48,222 nucleotides of DNA, taken from positions 1 to 48,222 of IMG/VR virus record IMGVR_UViG_3300032397_000022; one strand, given 5' to 3'. This DNA is from a virus. This document shows positions 1 to 48,222 of the stretch, piece after piece. How positions within the stretch are numbered: position 1 is the first letter of the stretch; the number at the start of each line of letters is the position of its first letter. The notes beneath the pieces were generated by a model that searched no databases, was not told the origin of the DNA, and saw only the letters and a program-made list of their open reading frames with translations. The position numbers and the translations under genes are program-made.

Positions 1-127
1 TGCGTGATGTCGCAGCCAGTTTGCAGGTAGTTTTGGCTGGAGTCTTTTAAGGTCCAGTTGGCTTTACGCGTGTCGATCCCTAGACCCGCGATCGTGTAGC
101 TGACCGACGTAGCTGAGCCGTCCCAGC
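1..127. repeat. Terminal direct repeat (left copy), assembly overlap of a circular genome
   Basis: The first 127 bases are identical to the last 127 bases of the window (48096-48222). A structural gene reads through the join in one frame without interruption, so this is best read as the overlap of a circular assembly rather than two biological copies. 127 is a common maximum assembly k-mer length. A true short terminal redundancy of exactly this length is possible but less likely. Confidence 0.93.
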
Positions 128-836
128 CAGTCGTGTCGTCAAAGACATAGCTGCCTTTTGAGCGTTGGCCCGTGATGAACCAGTTGGTCCCGTCGGAGAC
201 AAAGATAACCGCACCGTAGTTAAGATTGACAACGTAGCTAGTCGCCCCGTCGATCGTCTCTGAGGCGTTCTGACTGACCGTTATATTGTTGGTCTCAGCC
301 TGGCCCGTCGAGTCGATGACCGCGATGTAGGCTCCGCTGGTCGGAGCTGGCAAAGTCAAAGAGCGGGCTGCCGCTGTCGACACTAGATGAAGGGTCTTGT
401 CGACCAAAGTGATGTTGCTCGATACGGCCAGGTTTTGCACAGCAGCCTTCGCCACTAGCTGGACGACCAGAGTAGCTAGGCTGATGGTCCCGCCCGTGTT
501 GTTGGTGACGTCGATCTGCGTTGTCGGGTTGGTGACGTTGGCGATGACCGAGACGCCAGCAGGGCCGCGAGTAGCGCGAGTCAGTGCCGTGATGTTGGAG
601 GTGAAGGTGCCCGTATAGGTGTAGAAGCGAAAGTCCAAGTCGACGAAAGCTAGGTTTAGGCTATGAGTCAGCGTGACAGTTGCGCCGTTAGCAAGCGACG
701 GGCTAGTGAACCACCGCGATGTTAGGTCGTCACCGATCGCCTGGTAGATGGCCTCGATGGACGTATACAAAGAGCCGTCCCCGGCAGTGTTTTGGGCCGG
801 GTGGTTAAAGCCTGTCCTAGATAGCGGGTTGGTCAT
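1..836 (-). CDS. Tail or virion surface protein, 5' part of a gene that crosses the circular join
   Basis: The ATG is at 836-834, with AAGGG about nine bases upstream. The frame is open to the left edge of the window. When the 127-base repeat is collapsed it continues at 48095 and stops at TAA (48019-48017), giving a protein of about 304 residues. The N-terminus resembles a tail-fibre-type segment (MTNPLSRTGFNHP), followed by beta-rich, Thr/Val/Asn-rich sequence typical of receptor-side virion proteins. No enzymatic motif is visible. It is the last gene before the tail-tip cluster in transcription order and follows the gene ending at 48017's upstream neighbour, so it belongs to the distal tail/fibre module. 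The exact role is unknown. Confidence 0.8.
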   Translation of the reverse strand, partial: MTNPLSRTGFNHPAQNTAGDGSLYTSIEAIYQAIGDDLTSRWFTSPSLANGATVTLTHSLNLAFVDLDFRFYTYTGTFTSNITALTRATRGPAGVSVIANVTNPTTQIDVTNNTGGTISLATLVVQLVAKAAVQNLAVSSNITLVDKTLHLVSTAAARSLTLPAPTSGAYIAVIDSTGQAETNNITVSQNASETIDGATSYVVNLNYGAVIFVSDGTNWFITGQRSKGSYVFDDTTGWDGSATSVSYTIAGLGIDTRKANWTLKDSSQNYLQTGCDIT

Positions 837-852
837 GTCTTGGCCCTTAGTG

Positions 853-1293
853 TTATTTGCCGAATCCGGCTAGGTGGATGGCCTTGTCAGCCTCGGTCTT
901 AGTTTTTATAAATTTCGACCCGTCGACATAGATTTGGTGCAAGTGGTCCCTGGTCTCAAGAGTAAGGCCCACGATCTGCCCGCTGACAGTCAGCCCGCGC
1001 ATGGCGTCTAGGGTCGACAAGTACGGGACGGGTGTCGCTGCTTGCCAGGAGAAGTTGACGAAGTCCGAACCGTCGCACTCGGCTAGGCAGACGATACGAT
1101 CTGACCAGCCGCCCCGGTCGTCCCAGACTTCGCCCTCGACGACAGCGCGAGCTAGCCCGTCTTTGTTGGTGGCCCAGGCCGAGGTGCCAAACTTTTCGTC
1201 CTGAGATCCACCCGCGTCGTTCCAGATCCCACGCTTAGTGGGCTTGCCATGAAAGTCAAAGCGCCACCTGACGCGGTACTTTCGATTAATCAT
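853..1293 (-). CDS. Small virion-associated protein, unknown function
   Basis: This is a 146-residue protein if the ATG at 1293 is used (MINRKYRVRWR). A longer version from a TTG at 1356 would overlap the upstream gene by 35 bases and is less likely. The sequence is polar and Trp-rich (WRFDFHG, GIWNDAGG, WDDRGGWSD), with no signal peptide or membrane segment. It sits between two tail-module genes and is transcribed with them. The family is not recognised; a minor tail or fibre-attachment protein is a reasonable guess from position only. Confidence 0.65.
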   Translation of the reverse strand: MINRKYRVRWRFDFHGKPTKRGIWNDAGGSQDEKFGTSAWATNKDGLARAVVEGEVWDDRGGWSDRIVCLAECDGSDFVNFSWQAATPVPYLSTLDAMRGLTVSGQIVGLTLETRDHLHQIYVDGSKFIKTKTEADKAIHLAGFGK

Positions 1294-1321
1294 GATGTTG
1301 CCCAGAAAGACCACGAAGACC

Positions 1322-1975
1322 TCAGGCCGTATATGCGTAGGATATGACGGTGTCAAATTGCAGGATACCGCCCGAGGTCGCCCCGGTGTTCAGATAGTAG
1401 CGCATCAGAAAGTGGGCCATGTTGCCTAGCACCGTGTCGCTCGACTTGCCGATCTTGCCGGTCACTGGCGCACTGGCATCGTTCTCGCCCGATCCCGTGT
1501 CGTAGCTCATGGCGTCGACGTGCATGGCGTAGGCAGTAGCCAACGACTGACCATTGCCTGCAAGGCCGTAAACCGAGACCTGAGCGCGGGCAGGGTTAAA
1601 CTGGTTGGCTGTGGACACCTGCCAGTCGGCGTCGATCTTAAGGCCCTGTTCCGTGCCCGCAGCATTGTTGGCTGTGAGCTGAGCGCAAGCTGCGCCCTGA
1701 CCAGTCAAAGTCGTGAAATCGGCAGCGGCCGAGTTGGCACCGCCGTAGGTCCCGCTGTACTGGGCAACGTAGGTAGCAACCGCTGTGATCGGGTCGACCG
1801 TCGCGTTGTGACGGACATAGACGGACTGTGCCCCGGTGTTGGCCGACTGGAGCGTGATCGGAGTGTAGGCCCCGTTAGTCACGCTGCCTAAGTCCAGACC
1901 GCTAGAGCCACCCGCTAGAGTGTCGGCTACCTGAGACCCACCGCGAGTTTTCGACACTGTAAGCGACACTGACAT
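1322..1975 (-). CDS. Tail-module structural protein
   Basis: The ATG at 1975 is preceded by a strong ribosome-binding site (AAAGGGGG). The 217-residue product is rich in Ser, Thr, Ala and Gly with alternating hydrophobic residues, as in beta-sandwich virion proteins, and ends in an aromatic tail (ISYAYTA). It has no catalytic motif, signal peptide or coiled coil. Its place directly downstream of the large tail-tip protein (2014-3771) suggests a distal tail component. I do not recognise a named family. Confidence 0.75.
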   Translation of the reverse strand: MSVSLTVSKTRGGSQVADTLAGGSSGLDLGSVTNGAYTPITLQSANTGAQSVYVRHNATVDPITAVATYVAQYSGTYGGANSAAADFTTLTGQGAACAQLTANNAAGTEQGLKIDADWQVSTANQFNPARAQVSVYGLAGNGQSLATAYAMHVDAMSYDTGSGENDASAPVTGKIGKSSDTVLGNMAHFLMRYYLNTGATSGGILQFDTVISYAYTA

Positions 1976-2013
1976 TGTGGGTCCCCCTTTTGAGTTATGT
2001 TAAAAGTCTTTAT

Positions 2014-3771
2014 CTATTCGGCTGTGATTGTAGCACTAAACCCGCCAACGATGCCCGAGTAGCCTGGCGAGTAACCTGGAAACGGAACGGCTTGCATACT
2101 CCATAGTACGACTGGCACCTGAAGCCCGCTAGGGTCGTAGCCGATCTCCCTGACCTGGGCGGGCACGTTGTCAAAGACCACGGCACCAATTTGCACTGAT
2201 ACCAGGACCCACTGCCCTAGCTCAAGGAGAACCGACCTCGATGTCAGGGTGACTGAGACAAGCTCCGACTGAGCCGACGCTAGGCGCAGGATCTCGACAA
2301 GCTGCCTGGTGACGTCGTCTTTGGTGTAGAGGTTAGGAAAGATAATTTCCTTGGTCGCTGTCCTGCCCATCTGTGTGATGGCCGCAGCGTTGTTGTAGAA
2401 GCCAGTGGCTAGTGACGTCTCGCTTGCCCCGGCCTTGCGGTCATAGAGCGCCCTAGCTCTGTTGAAATTGTTTTGGCTATCTAAGGTGGGCTTAAACGTC
2501 TCTTTGACGACGTCCCAGTTGCGCACCTTGAAGCTAGGCGAAGCCACCCAGTCTTCAAAGTGGTTGCTGACAAGCTGTAGCTTTTCCTCCCGGTTAACGA
2601 ACAGCTCCAACCGCACCTGGGCCAGTAAAGAGATTGAATATTGCATCGCCGTTTGCACTTCTTGAAGCCACACTCTTGAAGGGATTAAAGCTATAGCTGA
2701 CTGGAGCGGGGTCGCCTTGGCCTCGAACGTGGCCCAGCTAGCATCGAAGTCGCCGTAGGCGAAGCCGCCGTAGGTGACAAGGATGTCTTCGGCTTGTGCG
2801 ACGGGATTATTAGTCAGCCCTCCAGCTAGGGCCTTGCCCACGACCCGGCAAAAGATCTCGTCGCCGTTGGCATAGGTCCACACCTCAGACCCGCCAGGCC
2901 CCGCCCCTGCCCCTGAGATGGCCGGTGGTGGCGGGATCTGGGTCGCTGCCGTCTGCTTGATCTCGACGTAGTTTTTGTTGACGTTCAAGTTGACGATGTC
3001 GGCAGGGTCGAATGCCGTAAAGTAGCCGCTGCGTTTGATGTAGACCGCCGTGACGTCAAAGGATGTGTTGGCGTTTTCGCTGATGATAAACTCGGCATTG
3101 GCCGTTGGGTTAGCTAGGGCATAGTCGCCGTTGACGCAGTAGAGCGGGACCGACGCGGTCTCGACTCCGTAGGGGTCTTTTTGCACCGCCGTGGTCCAGT
3201 CGCCATAGATGACGGGCACGGCCAGGCCGATCTTGTCTTCCTCAAGGTTAGGAAAGCTGGCCACTGTAAGTGCGGTTGACGGTAGGTTCTGGTCGACCTT
3301 GTCGAAGGCATCCCGGGTTGTGAAGGTCAGGCTCTTGGTCGTCCTGCCAAATCCCGCGATAAAGGTCACTAGGCCAGAAAAGATCTGCTTGTAGGTCGAT
3401 GCCTGGTCTCTTAGGCCCAGACTGACGACGACCGACTTGCCGATAAAGCCCGAGTAGTCGGACCCGCCTAGCTGGAAATTATTAAAGCGAGAGTCGACGT
3501 TGCTTAGATCAAGGGTGAGCGACGAGAATTCAATTTGGTTTTGTAGGTAGTGGCTGATCTTTCGATTGATCACCGGGAAGGTTAGCAGGGCCTCGTAGAA
3601 GGTGGGGCCGACGTACTTGTTGCGATCACTTGCCCGGATGTGGCCCGTGGTCGTCTCGATGTCGACGATCAGCTCTAGGCGAGTCTCCAGGTTGTCCTGG
3701 GCCGTCTGGTCAAGGAACGCCTGGTCTAAGACGGTGGCGACTAGGTAGGCCCTGCGGTCTTGGCTACTCAT
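2014..3771 (-). CDS. Tail tip / baseplate-hub-like protein
   Basis: A 585-residue protein whose ATG overlaps the stop of the upstream tail gene (ATGA at 3768-3771), showing translational coupling. It has features of the large distal tail proteins encoded after the tape measure: a long beta-rich N-terminal region, the segment AVPVIYGDW near residue 190 (an 'I/VxYG' motif common in siphovirus tail-tip proteins), and a C-terminal half with repeated beta-strand segments. No lysozyme or peptidase motif is visible. Position and size support a hub or central tail-tip role; the specific family is not certain. Confidence 0.75.
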   Translation of the reverse strand: MSSQDRRAYLVATVLDQAFLDQTAQDNLETRLELIVDIETTTGHIRASDRNKYVGPTFYEALLTFPVINRKISHYLQNQIEFSSLTLDLSNVDSRFNNFQLGGSDYSGFIGKSVVVSLGLRDQASTYKQIFSGLVTFIAGFGRTTKSLTFTTRDAFDKVDQNLPSTALTVASFPNLEEDKIGLAVPVIYGDWTTAVQKDPYGVETASVPLYCVNGDYALANPTANAEFIISENANTSFDVTAVYIKRSGYFTAFDPADIVNLNVNKNYVEIKQTAATQIPPPPAISGAGAGPGGSEVWTYANGDEIFCRVVGKALAGGLTNNPVAQAEDILVTYGGFAYGDFDASWATFEAKATPLQSAIALIPSRVWLQEVQTAMQYSISLLAQVRLELFVNREEKLQLVSNHFEDWVASPSFKVRNWDVVKETFKPTLDSQNNFNRARALYDRKAGASETSLATGFYNNAAAITQMGRTATKEIIFPNLYTKDDVTRQLVEILRLASAQSELVSVTLTSRSVLLELGQWVLVSVQIGAVVFDNVPAQVREIGYDPSGLQVPVVLWSMQAVPFPGYSPGYSGIVGGFSATITAE

Positions 3772-5204
3772 AGGCTCTCGTCGACCTCCAAGCTGAAGTC
3801 GATAAAGTCGATGTCGATCCCTTTGTCGTTGTGCGTCTCGTCGGGCAGCTCGGTTAGCTTGCCAAAGATCGCAAACCTAGTCGGGTACTGCGGGGTCGGT
3901 ATCCACAGGCACTTGAGCGAAGTCCTAGCATAGTCAAAGATCGCTTCTAGGGCCGCGTAGTTGGCCTTCTGAAAGTCGATGTCTTTAAACTGAAGCCCTA
4001 GCTTTCGCTTAAGACTGCGGTCGTTGGTGACGAAGGTGAAGCCCTCTGTCGGGATTGAGTCTTTATAGTGCGTCTTTTTCCACTTAATCTGATCGACGAT
4101 GTCGTCACCGATCAAGATGGTGGCCGCCCCGTAGACGATGGTGCCGATTTGGATGTAGCCGCTTGGGTTGGTTGGGTCATTGATCACTAGACGCTGGTAG
4201 CGGTAGCCAGCCAGAGGCAGCAGCGGCGAAATAAAATACATATTGACCAGGGTGGTCTGGAGCGTGACTTCATGGCCAACGGTCGAAAACGTCGGGTCGT
4301 TGGTCTCTTGCAAGACGACGACCGCCGACAGCGTCATGTTGTGGTTAAGGATCGCCAGCGTGTCGACAAAGACACCTTGGGGCACCCCGGTATCAGCCGT
4401 GAGGGTGACGCCTGAAACAGCGGCGTTGGACTTCCAGACAAACTCGACGATGTCGTTGTTGAGGTTGTTGACCGAGAAGTCCCCGGCTGCCGTACTAGAC
4501 GCCGTCCAGTTGGTGCCCGTCAGCCCGCGAGACGGGAAGCGCGACAGGACCCGCAGGTTGGTCGTGTTGTAGAGGACCAAGGTTACTTGCTGGTGCATCG
4601 AAGTGATGAAGACCCGCGACACCTGGAAACCACGGTGAAGGGCCGCAAGGATCACCCGTTGGACTTGGGTGCTTGTGGCCCTGGTCACTGAAATCTGCCG
4701 AGAGACTTGGGAAGGACTCTGCGACAGTTGGCCGGCAATGGTGCGGGAAACCTGGGTCCTAATAGCCCGGCTAGACGCTATGACCCGCTGCACCTGAAGT
4801 CCCGTCGGACTTGCCGTGCTGATCTCGCGTGAAACTTGGATGGAGGTTGGCGTCACCTGGGTTGTCATTAAGTTTACCTGAAACCGTCCGTGCGCGCAGA
4901 TATCATTGGCTAGGTAGGCAGTCGCTAGGTAGGGCTTGGCCAGGTATTCTTCGCAGATTTCATGGAGCCAGGTATTTGGAAGGACCGACATGCCAACGCC
5001 ACTGCTGCCACTGGCTACGCTTCGCCCGACCTGGGTGCCCGCTACCTTCGAGCTAGCCGCGATCATGCGGGCTTGGAAGTGGGTCGACTGGCTCGACTGC
5101 ACGACGAGGTTGACCTGGGCACCCGTCCCTAGCTCAGCGGTCGATGCTAGGTAGGGGGTCGCCAGGTAGGGCTGCTCTAAGTAGCCGTGGACGGTCAGAC
5201 TCAT
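3768..5204 (-). CDS. Distal tail protein with an N-terminal 14-residue repeat array
   Basis: A 478-residue protein lying directly after the tape measure; its start overlaps the tape-measure stop. Residues about 22-210 form an internal repeat of about 14 residues centred on Q-V-x-R-x-I (Gln-Val pairs at 30, 58, 109, 123, 137, 151, 166, 180, 194), in two blocks. Each block is introduced by a YLxxPYLATxYLA motif (residues 8-19 and 87-98). The C-terminal half (about 215-478) is a beta-rich domain without repeats and probably anchors to the tail tip. Position and size fit a distal tail or minor tail protein; the repeat may be a beta-solenoid or fibre shaft. Confidence 0.75.
   Translation of the reverse strand: MSLTVHGYLEQPYLATPYLASTAELGTGAQVNLVVQSSQSTHFQARMIAASSKVAGTQVGRSVASGSSGVGMSVLPNTWLHEICEEYLAKPYLATAYLANDICAHGRFQVNLMTTQVTPTSIQVSREISTASPTGLQVQRVIASSRAIRTQVSRTIAGQLSQSPSQVSRQISVTRATSTQVQRVILAALHRGFQVSRVFITSMHQQVTLVLYNTTNLRVLSRFPSRGLTGTNWTASSTAAGDFSVNNLNNDIVEFVWKSNAAVSGVTLTADTGVPQGVFVDTLAILNHNMTLSAVVVLQETNDPTFSTVGHEVTLQTTLVNMYFISPLLPLAGYRYQRLVINDPTNPSGYIQIGTIVYGAATILIGDDIVDQIKWKKTHYKDSIPTEGFTFVTNDRSLKRKLGLQFKDIDFQKANYAALEAIFDYARTSLKCLWIPTPQYPTRFAIFGKLTELPDETHNDKGIDIDFIDFSLEVDESL
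4575..5141 (-). repeat. Protein-level tandem repeat (about 14 residues) in the distal tail gene
   Basis: This DNA encodes roughly ten copies of a degenerate 14-residue unit with Q-V-x-R-x-I at its core. Spacing of the Gln-Val pairs is 14, 14, 14, 15, 14 and 14 residues in the longer block, with one 12-residue step at the end. The array is split by a second copy of the YLxxPYLATxYLA introducer, so the whole region looks like a duplicated module whose second copy expanded. Confidence 0.8.
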
Positions 5205-8200
5205 GCGCGGATGCCTTTTTGGTTGATGACGTAGCGACCGTTTTCGGTGGCAGACTTGATGGCTTCTAGCAGGGTCGGCACCAAGGTCTGGCGAATGAAG
5301 CTAGCGTCCACACTCTGCGTCGTGTTGATCGTGATTGGCGCGTTGACGGTTAGGCCCCCACCTCCAAGACCTTGGCCCGAGTTGAGGCGCTCTAGGTTGG
5401 GCATTCCGACCCTTGAAGCGGCATGTCTGTTGATCACGAACTCGCCAGGGGTCAGCATGGCTGGGACGGTGTCAGTGCCCATGACCTCGGTGCCACCGGC
5501 AGCGTAAAGGACCCCGCCCCTGACGACGCCGCCGCCTTCAAAGTGAGCGCGTGAGCTAACGTATCCCACGGCCTTGCTGACCGTGTTAGAGACGACACCA
5601 CCAAAGCCCCCGACTGGTCCCCCGGTCGAGAGGTTCCACCAGCTTGGCTTTTGGATTGTCAGCTCGGGCAGTGCGGGCCAATGGAATTCGGGAAAGCGAA
5701 AGTTGACGATTGGGTCAAACAGGTGGGCAGCGTCGATGAAGACTGAGGCCAGGACGTTGACTAGGTGTTCAAACCCGCGCCAAGCGTCGACCAGCGTGGC
5801 GCCGACTAGACTGGCCGCCTGCCTTAGCCCGTCCCAGACCGCCGTAAAGGCCCCGACAAGCCACGACACCACGGCCCTAAAGCCATCGCTCAGGAGGTTG
5901 ATCACACCCGTCAGAAGGTCCCACGCCGTTTGCCACAAGGCCCTAAAAGCCGAGATGATCGGCGACAGGATCGTGTCGTAGACCCAGCGCCAAGCCCCGG
6001 TGACTAGCTCCCAGATCGGGGCAATGATCTTGTCATAGACCCACTGCCAGGCCGCCTTGAGTGCGGTTACAAGAAAGCGCCACAGCTCGCCCATCATCCT
6101 GGCCAGGTCAAACATTGAATGCCGGATAGCTGCCGCGATCTTGTCGCCGATGTCGACGCCCTTGGCGGCTGTCTTGAAGTCTTGGATGTTGAATAGCTGG
6201 CTAGCAGATCCCTTGATGGCGTTGGTGACATGGGCGATCTGCTTTGAGATGTCTGGCAGTTTGAATTTTGCCCCGCCCATTAGCTCGTGGAACATGCCCG
6301 CTAGTTCTGTGAAGGCAGCCTCTAGGGATTCTTTAAACGCTTTTGGCAGTTCCTTGGTGACTGAGTCGATAAAGGCGTGAACAAACGACGGGACGCCTTG
6401 GACCAGGGCCATCATAAAACTCATCGCCAAGACGGGCATCTCGGTAATACTTGACTTCATTATTGCCCCGAGAAGCGCAGGTATCTTTTGCACGATGTGA
6501 TTAAAAATTGCGGGCACGTTTTTGATCATGTTCCCCATGGCATCCGGTAGCTTGTCAATGAAGTTGGTTAGGCCATCGAATAGCTTGTCAAAAGCCTTGG
6601 CAAAGTTTTGCGATATATTTGAAAAGTAACTTAAGTACGAGCTAAATACGTTAGCTATGCCTTCAGCTAATTTAATGGGCAGGTCTCTGAGCGTGTCAAA
6701 GATGTGGGCCACTTTGTTGAGAAGGTTAGGGACGAAGTCGAGCAGTGCTTGGATTGCGTCGACGATCTTGTCTGCTGCGGCTAGCGGTGGTGCAATGGCT
6801 GACACCGACATCGAGGACGCCATAGCGTCACCAGTCTCGATGGTCTTTTTGCCCGCGATCCTGCCCATGGCGGCGTCGTAGGCTTCTTGGCTGATTAGTT
6901 TTTCGTCCAAGTATTCTTGGAACAATGCCGCGTCTTGCTCATAGTGAAGTGCGGCCTGCTCGTAGAGGTCGCCAGTGCGGCTAGCTATGTCTAGGTCTAC
7001 GGCGAGGTCTGCGGCATCTTTGGCCCGCGCTGCTTCGCCCACAGCCTTGGCAGCCGACTGGGCACTCAAGACACCTTGGTCTAACTTCTGTTGTATCTCG
7101 ATCAAGGCCACATCGTAGAGGGCCGCGTTCTCAGCAAAACGGTCGCCAATTAGCTTGGCCTCGATGACGGAGTTGGTGGCTAGCAAAAGGGACTTGTCAT
7201 ATTGATATCGTTTTTCGATGGCTATCTTTAAAGCGGTCGCTTCTTGGATGACGCTGATGCCCTTGATGGCTGCGTCCTTTTCTGCGTCACCGACTTTTTT
7301 CAAAGCCATGATTTTAGACGCCAGCAGCTTGTCGCCGTAGCTAAGGTCAATGGCTAGCATCTGCTCGGCCAAAGATCTGCGGGCTTCAAGCTGTGACTGC
7401 TTTATGTCGCGGGTCATTGGCAAGTTGACCTTGCCCGTGTTGCCCAGGTTCTCCATCTTGGTCGTGGCTGCTGCAACAGGCGCACTGGCCATGGCCGTCA
7501 TCGCTGAGCGTGGCGGGCCAGCGTCGTACTTTTCTGGATGTGGCGTCTCGACGATCGTCGGGGCCTTAGCCCTAAAGAGCGCCATGCCACGATTAAATAG
7601 GTCGCTCCACTGGTTGAGGTTGGCCTTTGATTGCTCCAGACCCTTGCGCTGCTCGTCGCCCATCGCGGCAAAGGACTTAGTGACCGAGGCGTCGTAGCGT
7701 TCTTTGGCCCCGCCAATCAGACCCGCCTGAGTGTCGAGCGTTTGCTTTAACCCGCTGGTGTTTAACTTTTCGTCCCAGTCGACCTTGGTGGCATTGCCGC
7801 CCGTTAGACCTTTGATGCCTTCGGCGTTAAGAGCCGTTAGCTTTTCTCGAAGCCGGTCCATGGCGTCTTCAAGTTTCTTGTCGCCAGAAAAGTGGGCAAT
7901 GATGCTGCTAGCCGACACCATGATGTTGATGAAAGGAAGGATGAAAAATTTGGTCAGGTCTGCAAACTGCCTGCCCAGGTTAGGCAGCAGCGGCCCTACT
8001 TCTTTGATGATCTCGCCAAGGCTCTTGATGCCTTCGACCACACCCACAGCGATGGTCCTAGCAAACTCCTCGATGCCCTTTTTGTTGTCTGTAAAAAACT
8101 TGCCAAGGTCGTCGATAGCCCCTGCCAAGGACGCGAAGTTTCCCTTAGCATCAAGGCCCGTCAGGATGTAGCCGCCCACGGCTTTTTGCAGATCCTCCCA

Positions 8201-8914
8201 CTTAACTTTAAGGCGGGTAATCACGCCAACGGCAGTTGCAGCGTCACCTTCAATAAACGACTTCATGCGCTCGTTGACCAGCTTGATGGCGTCACCCTGG
8301 CGAAGCTGCGACAAGGTTAGACCCGAGATGGCGGGGTCAACCTTTTGAATCTCCCTAGTCATGCCCGACAGCGAGCCGATTAGTTGATGGTTAGCTGATA
8401 CCAAGTCGACGCCAGTAAACTTGGCCAAGCCCGCCGCAGCTTGGGCCGCTTCCTCTGCTTGCGGGATCGTCATGCCGATAGCGACGTTGGTGGAGATGAT
8501 CTGGTTGATCAAGTCGTCGTCGATGCCGGACAAGTCGCGCAGTGACTCGGAGAATTCGTGAATGCCTTTGGCCGACTTCTCGCCTTGGTAGCCCGCGAGA
8601 TCCAAGCTAGTGACTAAGCGGTTGTTGCCCTGTTCGGCCTCGGCAGCCATCTTGATTGGCTCGGATATAAACTCAGCGACTTTATGGAACACCTCGCCGC
8701 TGATCTTGAGCAGGTCGAACGCCGCCCGGATGCCGACGAGTTTACCTGCCAGACTTTCAAAGCCCTTGGCCCCGCTCTCCGCGTCTTTGCCCGCCTTGGC
8801 GACTTGGCCGCTGGCAGTCAAGGCAGCGATGGCCAGCTTGTTAAACTCAGACTGAGCCATCTTGGTATCAGCAGAGATGCGAACCGAAAACTCTTGGTTG
8901 CCGTTGATCGCCAC
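5201..8914 (-). CDS. Tape measure protein
   Basis: At 1,237 residues this is the longest gene apart from the unspliced portal's neighbours, and it lies immediately after the G/GT chaperones, the standard place for a tape measure. The N-terminal 700 residues are alpha-helical and Ala/Lys/Glu-rich. The centre (about 700-1050) holds alternating hydrophobic helices and repeated Trp-containing segments (WRWVYD, WQWVYDK) seen in tape-measure proteins. The C-terminus has Gly-rich turns with MLTPGEFVIN, a motif common near the end of tape measures. It starts with GTG at 8914. By the usual rule of about 0.15 nm per residue, the tail would be roughly 185 nm long. Confidence 0.93.
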   Translation of the reverse strand: MAINGNQEFSVRISADTKMAQSEFNKLAIAALTASGQVAKAGKDAESGAKGFESLAGKLVGIRAAFDLLKISGEVFHKVAEFISEPIKMAAEAEQGNNRLVTSLDLAGYQGEKSAKGIHEFSESLRDLSGIDDDLINQIISTNVAIGMTIPQAEEAAQAAAGLAKFTGVDLVSANHQLIGSLSGMTREIQKVDPAISGLTLSQLRQGDAIKLVNERMKSFIEGDAATAVGVITRLKVKWEDLQKAVGGYILTGLDAKGNFASLAGAIDDLGKFFTDNKKGIEEFARTIAVGVVEGIKSLGEIIKEVGPLLPNLGRQFADLTKFFILPFINIMVSASSIIAHFSGDKKLEDAMDRLREKLTALNAEGIKGLTGGNATKVDWDEKLNTSGLKQTLDTQAGLIGGAKERYDASVTKSFAAMGDEQRKGLEQSKANLNQWSDLFNRGMALFRAKAPTIVETPHPEKYDAGPPRSAMTAMASAPVAAATTKMENLGNTGKVNLPMTRDIKQSQLEARRSLAEQMLAIDLSYGDKLLASKIMALKKVGDAEKDAAIKGISVIQEATALKIAIEKRYQYDKSLLLATNSVIEAKLIGDRFAENAALYDVALIEIQQKLDQGVLSAQSAAKAVGEAARAKDAADLAVDLDIASRTGDLYEQAALHYEQDAALFQEYLDEKLISQEAYDAAMGRIAGKKTIETGDAMASSMSVSAIAPPLAAADKIVDAIQALLDFVPNLLNKVAHIFDTLRDLPIKLAEGIANVFSSYLSYFSNISQNFAKAFDKLFDGLTNFIDKLPDAMGNMIKNVPAIFNHIVQKIPALLGAIMKSSITEMPVLAMSFMMALVQGVPSFVHAFIDSVTKELPKAFKESLEAAFTELAGMFHELMGGAKFKLPDISKQIAHVTNAIKGSASQLFNIQDFKTAAKGVDIGDKIAAAIRHSMFDLARMMGELWRFLVTALKAAWQWVYDKIIAPIWELVTGAWRWVYDTILSPIISAFRALWQTAWDLLTGVINLLSDGFRAVVSWLVGAFTAVWDGLRQAASLVGATLVDAWRGFEHLVNVLASVFIDAAHLFDPIVNFRFPEFHWPALPELTIQKPSWWNLSTGGPVGGFGGVVSNTVSKAVGYVSSRAHFEGGGVVRGGVLYAAGGTEVMGTDTVPAMLTPGEFVINRHAASRVGMPNLERLNSGQGLGGGGLTVNAPITINTTQSVDASFIRQTLVPTLLEAIKSATENGRYVINQKGIRA

Positions 8915-8923
8915 TGCTGCGCC

Positions 8924-9334
8924 CTACCTTTTAAAAATGGACCCTAAGACTTGGCTCAAAAACTCACCGCCGTCTGACCAAGCCCGCTGATAGGCCCGCT
9001 CGCGCCAGCGATCAACGAACACGGGCAGAGCCGCCGCAAAGTGGGCGTCCTGGTCGCCTAGCTCGCCGCCTATGGGCATTATACCCGTCTCTAGGGTAAC
9101 TCGGCAGGTGTCGAACAATTCCGCCGTGTCCTGGTCCCAGGTGGCCTTGCCCGGACAGAAGGAATAAGCCAGGCCGCCAGGACCCACGGTCATGGGGGCC
9201 TTGGCTAGCATCTGGTAGCCCGCTTCCTCGCAGCGTCTTGACGCCCGGACCTTGGTCGGACATGCGGCACAGATAAACTTCTTTCGGTCTGGAGCTGATG
9301 CAAACCTCAGGTCTATCAGTGCCGCTATTAGTTT
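8924..9334 (-). CDS. Tail assembly chaperone, T frame (reached by -1 frameshift from the G gene)
   Basis: This frame is open from the slippery site to a stop at 8924, adding 136 residues to 159 residues of the upstream protein for a GT fusion of about 295. The extension has a Cys cluster just after the shift (FICAACPTKV, then a third Cys), then a helical C-terminal domain. An internal ATG at 9211 lacks a convincing ribosome-binding site, which favours frameshift expression. Gene order (tail tube, G, GT, tape measure) matches lambda gpG/gpGT, in which the fusion binds the tape measure and recruits tail-tube subunits. Family homology to a named T protein was not established from sequence. Confidence 0.75.
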   Translation of the reverse strand, partial: KLIAALIDLRFASAPDRKKFICAACPTKVRASRRCEEAGYQMLAKAPMTVGPGGLAYSFCPGKATWDQDTAELFDTCRVTLETGIMPIGGELGDQDAHFAAALPVFVDRWRERAYQRAWSDGGEFLSQVLGSIFKR

Positions 9335-9810
9335 TTTGAATCTGTGGGGCTTTTATGTTTCTTTTGCAGTTGTAGGTAAGCATTAAAGATTTCATCCACC
9401 ACGCCAAACTGTTCGAGGGTCCCAAGTAGATCGTCGTGCGCGTAGCCGCTGGCGTCCTTCTTCATGGCTAGCTGATCGCCCACAGGTTGGTCGGCTGGAC
9501 ATTGAATGTCCTTTAGCGCGACCTTGGCAATGGTCTGAGACCATGACCCAAAAGCTAGGGACGGCTTGCCGTCGTCGCCCTTGGCCGACAGCATGGAGTT
9601 GTTGACCAGGCGCATACTCTTGGCATCTAGCTTGAAGTTACAGACAAAGACGGTCGGGCTTTTACCCGGCAAGAACGCCAGGTGCTTTTCGTCGAGGCTT
9701 TCTTTGTAGGCTTCAAGATTGGAGGCTTCGAGATCTAGGGCATCGTCGATCGAGCAAATGAGGCGCACTACTGACAGTTGTTCGACGCCCTTAGAAAAGT
9801 TTAAAGCCAT
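9328..9810 (-). CDS. Tail assembly chaperone G
   Basis: A 160-residue, mostly helical acidic protein starting at an ATG with GGAG upstream. It follows the tail tube gene and precedes the tape measure, the place of gpG-type tail assembly chaperones. Its final codons carry a -1 slippery heptamer, so a fraction of ribosomes would make the longer GT protein. A terminator-like hairpin at 9851-9886 separates it from the tail tube gene, which would let tail tube be made in excess of chaperones. Confidence 0.82.
   Translation of the reverse strand: MALNFSKGVEQLSVVRLICSIDDALDLEASNLEAYKESLDEKHLAFLPGKSPTVFVCNFKLDAKSMRLVNNSMLSAKGDDGKPSLAFGSWSQTIAKVALKDIQCPADQPVGDQLAMKKDASGYAHDDLLGTLEQFGVVDEIFNAYLQLQKKHKSPTDSKN
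9331..9337 (-). promoter_or_regulatory. Programmed -1 ribosomal frameshift site (A AAA AAC)
   Basis: On the minus strand the last sense codons of the G gene are TCA AAA AAC followed at once by TAA. The heptamer A_AAA_AAC is the canonical X_XXY_YYZ slippery sequence in the correct register. A slip of -1 here bypasses the stop and enters the open T frame. The position, at the 3' end of the gene preceding the tape measure, is where tail-chaperone frameshifts are found. Confidence 0.85.
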
Positions 9811-9850
9811 GTCTCATACTCCATAGTGGTTTTTGCTTTTATACCACAGA

Positions 9851-9886
9851 AAAGAAAGGACCCGCCTCCGTTGCCGAAAGCGGGCC
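9851..9886 (-). terminator. Rho-independent terminator after the tail tube gene
   Basis: On the minus strand GGCCCGC pairs with GCGGGTCC (one bulge) around a 14-base loop, followed by TTTCTTTT. It lies between the stop of the tail tube gene (9911) and the start of the chaperone gene (9810), and probably acts as a partial terminator that lowers expression of downstream tail genes. Confidence 0.75.
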
Positions 9887-9910
9887 ACCATGGCAGTCGT
9901 CTAACCTAAC

Positions 9911-11554
9911 CTAGCTAAAGGTAATCTTGACCGGGTCCTGAGCGCCTGGCGCCGACTGATAAAGCATACCTTCGAGCGTCACTGGAGTCGGGCCGTTTTG
10001 TGGCACGTCGATAGCAGGCACGGTGACGATCCACTTGACGCCCTCGATCGTCATCTTACGAGCCGTCGAGCCGTCGCCAAGAATCAGCTTCGGAGCAAAC
10101 CCAGCAAAGGCCCGAGTCTGGATGACGGTCCCGAGCGTGTCGCCTGCCGACAAGTCAAACTTGACGGTTAGCTTGATCTCAGCTCTGTTGCCCGCGATGA
10201 AGCCGACGTTGGTGTCACGACCAAAGCGGTCATCCAGGTCGTTATGGTTGTTCTGGTAGCTGAGCGTTAGCTCAGTCACATCGACCGCAGCCGCACCCGT
10301 GTCGAACTGGAAGGACCCGTGCAGGTCGGTGTAGATGTCGTCGGTCCCAGTCTTCTGGACGGCGCCTGGGTCAAACGGCACCACAAAGCCCAGGCTGCCC
10401 ACGGTGACGGCAGACGATAGGGTCAGGGTGTCAGTGCCCAGGTTGATGCCCAGGATCGACAAGGTGCCGTCTGCGCCAGCTAGGATGGTGCGGCCGTCTG
10501 GAGCGACGATCGCTACTAGCGGGGCCGAGGCGACCGTCGTGCCGTCAGCTAGATACTGCGGGGCCGAGTACCGAGTGGCTTGACCCGCTTGCAAGATGAC
10601 AGCAGAGCTAGCCGTAACCGCACCGAGGATCTGGGCTATACCCGAGATCGAGGCTTGGGCAGCTTTGCCGGTATACTTGTTGGTCGCAGGTCCGTTGCCT
10701 GGAAACTTCAGCTCCATGCCCTTGGTGTAGCTTCCCGTGTAGTATTCGCCAAAGATCGTCGACACCCGCACCAGCGACATGGTGAAGTTGGGTAGACCCT
10801 GAGTGAATATGATGTTGGTGCCAGAGTTGACGACCTTGGTGCCAAGGACGTTTTCAAGCAGCAGCGCAATGGAGTTGTCGATCGACGCACCGGCAGTGCC
10901 GCCCATGTTAACGTAAGTCTCAAAGTCGAATTCTGCGGTCTTCTTTTTCTTGACGATACCCGAGTGAAAGCGACCAGAACGGTGCTGGTTACTCTCGACC
11001 GTCTGCATGTACTTTGGTCCACCAGTCGTCATTAGCAGGTAGTCGCTGTCGTCGGTGCCGACGGTCTCGACGCCTGCGTGAGTGGTGCCCAGCTTCAAGG
11101 CAGCAGCCACGTCGTTGGTGACGCCGTCGGTGATGACGACGCTAGACAAGACGCCAGTCTCTTGGTCATAGATCTCGTAGTGGCTGTCGCCTGAGGCGAA
11201 CAAGGTCCAGACCCGATGGTCGCTGCCGATGGCTTGTAGGGCCGTGTTAATGGCCGATTCTAGGGCCGCAGCAACCAAGGTGCCCGTTGTATTGCCTGCT
11301 GGCGTCAAGGTCACAGAAAGGGCCGCAGCGCCCCGCAGAGCGATCTTGAGCGTGGGTGAGGTCAAGGCCGAGATGTCGGTGATGGCTGCGGCCGCCCCGA
11401 CGGACTTGCCCTGGGTCCCGATACGCGGTGGCAGGAAGCTGCGGGCCGTGGTCTCTTTACGCAAGTAGAGGAAGCCTTCTAGCCCGGTGTTAAAACCTTG
11501 CTTGTCGCCGCCATAAATTTGAGCGTAATCATTTTTAGAACGGTACTTAGTCAT
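9911..11554 (-). CDS. Major tail (tube) protein
   Basis: A 547-residue protein encoded just upstream of the tail assembly chaperones, the usual place of the tail tube gene. It starts at an ATG with GGAG 10 bases upstream. The N-terminus (YGGDKQGFNTGLEGFLYLRKET) and the segment with KKKKTAEFDFETYV are followed by a long beta-rich body. At more than 500 residues it is larger than a minimal tail tube protein, and the middle (about 300-390, GQATRYSAPQYLADG) looks like an added Ig-like or surface domain. A terminator follows it. The assignment rests on position, size and predicted beta content. Confidence 0.78.
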   Translation of the reverse strand: MTKYRSKNDYAQIYGGDKQGFNTGLEGFLYLRKETTARSFLPPRIGTQGKSVGAAAAITDISALTSPTLKIALRGAAALSVTLTPAGNTTGTLVAAALESAINTALQAIGSDHRVWTLFASGDSHYEIYDQETGVLSSVVITDGVTNDVAAALKLGTTHAGVETVGTDDSDYLLMTTGGPKYMQTVESNQHRSGRFHSGIVKKKKTAEFDFETYVNMGGTAGASIDNSIALLLENVLGTKVVNSGTNIIFTQGLPNFTMSLVRVSTIFGEYYTGSYTKGMELKFPGNGPATNKYTGKAAQASISGIAQILGAVTASSAVILQAGQATRYSAPQYLADGTTVASAPLVAIVAPDGRTILAGADGTLSILGINLGTDTLTLSSAVTVGSLGFVVPFDPGAVQKTGTDDIYTDLHGSFQFDTGAAAVDVTELTLSYQNNHNDLDDRFGRDTNVGFIAGNRAEIKLTVKFDLSAGDTLGTVIQTRAFAGFAPKLILGDGSTARKMTIEGVKWIVTVPAIDVPQNGPTPVTLEGMLYQSAPGAQDPVKITFS

Positions 11555-11594
11555 GGTTCAAAACTCCAAGGTGTTAGAAGGCGTCACGGTTAAA

Positions 11595-11978
11595 TTAGGG
11601 CTTAAACTGAAGGACTGAGTAGGTGTTGGCCGCAGCCTGGCCGACCACGCGAGTGGCCTTGAGAAGTCCGGCCGTACACTGAAGGCACAAGTAGCACTTG
11701 CCCGGTCCAAGACGGATGCCGTCGGTGAGCGGGTCAGTGGCTTGGCCTACGGCTAGGTAGGTGCTAGCTCCTGGGACGCCGTCGTTGCAGATCCGCCAGC
11801 CTTGGACGTTGCCCGTCACGCTCGCGCCAGGGATCGCCAGGCCCGCAGTCGTGCCGACTGAAGCGTGATAAGGGACTAAGGTTGAAAACCGCACGTTCGT
11901 GGCGGGTGCATCTTGAGCCGACGCCATGGCCGACAGGTTCAAGAGGATGATGGACAGAAGGACCTTTAAGCATTTCAT
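11595..11978 (-). CDS. Exported small protein A (Sec signal peptide), paralogue of 12024-12410
   Basis: A 127-residue protein with a clear Sec signal peptide: MKCLK, a hydrophobic core (VLLSIILLNLSAM), and a likely cleavage after Ala-Ser-Ala. The mature part of about 105 residues has the motifs VGTTAGLAIPGASV, WRICND, TYLAVGQATDPLTDG, LGPGKCYLCLQC and GQAAANTYSV. The pattern 'GTTA...N...YVG...TDG..L.PG' resembles small beta-sandwich domains seen in phage surface proteins, but such domains normally lack a signal peptide. Four Cys residues could form disulphides in the periplasm. AAAGG lies upstream of the ATG. It sits inside the virion gene cluster, so it would be made late. Function unknown. 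Confidence 0.82.
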   Translation of the reverse strand: MKCLKVLLSIILLNLSAMASAQDAPATNVRFSTLVPYHASVGTTAGLAIPGASVTGNVQGWRICNDGVPGASTYLAVGQATDPLTDGIRLGPGKCYLCLQCTAGLLKATRVVGQAAANTYSVLQFKP

Positions 11979-12023
11979 CGGGTAAACCTTTATGGTGCGT
12001 GATTAGTTGGATCTTGGGTGCGG

Positions 12024-12410
12024 TTACTGCTGCTTGTATTGAATCACCGAGTAGCCGTTGGCGGCTGCTTGGCCCACGATCTTGACGGCCTTGAGCGTAG
12101 CGGGCAGGCAGTTGGGACAAGCGTAGCAAGCGCCAGGTGCTAGCTGGGTGCCGTCGGTGGTGGGGTCCGTAGCCTTGCCGACATAGAGGTAGGTCGACGT
12201 GTTGACGGCGTCGTTGCAGATGCTCCAAGCCAGTAGGTTAGGAGACACCGAAGCAGAGGCAATGGCCACAGCCGCCGTGGTCCCGATGGTGGCATGGGTC
12301 TGGACGACACTACCGACGCGGGTGTTGGAAAAGAAGACTTGGGCCGAAGCAGCCTGAGCCAAGACAACGCTAAGAACTAGAGCCACTAAGCACTGACCTA
12401 AGAAACGCAT
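12024..12410 (-). CDS. Exported small protein B (Sec signal peptide), paralogue of 11595-11978
   Basis: A 128-residue protein whose start at 12410 is fixed by AAGGAG and by the signal peptide (MRFLGQ, hydrophobic core, cleavage after Ala-Ser-Ala). The mature sequence aligns end to end with the downstream paralogue: HATIGTTAAVAI, WSICNDAV, TYLYVGKATDPTTDG, LAPGACYACPNC, LKAVKIVGQAAANGYSV. About half of the positions are identical, so this is a tandem duplication. Both copies keep the two CxxC/CxC-like Cys groups. They lie between the tail terminator-like gene and the tail tube gene. Possible roles include exported decoys that block superinfection or secreted virion parts; neither is shown by the sequence. 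Confidence 0.85.
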   Translation of the reverse strand: MRFLGQCLVALVLSVVLAQAASAQVFFSNTRVGSVVQTHATIGTTAAVAIASASVSPNLLAWSICNDAVNTSTYLYVGKATDPTTDGTQLAPGACYACPNCLPATLKAVKIVGQAAANGYSVIQYKQQ

Positions 12411-12441
12411 AAACCCACTCCTTCGTATGTGTGAAGACACT

Positions 12442-12915
12442 TTATAAATTGGTGTACCTGCAACGATAGTGTACCAAAAGCACCACGACCCATATACGGT
12501 GCCCGGTAAGCATTCCAAAGTCAGGCGTGATGCTCTCGATCTTTGGCTCGACCACGGACGGATGAAAACGGTAGCTGGTGTTCTCGGTCGCCGTAGACGA
12601 TCCGCCAAAGACCGCCTTACCTATATCGTTCACGGCGTCCCACATATCGGAGTCGGGGCACCACTCCCTGACGATCTCGATGTAGTAGGTGGCGATCATG
12701 TTGTTGAGCGAGTGCTGCGGCTCGACTTGGACGGGGCCTTGGTAGACGATCAAGCCCGGCATCTCGTGCGGGGCCATGTCGCCGCCCATCGGTTGATACT
12801 GCGCCGTGCCTAGCGGGTAGAAGACTTTCTTGATGTCGGTGACGTAGCCAGCCGCTTGCTTGATGGTGGCAAGTCTGGCGATTAGGGCTTGGGTCAAGTC
12901 AGAGCTAATCGACAT
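12442..12915 (-). CDS. Probable tail terminator / tail completion protein
   Basis: A 157-residue protein between the HK97-gp10-like gene and the tail tube region, where the tail terminator normally lies. The N-terminus (MSISSDLTQALIARLATIKQAAGY) is a helix, followed by alternating strands with MPGLIVYQGP and YYIEIVREW, consistent with the alpha/beta fold of gpU-like tail terminators. It starts at an ATG six bases after the preceding stop. Family membership is inferred from position and general pattern. Confidence 0.65.
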   Translation of the reverse strand: MSISSDLTQALIARLATIKQAAGYVTDIKKVFYPLGTAQYQPMGGDMAPHEMPGLIVYQGPVQVEPQHSLNNMIATYYIEIVREWCPDSDMWDAVNDIGKAVFGGSSTATENTSYRFHPSVVEPKIESITPDFGMLTGHRIWVVVLLVHYRCRYTNL

Positions 12916-12918
12916 GGG

Positions 12919-13524
12919 TTAGCCCCCGCTTTCGGCTAAGTATTTTTTGATATGTCCCGCCATACGCTTCATAGCTTCCTGGGCAGCGGGCAGCATGTAG
13001 GGGCGAGACTTAAGGGTGACTGAGTCGCGCAGAGTAAAGAGCGCCATGGCTTGACCGGGGCTGCCTGGGTTCTCGTTATAGGCAGCGATGAGTCTTCCAG
13101 TGTGCGGATTCTTAAAGATCGAAAAGTGGTCGGGATCTGACTGCTTTGCCGACATGAATTCTCTTGGCGTCATGCGCTTAAAGCGGCTGCCAGCTTCGTG
13201 GTTTTTAACCCACAGGTGTTTGGCATAGACGGGCTTGATGGTCCCGCCGTATTCGAGGATGCGGGCATAGACTAGGCGCGAGGCAATGAAGCCCTCGGCC
13301 TTGGCTTCGTCGTAGCCTTGATAGATGGAGTTGGTCAGTTGGCCCGTTCTGACGCGCCCTTTGGTGTTGTTAAAATATGCCTTAGCATTCCTGACCGCAA
13401 AGTCGTGGGCCTCCATCGTGGTCTGCATGACGGCCTTGGCCTTGGCCTTCTCGATCCCGCCAGCCATGTCTCTGATCAAGCCGACAAGGGCCGACATCGG
13501 CAACGATTGGGTCAAGGTGGCCAT
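12919..13524 (-). CDS. HK97 gp10-like head-tail joining / minor tail protein
   Basis: The 201-residue product starts at an ATG that shares a base with the stop of the connector gene (TAATG) and has GAGGAAC upstream; a longer TTG-start version is unlikely. It shows the gp10-like pattern: N-terminal helices, a central RTGQLTNSI segment, YARILEYGG (the aromatic/Glu-Tyr-Gly signature) and a C-terminal RPYMLPA motif. In HK97-type phages this protein joins the head connector and the tail. Placement between the connector and the tail terminator supports the call. Confidence 0.85.
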   Translation of the reverse strand: MATLTQSLPMSALVGLIRDMAGGIEKAKAKAVMQTTMEAHDFAVRNAKAYFNNTKGRVRTGQLTNSIYQGYDEAKAEGFIASRLVYARILEYGGTIKPVYAKHLWVKNHEAGSRFKRMTPREFMSAKQSDPDHFSIFKNPHTGRLIAAYNENPGSPGQAMALFTLRDSVTLKSRPYMLPAAQEAMKRMAGHIKKYLAESGG

Positions 13525-14171
13525 TAGTAGTTCCTCGTCGCCATGGCTTGACCCGCAGGCCACTCAAAGTCGCGGTGGCTTTCCAGTAGACCGACAGCGT
13601 CCTTGGGTAGCCCGCTGTCAGAGTCCCAGGCCCCGCCAAAGTTTTCTTGCTCGCTGGTCCCAGACCCCACGCCCTTGGAGCGACTGGTGAGGCCGATGGT
13701 CTTCTTTGAGACCCGCAGATACATGGCCTCGACAGCAATCAATGTCGCCTGGATGACGTCATCAGGGACGGCTGCGTAGCCGCCATGGTAGGCCACGGCC
13801 ACGCTGCCACGACCTTGCGGCGTATACTGGTAGCGCAGGACGATGCCCGACGGCTGGACGTCGTACTGATCAGGATCGAGGGCTTGGCCCGTGGGTGTGC
13901 TGAGCTGGTCGTAGAATAGCTGGACCATCTCGACGGAGATCAAGGGCAGGTAGTTTGGAATGATGATGTCGTAGCGCCCGCCGTCGATGACCTCTGGAGT
14001 CGCTGCCAAGACGATGTGGGTGGCAAAGTCGGTGCCACAGATCTGAGCGATCTTGGCCGAGACCCCGTTGAGGATCAAGGTCAAGCGAGCGTCTTGGCTG
14101 GTGTCGGCAAGCGGGATGCCGATCCAGTCCTTGCAGGTATTTAAAGTCGTAAGAGGGGCGACTGTCGGCAT
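13524..14171 (-). CDS. Head-tail connector (gp6-like adaptor)
   Basis: A 215-residue protein starting at an ATG shortly after the upstream gene. The N-terminus (TTLNTCKDWIGIPLADTSQDARLTLILNGVSAKIAQICG) is the all-helical start of HK97 gp6-like adaptors, followed by a beta insert and the later YHGGYAAVPDDVIQATLIAVEAMY segment, typical of this family. The adaptor ring binds the portal after packaging. It is translationally coupled to the gp10-like gene. Confidence 0.85.
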   Translation of the reverse strand: MPTVAPLTTLNTCKDWIGIPLADTSQDARLTLILNGVSAKIAQICGTDFATHIVLAATPEVIDGGRYDIIIPNYLPLISVEMVQLFYDQLSTPTGQALDPDQYDVQPSGIVLRYQYTPQGRGSVAVAYHGGYAAVPDDVIQATLIAVEAMYLRVSKKTIGLTSRSKGVGSGTSEQENFGGAWDSDSGLPKDAVGLLESHRDFEWPAGQAMATRNY

Positions 14172-14187
14172 GTTTCGCTACCTTCCT

Positions 14188-14556
14188 TTAGACGTAAAGT
14201 GACTTTGCAAGTTGGGATGCCTCAAGACTGGTGGCGGCGGTCTTTGGCGCAGCCTTAGACTTCCCCTCGGCCTGACGTCCCTTTAGCTTTAACTTTTTGT
14301 CCCCAGCGGTGCCCGCAGCCCGCTCAGACGTCGACGCATCCGGCTGAGCGAGCAGGTATTTTGCCCCCTCTGGCCAGTCTTTAACGTCCTTGATCTCGCC
14401 GTCTTCGATCAGGTTCTCGGGGTACTTGGCCATCAGGTCCAAGGCTAGCTTCGGTAAGGCGTAGAGCAGGTCGCCTTCTTTGACCTTGAGCATCCCGCAT
14501 TCGGTGATGATCATATGGCCTTTAATCACGGTGCCCTTTAGTGTCATGACGATCAT
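14188..14556 (-). CDS. Small head-module protein, unknown
   Basis: A 122-residue protein; the start at 14556 is chosen because AAGGA lies seven bases upstream. The N-terminal half is beta-like (MIVMTLKGTVIKGHMIITECGMLKVKEGD) and the C-terminal half is a charged Lys/Ala/Glu-rich tail. It lies between the major capsid and the connector, where many phages encode a head-stabilising or connector-associated protein. A terminator hairpin lies just upstream of its ribosome-binding site, so it is probably expressed at a lower level than capsid. Confidence 0.72.
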   Translation of the reverse strand: MIVMTLKGTVIKGHMIITECGMLKVKEGDLLYALPKLALDLMAKYPENLIEDGEIKDVKDWPEGAKYLLAQPDASTSERAAGTAGDKKLKLKGRQAEGKSKAAPKTAATSLEASQLAKSLYV

Positions 14557-14576
14557 GATGTTTTCCTTCTTAAAGT

Positions 14577-14607
14577 AAAAGGCCCCGACTGGTTCGCAGC
14601 CGGGGCC
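14577..14607 (-). terminator. Rho-independent terminator after the major capsid gene
   Basis: On the minus strand GGCCCCG pairs with CGGGGCC around an inner CTG/CAG stem, followed by TTTTACTTT. It sits between the capsid stop (14661) and the next start (14556), about 20 bases upstream of that start codon. It would let capsid transcripts exceed those of the connector and tail genes. Confidence 0.8.
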
Positions 14608-14660
14608 TCTCAAAGAGTGAAGCAGCCGCTAGGACTGGCCCGGCAAGCAGGCTTTGCTCA

Positions 14661-16022
14661 TTAGCTAGCGGTCTCGATATTGTAGGCCATGGCGACCGAC
14701 AATTCCTTGGACGTCTGTGGATTGCCAGCAAAGGCGTGGCGCACCTTGGCCGTCATCAGCATCTGGTCGCTGTTGGGTAGGCTTGGAGCAGCCCACACGC
14801 GAGCAGCAGCCCGGACGTAGTTTTGGAAGCGAGACTTCTTGACCAAGATCAAGTTGGTCTTGGTCGACGAAGCAGCATAGACGCCAGAAGCGTTTAGGTC
14901 TTCGCGTACGAACCGGCTTTCCACGCCCTTGACGCCAAAGACAGGAGGCACTTGGCCGCTGACGTTGGAGGCTTGGCCGCCGTAGGCGAACGCCGTGAAC
15001 AGTTCAGGGATAGCGCCGCTGACCAAGTCTAGGCCCAGCTTGGGTCCGTAGATAAAGATCAGGTCATCTTTTTCAGATGCAAACTGGCCCATCGACTTCA
15101 TGATGTTGCGCCACAGGTTCTTGTTCGGGCTGTCGCCACCGTGGTCAACGGCCACGCCGTTGGCAGAGTTGGCAAAGGCCAGTTTCCGCAGACCGTTGAA
15201 GGTCTTGGAAAAGTGCTTGGATACGGCCGCGATGTCGGAGTCCATATGGCCCGACCCACGTCCGGTGCCGCTGTCGGTGATGTCACCGTTCAAGAGTGCC
15301 CGCTCGTAAGCCCGCACTGCGCCCATCATGACTTCCTTGCGAAGTTTGTTGATGATGGCAGGGGCAGAGTCTTGCAGCAGGTCTTCGGTGATCTTGGCGT
15401 GGGTGACGTTGTTACGGCTATAGACCGTGAACTGGGACGAGGTGTTGGCCTGCTCGTCGAAGTAGTTGCCGTCGCCTTCTTCTTTGCCTTCCAAGAGACC
15501 AAGAGCGCCTTCGACTTGGACCGTAGCCGAGTCCATCGGCTGTTGGTCAAACTCGCTGGCGAGCAGGTAGGGCAGCTCGTACTCTTCAAAGTAGAAGCGA
15601 GCATTGATTAGGGGTATCCACGTTGAGAAGTCCGTGACGTTGTAGGCTTTGAGCAGCGGCGCCAAACGATACTTAAACTCTGGCGTGTCCATGACCTGCT
15701 GAGCCGACGGGTGCGCCGTCTTGTAGGTGATCTGGGCCTGGATCTCGCAGTTGGAGATCATCTTTTTTAGTTCAAAAAGACGCAGGCGAACGTCGTCAGC
15801 CATGAAGCGGGTTTGGGACTTAGAGCCAAAGTTAATGGGACGGCTCTTAAACTCCGCGTCGGTTGAGTCCTTGTGACCGAACATGTCGCCAGGGGTTTTG
15901 CAGCCCATGGTTTTGAGTAGTTCAAGGTCGCCTTCAAAGACGGGCTTGCCGATGACGGCTGGCGCTTGGCCACCCTTGAGGATGTCGTAGATGCCTTGAG
16001 TAGCTTTGTCGACCGTGTCCAT
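14661..16022 (-). CDS. Major capsid protein
   Basis: A 453-residue protein directly downstream of the prohead protease, with AAAGGGG before its ATG. Features of HK97-fold major capsid proteins are present: a charged N-terminal region (1-90), an E-loop-like stretch, a long central helix region (about 225-260, LRKEVMMGAVRAYERALLNGDIT, the 'ALLNGD' motif) and a C-terminal beta-rich P-domain (VKKSRFQNYVRAAARVW). There is no obvious scaffold domain at its N-terminus; scaffold-like sequence is instead at the C-terminus of the protease. Confidence 0.88.
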   Translation of the reverse strand: MDTVDKATQGIYDILKGGQAPAVIGKPVFEGDLELLKTMGCKTPGDMFGHKDSTDAEFKSRPINFGSKSQTRFMADDVRLRLFELKKMISNCEIQAQITYKTAHPSAQQVMDTPEFKYRLAPLLKAYNVTDFSTWIPLINARFYFEEYELPYLLASEFDQQPMDSATVQVEGALGLLEGKEEGDGNYFDEQANTSSQFTVYSRNNVTHAKITEDLLQDSAPAIINKLRKEVMMGAVRAYERALLNGDITDSGTGRGSGHMDSDIAAVSKHFSKTFNGLRKLAFANSANGVAVDHGGDSPNKNLWRNIMKSMGQFASEKDDLIFIYGPKLGLDLVSGAIPELFTAFAYGGQASNVSGQVPPVFGVKGVESRFVREDLNASGVYAASSTKTNLILVKKSRFQNYVRAAARVWAAPSLPNSDQMLMTAKVRHAFAGNPQTSKELSVAMAYNIETAS

Positions 16023-16084
16023 AAATTCCCCTTTAAGTTAGTGAACGGCCAACGCGGGCCGGGCGTCGAAACAAGATGATGAAA

Positions 16085-17017
16085 CTACAAAGCGCCTTTG
16101 GATTTTAACGCAGTGACCGTTGCCGTAAGAGCATCGGTTAGCGACTTGATGCCCGATTCCAGTAGGTCGAGTCGAGCAGCTAGGGCCTTGGCGGCGTCGT
16201 CGGCGTCAGGCTCGACGGGGTCAGCAGCAGCAGCAGCAGGTCCTTTGATGGTGTCGACCTTTCCGTGCAGCGCGTCCATCTTAGTGTGCAAGTCGGCGAT
16301 ACCCTGACACGCCTTGGCGCAGGCTTCACCGATTGCTTTGAGCATAGGACCCGCAGCACCGGGTGGCTCGTCGCCGCTAGCTGGGTCAGCAGCAGGGGCT
16401 TCTTTAGTTGGCTTAGTCGTCATGGCTAGTTCCTTCATGGCAAAGATTGAATCAGAGTTGCACGGCACCGAGACGACGCTGATCTCCAGCAGCTCCCAGC
16501 GCGTATAGACTGCGGCCTTGAGTAGCTCGCCCGAGTCGTCGTACTCAGCACTTTGGTATTCAAGCGGGATAAATCCCACCGACACCGTCTGCAAGATGCC
16601 TTGGGCGACGAGGCTTCTGACCTTGTCTTGGTCCTCAGTCAAAGGGGCCAGGTCAGGGCGTCCAATATCGGCGGCAAAGTGCAGGCCGTCTTCTTTAATC
16701 TCGACTGACGTCGCTGACCCGATCGGGCGGCTGTAGTCGTGGTTATAGAGGATCTGCGGGTTCTTTAGATAGTTGACCAAAACCGCACCGCGCGGGTCTA
16801 GGACCTCATTGACGCGGTCGACAATATTGGCGTTGGCGACCCCGGTTATTTGTAGAGGTTTTTTTGCATCTAGCTTTGGCCCAGGCTCACCGGTCTCAGG
16901 GTCGACCGTGTCGCCGATGACCTTGATATGTGCGCGAAGTAGTCGCCAGGTTGTCTGCTGGTCTGGTGACGTCTGTGCGGGCACTGCCCGAACGGGTGCG
17001 GTTGCTTGGGTAGCCAA
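16085..17017 (-). CDS. Prohead protease with C-terminal scaffold-like extension
   Basis: This is an HK97-type (S78-like) maturation protease. The His motif is LYNHDYSRPIG and the Ser motif is QTVSVGFIP, followed by WELLEISVVSVPCN, the conserved third block. The C-terminal third (EAPAADPASGDEPPG onward, with LAARLDLLESGIKSLTDALTATVTAL) is Ala/Pro-rich then coiled coil and resembles a scaffold (delta-like) domain. The start is uncertain: TTG at 17017 lies ten bases after the portal stop with AAAGAG upstream; ATG at 17062 or GTG at 17086 would overlap the portal gene. Confidence 0.88.
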   Translation of the reverse strand: MATQATAPVRAVPAQTSPDQQTTWRLLRAHIKVIGDTVDPETGEPGPKLDAKKPLQITGVANANIVDRVNEVLDPRGAVLVNYLKNPQILYNHDYSRPIGSATSVEIKEDGLHFAADIGRPDLAPLTEDQDKVRSLVAQGILQTVSVGFIPLEYQSAEYDDSGELLKAAVYTRWELLEISVVSVPCNSDSIFAMKELAMTTKPTKEAPAADPASGDEPPGAAGPMLKAIGEACAKACQGIADLHTKMDALHGKVDTIKGPAAAAADPVEPDADDAAKALAARLDLLESGIKSLTDALTATVTALKSKGAL

Positions 17018-17027
17018 GGTGGTCTCT

Positions 17028-20000
17028 TTATGGTTGTTCACTATCGAGGATAGCAGACGCATTTGAAGTGGCGCTAGAGGGCACACTATTTACCAGGGAG
17101 CAGCGACAGTTGTGAGCTATAAGACCATTGGCAAGATACCAACCGCCTTCAGTCTGGAGATTGTAAACATGTCCATCAAAATCCCGCCTCTCGACATCCC
17201 CCACCTCTATAAGCTCCACACCGAGCAAAAGCTGTCCATGGTGGAGTTGGCTAAGATGACTGGAGTGTCCCGCATCACGCTGGTTAGGCACTTCAATCTT
17301 GCCGGTTTTCAGCAGCGTGGTCGCAGTGAGGCCGAGGTCCTTAAGTGGTCCAGGTGGGGTATTGATCGCAGGCGCGAGCAGGTCGCCGGGGCCAACAAGG
17401 CTATGCGTGGGTCTGATCCAACCAGGCGCCTGGTCCTTTCCGCTAAGACCAAATTCAAGACCTTGTCCAAGGTTGGAGTCGGGGAGGCCGACGTCATCAC
17501 CTACCTGCTCCTCAGCGGCAGAAGCCCTATTTGCCAGGCCCCTATCGGTAAATACAACATCGACGTCTTGTGTGGTGCCGTCGCCGTGGAAGTCAGCACT
17601 ACTTCCTGCTACCCGCATGTGTACAAAGCCTTTCGAGATCGAACTAAAAATCTCGTCAAAATTGGCTTCAACATTTTCCATATTGCTCTCGACGAGACTA
17701 GGACCATTGAACCCGCTGCTTTTGAATACCTTCTGACCTTTTGTCAGACTTCCGAACGTGACCCAACCTTCCGGGGTCAGTACCGGGTGATTGGGTGTGG
17801 CGGCAACCTCAAACTGGCCATGGAGCTGCACGACGACAAGTGGACCCACATAATGCCGTCTGAATACCCGCTCCGCCCCCACCGCTTGAATCTTGGTTGA
17901 CCCGACAAAGCAGTTGATGACCTCGCCAGCTTCCCCGCCGTAGTCCCTTGGCACCGACAGACCAGGCGCGTATTCGTAGTCTACGTCGACTTCGCGCAGC
18001 GACTCATACTCAAGATGCGAGTCCCTAACGTGCCCGTCTTCAAGCGACACCCACGACTTTTCGACCTTGGTAAAAACTTCCTTAAGGTCTTCTTGGTGGT
18101 CCTTGATGCCCGCTGACAGGGCCGACAAGGTCTCAGTCCTAGAGATCGTGAACGCTTGGTCTGGGTAGTTCTCGCCGTATGTCTGGCGGATAAAGGCCGC
18201 TATCTCGTCAAGCGTCTTGCCGTCGTTGAAGCCCGCCTCGACGATCGACATGATCTGGTTAGTCCTGGTCTCATTAAACCCGTAGAAGCGTTCGATGGCT
18301 CCGGCCCTGACCTTGCCGTCGCGGTCTTTCTTGCCCCTGGCTTCTAAGACGTCGATGGCTTGGGCATCACGGTCAGTAAAGCGGTAGGTGCCACCGCTAG
18401 AATCCTTGGTCATCGCGGTCACGCTCTTGACCTTGGCCCTAGCCATCGAATAGCCACGGGCGGCGACTCGCTCAAGTAGATCCTTAGCGTCGGTGATGTA
18501 GGCGTCTTTTAGATCGTCCTTAAAGGCGTCCAGATACCCGCGTGGGTCTTGCTTACTAGCAACCGCACGTTCAAAGAGCATGAACACGTTTTCTAGGTAG
18601 CGTTTATAGACCTTCAAGTAGGCTTGGCCAAAGGACCGCTCGATCGTCAGGATGTCGTTGGCAGCGGTCTCCTTGACCAGTGCCCAAGCTGCCTGCTTGT
18701 CGGGCACCGACTCAGGAGGCACCCCGACGGGTCCGGTGACGCCTTCTTCTGGTTGGGCCTGGCTGCCGTCTGGACCGATCAGCTTGCCCATGATGATGGT
18801 GACGCTGTCGGGCATAGGTAGGCTTTTAAAACTGTTGGGCACAAAGTCGTTTTCTGACTGTTGGACCACTCTCCAGCAAGTGCCCGCGTCGATGACGGGG
18901 TCGCCAATCCAGCCATGGGTGACGGCGTAGGCCGTGACGTCTTGTGGGGCCTTGTAGACTTCTTTGCCGAAGGTGACAGCGTGGATACGGTATTCGCCGT
19001 CCTTGGCCTGGTCCTTGGCTGATAGTTGCAAGGACATAGGTGACGGCGCCACAGGCTTACCAGCATAGACGTCGCCGTCGGACCTGGGGGCTTCGTTAAA
19101 GACCTTCTTGCGGATCTCGTTGATGGTAAAGAACGACGAAATCTTGGTAGCGATCTCACCCTTGACGGCCAGCTCGCCCTGGTCGCGCATGTTCTTGACC
19201 TTGGACATGTCGGCCCTGATCTCGACTTGGCCCCGGTAGATGGTTTTAACTAGGTGGCTGGAGTTGTAGCCGTCTTCGATAAAGCCGATGATAGGTAGGA
19301 TGGTGTTGTCTTGAAAGATCTGCATCTGTCCTTCAGACGTCGAGTAGTTGACGTCCTCGGTTAGTCCTACCATGGACGGCGGGATGCCCAGGACCGACAA
19401 GATTGCTAGGCGGTCTTCTTTCTTACTGGCGATAAACTCCATGTCTTTCATCGACGAGCTGTTGGCTTTCCAGGTTGCACCCTTTGGCAAAAACAGCGTC
19501 CTCCACCAGTTGCGTTTGCCGGTGAAGGAGTTTTCAAAAGACCGCATCAGTCGAGCAAAGCGAGTGGTTGAAATGTCGGTCGTGCATTCGATGACGCCGT
19601 TGGCAGTGGCCCCTCTGAGATAGAAGGCCATCTCGAATTCCGCTTTGTACCTGTCGAGGATAAGAGGTCTAGCTGCTGCCGAGAAAGCCGACAGGCCGTA
19701 AAAGGGGTTTGACGGGTTAGGTAGCCGGATATGGATGACGCGCTCATACGGCACAGTGTACTTGCTGCCAAGCCGACTGGGGTCTGAGACGGTGATACTA
19801 GAAGGACCAGGGTTGGATACATCACCTAAGTTTATCGTGACCAGCTCGACCGGGGCCATGGTCATCGACAGATAAAACGGGTCGATGGTCAAAAAGAAGT
19901 TGCCGCCAAGGACCAAGTCTAGCCAGCCGCACCACTGTTGCTGCCTGCCCGACTGCCACATCGACCCGGTGTTGATCATCTTGATCAGCGGGTGGTTGGG

Positions 20001-20351
20001 GACTTCTTCTTCAGTACCCGGCTTGTAAGCCTTAAACTGGATCGCTGAGATCGTCTTGGCAATCAGGGTGGCAGTGGCATAGACCCAAGGCTCGGAGCCG
20101 TAGAGGGCCTTAACCCGCCCCGCTGTGGCCCTAATGTCAAACTCCTTGCCGAAGTACCCGCCCGACTCGTTCATGCCGTCAAACGCTTGGTAGTCTTGGT
20201 AGTTGAGACCCTTTTTAAGAGCAGCTTCCATGGCTGCCTCAACGCGGTCTTCGTCCTGGCTCGACGGGTAGCCGAGGTCGACGGGTAGGACACTGCTGGA
20301 AGCGGGCACAAGAGACCGTCCTTTGGGGTTGAGCCAATCTTTAAGAGCCAT
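17028..20351 (-). CDS. Portal protein fused to a MuF-like head morphogenesis domain, interrupted by an intein
   Basis: A 1,107-codon gene. Residues about 1-440 are an HK97-family portal (LYGSEPWVYATATLIAKTIS near the start, later GMMVGLT-like and DNTILPIIGFIE segments). Residues about 560-840 are a MuF-like domain, with TRTNQIMSIVEAGFNDGKT, a SRTETLSALSAG helix and the closing Asn-Cys-Arg-Cys motif. That motif is split by a 268-residue intein (residues 814-1081). Removing it joins GEVIN to CRCSLVNSVP and leaves a protein of 839 residues. The gene starts at an ATG with GGAAGG upstream, after the large terminase. Portal-MuF fusions are known in other phages. Confidence 0.92.
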   Translation of the reverse strand: MALKDWLNPKGRSLVPASSSVLPVDLGYPSSQDEDRVEAAMEAALKKGLNYQDYQAFDGMNESGGYFGKEFDIRATAGRVKALYGSEPWVYATATLIAKTISAIQFKAYKPGTEEEVPNHPLIKMINTGSMWQSGRQQQWCGWLDLVLGGNFFLTIDPFYLSMTMAPVELVTINLGDVSNPGPSSITVSDPSRLGSKYTVPYERVIHIRLPNPSNPFYGLSAFSAAARPLILDRYKAEFEMAFYLRGATANGVIECTTDISTTRFARLMRSFENSFTGKRNWWRTLFLPKGATWKANSSSMKDMEFIASKKEDRLAILSVLGIPPSMVGLTEDVNYSTSEGQMQIFQDNTILPIIGFIEDGYNSSHLVKTIYRGQVEIRADMSKVKNMRDQGELAVKGEIATKISSFFTINEIRKKVFNEAPRSDGDVYAGKPVAPSPMSLQLSAKDQAKDGEYRIHAVTFGKEVYKAPQDVTAYAVTHGWIGDPVIDAGTCWRVVQQSENDFVPNSFKSLPMPDSVTIIMGKLIGPDGSQAQPEEGVTGPVGVPPESVPDKQAAWALVKETAANDILTIERSFGQAYLKVYKRYLENVFMLFERAVASKQDPRGYLDAFKDDLKDAYITDAKDLLERVAARGYSMARAKVKSVTAMTKDSSGGTYRFTDRDAQAIDVLEARGKKDRDGKVRAGAIERFYGFNETRTNQIMSIVEAGFNDGKTLDEIAAFIRQTYGENYPDQAFTISRTETLSALSAGIKDHQEDLKEVFTKVEKSWVSLEDGHVRDSHLEYESLREVDVDYEYAPGLSVPRDYGGEAGEVINCFVGSTKIQAVGAERVFRRHYVGPLVVVQLHGQFEVAATPNHPVLTPEGWVTFGSLTKGQKVFKSSGFNGPSLVESNMENVEANFDEIFSSISKGFVHMRVAGSSADFHGDGTTQDVDVVFTDRGLANRASAAEEQVGDDVGLPDSNLGQGLEFGLSGKDQAPGWIRPTHSLVGPGDLLAPAINTPPGPLKDLGLTATTLLKTGKIEVPNQRDAGHSSHLSQLHHGQLLLGVELIEVGDVERRDFDGHVYNLQTEGGWYLANGLIAHNCRCSLVNSVPSSATSNASAILDSEQP
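17063..17092 (+). promoter_or_regulatory. Weak candidate promoter for the antisense endonuclease
   Basis: TTGAAG (17063-17068) and TATTTA (17087-17092) are 18 bases apart on the plus strand, about 77 bases upstream of the nuclease start. The -10 match to the sigma-70 consensus is poor (three of six). It lies in the last portal codons. It is offered only because an antisense gene inside a late operon needs its own promoter. Confidence 0.2.
17109..17912 (-). mobile_element. Intein in the MuF domain of the portal fusion
   Basis: Codons 814-1081 of the portal-MuF gene encode a Hint domain. Block A begins with Cys1 (CFVGSTKIQAVG), block B has the TxxH motif at 39-42 (TPNHPVL), block F is VYNLQTEGGWYLANGL at 249-264, and block G ends in His267-Asn268 followed by Cys+1. 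All class 1 splicing residues are present, so it should be active. Residues about 67-245 have no recognisable fold and correspond to the antisense of the nuclease gene at 17169-17900. There is no in-frame sense homing-endonuclease domain. Confidence 0.93.
17169..17900 (+). CDS. Putative Vsr/EDxHD-like homing endonuclease encoded antisense inside the intein
   Basis: A 243-residue protein on the strand opposite to the intein and wholly within it. The ATG at 17169 has GGAGA eight bases upstream, which decides the start over an ATG at 17112. Residues 20-50 are a helix-turn-helix (KLSMVELAKMTGVSRITLVRHF). Residues about 104-185 match the Vsr-like core of EDxHD homing endonucleases: GEADVITYLL with Glu106, IGKYNIDVL with Asp132, VAVEV with Glu141, then an RxxNLVKxGF segment and FHIAL. 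The C-terminal QYRVIG segment is also usual in such proteins. Its codons are in exact antisense register with intein codons 5-248. Homing of the intein is inferred, not shown. Confidence 0.82.
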   Translation: MSIKIPPLDIPHLYKLHTEQKLSMVELAKMTGVSRITLVRHFNLAGFQQRGRSEAEVLKWSRWGIDRRREQVAGANKAMRGSDPTRRLVLSAKTKFKTLSKVGVGEADVITYLLLSGRSPICQAPIGKYNIDVLCGAVAVEVSTTSCYPHVYKAFRDRTKNLVKIGFNIFHIALDETRTIEPAAFEYLLTFCQTSERDPTFRGQYRVIGCGGNLKLAMELHDDKWTHIMPSEYPLRPHRLNLG

Positions 20352-20376
20352 GATAGTGAGCCTTCCAGCGGTGCGG

Positions 20377-21828
20377 TTAGTCGTCTAGTTCTGCTTCGTC
20401 GTAGTCTTCGTCGTCCTGCCAAGAGTCGCCGTCGTCGTCCATGGTGGCGTCCTCTAGGTAGGACTCGATCGTGTCGTCTTCTTTGCTTGCACCCGTGAGT
20501 CTACCATCCACGGCGTCGGCCATCATCTGTTCCACCTTATCTGCGTGGGACGAGCTATAGGCCCCGCTGATGGCCATGAGTAAGGACCAGGCAACGTCGT
20601 CGTGTTCGCCCTCGGGGGCGGCGTAGGTGTGATGTCCCATCGAAGTCACCTTGACCTCCAAGGCCCCTAGCTCTGACTCGATCTGGGCAATCTTGGGCGA
20701 CTTAAACCAGCAGGTAGCAAAGGCTATCGACGCCCTCGTCACCATATCCTGCTTGGTCTGGTTGGTGAAAGTCACGCCGTTGATCGCTGCGTCGATGTCG
20801 GCATCAATGATGATGTCTTCGATGGCTTGGCCCACACCCGTCTTGTCGTAGTCGAGCATCATGTCGCCAGTAAACTTGGCCATGTAGTTTTTAAGACGCT
20901 GCACTTGGTCGGTGTACTTGCCGCCACGAAAGCGGCAGTATCCGATTAGGCGCCCGTCTGAGGCGACAGTGGTAAAGACCGTGTAGTCGTTAATCTTGGC
21001 CCAGTCAGCCCCGGTGCAAGCGTCAAGAGCGCGGGCTGTGGGGTCTGGATGTATCCAGTAGCCGCGTCCTGGCGCGACCTTTAACTTGTCGTCCCAGACG
21101 TCGTCAAGGTTGCCAAAGACAGTCGAAAACGTGACGAACTTTGCTAAATAATATTGGTCAAACAAGTGGGGGGGCAATAGGCGCTTGGCGTTAGCAATGG
21201 CCTCGGGCGAGACGTAGGGAGACATCGACGTCGTAAGCTGCGCCCAGCCAAAGAACGGGTCCCCGGCCTTGGCTTGCTTGAATATTTCCTCGTACCAAGT
21301 ATGGCCTCTCGGAGTGCCCGTGATGATGCCTTTGCCTTGGGTCTGGCTGAGCGTGGTAAAGAGCGAGGTCCACACCTGCTTTTTAATCTTGCTGGTCTCG
21401 TCGATCACAAAGGCGTCGACGGCCTCGCCCTCGATGACGGTCTCGGCATCAGACCCGTGTAGAAACTTGATGTAACTGCCGTTGCCCAGGTGGATCTCTA
21501 GGCGTGAGTCGACGCAGTTGATGATAGGGATGTCGGGCAACATCGACTTCATGTAGCGATAGCCGACCTTGGCTTTCAGCAGCGTCGGCGCAATCCACAG
21601 GCAGTAGAATCTCTGATTGGCTAGGGCTTGGCTTAGCAGCCAGATCGACGAGCCTAGCGACTTACCCAGCTTGGTGCCCGCTGGTGCGACCAAGACTTGA
21701 GCGAGTGGAAAGTGGTCCTCCCAGTCGATAAAGATTCTTTGATGTTCGTGCGGTTCTGGCAGTCGCAGGGTGATCGGGTCAGAGTTGTCGGTATCAACCG
21801 CACTCGCGGGCTTTCTTAACGTCACCAT
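20377..21828 (-). CDS. terL: Terminase large subunit
   Basis: A 483-residue packaging motor. The ATPase half has an atypical Walker A (APAGTKLGKS, residues 48-57), Walker B with catalytic Glu (VIDE, 141-144) and a GTPRG coupling motif (171-175). The nuclease half has the acidic triad region GADWA (Asp275), MLDYDKTGVG (Asp326/328) and EGEHDD (Asp410/411). It translocates DNA into the prohead and cuts it, working with the small subunit at 24651-25358. It starts at an ATG with AGGGGCC upstream and is followed at once by the portal gene. The acidic C-terminal tail is unusual but plausible. Confidence 0.95.
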   Translation of the reverse strand: MVTLRKPASAVDTDNSDPITLRLPEPHEHQRIFIDWEDHFPLAQVLVAPAGTKLGKSLGSSIWLLSQALANQRFYCLWIAPTLLKAKVGYRYMKSMLPDIPIINCVDSRLEIHLGNGSYIKFLHGSDAETVIEGEAVDAFVIDETSKIKKQVWTSLFTTLSQTQGKGIITGTPRGHTWYEEIFKQAKAGDPFFGWAQLTTSMSPYVSPEAIANAKRLLPPHLFDQYYLAKFVTFSTVFGNLDDVWDDKLKVAPGRGYWIHPDPTARALDACTGADWAKINDYTVFTTVASDGRLIGYCRFRGGKYTDQVQRLKNYMAKFTGDMMLDYDKTGVGQAIEDIIIDADIDAAINGVTFTNQTKQDMVTRASIAFATCWFKSPKIAQIESELGALEVKVTSMGHHTYAAPEGEHDDVAWSLLMAISGAYSSSHADKVEQMMADAVDGRLTGASKEDDTIESYLEDATMDDDGDSWQDDEDYDEAELDD

Positions 21829-21837
21829 GTCAGGCCC

Positions 21838-22185
21838 CTACTCTTTGCCGAATTTGACGGCTTGTAGGATACCCACGGCCTCCAAGGTGAGGTCAGTCGG
21901 TGCCACTTCCCGGTTGATGATCCAGCCCCGCTTTTCGTCTTTCTTGGCTGCCACCACCGACCTTCCCACCTTGCCCGCTTGGGTGTGCGGCGTCAGCCAG
22001 ACGACATGGTTGCCCTTGGAAATCTGGTAGAACATCGACCTCCTGTCGTCTTCTAGGACGACGGTAGCCCGGCTTGGCGTCATCAGGTTTTCTAGGTGCA
22101 AGCACCATAAGATGACGTCGTGAATGTCGATCTGCGTCAGCTTGCGCGGTTCGGTCAAGAGGTCTTCAATATTTGGTCGCTTCAT
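21838..22185 (-). CDS. Small conserved-looking protein upstream of terL, unknown
   Basis: A 115-residue protein; the start at 22185 overlaps the stop of the small membrane gene upstream (ATGA). The sequence (MKRPNIEDLLTEPRKLTQIDIHDVILWCLHLENLM, then VVLEDDRRSMFYQISKGNHVVWLTPH) has a helical N-terminus and a beta-rich middle, without catalytic motifs. It is the last of a run of overlapping small genes read before terL. Function unknown. Confidence 0.7.
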   Translation of the reverse strand: MKRPNIEDLLTEPRKLTQIDIHDVILWCLHLENLMTPSRATVVLEDDRRSMFYQISKGNHVVWLTPHTQAGKVGRSVVAAKKDEKRGWIINREVAPTDLTLEAVGILQAVKFGKE

Positions 22186-22310
22186 GTCAGTGCCGCCCAT
22201 AAGAAAAGAGCGATCAGGACCACCGTCCCGACCACAAAGATAGCCGACAGGTAGCTCAGCACGAAGACGATCCTGTTGACCTCGTCGCCAGGTAGCGGTG
22301 CCCTGCTCAC
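22182..22310 (-). CDS. 42-residue single-pass membrane protein
   Basis: This tiny gene starts with GTG overlapping the upstream stop (GTGA at 22307-22310) and its TGA overlaps the downstream ATG (ATGA at 22182-22185). Overlap at both ends makes it a convincing gene. The product has a short polar N-terminus (MSRAPLPGDEVNR) and one long hydrophobic segment (IVFVLSYLSAIFVVGTVVLI). It could be a holin-like or inner-membrane accessory protein, but it lies far from the lysis genes. Confidence 0.7.
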   Translation of the reverse strand: MSRAPLPGDEVNRIVFVLSYLSAIFVVGTVVLIALFLWAALT

Positions 22311-22588
22311 AGACTGCGGCGGTCCGTGGTCGATGGTCCCAGGTACTTGCCCGTCGGGATGACTTCAAAGCCAAAGGCTCTGAGGCGTTGGTAGTTCTTG
22401 GGCGAGATCAGAAGATTAATCTGGTTGTCTAGCTCGCGCTGTCTTTCGACCTCTTGGTCGTCGGCCTTGGCTTGCTGGAACATGTTTAATTCTTCGGTGA
22501 TGTGGCTGTCGGACATGGCAGGGGTCTCCTTGATGACGTCTAGGATGGTGCGCTTAGGTTTGGCGGTAGAGCCTATAAGGTTGATCAT
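22307..22588 (-). CDS. Small hypothetical protein
   Basis: A 93-residue, mostly helical charged protein whose start overlaps the upstream stop (ATGA at 22585-22588). An internal ATG at 22516 with AAGGAG upstream is an alternative start giving 69 residues (MSDSHITEELNMFQ). It contains an EVERQRELDNQINLLISPKNYQRLRAFGF stretch that could be a short coiled coil. The family is not recognised. Confidence 0.68.
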   Translation of the reverse strand: MINLIGSTAKPKRTILDVIKETPAMSDSHITEELNMFQQAKADDQEVERQRELDNQINLLISPKNYQRLRAFGFEVIPTGKYLGPSTTDRRSL

Positions 22589-22896
22589 TGCTTTGTCTGC
22601 TTCTCTAGTGCTTCAAGTTGTGCTTCGTACTTTGCTGCTATCTGCATGACCAGGCCCGCGTTGCTCCGCATCTCTTTGCACTGCTTTAGGGTCCACTGGA
22701 TGTAGACGCTAGAGCCAAGTTGTTTGGAGTACTCTTCGCTAAGGACCCATAGCCTCTTGCTGTAAATAAACTCCTGGACCAAGGCCAGGATGGTCAGGAT
22801 GCAATGATTACCCTGCGAGTCGACCAGGGTGACTTCGTGGCCTTCCTCGGGTGGTCCCGCAAGTCTCAGCCGCCTGATGTTGGTTGGCTTCTTCAT
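22585..22896 (-). CDS. Small hypothetical protein
   Basis: A 103-residue protein whose start at 22896 overlaps the stop of the preceding gene (ATGA). The N-terminal half is basic then beta-like (GHEVTLVDSQGNHCILTILALV), and the C-terminus is a Lys/Glu/Gln-rich helix. It belongs to the chain of translationally coupled genes between the terminase subunits. No motif identifies a function. Confidence 0.68.
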   Translation of the reverse strand: MKKPTNIRRLRLAGPPEEGHEVTLVDSQGNHCILTILALVQEFIYSKRLWVLSEEYSKQLGSSVYIQWTLKQCKEMRSNAGLVMQIAAKYEAQLEALEKQTKQ

Positions 22897-23348
22897 TTTG
22901 TTTTGCCCATGATCTGGATGGTGTCGATTGGCTTCTTGCCTGGCCACCAAAACTCTAGGCGTGAGCCGTTGGCATACCTGAGCGAGTATTCCTTTTCGCT
23001 GACCCTGGCGATCACGCCACGCTGGATGCCCAAGGGATAGGCCCGCTGCAAGACGTCCCTAGCTACCGTTGGTGCCACGGCGACCCAGACGGCCTTGGTG
23101 TTGGGCGTCAGGACTAGGTGCGAGATCATCGCCACTAAGTCTAGGGTCGTCTTGTCGTTGACCCTAGCAGTCACCTCGGTCTGGAGCGAGTGGCGCAGCT
23201 TCAGGCTTTTGGCTAGCCTGTCGTATTCAGCGCGTTGCTCCCTAGAGCGTTCCTGGCGGTCCTTGGCTGCCCGGGCCAAGTCGGCTGACTCTTGGGCTAG
23301 CCTTTTATGTTCTTGGGCCGCTCGACTGATTGGCGATTGGGTAGTCAA
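22893..23348 (-). CDS. Hypothetical protein with N-terminal coiled coil
   Basis: The start is taken as a TTG at 23348 because GAGGGG lies five bases upstream; this gives 151 residues and a 44-base overlap with the upstream gene. Residues about 8-55 form a strongly charged helix (HKRLAQESADLARAAKDRQE) that should be coiled coil. The C-terminal domain is beta-rich, ending EFWWPGKKPIDTIQIMG. No recognised family. Confidence 0.65.
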   Translation of the reverse strand: MTTQSPISRAAQEHKRLAQESADLARAAKDRQERSREQRAEYDRLAKSLKLRHSLQTEVTARVNDKTTLDLVAMISHLVLTPNTKAVWVAVAPTVARDVLQRAYPLGIQRGVIARVSEKEYSLRYANGSRLEFWWPGKKPIDTIQIMGKTK

Positions 23349-23553
23349 TTTTTCCCCTCTGTTCTGCGATGGCTTCAGCCAAGTTTTGGCGGTCAAGTGC
23401 TAGGGCGTCAAGTAGGTAGTTAGCGGTCTCGGCCGCATAGAGACAGTGCAGCTTAGTGATAGAGCGGCCTGACTGCACGAAGCGGTCGACGACCATGGCG
23501 GCGATGTGCTGGCGAAAGGCGTCATCGTCTAGGGCTTGGAGAAGTTCCGTCAT
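23305..23553 (-). CDS. Small helical hypothetical protein
   Basis: An 82-residue Ala/Leu-rich helical protein (MTELLQALDDDAFRQHIAAM). Its ATG overlaps the stop of a 36-codon membrane gene (ATGA at 23550-23553). It overlaps the start of the next gene by 44 bases. It has no visible motif and is part of the coupled small-gene block between the terminase genes. Confidence 0.62.
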   Translation of the reverse strand: MTELLQALDDDAFRQHIAAMVVDRFVQSGRSITKLHCLYAAETANYLLDALALDRQNLAEAIAEQRGKIDYPIANQSSGPRT

Positions 23554-23660
23554 TCAAGCACCCACGACAGCAAGACGATTAGCCCGATGGTACATGATCC
23601 CGCCAGCACCACGGCGACAAGGTCAAATAGGCGCATCTCAAAGATGTCAGGCCGCGCCAT
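23550..23660 (-). CDS. 36-residue single-pass membrane protein
   Basis: The ATG at 23660 directly follows the upstream stop (TAAATG), with AAGGA about 12 bases before it, and its TGA overlaps the next ATG. The product has a short polar head (MARPDIFEMRLFDL) and one hydrophobic helix (VAVVLAGSCTIGLIVLLSWV). Together with the 42-residue protein at 22182-22310 it is one of two tiny membrane proteins in this block. Function unknown. Confidence 0.62.
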   Translation of the reverse strand: MARPDIFEMRLFDLVAVVLAGSCTIGLIVLLSWVLE

Positions 23661-24191
23661 TTAAAAGATTCCTTGATCAGCAGCATAGTCGATGGCGACA
23701 TGGGTTTGAACCGTGCACGCCTGGTCTGGTCGGGTTTGGTCGACATAGTCGCTGGCGTTGTCTGCTACGGATGCTACACCTGGCAGTGTGAATATCTCAT
23801 CATCAAGCAAGGCGTCGACCTCAACCAGCGTCGGCCCGACAGATGCCCTTGGCTCTATTATCACCTGGCGTGAATCTCTATCAGCGTAAACGACCTTTGC
23901 ACTTGCCAGCTTCTCAAGTGATCTATTGATACCCGCTACCTCGCGCAGGATGTCGGTCATCCAGTCTAAGCCGATCTTGACCAGGGCAACCAAATTGTCA
24001 GGGACCTCGGCTGTAGGCTTCTCCTTGCGCGTATACTTGCGCTTGGGACGCTTGACCTCAGCTTGGGTCCTCTTGACATAAGAACGCTTAGGCTTGGCCT
24101 TTGCGCCCTTCACAGCCTTGGCCTTAGTCTTGGCCTTCTGCTTGGGTGTGGTCTTCTTTGCTAGCTTCTTTTTCTTGACTGCCTTGGCCAT
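23661..24191 (-). CDS. Protein with a histone H1-like Lys-rich N-terminal tail
   Basis: A 176-residue protein. Residues 1-60 are about 40 percent Lys/Arg with Ala, Pro and Thr, as in the tails of histone H1-like proteins, and should bind nucleic acid. Residues 62-100 (VPDNLVALVKIGLDWMTDILREVAGINRSLEKL) form an amphipathic helix that could oligomerise. The acidic C-terminal part has no recognised fold. It lies between the small and large terminase genes, so a role in DNA condensation or packaging is plausible but unproven. Confidence 0.75.
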   Translation of the reverse strand: MAKAVKKKKLAKKTTPKQKAKTKAKAVKGAKAKPKRSYVKRTQAEVKRPKRKYTRKEKPTAEVPDNLVALVKIGLDWMTDILREVAGINRSLEKLASAKVVYADRDSRQVIIEPRASVGPTLVEVDALLDDEIFTLPGVASVADNASDYVDQTRPDQACTVQTHVAIDYAADQGIF

Positions 24192-24216
24192 GGTTCTGAT
24201 CTCGCTCTAGGTGCGG

Positions 24217-24245
24217 TTAAAAGGGTGGCGGGCACTTCCCCCGCC
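24217..24245 (-). terminator. Probable rho-independent terminator
   Basis: On the minus strand GGCGGG pairs with CCCGCC around a seven-base loop, followed by ACCCTTTTAA. It lies in the gap between the gene ending at 24299 and the Lys-rich gene starting at 24191. The T-run is short, so termination is likely partial. Confidence 0.5.
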
Positions 24246-24298
24246 TGTCTGCCGTTGAGCCTCTACTCCCGCAGGCAGCGTATAGCTTGAAGGTCTTG

Positions 24299-24604
24299 TT
24301 AGGTGCCGCTGGCGCTAAAGATGGCTAGGGCCAAGTCGCCGTCGGCAGGGATGGAGTCCACGGGTGGCTGCGAGTGGTCGCCAGCCGCGACGACGTCCAA
24401 GGATGGATCATCAGCCCCGTCGGACTTGTAGGACCGCAGCGGGCTAGTGCGCGTGTATGTGGCACCGTCGACGACGACTGTGCCCGCTCCCGCTGTGGGG
24501 ATTGTGACGACCCTTAGCACCTTGACGTCGCTACCGGCATTGTACCCGCTGCCTTTGCCAGATGACGGTGGGGTCAACTCGACGAGAACATTTTCCTTGG
24601 CCAT
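24299..24604 (-). CDS. Small hypothetical protein, possibly virion-associated
   Basis: A 101-residue protein rich in Gly, Ser, Thr, Asp and Val with alternating strands (VKVLRVVTIPTAGAGTVVVDGATYTRTSPL), likely a small beta-sandwich. It lies just downstream of the small terminase. There is no signal peptide or catalytic motif. A small head or decoration protein would fit the composition, but the evidence is thin. Confidence 0.7.
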   Translation of the reverse strand: MAKENVLVELTPPSSGKGSGYNAGSDVKVLRVVTIPTAGAGTVVVDGATYTRTSPLRSYKSDGADDPSLDVVAAGDHSQPPVDSIPADGDLALAIFSASGT

Positions 24605-24650
24605 GATCTTTGATCCTTTATGTGATTAGCACTGAAGTCTCTACTCGGTA

Positions 24651-25358
24651 TCAGGATACCCGTCTTGGCCTTGCGTTGACAAAGCGCCCGGACTTACTGA
24701 TCTCGACCACAAAGAGGTTAGGCTTGATGCCGCCACCTTCCTGCGGGGTCTCGATGTGGGTCTGGGGCATGTCGACGCCGATGTTCTCAGTCGACAGACC
24801 AAGCGACAGGCGTTGGCTACGTTGGATGTCGTTGGCCGCGGCGGCAAGCTGCCTGACCTCGGACGGCTTGAGGTCTGAGTACCAGGAGTTGTTGGTCTCG
24901 TTTTTCTTCAGTGCGGTTTTTAGGATCAGTTGGATGTGCATCCTGATCGAGTCGGCGGTTTTCCAATCGGTCGCCCCTTGAGCGTTGCGCCAGCGTTGGA
25001 TCTGCTGCCAGGAGTTAGCTGGCGAGATACCCGCGATGGTGGTCTCAACAGCCACGGTCCCGTCTGCTTGCTTGACTTCCTTTTGGGTCAGGTTGTCGAC
25101 CAGGGCCGCAGCCTTAGCCGACGGCGCCGTCTGGGCTAGCTTCATGTCGTTGAGGCGGTTAGCCACTTCGTCGATCGCCGTGGTCCAGGTCCGGGTCTTT
25201 GCTGCTGCCGTGCCGCCCCGGTAGTCGATGCCCTTTAAGGCGAGGAAGTCGTTCTTAGGTAGACCAGACTTCAGCCACTCGGTGAATAAAAGCTCCCAGT
25301 CCTTTGGCGGGCGTCCTCGGCCTTTTTTTGTGCTTTTATTAGGGTCTTCGTTAGTCAT
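24651..25358 (-). CDS. terS: Probable terminase small subunit
   Basis: A 235-residue protein at the head of the packaging/virion gene set. After a basic N-terminus (KSTKKGRGRPPKDW, AT-hook-like GRGRPPK) it has a helix-turn-helix-like segment (LFTEWLKSGLPKNDFLALKGIDYRGGTAAAK) as used by small terminases to bind the packaging site. The C-terminal part is helical. The gene is followed, after small genes, by terL. No large sequence family was recognised directly; the call rests on the HTH, the AT-hook-like segment and the gene order. Confidence 0.7.
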   Translation of the reverse strand: MTNEDPNKSTKKGRGRPPKDWELLFTEWLKSGLPKNDFLALKGIDYRGGTAAAKTRTWTTAIDEVANRLNDMKLAQTAPSAKAAALVDNLTQKEVKQADGTVAVETTIAGISPANSWQQIQRWRNAQGATDWKTADSIRMHIQLILKTALKKNETNNSWYSDLKPSEVRQLAAAANDIQRSQRLSLGLSTENIGVDMPQTHIETPQEGGGIKPNLFVVEISKSGRFVNARPRRVS

Positions 25359-25586
25359 TACGCAGGCTTATGACATAGCTGGAATGCTTTTTAATTTTAA
25401 AAACAACAGTCAAAAAACGACCTATCTAACCGTAATAGTGGACTTTACCAGGGTGAGCCGAAATTGATTTATTCATTTTGCCGGAGTTTTTTAACTATTG
25501 CTAGTTTTAACCACCATCCAAGGACCTCTAAAGTCACCTTTTGGCTCAGCTAGCCTATTTTCGGCTTTCATCGATGCCCGTCGCAG
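25359..25586 (-). other. AT-rich non-coding gap upstream of the small terminase
   Basis: No convincing gene is present. The stretch is clearly more AT-rich than its neighbours, with T-runs, TTGACT and AATTAAAA segments on the minus strand, and probably carries the promoter for the terminase/head operon. A packaging (cos or pac) site next to the small terminase gene could also lie here. No exact consensus promoter could be fixed. Confidence 0.4.
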
Positions 25587-25835
25587 CTATTCCCAGTGCC
25601 GAAATATACCCCTTATCGTCATCGCCCAGTCAACACCCCGTAATCGTGGCTTATCAGCCTGCTGAAATCTTGCGCTAAAATCATCCTCTGATCTGACGTA
25701 TAGCCCTGGTTCCTGGTCTTCTCTGGCATACAAGATGCCATCCACCCAGTCCCCGTAGATGTCCTTGACTGCCACCTTAGCCAGCACGACATAGTCGTGT
25801 CCCTTGTAGCTATAGACCCGTCTTAGCTCGATCAT
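25587..25835 (-). CDS. Small DUF1653-like protein
   Basis: An 82-residue protein whose start overlaps the stop of the HNH gene (ATGA at 25832-25835). The pattern 'YxYKGHDYVVLAKVAVKD..G.WVDGILYARED..GLYVRSEDDFSARF' resembles DUF1653 proteins (Y-x-H/Y-K-G start, then V/I-Y and W/Y-V-R-x-x-x-x-F). The function of that family is not well defined. No catalytic residues are obvious. Confidence 0.62.
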   Translation of the reverse strand: MIELRRVYSYKGHDYVVLAKVAVKDIYGDWVDGILYAREDQEPGLYVRSEDDFSARFQQADKPRLRGVDWAMTIRGIFRHWE

Positions 25836-26464
25836 AACGCCACCTCCCTAACCGCACCTTCCAAGTCCCCCTGCTTGATCCTCCACACCGTGACCGTCTT
25901 CCTAGTCTTCGCCACCTTGGTCGTCACCTCACCCTTACCCGAAAAATAGTCTGGCACCTTAACCTCCTGCTTGGGGGCTTTAAGCAATTGCTGCTCGATC
26001 TCCCACATACCCGCATAGTCTTTGATGATCTGCTTTCTTAACTTCACCAGAAGCTGCCTTTGAGTCCTCGTAGTGGCCACATGTCTCACCGTCCCACCTA
26101 GCGCGTCGACATACTCCTTAGTCTTAGCTTCCGAGGCCGCAGCGACTTGGTCTAGCTGGTCCTTGGTGAACCTGATGGCCTTCTCCCTTTGAACCTTCCT
26201 GATCTGGATCAGCAGGACCTTTGGCAGTCCGACTAGATTACCTGGCGAGTGGTCGTGACCGTTCCCGTTGACGTGGTAGATCGCCCAGCCTCTAGGCAGA
26301 CGTCCATAGTGCTTGTCCTCGTCATAGACGCGGTGAATGGTCCCGTCTTGATAGATGACATACCCGTCGTCGGTCATGCGCTTAGCTAGCAGTTCATGAG
26401 CGTAGGCTTGACGACTGACTCTTTTAACCTTCTTACCTGTGTTCTTCTTTTTCTTGTTAGCCAT
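25832..26464 (-). CDS. HNH-type endonuclease
   Basis: A 210-residue protein; the ATG at 26464 is preferred to an upstream TTG. The N-terminus is Lys-rich (MANKKKKNTGKKVKR). Residues about 35-90 look like a phage HNH domain: YVIYQDGTIHRVYDED, then GWAIYHVNGNGHDHSPGNLVGLP, where His and Asn residues occupy the usual metal and catalytic positions (IYHxNG, then SPGNL). HNH nucleases next to terminase genes often assist cos cleavage; here it lies upstream of the small terminase, which supports that role. A free-standing homing function is the alternative. Confidence 0.75.
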   Translation of the reverse strand: MANKKKKNTGKKVKRVSRQAYAHELLAKRMTDDGYVIYQDGTIHRVYDEDKHYGRLPRGWAIYHVNGNGHDHSPGNLVGLPKVLLIQIRKVQREKAIRFTKDQLDQVAAASEAKTKEYVDALGGTVRHVATTRTQRQLLVKLRKQIIKDYAGMWEIEQQLLKAPKQEVKVPDYFSGKGEVTTKVAKTRKTVTVWRIKQGDLEGAVREVAL

Positions 26465-27192
26465 GGCTCTCGTCTTTGTGGTCTTTTTGATTTTAGGCAA
26501 TATCCCTTACGCCATGCCTTTGGCCCCCTATAGGGATTCCAAAAAGACACGGTTACTCTCGACTCAACGACAAAGACGCTTTTCTATAGTTTCAAGTCCT
26601 GGTGTGGCCCCAAGCACACCTCATCTCTAAGCCATCGGCACCCATGCTAACCTTCAAACCCCGGGCAGACTTTTTATGTCCTAGACTTTTAACTATAGCT
26701 TTTGGCGTCCCCTATACTCTGACCCGTACCTGCATTCCTCTAGTCTCTAGTCTCGCCGGGTTTAATCGGAGGTTTGAGACTGGCCACGCTAGAGGCTTAA
26801 CAGCCGAGCTGCACGACGATGATCTGGGTTTCTTACTAGTCGCATCCCTGGTCCTCGTCTTTTTTAAACGACTTGATTTTAGGTCAAGTCTTGAGTTACA
26901 ACCTTAGTTGTTGAGGCGGATAGATCCCATCGCCGCCGCGACATAGTTAAACCTTCTTCTCGATGTCCCCCTTAGGCCAATTAAGGAATGGAATTGTTAA
27001 GAAGGTTTTACTATATCTACCCAGGATTTAAAATGAAAAAAGCCAACGCCAAGCTCTTTTGACCTTCACGGGCACTGCCCGATCGGCTGAACGCCACGCC
27101 AGTAGCGGGTTTGACGGCGATGACGGGGGCGACTTTTAGAGTGACTACGAAAGGACGACACCGGGTAATGCGCCCACCAAGGAGGACTACAG
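26465..27192. other. Long non-coding region between divergent genes
   Basis: About 730 bases without a credible gene; the short frames seen on either strand lack ribosome-binding sites and protein-like composition. It separates the minus-strand terminase/HNH operon from a plus-strand gene. It contains several CTATAG elements (near 26525, 26582 and 26694), a palindrome CCCTATAGGG, small dyads (for example GGGCA/TGCCC near 27071) and a 10-base inverted repeat at 26949-27008. Divergent promoters, a packaging site or a replication origin could be here; none can be identified with certainty. Confidence 0.5.
26949..27008. repeat. Inverted repeat AAACCTTCTT ... AAGAAGGTTT
   Basis: Ten-base perfect arms at 26949-26958 and 26999-27008, separated by 40 bases, lie in the largest intergenic region. 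The spacer contains AATTAAGGAATGGAATTG. It is too widely spaced for a simple terminator and may be a protein-binding or structured-RNA element. Confidence 0.6.
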
Positions 27193-27459
27193 ATGGGCAT
27201 AGAAACAGACGCAGCCATGACGCCAGAACAGATCGAAAATTTGATGGCAACAATCGACCTGCTTAGCCGCGAAATGAGCCTTCTAAAAGACAGAAACGAG
27301 AAGCTGGAGAAGGTGGCAAAGGCGATACTAGAAGAACTCTACGCGGACACCACATACGTGAAGACAGACATACCCGCAGACGACCCTGAGTTTGCTAAAG
27401 CCGTGTCGAATGAGCTTCGCTTCATCCTGGCGACCTGGGATTCTTACTGGGCTCGCTAG
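27193..27459 (+). CDS. Small coiled-coil protein
   Basis: An 88-residue protein with an excellent ribosome-binding site (AAGGAGG) seven bases before its ATG. Residues about 10-50 (MTPEQIENLMATIDLLSREM, then LLKDRNEKLEKVAKAIL) form a coiled coil. It is isolated on the plus strand after a long non-coding region, suggesting its own promoter. No family recognised. Confidence 0.8.
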   Translation: MGIETDAAMTPEQIENLMATIDLLSREMSLLKDRNEKLEKVAKAILEELYADTTYVKTDIPADDPEFAKAVSNELRFILATWDSYWAR

Positions 27460-27488
27460 ACATCATCCACCTTGAGGGGGAGGGATAA

Positions 27489-27560
27489 GTGGACCATCTA
27501 ACTTACGGATACGGCGACGACCCGCATCATGTCATGGCTAGAGCAACAGAAGGCCCCTAG
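27489..27560 (+). CDS. Possible 23-residue peptide
   Basis: A GTG with GGGGGAGGG just upstream opens a 23-codon frame (MDHLTYGYGDDPHHVMAR) ending at TAG. It is 29 bases after the preceding plus-strand gene. The ribosome-binding site is good but the frame is so short that it may be chance. Confidence 0.25.
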   Translation: MDHLTYGYGDDPHHVMARATEGP

Positions 27561-27664
27561 GACGCCATAACCGCACCTTCCTTAGACGTCACCTTGTTGC
27601 AAGCCGAACAGTAGCCGTCATAATTTGAACTCAATACTTCAAACCGACCTTCGCTAATTCTCAT
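27557..27664 (-). CDS. Possible 35-residue CxxC peptide
   Basis: An ATG at 27664 with AGAGGT upstream opens a 35-codon frame with a CSAC motif (YDGYCSACNKVTSKEG), like half of a zinc ribbon. It lies just after a strong terminator for the neighbouring minus-strand gene, so it would need its own promoter; the AT-rich stretch upstream could supply one. Plausible but unproven. Confidence 0.4.
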   Translation of the reverse strand: MRISEGRFEVLSSNYDGYCSACNKVTSKEGAVMAS

Positions 27665-27702
27665 AGCTAGACCTCTATTCATTTTTTAAATTTTAATTGC
27701 CT

Positions 27703-27736
27703 AAAAAATCTCCCTTGAACTGATGTTCAAAGGAGA
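27703..27736 (-). terminator. Rho-independent terminator
   Basis: TCTCCCTTGAAC (27709-27720) pairs with GTTCAAAGGAGA (27725-27736) with one mismatch and a TGAT loop. On the minus strand it is followed by TTTTTT. It lies just after the minus-strand gene that stops at 27754 and ends that transcription unit. Confidence 0.9.
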
Positions 27737-27753
27737 CCTAAAAGGCGACCGCT

Positions 27754-28053
27754 CTACTTTTGATCTTGATCAGATGCCCGCAGGTAGATAAACCGCTCGG
27801 GAATCAAATTTTCAGGCTCCTCTTGAGACCTGTCCAAGTCGCTTTGGTAGACGAAACCGTCGGAATTGGGATCATCCACGAGATCTTGACTATCCATCCA
27901 ACTGAGGAATTCTTGCCGCCAGCATACGGGATCGACCGACTCCAAAACATCGGCCGGTTCGAAGCTCAGAGATCCGAATTGCACCAAAGGAAAAATCTCA
28001 TTAAAAAAATCGTTGAATTGATCCCGTAGCTCCCTTTCAGAAAAGATCTTCAT
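27754..28053 (-). CDS. Small acidic hypothetical protein
   Basis: A 99-residue acidic protein; the ATG at 28053 has GGGAGA upstream and the start overlaps the end of the ASCH-like gene by 17 bases. The sequence (MKIFSERELRDQFNDFFNEIF, then CWRQEFLSWMDSQDLVDD) is rich in Asp, Glu, Phe and Trp, as in some DNA-mimic or inhibitor proteins, but no family is recognised. A strong terminator follows it. Confidence 0.72.
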   Translation of the reverse strand: MKIFSERELRDQFNDFFNEIFPLVQFGSLSFEPADVLESVDPVCWRQEFLSWMDSQDLVDDPNSDGFVYQSDLDRSQEEPENLIPERFIYLRASDQDQK

Positions 28054-28339
28054 AAGATTCTCCCTTCTGAACGACCTGACCAAGTTCGATCTTGAATACC
28101 CACGGAGTAAATTCAATGCCGCAGTTTTCCAAAATCTCTGGTCTTCTCATCTTATCGACTGATCGAACTTCCACAATGATCTGATCTCTCAGATGATCTG
28201 CGTAAAATCGCAGATGCGTGATACCAGCAGTCATAAGTCGTCGGTTCCATGGATTGTCCGACCTCCATTCGACGGTCTTAGTCCCTTGTTCGATCTCCTT
28301 GAGATAACATCGCTTGATGCGTAGAGGCGCGATGATCAT
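28037..28339 (-). CDS. ASCH/PUA-like domain protein
   Basis: A 100-residue protein with a strong ribosome-binding site (AAAGGAG) and a TATAAT element 52 bases upstream. It fits the ASCH fold: N-terminal strand (MIIAPLRIKRCYLKEIEQGTKTVEWR, with the G-x-K-x-x-E-x-R motif), a middle Arg/Tyr strand (HLRFYADHLRDQIIVEV) and a short C-terminal strand. ASCH domains are thought to bind RNA or modified nucleotides. It heads a two-gene unit. Confidence 0.7.
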   Translation of the reverse strand: MIIAPLRIKRCYLKEIEQGTKTVEWRSDNPWNRRLMTAGITHLRFYADHLRDQIIVEVRSVDKMRRPEILENCGIEFTPWVFKIELGQVVQKGESYEDLF

Positions 28340-28663
28340 TGTGATCTCCTTTCTCGGTTCAATTGATGATGATGTCTGATAACTGATCTCATTATACCTT
28401 GAGAGATGGAAATAATCGAGTTTAAACCGATAATATCATTGATCTTTTACTGGTTGGAACAGATTGAAACCATTGAGTAATTTGATGTTCAATCAACCAA
28501 CAGAGAAATCATCTGTGGCAGAGATGAATTTGGACAAAAATCTTTTATCTCATTAATATCATTGACTTTAACGATCAAAAAAGTAGTCGACTTGGCTAAG
28601 TTTTTAGCCTAAAAATGTCGATAAGTAGAGGTCATCTCTCACAAACTCTCAGGAGATACCCAG
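28340..28663. other. AT-rich divergent control region with repeats
   Basis: No gene is seen. The region holds a 12-base direct repeat TAATATCATTGA (28431-28442 and 28554-28565), a dyad TTGATGTTCAATCAA near 28480, and GGCTAAGTTTTTAGCC (28594-28609), a perfect six-base inverted repeat. It separates a minus-strand unit starting at 28339 from a plus-strand gene at 28664, so these are candidate operators. Confidence 0.55.
28391..28396 (-). promoter_or_regulatory. Perfect -10 box (TATAAT) upstream of the ASCH-like gene
   Basis: ATTATA on the plus strand reads TATAAT on the minus strand, 52 bases before the ATG of the ASCH-like gene. A weak -35-like TCGATT lies about 17 bases upstream. It faces away from the plus-strand gene at 28664, giving divergent transcription from this AT-rich gap. 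Confidence 0.55.
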
Positions 28664-28897
28664 ATGAAAACACGCAACATGACCGCAAAAAAAGCCGAAC
28701 TGACCTTTCTGATCTTGGAAGAAATTGAGATCGCCGGCCAACTGGCAAAAAATAAATGGCAGATATCTCAAGACCGCTTGATCAGAAAGAATGCCAAAAT
28801 ATTGATGGCCCTTTGCCGCGACATGGTGGTCGATGGCAAGCCGGAGGTCGATGATCTCAAAAAGGTCAGTCGACTTCTCTACCGCCTCTACTGCTAA
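28664..28897 (+). CDS. Small helical basic protein, possible regulator
   Basis: A 77-residue helical, basic protein with AGGAGA upstream of its ATG. It stands alone on the plus strand with a strong terminator 22 bases after its stop. Its size, charge and position next to a control region with dyads suggest a DNA-binding regulator, but no helix-turn-helix signature is clear. Confidence 0.7.
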   Translation: MKTRNMTAKKAELTFLILEEIEIAGQLAKNKWQISQDRLIRKNAKILMALCRDMVVDGKPEVDDLKKVSRLLYRLYC

Positions 28898-30066
28898 GCA
28901 GTGATCTGATCAGTCGACGCCTCCCGCAAGGGAGGTTTTTTTTGTTCACGCCAAATGAATTCAAAAATATAGCACACCACTTTATGGCGAAATTTCTCTC
29001 GTCGATTTAAGACATTATTGACGCTGAAATTTTTAATACGGCCCATTTGATCTTTAAACATGTCCTTTTCTATCTTGATCAAGCGCCAGTCAGGTTCCTT
29101 AGACATCGCCTTGTAGACGGGGGTCGATGAAAATTTGCCTCTCACCTTAAAACCCTTACGCACCATGTCTCTCGATGTCTCGTTGATCAACTTGATGCCA
29201 AGTCCAAGACCCGTATAGTCAGGATGGATCACCGTCCTGTTGAAAAAGAAGGTCTCATGGTCACCCATGATATAGGCAGCAAACGACTGAAAGCCGATCT
29301 GTTCTTTGCCGTGCCAAAGACCATAGTTGTAGATCTTGCCGCCCGATAAATTGTCGTTTAAATAATGATACTTGCTAAAAAATCTCCAGGATTTTCGATC
29401 AGCTGGTTTGACGTCAAATCGAAGCCGGTCAGTGCGTTCAAATGCACCGACCATGGTCCTCCGGTCTTCATAGGTCTGGCGGTTACAGTCGATGATCCAA
29501 TCGGGATTGAGCCACTCGATGACATCGTAATGGCAGCTATTAAGAACAACCGTGCGGTTAAACCGCCGAGCAAACTTTGCCACACAAAAACTCATCACCT
29601 TGGCCACGGTTCGGTCTACCACCGAGGTCCATTCATCCATGGCGACTATGGCCTGGTCTTGACTTCGAGACATGAGAAGCGCCGCCTCTGCCCTAGCCCG
29701 CTGCCCATTGGACAGGGTATAGACCGGCCTGATCCAGCAAGGCACCGATGTGAGACCAATCGCAGTCAAGGCCAAAGCGCAATCGTCGTAGCTCATATGC
29801 TCTGGAAATTGGTCGATAACCGGCAAGGCCGGATTGATGTCTATTTTAAAACAGTCATCGCCAAATATGTTCTTAGCCAAGGTCGTCTTACCCGACCCCG
29901 ACGACCCGACAATCAGACCTACATTAAAGGGAGTGGCGAGATCAGCATCTACCTCTAGGCGGTGCTTTGACTTTTTTTCCGTGTCGATATCCAGACTGTT
30001 GGCTGCCTTCTGGCAGCGAAAGGTCGTGAACACCTCGCTTGATAACTCGACTAGATAATTTTGCAT
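28894..30066 (-). CDS. ABC-type ATPase fused to a GNAT (Mom-like) domain
   Basis: A 390-residue fusion. The ATPase part (about 1-215) has Walker A GSSGSGKTT (54-62), an ABC signature LSNGQ (118-122), Walker B with AMDEW (142-146) and an H-loop His179. The C-terminal part (about 220-390) is a GNAT fold with the acyl-CoA pyrophosphate loop TGLGLG (285-290) and a YHYLNDNLSGGKIYNYGL stretch reminiscent of phage Mom-like acyltransferases. There are no membrane segments, so it is not a transporter. It overlaps the ParB-domain gene by 16 bases, implying joint action. A role in DNA base modification is inferred. Confidence 0.78.
   Translation of the reverse strand: MQNYLVELSSEVFTTFRCQKAANSLDIDTEKKSKHRLEVDADLATPFNVGLIVGSSGSGKTTLAKNIFGDDCFKIDINPALPVIDQFPEHMSYDDCALALTAIGLTSVPCWIRPVYTLSNGQRARAEAALLMSRSQDQAIVAMDEWTSVVDRTVAKVMSFCVAKFARRFNRTVVLNSCHYDVIEWLNPDWIIDCNRQTYEDRRTMVGAFERTDRLRFDVKPADRKSWRFFSKYHYLNDNLSGGKIYNYGLWHGKEQIGFQSFAAYIMGDHETFFFNRTVIHPDYTGLGLGIKLINETSRDMVRKGFKVRGKFSSTPVYKAMSKEPDWRLIKIEKDMFKDQMGRIKNFSVNNVLNRREKFRHKVVCYIFEFIWREQKKPPLREASTDQITA
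28920..28943 (+). terminator. Rho-independent terminator after the plus-strand gene
   Basis: CCTCCC, a GCAA tetraloop, GGGAGG and eight T residues form a textbook terminator. It lies inside the last codons of the convergent minus-strand ATPase gene, so the coding sequence there is also constrained by the hairpin. Confidence 0.93.
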
Positions 30067-30611
30067 GTCAGACCTCGACTATTTAACTCGCTATAAATTT
30101 TATTTTGCTCACCCTCGTTAGAACATTCAATGACCACAAGGTATTCAGTCGGGTAGACGATAGGTTCCTCATACTGATCTGAGTCGTTCACAAACGTGTC
30201 GATGTCCTTGACCGTAAAAGATGAACTCTCGGCAAATCTTTTGATGTCGAAGTCATCTAAATGACTGGTGCGCTCAATAAAGTCTCGAAGCGCCTGGCTA
30301 TTGGCGTCCCCATGCGTATGGTTGACGCTCAGAATGCGAGACCTGTACCACAGCTCATTGCAAGTAGGATCATCGAAGACCTTGACCGACACCTCGGACC
30401 ATCCCAGCTCGGTCGCTGCCTTGACCCGGTGATGCCCGCTGATGATTCGATAATGGTCCCCGTCCTTCCATACGGCAGGCTCGTCGATCGTGTCCGTATC
30501 GGCAGCCAAAGCCGTCTTCAGATTGTTAAACATCGTCGGAGTCATGCGCTGCGGGTTGTCGTCGGCCGGGACTAAGGACTTTGGATCAAGGCGTAGGTGA
30601 TAGGAGTTCAA
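30051..30611 (-). CDS. ParB N-terminal-like domain protein
   Basis: A 186-residue protein, probably starting at a TTG (30611) with GAGG upstream. It has the ParB/Srx fold signature: PADDNPQRMTP near the start, then YRIISGHHRVKAATELGW (residues 53-70), the equivalent of the GxHR phosphate-binding box. The C-terminal part is helical and acidic, without a clear HTH, so it is not a classical chromosome-segregation ParB. It is coupled to the ABC-ATPase/GNAT gene. ParB-like proteins in phages can be nucleotide-using enzymes or nucleases. Confidence 0.75.
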   Translation of the reverse strand: MNSYHLRLDPKSLVPADDNPQRMTPTMFNNLKTALAADTDTIDEPAVWKDGDHYRIISGHHRVKAATELGWSEVSVKVFDDPTCNELWYRSRILSVNHTHGDANSQALRDFIERTSHLDDFDIKRFAESSSFTVKDIDTFVNDSDQYEEPIVYPTEYLVVIECSNEGEQNKIYSELNSRGLTCKII

Positions 30612-30613
30612 AG

Positions 30614-30943
30614 CTAGGGGCCTCGTAAAAAAAAGGACGGGTCTGTCGGTAGACCCATCCTCCCAAAATTCTTACCTCCTGGCCAGTCTAGCCGCCCTGC
30701 TGCTGCTGCTTTGCGACCAGCTATATGCCGCATCACGGTCTTGACATAGCCACGGTTGCCAGGCGTTCCGACTAGACCGCCGATCCCGAGATAGTCCGAT
30801 AGCTCATAGTAGCGGTCGATCATCGACAGATCGGTGCCACGGGTAAATATAGGTATAGGAGACAGACCCTGGTCACGCATCGTCAGGTAGTTGTCATATG
30901 ACTTCTTGCTGTCGCCAATGACGTCCAGAGTAAAAAACCGCAC
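30614..30943 (-). CDS. Internal fragment of a TGT-like (tRNA-guanine transglycosylase fold) phage protein
   Basis: A 109-codon frame from a GTG. Residues 5-71 (LDVIGDSKKSYDNYLTMRDQ to VGTPGNRGYVKTVMRHI) look like the middle of phage TGT-like TIM-barrel proteins, which normally have further residues on both sides. The GTG lies within a GTGCGGTT element, has a weak ribosome-binding site, and the last 30 codons run through a strong terminator. It may be a decayed gene. Such proteins can insert deazaguanine bases into DNA or RNA. Confidence 0.5.
   Translation of the reverse strand: MRFFTLDVIGDSKKSYDNYLTMRDQGLSPIPIFTRGTDLSMIDRYYELSDYLGIGGLVGTPGNRGYVKTVMRHIAGRKAAAAGRLDWPGGKNFGRMGLPTDPSFFLRGP
30627..30660 (-). 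terminator. Rho-independent terminator within the 3' end of the TGT-like frame
   Basis: GGACGGGTCT (30635-30644) pairs with AGACCCATCC (30651-30660), with one mismatch, followed on the minus strand by eight T residues. It lies inside the last codons of the short frame ending at 30614, which suggests that this frame no longer needs its 3' end or is a remnant. Confidence 0.88.
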
Positions 30944-30964
30944 CTTAAAGCCAGCTTGCGTCTT

Positions 30965-31207
30965 TTAGACCTTACTGCGACGCTTGACCCGGTTGCGGTC
31001 GTGATGTCGCTGCTTCCAGGCCCGTGACTGCTCTGCCGCCAGAAGGTCAGACAGTAGTGCTAGAGGCATCCTTAAGTAAGCCCTGATGCTAGGAAGGCCC
31101 AAAACCTTGGCGACGTCTGCGGGCACTTGCTGGCCTTCCTGCGTGACGTCTAGGCTAAGGATGATGGCTTGTAGTTTCTCGGCCTTCGACGCTTCGTGGT
31201 CTGACAC
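30965..31207 (-). CDS. Small hypothetical protein
   Basis: An 80-residue protein; the GTG at 31207 is fixed by AGGAGG five bases upstream, making longer versions of this frame unlikely. The sequence (MSDHEASKAEKLQAIILSLD, then ADVAKVLGLPSIRAYLRMPL, then a basic tail RHHDRNRVKRRSK) is helical with a positively charged end that could bind nucleic acid. It overlaps the zinc-ribbon gene by 53 bases. Confidence 0.65.
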   Translation of the reverse strand: MSDHEASKAEKLQAIILSLDVTQEGQQVPADVAKVLGLPSIRAYLRMPLALLSDLLAAEQSRAWKQRHHDRNRVKRRSKV

Positions 31208-31397
31208 TGTCGCCTCCTGTTTCAAGTTGCTCAGACTTTGCCAGTGACCGCAGGCACCGCTTACAAGTGACCTCCATACGCTCAGAGTCAGCGGGCCAAA
31301 AGCAAGCCTGGCATAGCGAGAAGCCAAGCGGGCCTGGCGCGTGAGTCGTCTTTGGAGGCTTGGGCCAGCCGCGTTTAAACTGCGTGGCATGATTCAT
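31155..31397 (-). CDS. Small zinc-ribbon protein
   Basis: An 80-residue protein whose ATG overlaps the preceding stop (ATGA at 31394-31397). It has a Cys4 zinc ribbon, C-x2-C (LCQACFW) and 16 residues later C-x2-C (VTCKRCLRS). Such small ribbons often bind nucleic acid or partner proteins. The 3' part overlaps the next gene. Confidence 0.68.
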   Translation of the reverse strand: MNHATQFKRGWPKPPKTTHAPGPLGFSLCQACFWPADSERMEVTCKRCLRSLAKSEQLETGGDSVRPRSVEGRETTSHHP

Positions 31398-31630
31398 TTG
31401 GTGGCCTCCTTGAGAGTGCGCATCGCAGTTTTTAGAGCCTCGTAGTTAGCCCCGTCGGGATTAGCCAGGTAGCCGTCTGCCGCCAAGACGACTTCCAACA
31501 TCGACTCGCCATGGCCGTCCATCATGACCTGAAACTTCTCCCAACCGTCGATGGAAACCGCACGCTCGTCGATCCGTCTTTTTAACTTTGCTAGGCCCTT
31601 GTGCATCGGTAGAGGTGTCCTTTGTGCCAT
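31394..31630 (-). CDS. Small hypothetical protein
   Basis: A 78-residue protein from the ATG at 31630. The start directly follows a terminator hairpin, leaving little room for a ribosome-binding site, so a later start or special regulation is possible. The sequence is basic at the N-terminus (MAQRTPLPMHKGLAKLKRRI) and helical afterwards. No recognised family. Confidence 0.62.
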   Translation of the reverse strand: MAQRTPLPMHKGLAKLKRRIDERAVSIDGWEKFQVMMDGHGESMLEVVLAADGYLANPDGANYEALKTAMRTLKEATK

Positions 31631-31634
31631 GGTC

Positions 31635-31659
31635 AAAATAAAACCCGCTACGCAGCGGG
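31635..31659 (-). terminator. Rho-independent terminator
   Basis: CCCGCT and AGCGGG pair around an ACGC loop; on the minus strand the stem is followed by TTTTATTTTG. It sits between the gene ending at 31694 and the ATG at 31630, only about a dozen bases from that start. Confidence 0.8.
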
Positions 31660-31693
31660 CTTGGTATCTTATATTTTCGTTAGCCAGCAAAAA

Positions 31694-31975
31694 TCAACAA
31701 AGACCAGCGACCATGGCCAGGCGGGTGAAGCGTTCAAATTTGGAGTGGTGGACGATGAAGTCTGGCTGAAGTACCCACGACCCGTCGGCGATACACTCAG
31801 CCATGTAGCTGCGGGCAAAGGTCGAGTCCTCCCGGTACTCCAGCTCGCCCAACGGGTACTCGACCAGATACATCTTGCCAGGCTGCCCGCCTGGGAAGCG
31901 GGTCCTCAAGACGTAGACCTTGGCCGGGTTAGCGGCTAGACCCCTATAGAGTGCGGCTAGACTGCGATCTGACAT
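31694..31975 (-). CDS. Small hypothetical protein
   Basis: A 93-residue protein with GAAGGGAAGGG upstream of its ATG. It is alpha/beta-like (VYVLRTRFPGGQPGKMYLVEYPLGELEY), with no known motif. It lies downstream of the primase-helicase, after a probable terminator, so it may be transcribed by read-through or from its own promoter. Confidence 0.7.
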   Translation of the reverse strand: MSDRSLAALYRGLAANPAKVYVLRTRFPGGQPGKMYLVEYPLGELEYREDSTFARSYMAECIADGSWVLQPDFIVHHSKFERFTRLAMVAGLC

Positions 31976-32054
31976 GTTAGACCCTTCCCTTCTCTTAGCT
32001 TAAACATTAGCACTTGACATGGCCCGTGACTAGGTATCTTGCGACTTAGCAGGC

Positions 32055-32111
32055 CCACACAAAAGAACAACCGTACCGGGGCTGTGACATACAAGCCAGG
32101 GGTGCGGTTGT
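32055..32111 (-). terminator. Probable long-hairpin terminator after the primase-helicase gene
   Basis: ACAACCGTACC (32067-32077) and GGTGCGGTTGT (32101-32111) pair along 11 bases with one G-U, with an inner GGCT/AGCC stem. On the minus strand TTCTTTTGTG follows. One arm is a copy of the dispersed GTGCGGTT motif. Confidence 0.6.
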
Positions 32112-32135
32112 CTAGTGGCGTTTTCACCTAGAAAA

Positions 32136-34001
32136 CTAGAGCATCGATAAAGCCTGAGGCTCGCTGCCGTCTTCGTTGCTGCGGGCCAGTGAGAAGTTTA
32201 ACTTTGAGACACTGCCTAGCGGCAAGGCCGCGTCCACAGCGGAGTCTACAGGTGGCGCAGCGACTTCAAACAGACACCGCTTGGTTGCCTCGTAGCGCAG
32301 CCATACCTGTCCGCCCTTGCCGCCGATGTCCCTGCACTTCTCGATCTCAAGTCGAGCCAGCCCGTCGATGTGGTTGAGGTTCAAGTAGTTGTCGGCATCT
32401 TGAAACAGTTGGGCTGCGCCCTTCTGATGCCCGCTGTTGACGACCTGCCCAGCTTCGATCTTAAGCGGCTGCCAGACCACCAGCGAGTGGATGTCGTACT
32501 CTTTGCCGATGTCCATGATGCGACCGTAAGCCTGGATCTTTTGCTGCGTCGCTATGTTCATCGACGTCCTCGGCATGATGTAGTCAAGATTGTCGACGAT
32601 GATCAGCTTGCAACCTTCTTGGGCCATGATTTCCATTTCAGCTATGACCTCGGTCCACTTGACCGAGCTGCCGTTGAGCTGACTGACCAGCAGGTAGCGC
32701 GAGATCTCGGCCATCTGGCTAGGCGAACAGTAGCCACGAATCTGCTCTTTGATCTTGCTTGCGATTGAAGTCTTGTCGCCCTCCAGCGTGATGATCCCAG
32801 TCTTCACTTGGCTAGCCGCTGCGTGGATGCCCCACTGCGTCACGATCGTCGTCTTGCCCGTGCCGGAAGGGGCCAAGACCCCGGTCGTCTGCGACGGCTT
32901 AAGTCCTCCGTCTAGTAGCTCAGTCAGCAGCGGCCACGGCGTGTCGCAGATCGCTACCGGCCTGACCGCTTCGTCGTCTTTCGTCAAGTCCATCCAGTGA
33001 CTATTAGCAGCCACGGGGGCGTGGGTCTTGGCTGCTGTCGACATTCGCGTAAAGCCGACCAGGGCTGCCTCGATCATCTTTGGGGTGAGCGTTAGCCCAA
33101 GGTCGCTGTGCCAGGCGTTTAGATCCTTAGCCGGCATGTGGACCCGTGCCAGTCGGTCAGGTCCCAGGGCTGCAAAGAACGCCTCGGCGCAAAGATCACC
33201 GGCCTTGTCCATGTCGCTGGCGATCCACACTTCCCAGTCGTCAGGGATATAGCGCAGCATCCTGGCGACATCGACATGGCTGGCACCGTTGGGAAGTGAG
33301 AAGACATTGCGCAGCCCAATCTCGTAGGCGGTCATGGCATCAAACTGGCCTTCAGCGATCAAGACCCGCTTAGGACCCGCGAGGTCTAGCAAGTGATTGC
33401 CTAGCAGTAGATTAGTCTCACCGCCCTGGATCTCAAACCAGTCAGACGTCTTGGCTGCTGCTCGGTCGATGCAGACCCGTAGGCGCGAGTTACACAAGGA
33501 CCACTCACCGGCCTGGTCCCTAGCGTAGAGCGGCCACCTAAGGGCCTTCGGTCCCATCGTCGAGACGCGCCAGTCGTAGAGCGTGGCGTCACTAAAGCCA
33601 CGGGCATGAAGGTAGGCCAGCAGCTCTGGGTAGTGGCCATCGACCACGGGGCGGCGTTGGTGCGCGAAGCCCTTAGTCCTCATCTCGCGCCAGCCCTTGT
33701 CGATCTTTTGCCTGCACAGTTCTGGAGGCTCAAGGTAGCGATCGTCCTCGGCCAGCGGGCTACCAAACGCCCTGGTCAGGGTAAAGAAGTTGCCCTTGGC
33801 CTGACACGCCCAACAAAACCACAAGCCCGTCTGCGTGTTGACCGTCGTCGCTGTCGACTCCTTGGTGCGAGCGCACGACGGGCAAGGGGTGATCCTGATG
33901 TTAAGACCCTCACTAGATTCGACTTTCCTAGCGTGCAGGGACAGAAAAGACAGAACCTCACCCGGCCTCGGGGCACGGTACTCAGCTTTAGGACGATACA
34001 T
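32136..34001 (-). CDS. T7 gp4-like DNA primase-helicase
   Basis: A 621-residue bifunctional replication protein; the ATG at 34001 with AGGTAG upstream is preferred to a longer overlapping start. A zinc-binding domain (Cys40, Cys43, Cys63, Cys66) is followed by a TOPRIM primase (AEGQFD with Glu217, SDMDKAG with Asp263 and Asp265). A RecA-type helicase has Walker A APSGTGKT (377-384) and Walker B LIIVDNLD (466-473). It primes and unwinds DNA at the fork. No phage DNA polymerase gene is visible, so it probably loads the host polymerase. Confidence 0.93.
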   Translation of the reverse strand: MYRPKAEYRAPRPGEVLSFLSLHARKVESSEGLNIRITPCPSCARTKESTATTVNTQTGLWFCWACQAKGNFFTLTRAFGSPLAEDDRYLEPPELCRQKIDKGWREMRTKGFAHQRRPVVDGHYPELLAYLHARGFSDATLYDWRVSTMGPKALRWPLYARDQAGEWSLCNSRLRVCIDRAAAKTSDWFEIQGGETNLLLGNHLLDLAGPKRVLIAEGQFDAMTAYEIGLRNVFSLPNGASHVDVARMLRYIPDDWEVWIASDMDKAGDLCAEAFFAALGPDRLARVHMPAKDLNAWHSDLGLTLTPKMIEAALVGFTRMSTAAKTHAPVAANSHWMDLTKDDEAVRPVAICDTPWPLLTELLDGGLKPSQTTGVLAPSGTGKTTIVTQWGIHAAASQVKTGIITLEGDKTSIASKIKEQIRGYCSPSQMAEISRYLLVSQLNGSSVKWTEVIAEMEIMAQEGCKLIIVDNLDYIMPRTSMNIATQQKIQAYGRIMDIGKEYDIHSLVVWQPLKIEAGQVVNSGHQKGAAQLFQDADNYLNLNHIDGLARLEIEKCRDIGGKGGQVWLRYEATKRCLFEVAAPPVDSAVDAALPLGSVSKLNFSLARSNEDGSEPQALSML

Positions 34002-34024
34002 GCTTAGTCTACCTATCGTTATTT

Positions 34025-35059
34025 TTATCGGGGGCGTGGCCCACACTGCGGCACGACGTCGCCGAATGCAATCTTAAGATGTTCTTGAACCTCGCTGTCT
34101 TGATCATACGCTGAAAATTCGGTCTCTGAAGTGATGGCATTAAAATGCTTGGCAAAGAAGCTGGGCTGCTTGTCTAAGGTCGCCCAGTTGCGATGCCCGA
34201 CTCTGATGTCAAACTTCGTCCCGCCCGTGGTCCCACAAAAGATGTACCAGGCCAGGCAAGCCCGCTTGCCGCCTTCGTTCTCAAGAATCTTGACCAGCTC
34301 TTGGCGCATTCGCTTAGCCGTCGGTGCTAGAGACGCGGTCGGGCCATACCAGACGGGCATCTGGTCAGGACGACCTTTTTGGACTTGGGCCACGGTCCAG
34401 ATCTTGGCCGCCCCGTCGATGAATAGCTCTGACAGCCTGAGCCACTCCAGGCGCTCGCGGCGCTGGCGGTCTTTCTTGTCCGAGTCGGCACCGGCCTTTA
34501 TTTGCGTCCACGGGTCCACCTTAGCCTTCGCCTCAGGCTCACTACTTACCGGGGCTTCTAGGTGCGGTTTTGGCGGCGTAGCGGGCATCGTGTCGCTAGA
34601 CTGATGCCCGCCGTATGGCTCGGTCGAGTCAAAGCCTTGAAAGTCGCTGTCGCACCCGTCGCGCTCGTCGCCCAGGTCCTTGGCCCTTGCCCAGAATCTT
34701 TTCATCTCGTCACGCTTAAAGGCGGTCTTCCCGGCTAGGCGCGATGATAGCTCTGGATGGACGACGACGACGTTGCTGGCATCGTGAGCGTGACTGACTT
34801 TGATGGTCCCGTACTGGGCCAGAAGACGCAGGCGCAGCGAGACGTCATTACGCAAGACGCCGTGGCTGCCGATCGACTTGGCTAGCTGGCGCTCGCTGGC
34901 CCGTGCCCCGCCAGAAGCAGGGTCTTTGATAGGCCAGTGTAAAATAGAGTCGACCAGCAGCAGCGTCACTGGATCGCCAAGTACGGGGCCGTCGACTGAT
35001 CCGACCGTACGGGCTAGGCCGCTGAGGAAAACTGACAAGACGTTTTGTTGGATGCTCAC
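34025..35059 (-). CDS. Probable replication initiation / helicase-loader-like protein
   Basis: A 344-residue protein starting at a GTG with AAGGTGATCA upstream; its start overlaps the stop of the preceding gene (GTGA). The N-terminal 100 residues (HWPIKDPASGGARASERQLAKSIGSHGVLRNDVSLRLRLLAQYG) resemble a winged helix. A low-complexity linker (about 120-185) leads to a helical C-terminal domain (FFAKHFNAI). This layout and the place just before the primase-helicase are typical of phage replication initiators, but no named family is certain. Confidence 0.6.
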   Translation of the reverse strand: MSIQQNVLSVFLSGLARTVGSVDGPVLGDPVTLLLVDSILHWPIKDPASGGARASERQLAKSIGSHGVLRNDVSLRLRLLAQYGTIKVSHAHDASNVVVVHPELSSRLAGKTAFKRDEMKRFWARAKDLGDERDGCDSDFQGFDSTEPYGGHQSSDTMPATPPKPHLEAPVSSEPEAKAKVDPWTQIKAGADSDKKDRQRRERLEWLRLSELFIDGAAKIWTVAQVQKGRPDQMPVWYGPTASLAPTAKRMRQELVKILENEGGKRACLAWYIFCGTTGGTKFDIRVGHRNWATLDKQPSFFAKHFNAITSETEFSAYDQDSEVQEHLKIAFGDVVPQCGPRPR

Positions 35060-35328
35060 TGATCACCTTCTGGTCGCGCTTCGAGTTGCCTAGCAATTAT
35101 TCGCAGCTCGTCTCCCAGGCCCAGGCAACGCATCATCATCGTTGTGACTTGAAAGCCGTAGTTAGATTCCTCAAGGGAGTCGATCATAGCGAAAAATTCT
35201 GGACTACCTTCCGTAAATATCAGGATGTCGCACTCGCCGTGTGGGCGTTGAACGACGATATAAATATCCTTCGGGGCTTCAATCTTGCTTGCCGGTTTCT
35301 TCTTGGCTGTTTTCTTTTTCTTGGCCAT
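35056..35328 (-). CDS. Small protein with a Lys-rich N-terminus
   Basis: A 90-residue protein with the ATG at 35328. It starts with a basic tail (MAKKKKTAKKKPASKIEAPK) like two other proteins of this phage, then a small alpha/beta domain (IYIVVQRPHGECDILIFTEG, then LEESNYGFQVTTMMMRCL). It lies between an SSB-like gene and the initiator-like gene, so a nucleic-acid-binding role in replication is plausible. Confidence 0.68.
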   Translation of the reverse strand: MAKKKKTAKKKPASKIEAPKDIYIVVQRPHGECDILIFTEGSPEFFAMIDSLEESNYGFQVTTMMMRCLGLGDELRIIARQLEARPEGDQ

Positions 35329-35355
35329 GGCGTAGAGGGTCCTTAGGTGGTGGGT

Positions 35356-35392
35356 AAAAAAAGGCGGGGCCAAGAATCTTGACCCCGCCTTT
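35356..35392. terminator. Strong bidirectional-looking terminator
   Basis: GGCGGGG and CCCCGCC plus an inner CAAG/CTTG stem form a long hairpin flanked by AAAAAAA on one side and TTTACT on the other. On the minus strand seven T residues follow, a strong rho-independent signal after the SSB-like gene. Confidence 0.9.
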
Positions 35393-35403
35393 ACTAGATA
35401 GAT

Positions 35404-35419
35404 CTAGTGACCTCACTAG
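35404..35419. repeat. Short inverted repeat CTAGTGA-CC-TCACTAG
   Basis: Perfect seven-base arms around CC, close to further CTAG elements, lie between the terminator and the stop of the SSB-like gene. It may be a protein-binding site. Confidence 0.5.
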
Positions 35420-35438
35420 ACCCATCTAGGGACTACGA

Positions 35439-35954
35439 TCAAAAAGGTACGCCGCCAGCAGGGCGGTATGGCTGACTAGGAGAACCAGACGTCGGAGCTT
35501 TGGTCATCCCTAGCTTGCCGCGTACACTGCCAGCCGACCCGACCAGAGACGGCGGGTTGACATAGATCACGACTTTGCCCGAGTCCTTAGTGGATGCGAC
35601 GACTCGCAGCTCGGCCCGCGCACCGACGCAAGACGACAGGGCTTGCAGCCAGTCCTCGTAGCTGTCTGGCTCAGGCTGGCCAAGGTCGACGACCATCTTT
35701 TTGCGGTAGCTGAGAGCCATGAGAAATTTGGTCTCGCCTAGCTTTTGATAGTCCGATTCGTCGAGGTCCCAAATCCCGTGGGTGATCTTTTGCCCGCTGT
35801 CGGTTTCAAAGATCAGATCAAAGATCGACTTGCCTTCGTGGACCCGCTCGACGATGTCCATCAGGGTCACGGCGTAGACGCCTGGCTTCGGTGGCGAGTA
35901 GCCGCCGACGTCTTGGCTTTTTGCTTTGGACCAGAGATTTTTTAACTCGCTCAT
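35439..35954 (-). CDS. Single-stranded DNA-binding-like protein
   Basis: A 171-residue protein. The N-terminal about 120 residues (YAVTLMDIVERVHEGKSIFDLIFETDSGQKITHGIWDL) look like the OB-like fold of DUF669/SSB-type phage proteins, followed by a Gly/Pro/Ser-rich tail ending in GGVPF, similar to the C-terminal PF tip of SSBs. It lies just after the Sak4-like recombinase, its usual partner. A strong terminator follows it. Confidence 0.65.
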   Translation of the reverse strand: MSELKNLWSKAKSQDVGGYSPPKPGVYAVTLMDIVERVHEGKSIFDLIFETDSGQKITHGIWDLDESDYQKLGETKFLMALSYRKKMVVDLGQPEPDSYEDWLQALSSCVGARAELRVVASTKDSGKVVIYVNPPSLVGSAGSVRGKLGMTKAPTSGSPSQPYRPAGGVPF

Positions 35955-36910
35955 GTGGATGCCTTTACAGTGAAGCCAAGTGTCTTGGCGTTGGTGAGAT
36001 ACGCATCAGATAGCATCGACCAGATCACGGACGGGTCGGCGTTAGGCGCTTGGATGACGATGTCGCCCAAGGATGACAAGACACCCGTGCGGTCTTTGGC
36101 CGCTGAGTTGGGGCGGTTCTGAAAGTTGATCACATGCTGACCCGCCGCGTTCTTGTGGACATAGCCCATCGCGTCGACGATCCCGTCAAGATACTGGGCC
36201 TGCTTATTGCCCCGAAACGTAGGGACTACGCAGTCGATCTCGATCGTACCGATGCGGCCCTTGGCCTCGCGCTTCTCGGTGGCACAGTGAGTAAGAAAGC
36301 TAACGCCCACGGTGTCCATCAAAAGGCGCAGCTTGTCTTCCCAAACCAGGCGGATCTGCTTCCACGTTTTCCCGAAGTCATTCTCTGGCGGGTAGGTGAC
36401 ACCCTTAGCCCGGCAGACTGCATCGAGGCAGTAGCCCGCCAAGTTGTCGACGATGTCGATAGCGACGGAGCGGTAGGGAAGGTCGCCCCTAGCTTTAAAC
36501 TCGACGAGTTCGTCGATGACCGCCTCGAACGTCGCCCAGTCTCTCACCTGCACGGACGGGACCCGCAGGAAGCTGGTGCCCGGCTCTGTCGAGATGAACA
36601 TCGTGTCGGGCCTACCAGCGACCAGCGACGTCTTGCCGACGCCTGGTGTCCCAAAGATCAAAACCGTTAGCTCGTCAAGAGGCGGGATAGCCAGCTCACC
36701 GCGTCCTCTAAGGACCTCGGGGAGAAACTTAAAGCCGTGTAGACGGGGGCCTTCAGTGGCCGTTTCTGGCGCCGTGGTGGTCGGGTCTGGACCGAATGGG
36801 ATCTCGTCATCTCGGATCGGCACTATGACAGGGTCGACTGCTTGGACCGACGGGGGCCGCAGCGCACCTAGCCGCGCACCTAACCTTTGTCCTTTCGCTT
36901 GATAGCTCAC
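35951..36910 (-). CDS. Sak4-like (AAA_24) recombination ATPase
   Basis: A 319-residue P-loop ATPase. Walker A is IFGTPGVGKTS, Walker B is SVAIDIVDNLAGY, and a later FLTHCATEKREAKG segment matches the sensor region of Sak4/RecA-like phage proteins. The start is a GTG with AAAGGAG upstream, right after the stop of the regulator gene. Its start is also followed closely by the SSB-like gene. Sak4 proteins promote single-strand annealing with a phage SSB. Confidence 0.85.
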   Translation of the reverse strand: MSYQAKGQRLGARLGALRPPSVQAVDPVIVPIRDDEIPFGPDPTTTAPETATEGPRLHGFKFLPEVLRGRGELAIPPLDELTVLIFGTPGVGKTSLVAGRPDTMFISTEPGTSFLRVPSVQVRDWATFEAVIDELVEFKARGDLPYRSVAIDIVDNLAGYCLDAVCRAKGVTYPPENDFGKTWKQIRLVWEDKLRLLMDTVGVSFLTHCATEKREAKGRIGTIEIDCVVPTFRGNKQAQYLDGIVDAMGYVHKNAAGQHVINFQNRPNSAAKDRTGVLSSLGDIVIQAPNADPSVIWSMLSDAYLTNAKTLGFTVKAST

Positions 36911-37141
36911 TCAGATGCTCCTTTGTTTGATGCGTGGGATGACGCGGTCGAGGATCTCGCTTAGCTGAGCGATCGAGGCAGACGGGACATAGCGAGTCCC
37001 ACTGACCGAGTAAGCCTTCAGGCGTCCTGAGCGGATTAGGTTTTCGATCGTCCCCTGAGATAGCCCGCTACGCTCGGTGAAGTCCTTGACGGTCAACATT
37101 GCCGGTACACCTCCGCTAGCATTGTCTTTTGCTTGTTCCAT
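36911..37141 (-). CDS. Excisionase-like helix-turn-helix protein
   Basis: A 76-residue protein with GAGGACAAAAG before the ATG. Residues 16-60 (LTVKDFTERSGLSQGTIENLIRSGRLKAYSVSGTRYVP) match MerR/excisionase-type winged HTH domains: the turn SGLSQGTI and the wing SGTRYV. It is first in the minus early operon and divergently placed to the plus operon, so it may regulate both. No integrase is seen. Confidence 0.82.
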   Translation of the reverse strand: MEQAKDNASGGVPAMLTVKDFTERSGLSQGTIENLIRSGRLKAYSVSGTRYVPSASIAQLSEILDRVIPRIKQRSI

Positions 37142-37176
37142 CTTTTGTCCTCAAAGTGCCACAAGTTGGCTTTATG

Positions 37177-37196
37177 TGTTGAAACTTACATCAACA
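37177..37196. promoter_or_regulatory. Candidate operator dyad TGTTGA-N8-TCAACA
   Basis: Perfect six-base arms (37177-37182 and 37191-37196) centre on the gap between the HTH regulator and the divergent plus-strand operon. This is a natural site for the HTH protein. Further ACAAG/GACAA repeats lie close by. Confidence 0.45.
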
Positions 37197-37259
37197 TGCG
37201 ACAAGATGCCAATAATTAAATCGAAGTCGGACAAAATATCACCATGAAGGATGGATCTC

Positions 37260-37478
37260 ATGATCTGGCAATTAGCGGGACGGACTCCAACGGGTGAGGT
37301 GCGCTACCGCACTTACACGCAGTCACAGAAGCGGGCCGATTCTTTCGCCTTAATCCCGCCTTTTGACGACGTCACTTTTACGGCTACCTTGGCCAAAAGC
37401 AGATCGCTGAAGCTGATCCCAGTCAAGACAGGGACCCGCCTTTGTCGGCACCTGAGAAAAGAGTGGTTTCTCATATGA
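37260..37478 (+). CDS. Small early protein of the plus operon
   Basis: A 72-residue basic protein; the ATG at 37260 with AAGG about nine bases upstream is preferred over the ATG at 37251. It is the first gene of a compact plus-strand operon in which each stop overlaps the next start. The sequence (MIWQLAGRTPTGEVRYRTYTQSQKRADSFA) is beta-like with many Arg/Lys. Family not recognised. Confidence 0.68.
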   Translation: MIWQLAGRTPTGEVRYRTYTQSQKRADSFALIPPFDDVTFTATLAKSRSLKLIPVKTGTRLCRHLRKEWFLI

Positions 37479-37726
37479 CCATCTACCCGAATTCTCATGT
37501 CGTGATTACAACCAAGCTGCGCGGCGTGGCTGACGAGATCTCGACGTGTCTTAATTCCTTTGGCCGGTGGGATAGCGTCGTCGTACCCAGCGGGCTTAAA
37601 TGGATGGTCATGCTACCCGGGCAAGATAGCCCCGAGATCAAGACCTATATGCACGGCTTTCTGGACGGCTGGCTGACGTCGTCGAGGTTGTTTTCTGACA
37701 AGCTGAAAGCGAGCGGGGGCATATGA
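37475..37726 (+). CDS. Small hypothetical protein
   Basis: An 83-residue protein whose ATG overlaps the previous stop (ATGA at 37475-37478). The sequence (MTIYPNSHVVITTKLRGVADEISTCLNSF then GFLDGWLTSSRLF) is alpha/beta-like. Its own stop overlaps the ATG of the RuvC-like gene. It is probably an accessory of recombination or replication by context. Confidence 0.68.
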   Translation: MTIYPNSHVVITTKLRGVADEISTCLNSFGRWDSVVVPSGLKWMVMLPGQDSPEIKTYMHGFLDGWLTSSRLFSDKLKASGGI

Positions 37727-38262
37727 AGGTAGCGGGTATAGATCCAGGCCGCAAAGGATGCCTTGTCGTCGTCGATACGGCCACGACCAAGGGCCATGCT
37801 TACAAGCTGGCTTACGACAAGGCGGGTCATCTCGACTGCGTCGGGCTAGTCGAGTTTTTAACCATGGCCAAGCCAGGCGCACTGATCATCGAAAAAGTCT
37901 CGGGCTTTCGCGGGTCGGGGGCTACCCAGACCTTTAGCTTCGGCTTTGCCTGCGGCGAACTAAACGCCGTCGTCACAAGCTGGGCCAGCCACTATCACGC
38001 CTCGCTGGTCTATGTCTTGCCGCAGAGCTGGCAGAAAGTAGTCCACGTTGGCACACCGCAAAAGCAGCCCGCCAAGGACAAAAGCCTGCTGGCCTACCAG
38101 AGACTTTTCCCGCACAAGCCTTTTTCCCGTGGTGCCAAGGGCGGCAAGGTCGATGACAACCTTGTCGATGCCCTGCTGATCGCAACCTACGGCGTCTTAA
38201 AGATCGCTAACAGCACCATCCGGCTTTGGGACATAGACCTTCATAAAAGGACTTCGATATGA
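37723..38262 (+). CDS. ruvC: RuvC-like Holliday junction resolvase
   Basis: A 179-residue RNase-H-fold nuclease. The acidic active-site segments are GIDPGRKG (Asp7), LIIEKV (Glu58, with Lys instead of the usual following residue) and DDNLVDALLIATYG (Asp about 144 and 149). A conserved LPQSWQKVV segment lies before it. It would resolve branched DNA before packaging. It overlaps genes on both sides (ATGA). Confidence 0.85.
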   Translation: MKVAGIDPGRKGCLVVVDTATTKGHAYKLAYDKAGHLDCVGLVEFLTMAKPGALIIEKVSGFRGSGATQTFSFGFACGELNAVVTSWASHYHASLVYVLPQSWQKVVHVGTPQKQPAKDKSLLAYQRLFPHKPFSRGAKGGKVDDNLVDALLIATYGVLKIANSTIRLWDIDLHKRTSI

Positions 38263-38414
38263 CGAACGACCACCTCTATTTCAAGGACCTAATCATCATG
38301 ACCTCGATCGCTGGCTTGTCTGTTAGTATTTTATTTCTAGCCTTTGTTCTTAAGCAGACCAAGAAAAGACCGCCGTCGTTGCAAGATCGGCTGTGGAGCG
38401 GGATCATCAAATAG
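38259..38414 (+). CDS. 51-residue single-pass membrane protein
   Basis: This short gene overlaps the RuvC stop (ATGA at 38259-38262). The product has one hydrophobic helix (IAGLSVSILFLAFVL, about residues 17-31) and a basic C-terminal tail (KQTKKRPP). Coupling to RuvC supports that it is real. It may be a small inner-membrane protein made early in infection. Confidence 0.7.
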   Translation: MTNDHLYFKDLIIMTSIAGLSVSILFLAFVLKQTKKRPPSLQDRLWSGIIK

Positions 38415-38431
38415 CAGCAAAGGGGTTTCTT

Positions 38432-38644
38432 ATGTTTGGAAGTCGCATTCGGATACCGAACAACATGCCGCCAAGGCCAAGGCCGTCGACTAAAGAGGTC
38501 GACCTAAACGCCGCTCATGCCGAGATGTCGACCATGCGTAGCGTCTACAGCCTGCTCAAGCAGCTTAATCCTGACGCCCGCAAAAGGGTCATCGACTATA
38601 TCAGCAATCTGCTGGTGCAAGAGTCGAAGGCCGAGGACCTATAA
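38432..38644 (+). CDS. Small basic hypothetical protein
   Basis: A 70-residue protein from the ATG at 38432 with AAAGGGG upstream. The N-terminus is basic and Pro-rich (PNNMPPRPRPSTKEV), followed by a helix (SVYSLLKQLNPDARKRVIDYI) that resembles the 'LxPxxRxRVLxYI' motif of small phage proteins. Its stop shares a base with the next ATG. Confidence 0.7.
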   Translation: MFGSRIRIPNNMPPRPRPSTKEVDLNAAHAEMSTMRSVYSLLKQLNPDARKRVIDYISNLLVQESKAEDL

Positions 38645-38799
38645 TGAACGAAGCCACCGCCCAGGTGATCCCGTCGTGCGAGACCTACCCGACGCCGTGC
38701 GATTACCCGTTTAATCAGATGGCCGCTCTCATGATCTTTGTCGGCATCGTGCTGACGCTGGTGACTCAAATCCTAGCCAAGAGTCTTCGAGATGACTAA
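38644..38799 (+). CDS. 51-residue single-pass membrane protein
   Basis: Starts with TAATG coupling and overlaps the following start by eight bases. It has a Cys-containing polar N-terminus (SCETYPTPCDYPF) and one hydrophobic helix (MAALMIFVGIVLTLVTQIL). The two Cys before the helix suggest N-out topology with a disulphide. Function unknown; the plus operon thus encodes two small membrane proteins. Confidence 0.68.
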   Translation: MNEATAQVIPSCETYPTPCDYPFNQMAALMIFVGIVLTLVTQILAKSLRDD

Positions 38800-39304
38800 C
38801 TACATCGACCGCGCCATCGCCATCAACGTCATGGGGGTCGACCTTAATCCGCCGCTTGGCTACAAGATGACGAAGGTGGGGCGGGCACTGATCTTGATCC
38901 ACGAGTACGAAGGCCGCATCTCGCTCGTCGATGGCACGACCATAGGCCAGCCATGCCTCGACGAGATCCCGCAGCCTGAGGGCACTAGCGCCTACGCTGA
39001 CAGGGCTGCCTGGTATGTCGCCAAGGTCGTGATGGCTAAGGACCCGAGCATCAAGTCGCAGATCGCCGAGGTGCGCTACCAGGCCCCGCCCTACTCGACG
39101 AGCCTGGCCTTAGCTTGGAGCATCGTCGACAAGGTCGGTAGCGGTGGGCTGATGGCCTTCCCGTCGCATGGCCAAGACCCGCGCCACATCGTCTATCAAG
39201 CCTACCTGATTCATAACGCCAAAAAGTATCTGTGCCAGCACGAGCAGGCCCCGATGGCTATCTGCCGCGCAGCAATGAAGATGCTAGACGGGCGGGCTAA
39301 GTGA
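38792..39304 (+). CDS. Hypothetical phage protein
   Basis: A 170-residue protein overlapping genes at both ends. It has an alpha/beta composition with segments such as ADRAAWYVAKVVMAKDPSI and YSTSLALAWSIVDKVG. The pattern resembles small phage proteins that cluster with replication genes, but I cannot name a family. No catalytic triad is visible. Confidence 0.75.
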   Translation: MTNYIDRAIAINVMGVDLNPPLGYKMTKVGRALILIHEYEGRISLVDGTTIGQPCLDEIPQPEGTSAYADRAAWYVAKVVMAKDPSIKSQIAEVRYQAPPYSTSLALAWSIVDKVGSGGLMAFPSHGQDPRHIVYQAYLIHNAKKYLCQHEQAPMAICRAAMKMLDGRAK

Positions 39305-39540
39305 AAAAAATAGACGAGATCTGGGCCTTCGTCTCAGTCGATCCGGTCTTACAGGAGGAAGGCATCGCGGGCCTTCAAACCGACAGGGGCACCTTCCCGC
39401 TCGTCTTCTCTAGCTACGAGAGCATGACCAAGTTTATGCCCGATGCCCAGCAGCTTGCCGACGACGCTGGTATCACGATCTTGGTGAAAAGATACACGAC
39501 AACCGGAGTCGTCCATGTCGTCAAGTCAGAGCGCCACTAG
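39301..39540 (+). CDS. Small hypothetical protein, last of the plus operon
   Basis: A 79-residue protein; the GTG start overlaps the preceding stop (GTGA). The sequence (DEIWAFVSVDPVLQEEGIAG then GITILVKRYTTTGVVHVV) is alpha/beta-like and acidic. It converges with the glycosyltransferase-like gene, whose stop lies two bases away. Confidence 0.7.
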   Translation: MKKIDEIWAFVSVDPVLQEEGIAGLQTDRGTFPLVFSSYESMTKFMPDAQQLADDAGITILVKRYTTTGVVHVVKSERH

Positions 39541-39541
39541 G

Positions 39542-40279
39542 TTACTTCTTACAGTAGCCGTGAGGCGGCGACGGTGGCTTATGGCAGGGGCCAAAGATCT
39601 TAGTCTTCCGGCCCTGCCAGTTCACACCCATCGGCGCTTCCTCTGACTCCAGGTGGTAGCAAAACATTTCAGGCATTAGGACTCGCTTGGACCACTGTGC
39701 CGCAAAGACGACATCTGAGTGTTCGCTTGATCCCGCATTGACCGGGTATCTGCGACCAGTCCTAGCTGACCACATCTGAAAGTAACCGCACGGCAACCAT
39801 CCCAGCTCCGAATGGAGAAGACGAGAACCGATTGGAAACTGCTCTTGAGGTGTGACCATGAAGCGGTACTGGTGTTGTGGCTTGGTTTTGCTTTTATGGG
39901 CCATCCAGTTCTCATAATTCCTGACGTTAAGACGGTCCATCCCGTAGACCGTGTCGTCTTTGAGATCGTGATAGTGGAGCATCTGCCTAAAGCGCATCGG
40001 AAGAACGATGTCGGCATCGAGATGGATGACCTTGTCGTCCCATCTTAGATGCGACAGGCCATAGTTGATCGCTCGACCCTTGTTAAACTTGTCGCCGTCC
40101 TTAAAGAAGTCTTCGGTCATGACGCAGTCGACTGAATACCTACGGCATAGCTCTTGGGTGGCCTTGTCAGCGTGAGTCGTGACGACGACGAGGCGGTCAA
40201 CATGGCTGATATTCTCGGGTATCGTGTGGGCCAAAAAGTCTGAGTAGTTGACGCATACAGTAACGGCTTCGATTTTCAC
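39542..40279 (-). CDS. GT-A-fold glycosyltransferase-like protein
   Basis: A 245-residue protein taken from a GTG at 40279 with GGGGGCC upstream; a longer start at 40324 is possible. It has an N-terminal nucleotide-binding half (VTVCVNYSDFLAHTIPENISHVDRLVVVTTHAD) and a metal-binding DxD motif HLDADIVLP, with a preceding FNKGRAINYGL segment as in glycosyltransferase family 2-like enzymes. A later ESEEAPMGVNW completes the fold. It could modify phage DNA, virion or host surface glycans; the acceptor is unknown. Confidence 0.78.
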   Translation of the reverse strand: MKIEAVTVCVNYSDFLAHTIPENISHVDRLVVVTTHADKATQELCRRYSVDCVMTEDFFKDGDKFNKGRAINYGLSHLRWDDKVIHLDADIVLPMRFRQMLHYHDLKDDTVYGMDRLNVRNYENWMAHKSKTKPQHQYRFMVTPQEQFPIGSRLLHSELGWLPCGYFQMWSARTGRRYPVNAGSSEHSDVVFAAQWSKRVLMPEMFCYHLESEEAPMGVNWQGRKTKIFGPCHKPPSPPHGYCKK

Positions 40280-40435
40280 AGTAGAGGCCCCCAAGTAATG
40301 TGGGCCACCTACCCGCCGACCCACGCGGGTCTAGGGGTCAGTCCAGTGCGAAGGCCCGACTATGCAGGTTCGCCCGTCTGTCTTTAGTCGCCTGGAAGCG
40401 GCAGGTGTGGGTGGTGTAAATAGTCTAACCCACGC

Positions 40436-40810
40436 TCAAATATTTTTGCCACTTCTGGACGCGCAAAGTTTTGTAAAGAAACCTGATAGGGCCTGGCAGT
40501 CGGCCACGACGTTTGCGTTGACGTCTTTGTAGTTGCCCAGGTGCCCGACGGTGAGGTGACAGATCAAGCCCGGTTGTTTGCTTTCACATAAGCTGATCAA
40601 GTTGCTGGGCTGCAATTCTAGGCTCGGGTCAACGCTGAAGGGCACGATATGATGGACCTCGACCTTGTCGCTTGTTCCACAGATCTGGCAAAGCGGCTGA
40701 AGCTGAAGGTGCTGGCGTCTGACCTTGGGCCACTGGCTTGACCTGAGCGTCAGGTCTGGACTCTTACCCGTGGCCTTGTCCAAGACAGCCTTGGTCAGCC
40801 GCTTGATCAT
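40436..40810 (-). CDS. HNH endonuclease
   Basis: A 124-residue protein with a classical HNH domain: a zinc knuckle Cys pair (CQICG), the catalytic VHHIVPF with two His, and the second-Asn segment PSNLISLCESK with a further Cys and HLTVGH near the end. The start overlaps the holin stop (ATGA). It is the second HNH gene of the phage and could aid packaging or DNA processing, or be a selfish nuclease. Confidence 0.85.
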   Translation of the reverse strand: MIKRLTKAVLDKATGKSPDLTLRSSQWPKVRRQHLQLQPLCQICGTSDKVEVHHIVPFSVDPSLELQPSNLISLCESKQPGLICHLTVGHLGNYKDVNANVVADCQALSGFFTKLCASRSGKNI

Positions 40811-41058
40811 TTCAACCGCACCTTGCCAGAGGTCACTAGGCGAAGGACTCCGAAGGCCCCGCCCACGATCAGACCCGCTAGCTCAGGGTTGGAGCCAACG
40901 ACCCCAGACAGCAGCGGTCCGACGCCAGGTATCAGCGGCAAGGTCGCCACCAGGATCGAAGCCCACAGGGTCTTAGACTGCCACGGCTTTACCGTGTCGG
41001 TCGCGGTGGCCGTTGGTATTTTTTCGGTCACGGGCACTTGCTCACTTGGGTTGATCAT
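40807..41058 (-). CDS. Holin-like protein
   Basis: An 83-residue protein from the ATG at 41058, which has AAGGA upstream. It has a polar N-terminal segment, then two hydrophobic segments (LWASILVATLPLIPGVGPLLSG and LAGLIVGGAFGVLRLV) and a basic end (TSGKVRLK), the layout of small phage holins. An alternative GTG at 41136 overlapping the endolysin stop (GTGA) would add a hydrophobic signal-like N-terminus. It follows the endolysin gene directly. Confidence 0.72.
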   Translation of the reverse strand: MINPSEQVPVTEKIPTATATDTVKPWQSKTLWASILVATLPLIPGVGPLLSGVVGSNPELAGLIVGGAFGVLRLVTSGKVRLK

Positions 41059-41132
41059 ATTTGGCGTCCTTATGGTTTGGTAGGCTAAAGCATATTCTGA
41101 TTGTAGAAAAAATATGACGGCGAGCAAAATGT

Positions 41133-41633
41133 TCACAGTTTATCCACAACCCTAGCACTCGCTCTAAGCCACACTGAGACTAGGCCAGACGTCAAGGCTA
41201 GCTGTTTCATCTCGGCAATGTTTAGCCCGTAGGTTAGCTGCACATGCGACAGCTCAGGAAAGCGCGTGCCCGGCGAGCCAAACCACTCTAGGCCCACGCT
41301 CTGCATGATCTTGCCGATGGCCTTATAGTCGCCCTTCCAGCTCCACTTGCCAGGCCCACCAAAGACCAGATCCGCAGCTAAACCGTACTGATGCCACGAC
41401 TGCCAGGCTTCGCAGTTGGTGACGATTGGACCTGGCGAGGTGCGACCGCTGGCAAACAATTCGTTTTGACGACCTTCCGACCTCCAGCCTTCAAACATAT
41501 AGATGTCGTGGCCCGCTGCCCTGGCCTTCAAGACTCCAAGCTGAAGGACCCGCCAAAAGCCTGGATACAAAAGCGCGTGGTCTTCTGACCGAGCGTAGAC
41601 GGTCTGGCTACTAGCCGTTGTCTTGATCACCAC
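41133..41633 (-). CDS. Endolysin, M15-type (VanY-like) peptidase
   Basis: A protein of about 166 residues starting at GTG 41633 with GGGGG upstream (an in-frame GTG at 41645 is also possible). It has the M15 signature: FEGWRSEGRQNELFASGRT, then SWHQYGLAADLVF (S-x-H-x-x-G-x-A-x-D zinc site) and ELSHVQL with the second zinc His. It cuts peptide cross-links of peptidoglycan. No signal peptide, so it needs the neighbouring holin. Confidence 0.9.
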   Translation of the reverse strand: MVIKTTASSQTVYARSEDHALLYPGFWRVLQLGVLKARAAGHDIYMFEGWRSEGRQNELFASGRTSPGPIVTNCEAWQSWHQYGLAADLVFGGPGKWSWKGDYKAIGKIMQSVGLEWFGSPGTRFPELSHVQLTYGLNIAEMKQLALTSGLVSVWLRASARVVDKL

Positions 41634-41967
41634 TGTGGCCCCCACGGTCTGACATGCGCCCAGGAAGGCAGACGGGATGGATACGCTCTAGGGCAGTCCA
41701 CAGGGCCTTGATGTTGGCCAGTAAGGTGGCCGTCTCTTTGATCGAGGCCGACAGTTGGATCTGCTGGTTTTCGATGACGGCTTCGACTTTTAAAAGATCA
41801 CGCTGCAAGGTCTTGCACTCGTAGGTCAAGGAGACGACCGCCTTGGTCAAGTCTTGCAGGTCCTTCTTGGTGGTGAGAAAGAAGTCTTTAAGTAAGAACG
41901 TGACCAGTGCGGTTGCAAAGCTGCCCACCATGCCCCCTGCTAGTGCATTCATGACGCTCTCGTTCAA
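41611..41967 (-). CDS. Membrane-anchored coiled-coil protein (spanin- or holin-like)
   Basis: A 118-residue protein; the TTG start overlaps the upstream stop (TTGA), with GAGG before it. An N-terminal hydrophobic helix (MVGSFATALVTFLLKDFFL) is followed by a long coiled-coil region (DLQDLTKAVVSLTYECKTLQ, then SIKETATLLANIKALWTAL), the layout of an i-spanin or of a pinholin-associated protein. It lies just before the endolysin. Confidence 0.72.
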   Translation of the reverse strand: MNESVMNALAGGMVGSFATALVTFLLKDFFLTTKKDLQDLTKAVVSLTYECKTLQRDLLKVEAVIENQQIQLSASIKETATLLANIKALWTALERIHPVCLPGRMSDRGGHSGDQDNG

Positions 41968-42956
41968 TGGCGGGACCTCGTTAAAAGATCAGCGACCCAG
42001 ACAAAGTCGGCGCCATAGATCGTGTCGTCTTGGCCGTCGTCGCACGGCTGCCAGGCCAAGTCGTCGTCGTCTCTTTGGATAGGCCATGCCTGACAATGAT
42101 CATGATCGTCGGGCAGTCCGACGTCGGGCCACTCGGAAGGATCTGAGAGCAAGTCTACGGCCCTCCTGGTATCGCCTGTATAGACGGCCAGCGCGGCTGC
42201 GTAGTAGGGGTTTTTGGGGTTCACAAAGGCATGTTCTTTAAGACGGGCTAGCATCTCGTCGCTGATGCCCGTCTCGTCGGAGACCTCGCCCCTAAGCAAG
42301 ATGCCCGTGACTTGCAAGTGAGCTTGGTAGCCAGTCACCCCTGACGGGTAGACGTCTGGCAAGTGGCGGCCTGGGTGGTCGATGCCGGAGAGTTTAAATA
42401 GGACTTGGTAGACCAGGCCCGCAAGACTTGGGGTTAAGACGACCCGACCTACTTCGCTTGAAGGCTCGCCCATGATCCAGTTGTGAGACTCGCCGTAGCT
42501 GACGATGTCTTTGACGATGTCGACCCGCTTGGACCTCCAAGCGTAGTAGGTGAGGCCAAGCAGCATGTCTTTAGAGATCGACGACGCCGACGGTTGCGGC
42601 CCAGTCTTCGAGGAGTCGTAGCATAGGCCCTCGTCGAGCGGTCTACGCAGCCACAGCCCTGGGCTTTTGCCCTTGGCTTGGTCGACGTCAAAGCTAGCGT
42701 CACCTGGCTCCTTGGTCGCCCCGTACAAAGACGAAAACAAAAGGGCGTCGCAGCTAGTTGCTATCCAGCCGTGCTGGACCGACGCCAGCGTGTCGATGAC
42801 GTTTTGGTAGACCAGTCTCTTGTCGTGGATGTCGCCTAAGGTCGCCTCTTGGCCTGACGTCTCGATAGGATCGACTGGAGGATTTTTATGCCGAAGACGG
42901 GCACAGTCAGACAGCAGCGGGGCCAGTAGCAGAAGGATGAAGTAGGTTGATCTCAC
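41964..42956 (-). CDS. Exported protein of the lysis region, unknown function
   Basis: A 330-residue protein starting at a GTG with GGGGGCC upstream. A signal peptide is clear (MRSTYFILLLLAPLLSDCARL); the Cys is preceded by Leu-Ser-Asp, which is not an ideal lipobox. The mature part has many Trp/Tyr and Asp, with helical repeats (LLGLTYYAWRSKRVDIVKDI), and ends in an Asp-rich segment (QRDDDDLAWQPCDDGQDD). It is coupled with the spanin-like gene and likely acts in the periplasm. Confidence 0.72.
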   Translation of the reverse strand: MRSTYFILLLLAPLLSDCARLRHKNPPVDPIETSGQEATLGDIHDKRLVYQNVIDTLASVQHGWIATSCDALLFSSLYGATKEPGDASFDVDQAKGKSPGLWLRRPLDEGLCYDSSKTGPQPSASSISKDMLLGLTYYAWRSKRVDIVKDIVSYGESHNWIMGEPSSEVGRVVLTPSLAGLVYQVLFKLSGIDHPGRHLPDVYPSGVTGYQAHLQVTGILLRGEVSDETGISDEMLARLKEHAFVNPKNPYYAAALAVYTGDTRRAVDLLSDPSEWPDVGLPDDHDHCQAWPIQRDDDDLAWQPCDDGQDDTIYGADFVWVADLLTRSRH

Positions 42957-43494
42957 GAAGGCCCCCGTAGGATTTAACTAACTCTCGGCGCACCATCCAC
43001 GGGCTAAGAGCGCCCATGTCTTGGTCGTAATTGAAAATTGATTTGCCCGTCTGCTCCACCACGAACTGATTAAGGACGTAGCACATCTCCGTGCACAAAA
43101 ATTTATCGTCCTCTTGCCACCTGGACTTTAGCGGCAGGGCCTCGCCAAACAGCTTGGCCTTCAGACCAGACAGGGCCAAAGAAGCAAAGGCCCCGTAGTC
43201 ATAGCCCGCTGTCGAGACGTTGCCGTAGCTGAGCAGTTTCTTTTCAATCGCTACCTGATCGTAGCCAGCAAGGCGCAGACGAAAGGTGTCGACAATGGAA
43301 TGACTCGCCATGAAGTCTGGACGCTTGCTTGTGTGGACCCCGCCAGGCCCGCTGTGCAAGATGGTCTCGGAGTCGGGTATGTCGATGGCAAGGTGACTGC
43401 TTGGTTCAGACAGTCCCCACATGATGAAGTGAGACAGGGCGGAAGTACCCGCACAAAAAAGTATGCCGATACTTCCCGCCGTGTCTAACTTCAT
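42907..43494 (-). CDS. Papain-fold (permuted NlpC/P60, YiiX-like) hydrolase
   Basis: A 195-residue protein whose ATG overlaps the previous stop. The N-terminal part has the His segment (SEPSSHLAIDIPDSET) and the C-terminal part the Cys segment (DDKFLCTEMCYVLN), the circular order of YiiX/YebB-like permuted NlpC/P60 proteins. Such enzymes cleave peptidoglycan peptides or lipid/peptide amides. It overlaps the following exported-protein gene by 50 bases. Confidence 0.72.
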   Translation of the reverse strand: MKLDTAGSIGILFCAGTSALSHFIMWGLSEPSSHLAIDIPDSETILHSGPGGVHTSKRPDFMASHSIVDTFRLRLAGYDQVAIEKKLLSYGNVSTAGYDYGAFASLALSGLKAKLFGEALPLKSRWQEDDKFLCTEMCYVLNQFVVEQTGKSIFNYDQDMGALSPWMVRRELVKSYGGLREINLLHPSATGPAAV

Positions 43495-43976
43495 AGGCTC
43501 GTACTCCGCACTATCCCGAGGTAGTCCTCGACTAAGTTGATGAAGGCCAACAGACGAGCGTCAGTGATAAACGTAGCGTCTTTGCTGCCACCTGGAACCG
43601 CACGACACTGGGCGATAGCATCATAGAGCGACCCAGTTTGAAGACACTGGATAGCCGGGGCCATGACCGTTCTAACCGTCGTTGTCATGCCTGCCTGCGT
43701 CACACCTAGCATGACGTTGTCGGCAGCAAACTTGATCATCAAGTGCATTCCAAACGCCACGGCGTTAGCAATCGCAGCTTCGACAACATTGACCGCATAC
43801 CAGACGCCTATGATAGACATCAGCTTGCAGTTGGTTGGCGAGACATAAGGCGGGACGATGGCGTGGATGACCGGACGATCTCCTGCCGTCCAGTCAGAAT
43901 AGTTGGGCGTCGATGCAACGTAGGTGCCAAGGCACTGCTGCGTATCGACGTAAAAAATCCCGTAGGTCTGAAGCAT
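43491..43976 (-). CDS. Tail-fibre-associated hypothetical protein
   Basis: A 161-residue protein following the Gly-rich fibre gene. It is rich in Ala, Val and Thr with helical stretches (VEAAIANAVAFGMHLMIKFAADNVM), and its N-terminus (MLQTYGIFYVDTQQCLGTYV) is beta-like. Position suggests a fibre accessory, assembly or attachment protein. Family not recognised. Confidence 0.68.
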   Translation of the reverse strand: MLQTYGIFYVDTQQCLGTYVASTPNYSDWTAGDRPVIHAIVPPYVSPTNCKLMSIIGVWYAVNVVEAAIANAVAFGMHLMIKFAADNVMLGVTQAGMTTTVRTVMAPAIQCLQTGSLYDAIAQCRAVPGGSKDATFITDARLLAFINLVEDYLGIVRSTSL

Positions 43977-43979
43977 AAC

Positions 43980-45098
43980 TTAGCTCCTTAGCTTGAACGT
44001 GCGGCCGAGTGTTCCAGATGTTCCGACGTTGCCTGAGCCAAGACCACCACCTGCTGTGCCGCCGTTGACTTGGTAGGTGAGCGAGGTCAATGTCGTGTCG
44101 TTTTCGCTGACCGTCACGATGACACCACCACCACCGCCGCCGCCGCCGCCGCCGTTGACTAGCTGGCCTGGTGCCCCTGCTCCACCGTTGGCTGCAATGA
44201 TGCCAGCACCAGTCAGTGTCCTAGCTGCAATGATGATGACGCCTCCACCTGTTCCGCCCGCTCCACCCGAAGCAGCGACACCCGACCCGCCACCACCGCC
44301 GCCGCCCGATCCACCGTTTAAGACAGTGCCCAGAAGGTCACGACCAATCGTACCCATACGCACAGCATTAAGTTGCTCGACCCCGCCGAGGGCTGCTGTT
44401 GGAACCGTCGTGGCCCCACCAGCACCGCCAGCCCCGCCTGCTCCTGAGCCACCAGCACCGCCACCAGTCCCCACGCTTGCAGTCGTCGCTGTGCCCGCTG
44501 ATCCAGCAGCAGCACCGCCACCTGCTCCACTTGCACCACTAGACCCTGTTGAACCAGCAACCAGACCAGCCACAGCAGCCGACGTCACGCCAGGCGCACC
44601 GCTACGGTCGATCTTGCCGGTTATGGTGCATGTGTTTAGAACGTGAATCCTAAAGCCACCAGTGAAAAGGTTGACGCCTGAATTGACCGTCAACGTGTCA
44701 TAGTACATGTCGCGTACAAGAGTGAAGTCCGACGTAATCGTCTGGATGCCGTCGACGCCGTTGCCAAACCAAGCCGATTGAGTCTTGCCTGCGATCTTTT
44801 GAATAGCAGCTATGATCGAGTCAGTAGCTGTGACCGTTCCAGATCCAGCGACGTAGCCAGTCAGAAGTTTAGCCGTGACCGCCATATCAGCTAACGTCAA
44901 GGCAGCCGCACCTGGACCCGACGCGTTGCCGTCGCCCGTAAGTGAGCTGATGGCGTTGCCCGGCGCAGTGTAGTCGGTGACGACACCGGCATCGTTTTTA
45001 GACTTTAGGGCCTTGGTTGTCGAGTCGGCAAAGACCACTACGTTGCCACTAGCAGGCGTGGTCGGTGCGGTTTCTGTTTGCAGTGTGATGTCAGCCAT
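43980..45098 (-). CDS. Tail fibre / adhesin with a polyglycine-rich C-terminus
   Basis: A 372-residue protein with GGAGA upstream of the ATG at 45098. The N-terminal half (MADITLQTETAPTTPASGNV) is a virion attachment segment and a beta-rich shaft. The C-terminal half is extremely Gly-rich, with many runs of Gly-Gly-Ala/Ser and a run of ten Gly, alternating with hydrophobic strands (GVIIIAARTLTGAGIIAANG). This resembles the polyglycine sandwich receptor-binding tips of T2/S16-type gp38 adhesins. It is encoded just after the main fibre gene. Confidence 0.8.
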   Translation of the reverse strand: MADITLQTETAPTTPASGNVVVFADSTTKALKSKNDAGVVTDYTAPGNAISSLTGDGNASGPGAAALTLADMAVTAKLLTGYVAGSGTVTATDSIIAAIQKIAGKTQSAWFGNGVDGIQTITSDFTLVRDMYYDTLTVNSGVNLFTGGFRIHVLNTCTITGKIDRSGAPGVTSAAVAGLVAGSTGSSGASGAGGGAAAGSAGTATTASVGTGGGAGGSGAGGAGGAGGATTVPTAALGGVEQLNAVRMGTIGRDLLGTVLNGGSGGGGGGGSGVAASGGAGGTGGGVIIIAARTLTGAGIIAANGGAGAPGQLVNGGGGGGGGGGVIVTVSENDTTLTSLTYQVNGGTAGGGLGSGNVGTSGTLGRTFKLRS

Positions 45099-45112
45099 CG
45101 CTTTAGTCTCCG

Positions 45113-46840
45113 TTAAATAATTTTTAGTCGGGAAGACCCAACAAGAGTTACTGATGTGGTCCCAAGAAATTGGGTGTTGGCTTTGAGCCAAGTATAGTTG
45201 TCAGGGATCGTGATCGTCTCGTTAGTGTAAGTCTGCTTTTGCATCCGGTACGAAGACGACGCCGCCGTCAGTCTGCCCTTGGCGTCGACCGTCAGGCTAG
45301 TGCCATACTCTAGGTCGCCGTAGCTTCCTGCCGCCACTCCTGTCGCTACCAAAGTTGGGCTTGGATAGGTCCCGGTTAGGTCGCCGCTTGCCGCACCAGA
45401 CGGAGGCAAAGAACTAGGCGCACCTGTTAGCTTCGAGTAGGCCATTCCTGCAATCTTGGCGTCGGTCACGTTAAGGTCGACGATCAAGCCCGTCGTGATC
45501 GACAGAGCCTTGATCGCTGCCGACAGTTGATGGCTGGCGTAGCTGAAAGCAATAGTCGACGAGTCAAGGGTCGACGTGCCCACAGCATCTTGTGCCCTGG
45601 TGTCTTCAAAATAAAGATTGGTCCCGCCCTCGCCAACGTCGTCGCTGGTAAGAACAACGACACCAATCTTGCTGTTGACTGAAGCAACCGCGTCGGCCCT
45701 GCCGATCAATTGCCAGACGCTACCCGAGTAGATGACCTCGTCACCAACGCCAAAGACGATGGACCCGCTGCCAAGGTCCCGAGTGCCCGCGACTGATACG
45801 CGGTAGCTTTGTCCGGCTGTGCCCGTCCCGTCGACGATCGTCGGCGTGTTGGTGGCTGCTGACCAAGCGCCGAGGTATTGCTGCGAGCCAAAAGGAAGCT
45901 GAGCGGCTGGCAGCTTTCCGGCCCCGTCCAGGCTAGCTAGACCGTTGGCGAGTGCTTTTTGTAGCGTGATACGGGCATCAGCAATGGTCTGCGACGATGT
46001 GGTGAAGTCTGTGACCTGGGAAGCAAGGATCGCTATAGCGTTTTCGACCAGTGCGGTTAGTCGACCCTTGGCGTCGACCGTCATCGTCAGCGTCTTGTCG
46101 TTGTCGCCGTAGAGGCCCGCAGTGACCCCTGTGGCCGCTAGAGTCGGGCTAGGGTAGGTCCCAGTAAGGTCGCCACCAGCAGAGCCGCTAGGGGGCAAAC
46201 TAGACGGCGCACCCGTGAGTTTAGAATAGGCGACATCGACGACCATGGCGTCGTGGATCGAAGCGGGTTTGATCGACGGGTTAGGATAGGTCCCGGCTAG
46301 GTCGCCTCCAGCAGCCCCGGTCGGAGATCCGCTTGGTGGCGCTTCCCAAGACCCGTTGGCTTTAAGAAACTTGCCACTCGCCGCATCGCCCGACGCCGCT
46401 GCTGGCACTGCACCTTGAACGCCACCAGATCCAGAGTCGCCGACGTAGACGGGCAAGTCAGCAGCGGATAGTCCCGTCGCACTGGCCACGCGACCGTAGG
46501 CGTCGATGGTGACTTTGATGTAGGTGCCCGCTGTTCCGATTGTCGCCAGTGCAACCACGGGATCACCAGCGATCCCACCGCCGTTAGTCAGGACAATACC
46601 TGTGCCCGCTTGAATCGTCCTGGTAGTTCCGGCCCCGGTCGCAGTCTTAGTGACTAGGCCGTTGGTCGAGAGGCCGACGATCCAGTCGATCGCTGCGGCA
46701 GACCCCATGGAGAATTCAACGCCGCTATCGTCCTTGCCGTAGAGCCGACCGTCGGACTTTGGATAAAGGTAGATGTAGCCAGTCGGTGGAGTGGCGGGTA
46801 CGTCGCCAAGACCTAAGCGAAGTATCGAAGCGACGGTCAT
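45113..46840 (-). CDS. Tail fibre protein with duplicated modules
   Basis: A 575-residue fibre. It begins with a 40-residue segment ([20 protein letters not shown]) common to fibres. Two copies of a 59-residue module ([15 protein letters not shown]... [10 protein letters not shown], residues 205-263 and 468-526) and a partial third ([18 protein letters not shown]) form the shaft. The segment [20 protein letters not shown] is common in tail fibres. No intramolecular chaperone domain is seen. Starts at an ATG that overlaps the stop of the preceding small gene's frame by coupling (ATGA). Confidence 0.85.
45263..45439 (-). repeat. Duplicated tail-fibre module, copy 2
   Basis: This copy encodes residues 468-526 of the tail fibre ([20 protein letters not shown] to [10 protein letters not shown]). 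It shares most residues with the copy at 46052-46228; differences cluster in the middle. The two copies are about 610 bases apart and could recombine. Confidence 0.85.
46052..46228 (-). repeat. Duplicated tail-fibre module, copy 1
   Basis: This copy encodes residues 205-263 of the tail fibre. A GTGCGGTT element lies at its downstream boundary (46051-46058). A shorter third relative ([13 protein letters not shown]) lies just upstream. Confidence 0.85.
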
Positions 46841-47046
46841 ACAAGGATCTCCACGCCACTAGGGCTGATCGTTAAAAGAAAGCCGCCTATGGTCAAGACC
46901 AAGGCAGTGTCAGGGTCGATGATCAAAGTCGCGTCAGGCTCAACATAGACGGACCTGAAGAAAGCACCAGCAACCTCCGTAGATCCGCTACCACCCGACT
47001 GGATGAAGGCGTCGACTTGTCTGACGGGAAGGATGCCGATAGCCAT
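46837..47046 (-). CDS. Small virion-associated protein
   Basis: A 69-residue protein whose stop overlaps the fibre ATG. It is strongly hydrophobic/beta-like ([32 protein letters not shown]). Position in the fibre operon suggests a fibre collar or attachment component. Family not recognised. Confidence 0.7.
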
Positions 47047-47049
47047 GGT

Positions 47050-47409
47050 CTACACCTTCTTTCCTTGTGCCCAGAGGTCGACTGTGCCCGTGGTGGTGGT
47101 GTTCTTGGTCCAACGCAGTTGGACGTAGCGAAACGACAAGCGATCGTAGATCCACATCTTGGACGTCTTGCCAGCCTCGATGACGTAGAGGCTATGGTCG
47201 ATGTCGTTGTCGGTGAACGATGACTCGTCTCGCAGCAGACTTCCGTAGAGTTTGAATGACCCGGTGTAGAGATCCACACCGGACCAGACGACTTGGATGG
47301 AGCAGTGGCTAGAGTCTCTGAAGTCGATCACTGAAGAAACAAAGTCAGCACCTAGAGATAGCTGGTTTGCTACTCTGACGATGCTGGAATTGCAGGATTC
47401 AATGATCAT
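47050..47409 (-). CDS. Small tail-module protein
   Basis: A 119-residue beta-rich protein (LYTGSFKLYGSLLRDESSFTD, then YDRLSFRYVQLRWTKNTTTTG), reminiscent of small jelly-roll-like virion domains that bind carbohydrate or other fibre parts. It is in the fibre operon. No catalytic residues are visible. Confidence 0.72.
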   Translation of the reverse strand: MIIESCNSSIVRVANQLSLGADFVSSVIDFRDSSHCSIQVVWSGVDLYTGSFKLYGSLLRDESSFTDNDIDHSLYVIEAGKTSKMWIYDRLSFRYVQLRWTKNTTTTGTVDLWAQGKKV

Positions 47410-47420
47410 GGGTTAACTCG

Positions 47421-47984
47421 TTATGGTGCGGTGACGTTGTAGCTAATAGTCTGGCGGTTCTGTAGCTGCCAAGTATCGTTATCGAGAAAGTCGTTAAATG
47501 CGGCATCTCTATAAAATTCTAAGTCTCCGTTAGACTGCACCCTAACTATTCCCATACCTATAGTTCCGTTTCTATTTTGTTGTACTTGAACATTTATAAT
47601 ATCACCCGGTCGCAACGTAGACGGGATGATACCTGACACTACAAAACCACCATTGTTATTTTTCGTCGTCGTCCAGCCAGCGCCCTTAGACTCCATGGTC
47701 ACTGTTACCATGTCGCCTACTTTGGTATAGGCGATCGAAAGACTAGGGAATGTCGTCTTAGTCCCAGAGACGGCAACCGTGGCAGTACCCGATTGATACG
47801 TTGGCACCGTGCCAGCCGTCGTCGATGTTGCCGCCGCTGTCGCGCTAAGACTAGTCCAAACGGTGCCGTCATAAACTCTGGTCTCTTTGGAAACGGTATT
47901 AAAGTAGGTCCTTCCCGTTGTGCCAGTAGGATCTGACGCCAGCGACTCTAGCTGTGCCTTTTTTATTTGGCCGTTGATGTCCAT
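47421..47984 (-). CDS. Fibre-module structural protein
   Basis: A 187-residue protein with AAGGGAG upstream of its ATG. It is Thr/Ser/Val-rich. The N-terminus (MDINGQIKKAQLESLASDPT, then YFNTVSKETRVYDGTVW) matches a short segment often found at fibre starts ('TGxxYxNTxxxxxxxYDGxxW'). The rest is beta-rich. It lies directly downstream of the gene that crosses the circular join. Confidence 0.75.
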   Translation of the reverse strand: MDINGQIKKAQLESLASDPTGTTGRTYFNTVSKETRVYDGTVWTSLSATAAATSTTAGTVPTYQSGTATVAVSGTKTTFPSLSIAYTKVGDMVTVTMESKGAGWTTTKNNNGGFVVSGIIPSTLRPGDIINVQVQQNRNGTIGMGIVRVQSNGDLEFYRDAAFNDFLDNDTWQLQNRQTISYNVTAP

Positions 47985-48016
47985 GACAGAGACTCCCTTA
48001 AGAATTTTTTTGCTGG

Positions 48017-48222
48017 TTAGTATGTTCCGACGAGTCGGTAGGTGCCCGCTGCCAAGGCGATGCCAACAGTCACGGTCACGTTAGACGCTCCGGTGTGCGT
48101 GATGTCGCAGCCAGTTTGCAGGTAGTTTTGGCTGGAGTCTTTTAAGGTCCAGTTGGCTTTACGCGTGTCGATCCCTAGACCCGCGATCGTGTAGCTGACC
48201 GACGTAGCTGAGCCGTCCCAGC
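48017..48222 (-). CDS. 3' part of the gene that crosses the circular join (tail/virion protein)
   Basis: The frame continues from the left end of the window and stops with TAA at 48019-48017; bases 48096-48222 duplicate 1-127. The closing sequence (TGASNVTVTVGIALAAGTYR) is beta-like. See the entry at 1-836 for the full protein of about 304 residues. Confidence 0.8.
   Translation of the reverse strand, partial: WDGSATSVSYTIAGLGIDTRKANWTLKDSSQNYLQTGCDITHTGASNVTVTVGIALAAGTYRLVGTY
48096..48222. repeat. Terminal direct repeat (right copy)
   Basis: Exact copy of bases 1-127; see the left copy. Collapsing it gives a 48,095-bp circle. Confidence 0.93.

Follow-up and report, generated by a model that had tools for sequence, protein, structure and literature searches.

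Does an intein that carries no endonuclease domain in its own reading frame have its homing enzyme encoded on the opposite strand? The question is raised by one locus in a viral genome (IMG/VR record IMGVR_UViG_3300032397_000022; the window, i.e. the whole stretch analyzed, is 48,222 nucleotides), where an intein interrupts a minus-strand portal-MuF gene and a long plus-strand frame lies inside the intein. We consider it highly probable (about 0.9) that the locus is a homing intein whose endonuclease is a separate opposite-strand gene rather than a domain of the intein, and the evidence is described below step by step.

Host gene and intein

The features of the minus strand are as follows.

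17028..20351, minus: portal-MuF fusion gene, interrupted by the intein, 1107-aa precursor (Pfam Phage_portal, E 3e-45; Phage_Mu_F, E 1e-4)
17109..17912, minus: class-1-like Hint intein, 268 aa, Cys1 to His-Asn (PF14890, TIGR01443/1445, Foldseek)
17775..17801, minus: intein block B, ATPNHPVLT, antisense of the nuclease segment (G)QYRVIGC; block B His in 179/179
17577..17594, minus: intein motif DFHGDG, antisense of nuclease Ala-Val-Ala-Val-Glu141-Val

The product of 17028-20351 (minus) also has a PHROG portal/head morphogenesis match. The intein is located near its C terminus, with Cys1 at 17912 and Asn268 at 17109, followed by Cys-Arg-Cys on the minus strand. All the class 1 intein features, namely Cys1, TxxH in block B, block F, His-Asn, and Cys+1, are present. 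PF14890 matches the whole ORF (E 8e-8), the intein alone (E 2e-8), and 38/38 related inteins. The Hint fold is found in the predicted structure, whose top Foldseek matches are the RadA, RecA, and GyrA inteins (probability 1.00). Most of both Hint halves have pLDDT values near or above 90 in the AlphaFold model, and residues 125-224, lying opposite the N-terminal part of the nuclease, are predicted to be disordered (about 35-43). The intein halves are not on separate genes, since 17028-20351 is a single continuous frame, and the element is an open-frame Hint intein, not a ribozyme. The original prediction had described a complete class-1-like Hint intein in portal-MuF with no endonuclease domain on the sense strand. 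The matches above bear out the former, and the latter agrees with a Pfam search of the 38 inteins, in which no in-frame endonuclease family was found at E 0.1.

It should be noted that the profile PHROG 15127 ('head protein', 602 positions) aligns with intein and linker sequence in several members, including the window product of 17028-20351, and thus seems to have been built from intein-bearing MuF proteins. This suggests that MuF/head-protein families in databases, such as PHROG 15127, may contain overlooked antisense nuclease sequence.

The frame opposite the intein

The plus-strand frame has the following features.

17169..17900, plus: nuclease gene, helix-turn-helix (HTH) and Vsr/EDxHD-like, 243 codons and TGA, nested in the intein
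17196..17300, plus: N-terminal HTH, residues about 10-44 (AlphaFold helices 10-19, 24-31, and 35-44; HTH families in many relatives)
17484..17486, plus: Glu106, active-site candidate, kept in 174/179
17553..17564, plus: Tyr-Asn-Ile-Asp132 motif (Tyr 176, Asn 176, and Asp 179 of 179)

The codon boundaries of the nuclease and intein frames coincide, i.e. both are written on the same codon lattice. No antisense stop is seen in the 243 codons, against 6.5 expected from codon usage in the adjacent MuF/portal sequence, which would occur by chance in about 0.1% of cases for the window locus alone. The gene was re-found where it had been predicted, wholly inside the intein and with GGAGA eight bases before its ATG, and the predicted retention of an open intein frame opposite it also holds. 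The predicted core of Glu106, Asp132, and Glu141 is likewise conserved among the cluster representatives, Glu141 in 179/179; a His after Glu141 is common among the relatives, not universal. Contrarily, the overlap extends beyond the linker, to which it had been supposed to be confined: it begins in block F, at the start codon, spans the entire N-terminal Hint half, and ends just short of Cys1. The description of the linker of about 180 residues as only the antisense of the nuclease holds in part: most linker residues vary, whereas DFHGDG in the linker is under selection in the intein frame as well, as described later. Elsewhere in the window, a RuvC-like Holliday junction resolvase (PHROG 1770, E 1e-16) is located at 37723-38262 (plus), and the rest of the genome is mostly minus-strand.

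An open frame could also be the mirror of a conserved intein linker, no gene at all, with the nuclease likeness arising by chance. At high GC, antisense frames aligned on the same lattice easily stay open, and the window frame alone has no significant Pfam nuclease match. The fold, conservation, and substitution data bear on this explanation.

Fold and family of the antisense product

As a single sequence, the window nuclease frame gave only weak HTH or chance matches in Pfam, NCBIfam, and the PDB, so that alignments were required for the nuclease assignment. A profile search of the PDB with a 52-member alignment matched 3hrl (E 3e-7) and 3r3p, the catalytic domain of I-Bth0305I (E 8e-5). Among the 52 members, 30 match MTES_1575 and nine match DUF559 in Pfam, and several HTH families are found in many. 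The AlphaFold model (mean pLDDT 91.8) has HTH helices at the N terminus and a nuclease core of the alpha/beta type. Foldseek alone gave no match to this model in the PDB with E <0.001. In VIA-align, Vsr (1cw0, Z 10.4), I-Bth0305I (Z 10.0; 88 residues, 2.0 Å), and 3hrl (Z 9.7) ranked at the top, clear of most other rows. The comparison with I-Bth0305I-like enzymes, which had been proposed as a check, therefore gave a match by both profile and model, and the assignment of the antisense product as a Vsr/I-Bth0305I/DUF559-type endonuclease is supported by profile and predicted fold.

Selection on the two frames

Substitutions were compared in 43 disjoint sequence pairs. Over the HTH and the core, nuclease-synonymous changes are about 2.5 times the expected number (2.55 times in the core) and doubly nonsynonymous changes about 0.3, whereas in the N-terminal Hint half intein-synonymous changes are in excess instead (2.2 times). 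Since this pairwise test alone cannot separate selection in the intein frame from ordinary codon-position effects, the exteins of the same genes were added as a control. The ratio of nonsynonymous changes that are silent on the antisense strand to those that are not is 133:225 in the exteins, 177:146 in the nuclease core (p 5e-6 versus exteins), and 242:246 in the HTH (p 4e-4), suggesting that the intein frame is also constrained. Antisense stops are involved in 79 of the single-base codon differences found in the exteins. Judged from these substitutions, both frames are under selection. Selection only in the intein frame, which would have spoken against the original prediction, is not what is seen: selection acts on the nuclease frame in the HTH and core, and on the intein frame in the Hint half. 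Stops do interrupt the nuclease frame in some related inteins, but these cases are rare and resemble losses (L302/L332, L334, and L289).

A chance mirror of the linker is hardly credible in view of these results. Asp132 and Glu141 are invariant in 179 clusters while most of the opposite intein residues vary, the excess of plus-synonymous changes falls in the HTH and the core, and the Vsr/I-Bth0305I fold is predicted with confidence, whereas the intein linker opposite is predicted to be disordered (pLDDT about 35-43). The start-codon and Shine-Dalgarno preferences given below also argue against it.

Motifs placed back to back

The conserved motifs of the two proteins overlap. A conserved nuclease segment (YRVIRG) is written opposite block B (TPNHPVLT) as its reverse complement, and AVAVEV, which includes the catalytic candidate Glu141, lies opposite DFHGDG in the same way. 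This overlap allows a further explanation, in which the intein frame of the linker is passive, selected for openness alone, and its HGD is a by-product of nuclease codons. The low pLDDT of the linker and the free variation of most of its residues are consistent with such passivity. Codon choice in the nuclease should be noted here; the background for most of the codon tests was extein codon usage. The Ala139 codon is GCC in 173/174, compared with about 40% at four other conserved Ala columns (p 9e-56), and the third base of the Val138 codon is almost always C; these two preferences fix the Gly and Asp of the intein. The codon of Glu141 is GAA at 142:37, compared with 81:93 for Glu106 (p 2e-10). 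Moreover, DFHGDG is kept in L302 despite the loss of the nuclease there and the presence of nine antisense stops. The codon bias and this retention indicate that DFHGDG is not a by-product of nuclease codons, and together with the intein-frame constraint seen against the extein control they make a passive linker frame unlikely, although it is the most plausible of the alternatives considered here.

Candidate expression signals of the nuclease gene

Three candidate signals precede or open the gene, each being the reverse complement of intein codons.

17118..17123, plus: TATAAG, -10-like box, one mismatch to TATAAT, reverse complement of block G Leu-Ile codons
17156..17160, plus: Shine-Dalgarno GGAGA, 8 nt before the ATG, reverse complement of block F Asn-Leu-Gln codons
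17169..17171, plus: ATG start, reverse complement of the block F His codon CAT (start-codon counts in relatives below)

With the start columns defined from the nuclease alignment, the codon opposite the block F His is ATG in 107 and GTG in 21 of 168 relatives. The corresponding CAT:CAC ratio of 107:21 at block F differs from those at the block B His (57:122) and in the exteins (464:768), and within single loci the pairing of CAT at block F with CAC at block B is found in 74 versus 5 (p 8e-17). A Shine-Dalgarno-like core is found in 100/129 relatives, mostly at a spacing of 8-9 nt, versus 15% at internal ATGs; it is the weaker argument, since the core is partly dictated by the amino acids of block F.

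Opposite block G, hexamers with at most one mismatch to TATAAT number 59 in the family versus 22 expected (maximum 33 in 500 resamplings), and perfect TATAAT hexamers 24 versus 3.5 expected. The Ile codon at -3 in block G is ATA in 43/80 (16% in exteins, p 2e-14), and the codon at -2 ends in CA in 52/96 (16% in exteins, p 5e-18). These preferences suggest an extended -10 promoter opposite block G in many members. A scan of the window for consensus sigma-70 promoters gave no full site.

Distribution of the nested arrangement

A database search for reverse-strand nuclease frames in MuF inteins had been proposed. IMG/VR was scanned with the nuclease and, separately, with the intein, giving several hundred loci from the best 80 matches per query; loss states may be under-counted among these best matches. 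Fetched loci that match both the nuclease and Hint number 407, and all 407 are antisense, nested, and on the same codon lattice. They fall into at least 284 clusters at 90% amino acid identity and 152 at 50%, which are counts of clusters and not of independent events. The intein-frame query found the nuclease in 80/80 best loci, in a ranking that used the whole intein with its linker. By tblastn, the window plus-strand protein matches 104 phage records at about 27-32% identity (E to 1e-19), and the matches mostly lie antisense to a gene annotated as MuF, minor capsid, or head morphogenesis. A more central nuclease member matches two plasmid records and 131 phage records, which include phages of Pseudomonas aeruginosa, Klebsiella, Escherichia, Vibrio, Acinetobacter, Helicobacter, and Rhodococcus. 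Carriers of the nested arrangement itself include phages that infect Gordonia, Salmonella, Pseudomonas, Klebsiella, and Vibrio. In the annotation of Salmonella phage PK2, the antisense ORF appears as a hypothetical protein next to the gene for head morphogenesis. The insertion site is at the C-x-C codons of MuF (...|C-x-C) in 261/359 delimited inteins, and other sites are found elsewhere in MuF (Sejanus L009 and L032) and in the large terminase (L061 and L084; PHROG 2). These records confirm, by sequence, that the antisense-nuclease intein is distributed far more widely than in one phage genome.

The distribution also bears on the function of the enzyme. An expressed nuclease might serve in restriction, repair, or phage competition in the manner of Vsr or DUF559 proteins, using the intein as a safe site without being a homing enzyme. 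Many bacterial genomes do have DUF559/MTES_1575-like nuclease domains without a Hint match: in 398 Pseudomonadota genomes, weaker nuclease matches, mainly to the nuclease domain, are many, and none of the 28 fetched has a Hint match. The same genomes, however, contain only two full-length HTH-nuclease matches (L412 and L413), and both are nested antisense. Because every one of the 407 members with both parts is nested in an intein, and because the inteins are polymorphic at exact sites as described below, a role other than homing is improbable.

Mobility and loss

Intein-free alleles at the same site are seen in family members of species other than that of the window. Gordonia phage Affeca has 948 nt more than the near-identical, intein-free Shivanishola, exactly at the Asn-Cys codons, and 816 nt in Salmonella phage PK2 are absent from SETP13. 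The proposed comparison of inteinless MuF genes at these codons thus finds two alleles without the insert. Of the 348 records matching the PK2 gene, nearly all are Salmonella phages; 58 cover at least 80% of the gene, i.e. include the intein, and most of the remainder align only outside it. Salmonella L223 and Pantoea AH01 have inteins that are 88% alike, whereas their N-exteins can be aligned over 45% only, at 73%. In addition to the nuclease-loss states L302/L332, L334, and L289, short inteins are found in L274, L279, and L284. The exact presence and absence, the similar inteins in diverged hosts, and the loss states fit a homing cycle.

Other inteins were also observed. Gordonia phage Thing3 (L327) has an apparently unrelated 275-aa intein without an antisense-nuclease match at exactly the MuF site of Affeca. 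The MuF gene of L302 has two inteins, and a 325-aa GIY-YIG endonuclease (2856-3833, plus; Pfam E 4.5e-9) lies inside the first, different one, on the same strand in another frame. The portal-MuF gene of L028 also has two, with LAGLIDADG-like motifs (by eye) in the portal intein and an antisense-nuclease intein in MuF.

Proposed mechanism

In the homing-intein reading, the minus strand would be translated with portal-MuF, and the Hint halves would join the host protein by splicing and release the intein, the middle of which is probably mostly unstructured. The plus strand would give a two-domain protein consisting of an HTH for DNA binding and a Vsr/EDxHD-like nuclease. Its transcription would probably start from the short promoter opposite block G, and its translation from the ATG opposite the block F His, with the ribosome site opposite the next codons of block F. 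Cleavage by the nuclease would be expected at the Asn|Cys-Arg-Cys codons of MuF alleles that lack the intein, and repair would then copy the intein in. In the original prediction a nuclease gene had invaded an older mini-intein, which is one possible origin of the arrangement.

A broader proposal, to which we give less weight while still favoring it, is that these loci represent an extensive class of mobile elements in phages. Each element would encode two catalytic proteins, one per strand, on one codon lattice with their motifs back to back, HGD facing the catalytic Glu and block B facing a C-terminal strand of the nuclease, and the promoter, ribosome site, and start codon of the nuclease would be the reverse complement of blocks G and F. 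If so, the need of the host for splicing would preserve the expression signals of the nuclease, and splicing and homing would be locked together. Full antisense overlap of two conserved domains, with overlapping key motifs, is doubted by many specialists outside small or dispensable proteins. With at least 284 clusters showing the arrangement, some of them from cultured phages, bidirectional coding can be tested directly through single-base substitutions that leave the protein of one strand unchanged.

Comparison with known systems

Homing inteins themselves are known. The in-frame LAGLIDADG and HNH homing inteins share with the present element the Hint domain, insertion at conserved codons, and presence/absence polymorphism; they differ in that here the nuclease is a gene of the other strand and the sense linker has no detected endonuclease domain. 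Split-intein 'fractured genes' with a free-standing EDxHD nuclease were reportedly described by Dassa et al. in 2009. They tie the same nuclease superfamily to inteins, whereas the present intein is contiguous, with the nuclease gene covering nearly all of it.

The EDxHD enzymes, including I-Bth0305I, are Vsr-like homing nucleases of phages (review PMC3943268). The predicted nuclease-domain fold and a multi-domain DNA-binding architecture are common to them and the present enzyme, a likeness drawn here from fold and profiles, but the latter is nested antisense in an intein and has its HTH at the N terminus. Antisense homing endonuclease genes are known in nuclear group I introns, as in I-DsqI of Didymium (PMC9548176). 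There, too, a homing gene lies opposite the strand of the host gene inside a self-splicing element; contrarily, the host element is a ribozyme, the nuclease is of the His-Cys type, and no second protein-coding frame is overlapped. The ShiLan domain, a hidden out-of-frame HNH in an insertion in a phage methylase (PMC11855218), is similar in that a phage gene has an in-frame insertion with a nuclease in a second frame, and differs in being read from the same transcript in that other frame, in its HNH type, and in having no detected splicing domain. A paper on Jerseyvirus mentions an intein-containing capsid morphogenesis protein, and its passages on inteins and homing contain no antisense nuclease that we could find (PMC8425127).

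A literature search, with subscription papers mostly outside it, found no description of an intein with an antisense homing gene. We know of this coding architecture in no other intein. It would be a further way of pairing a splicing element with a homing enzyme, beside in-frame fusion and free-standing genes.
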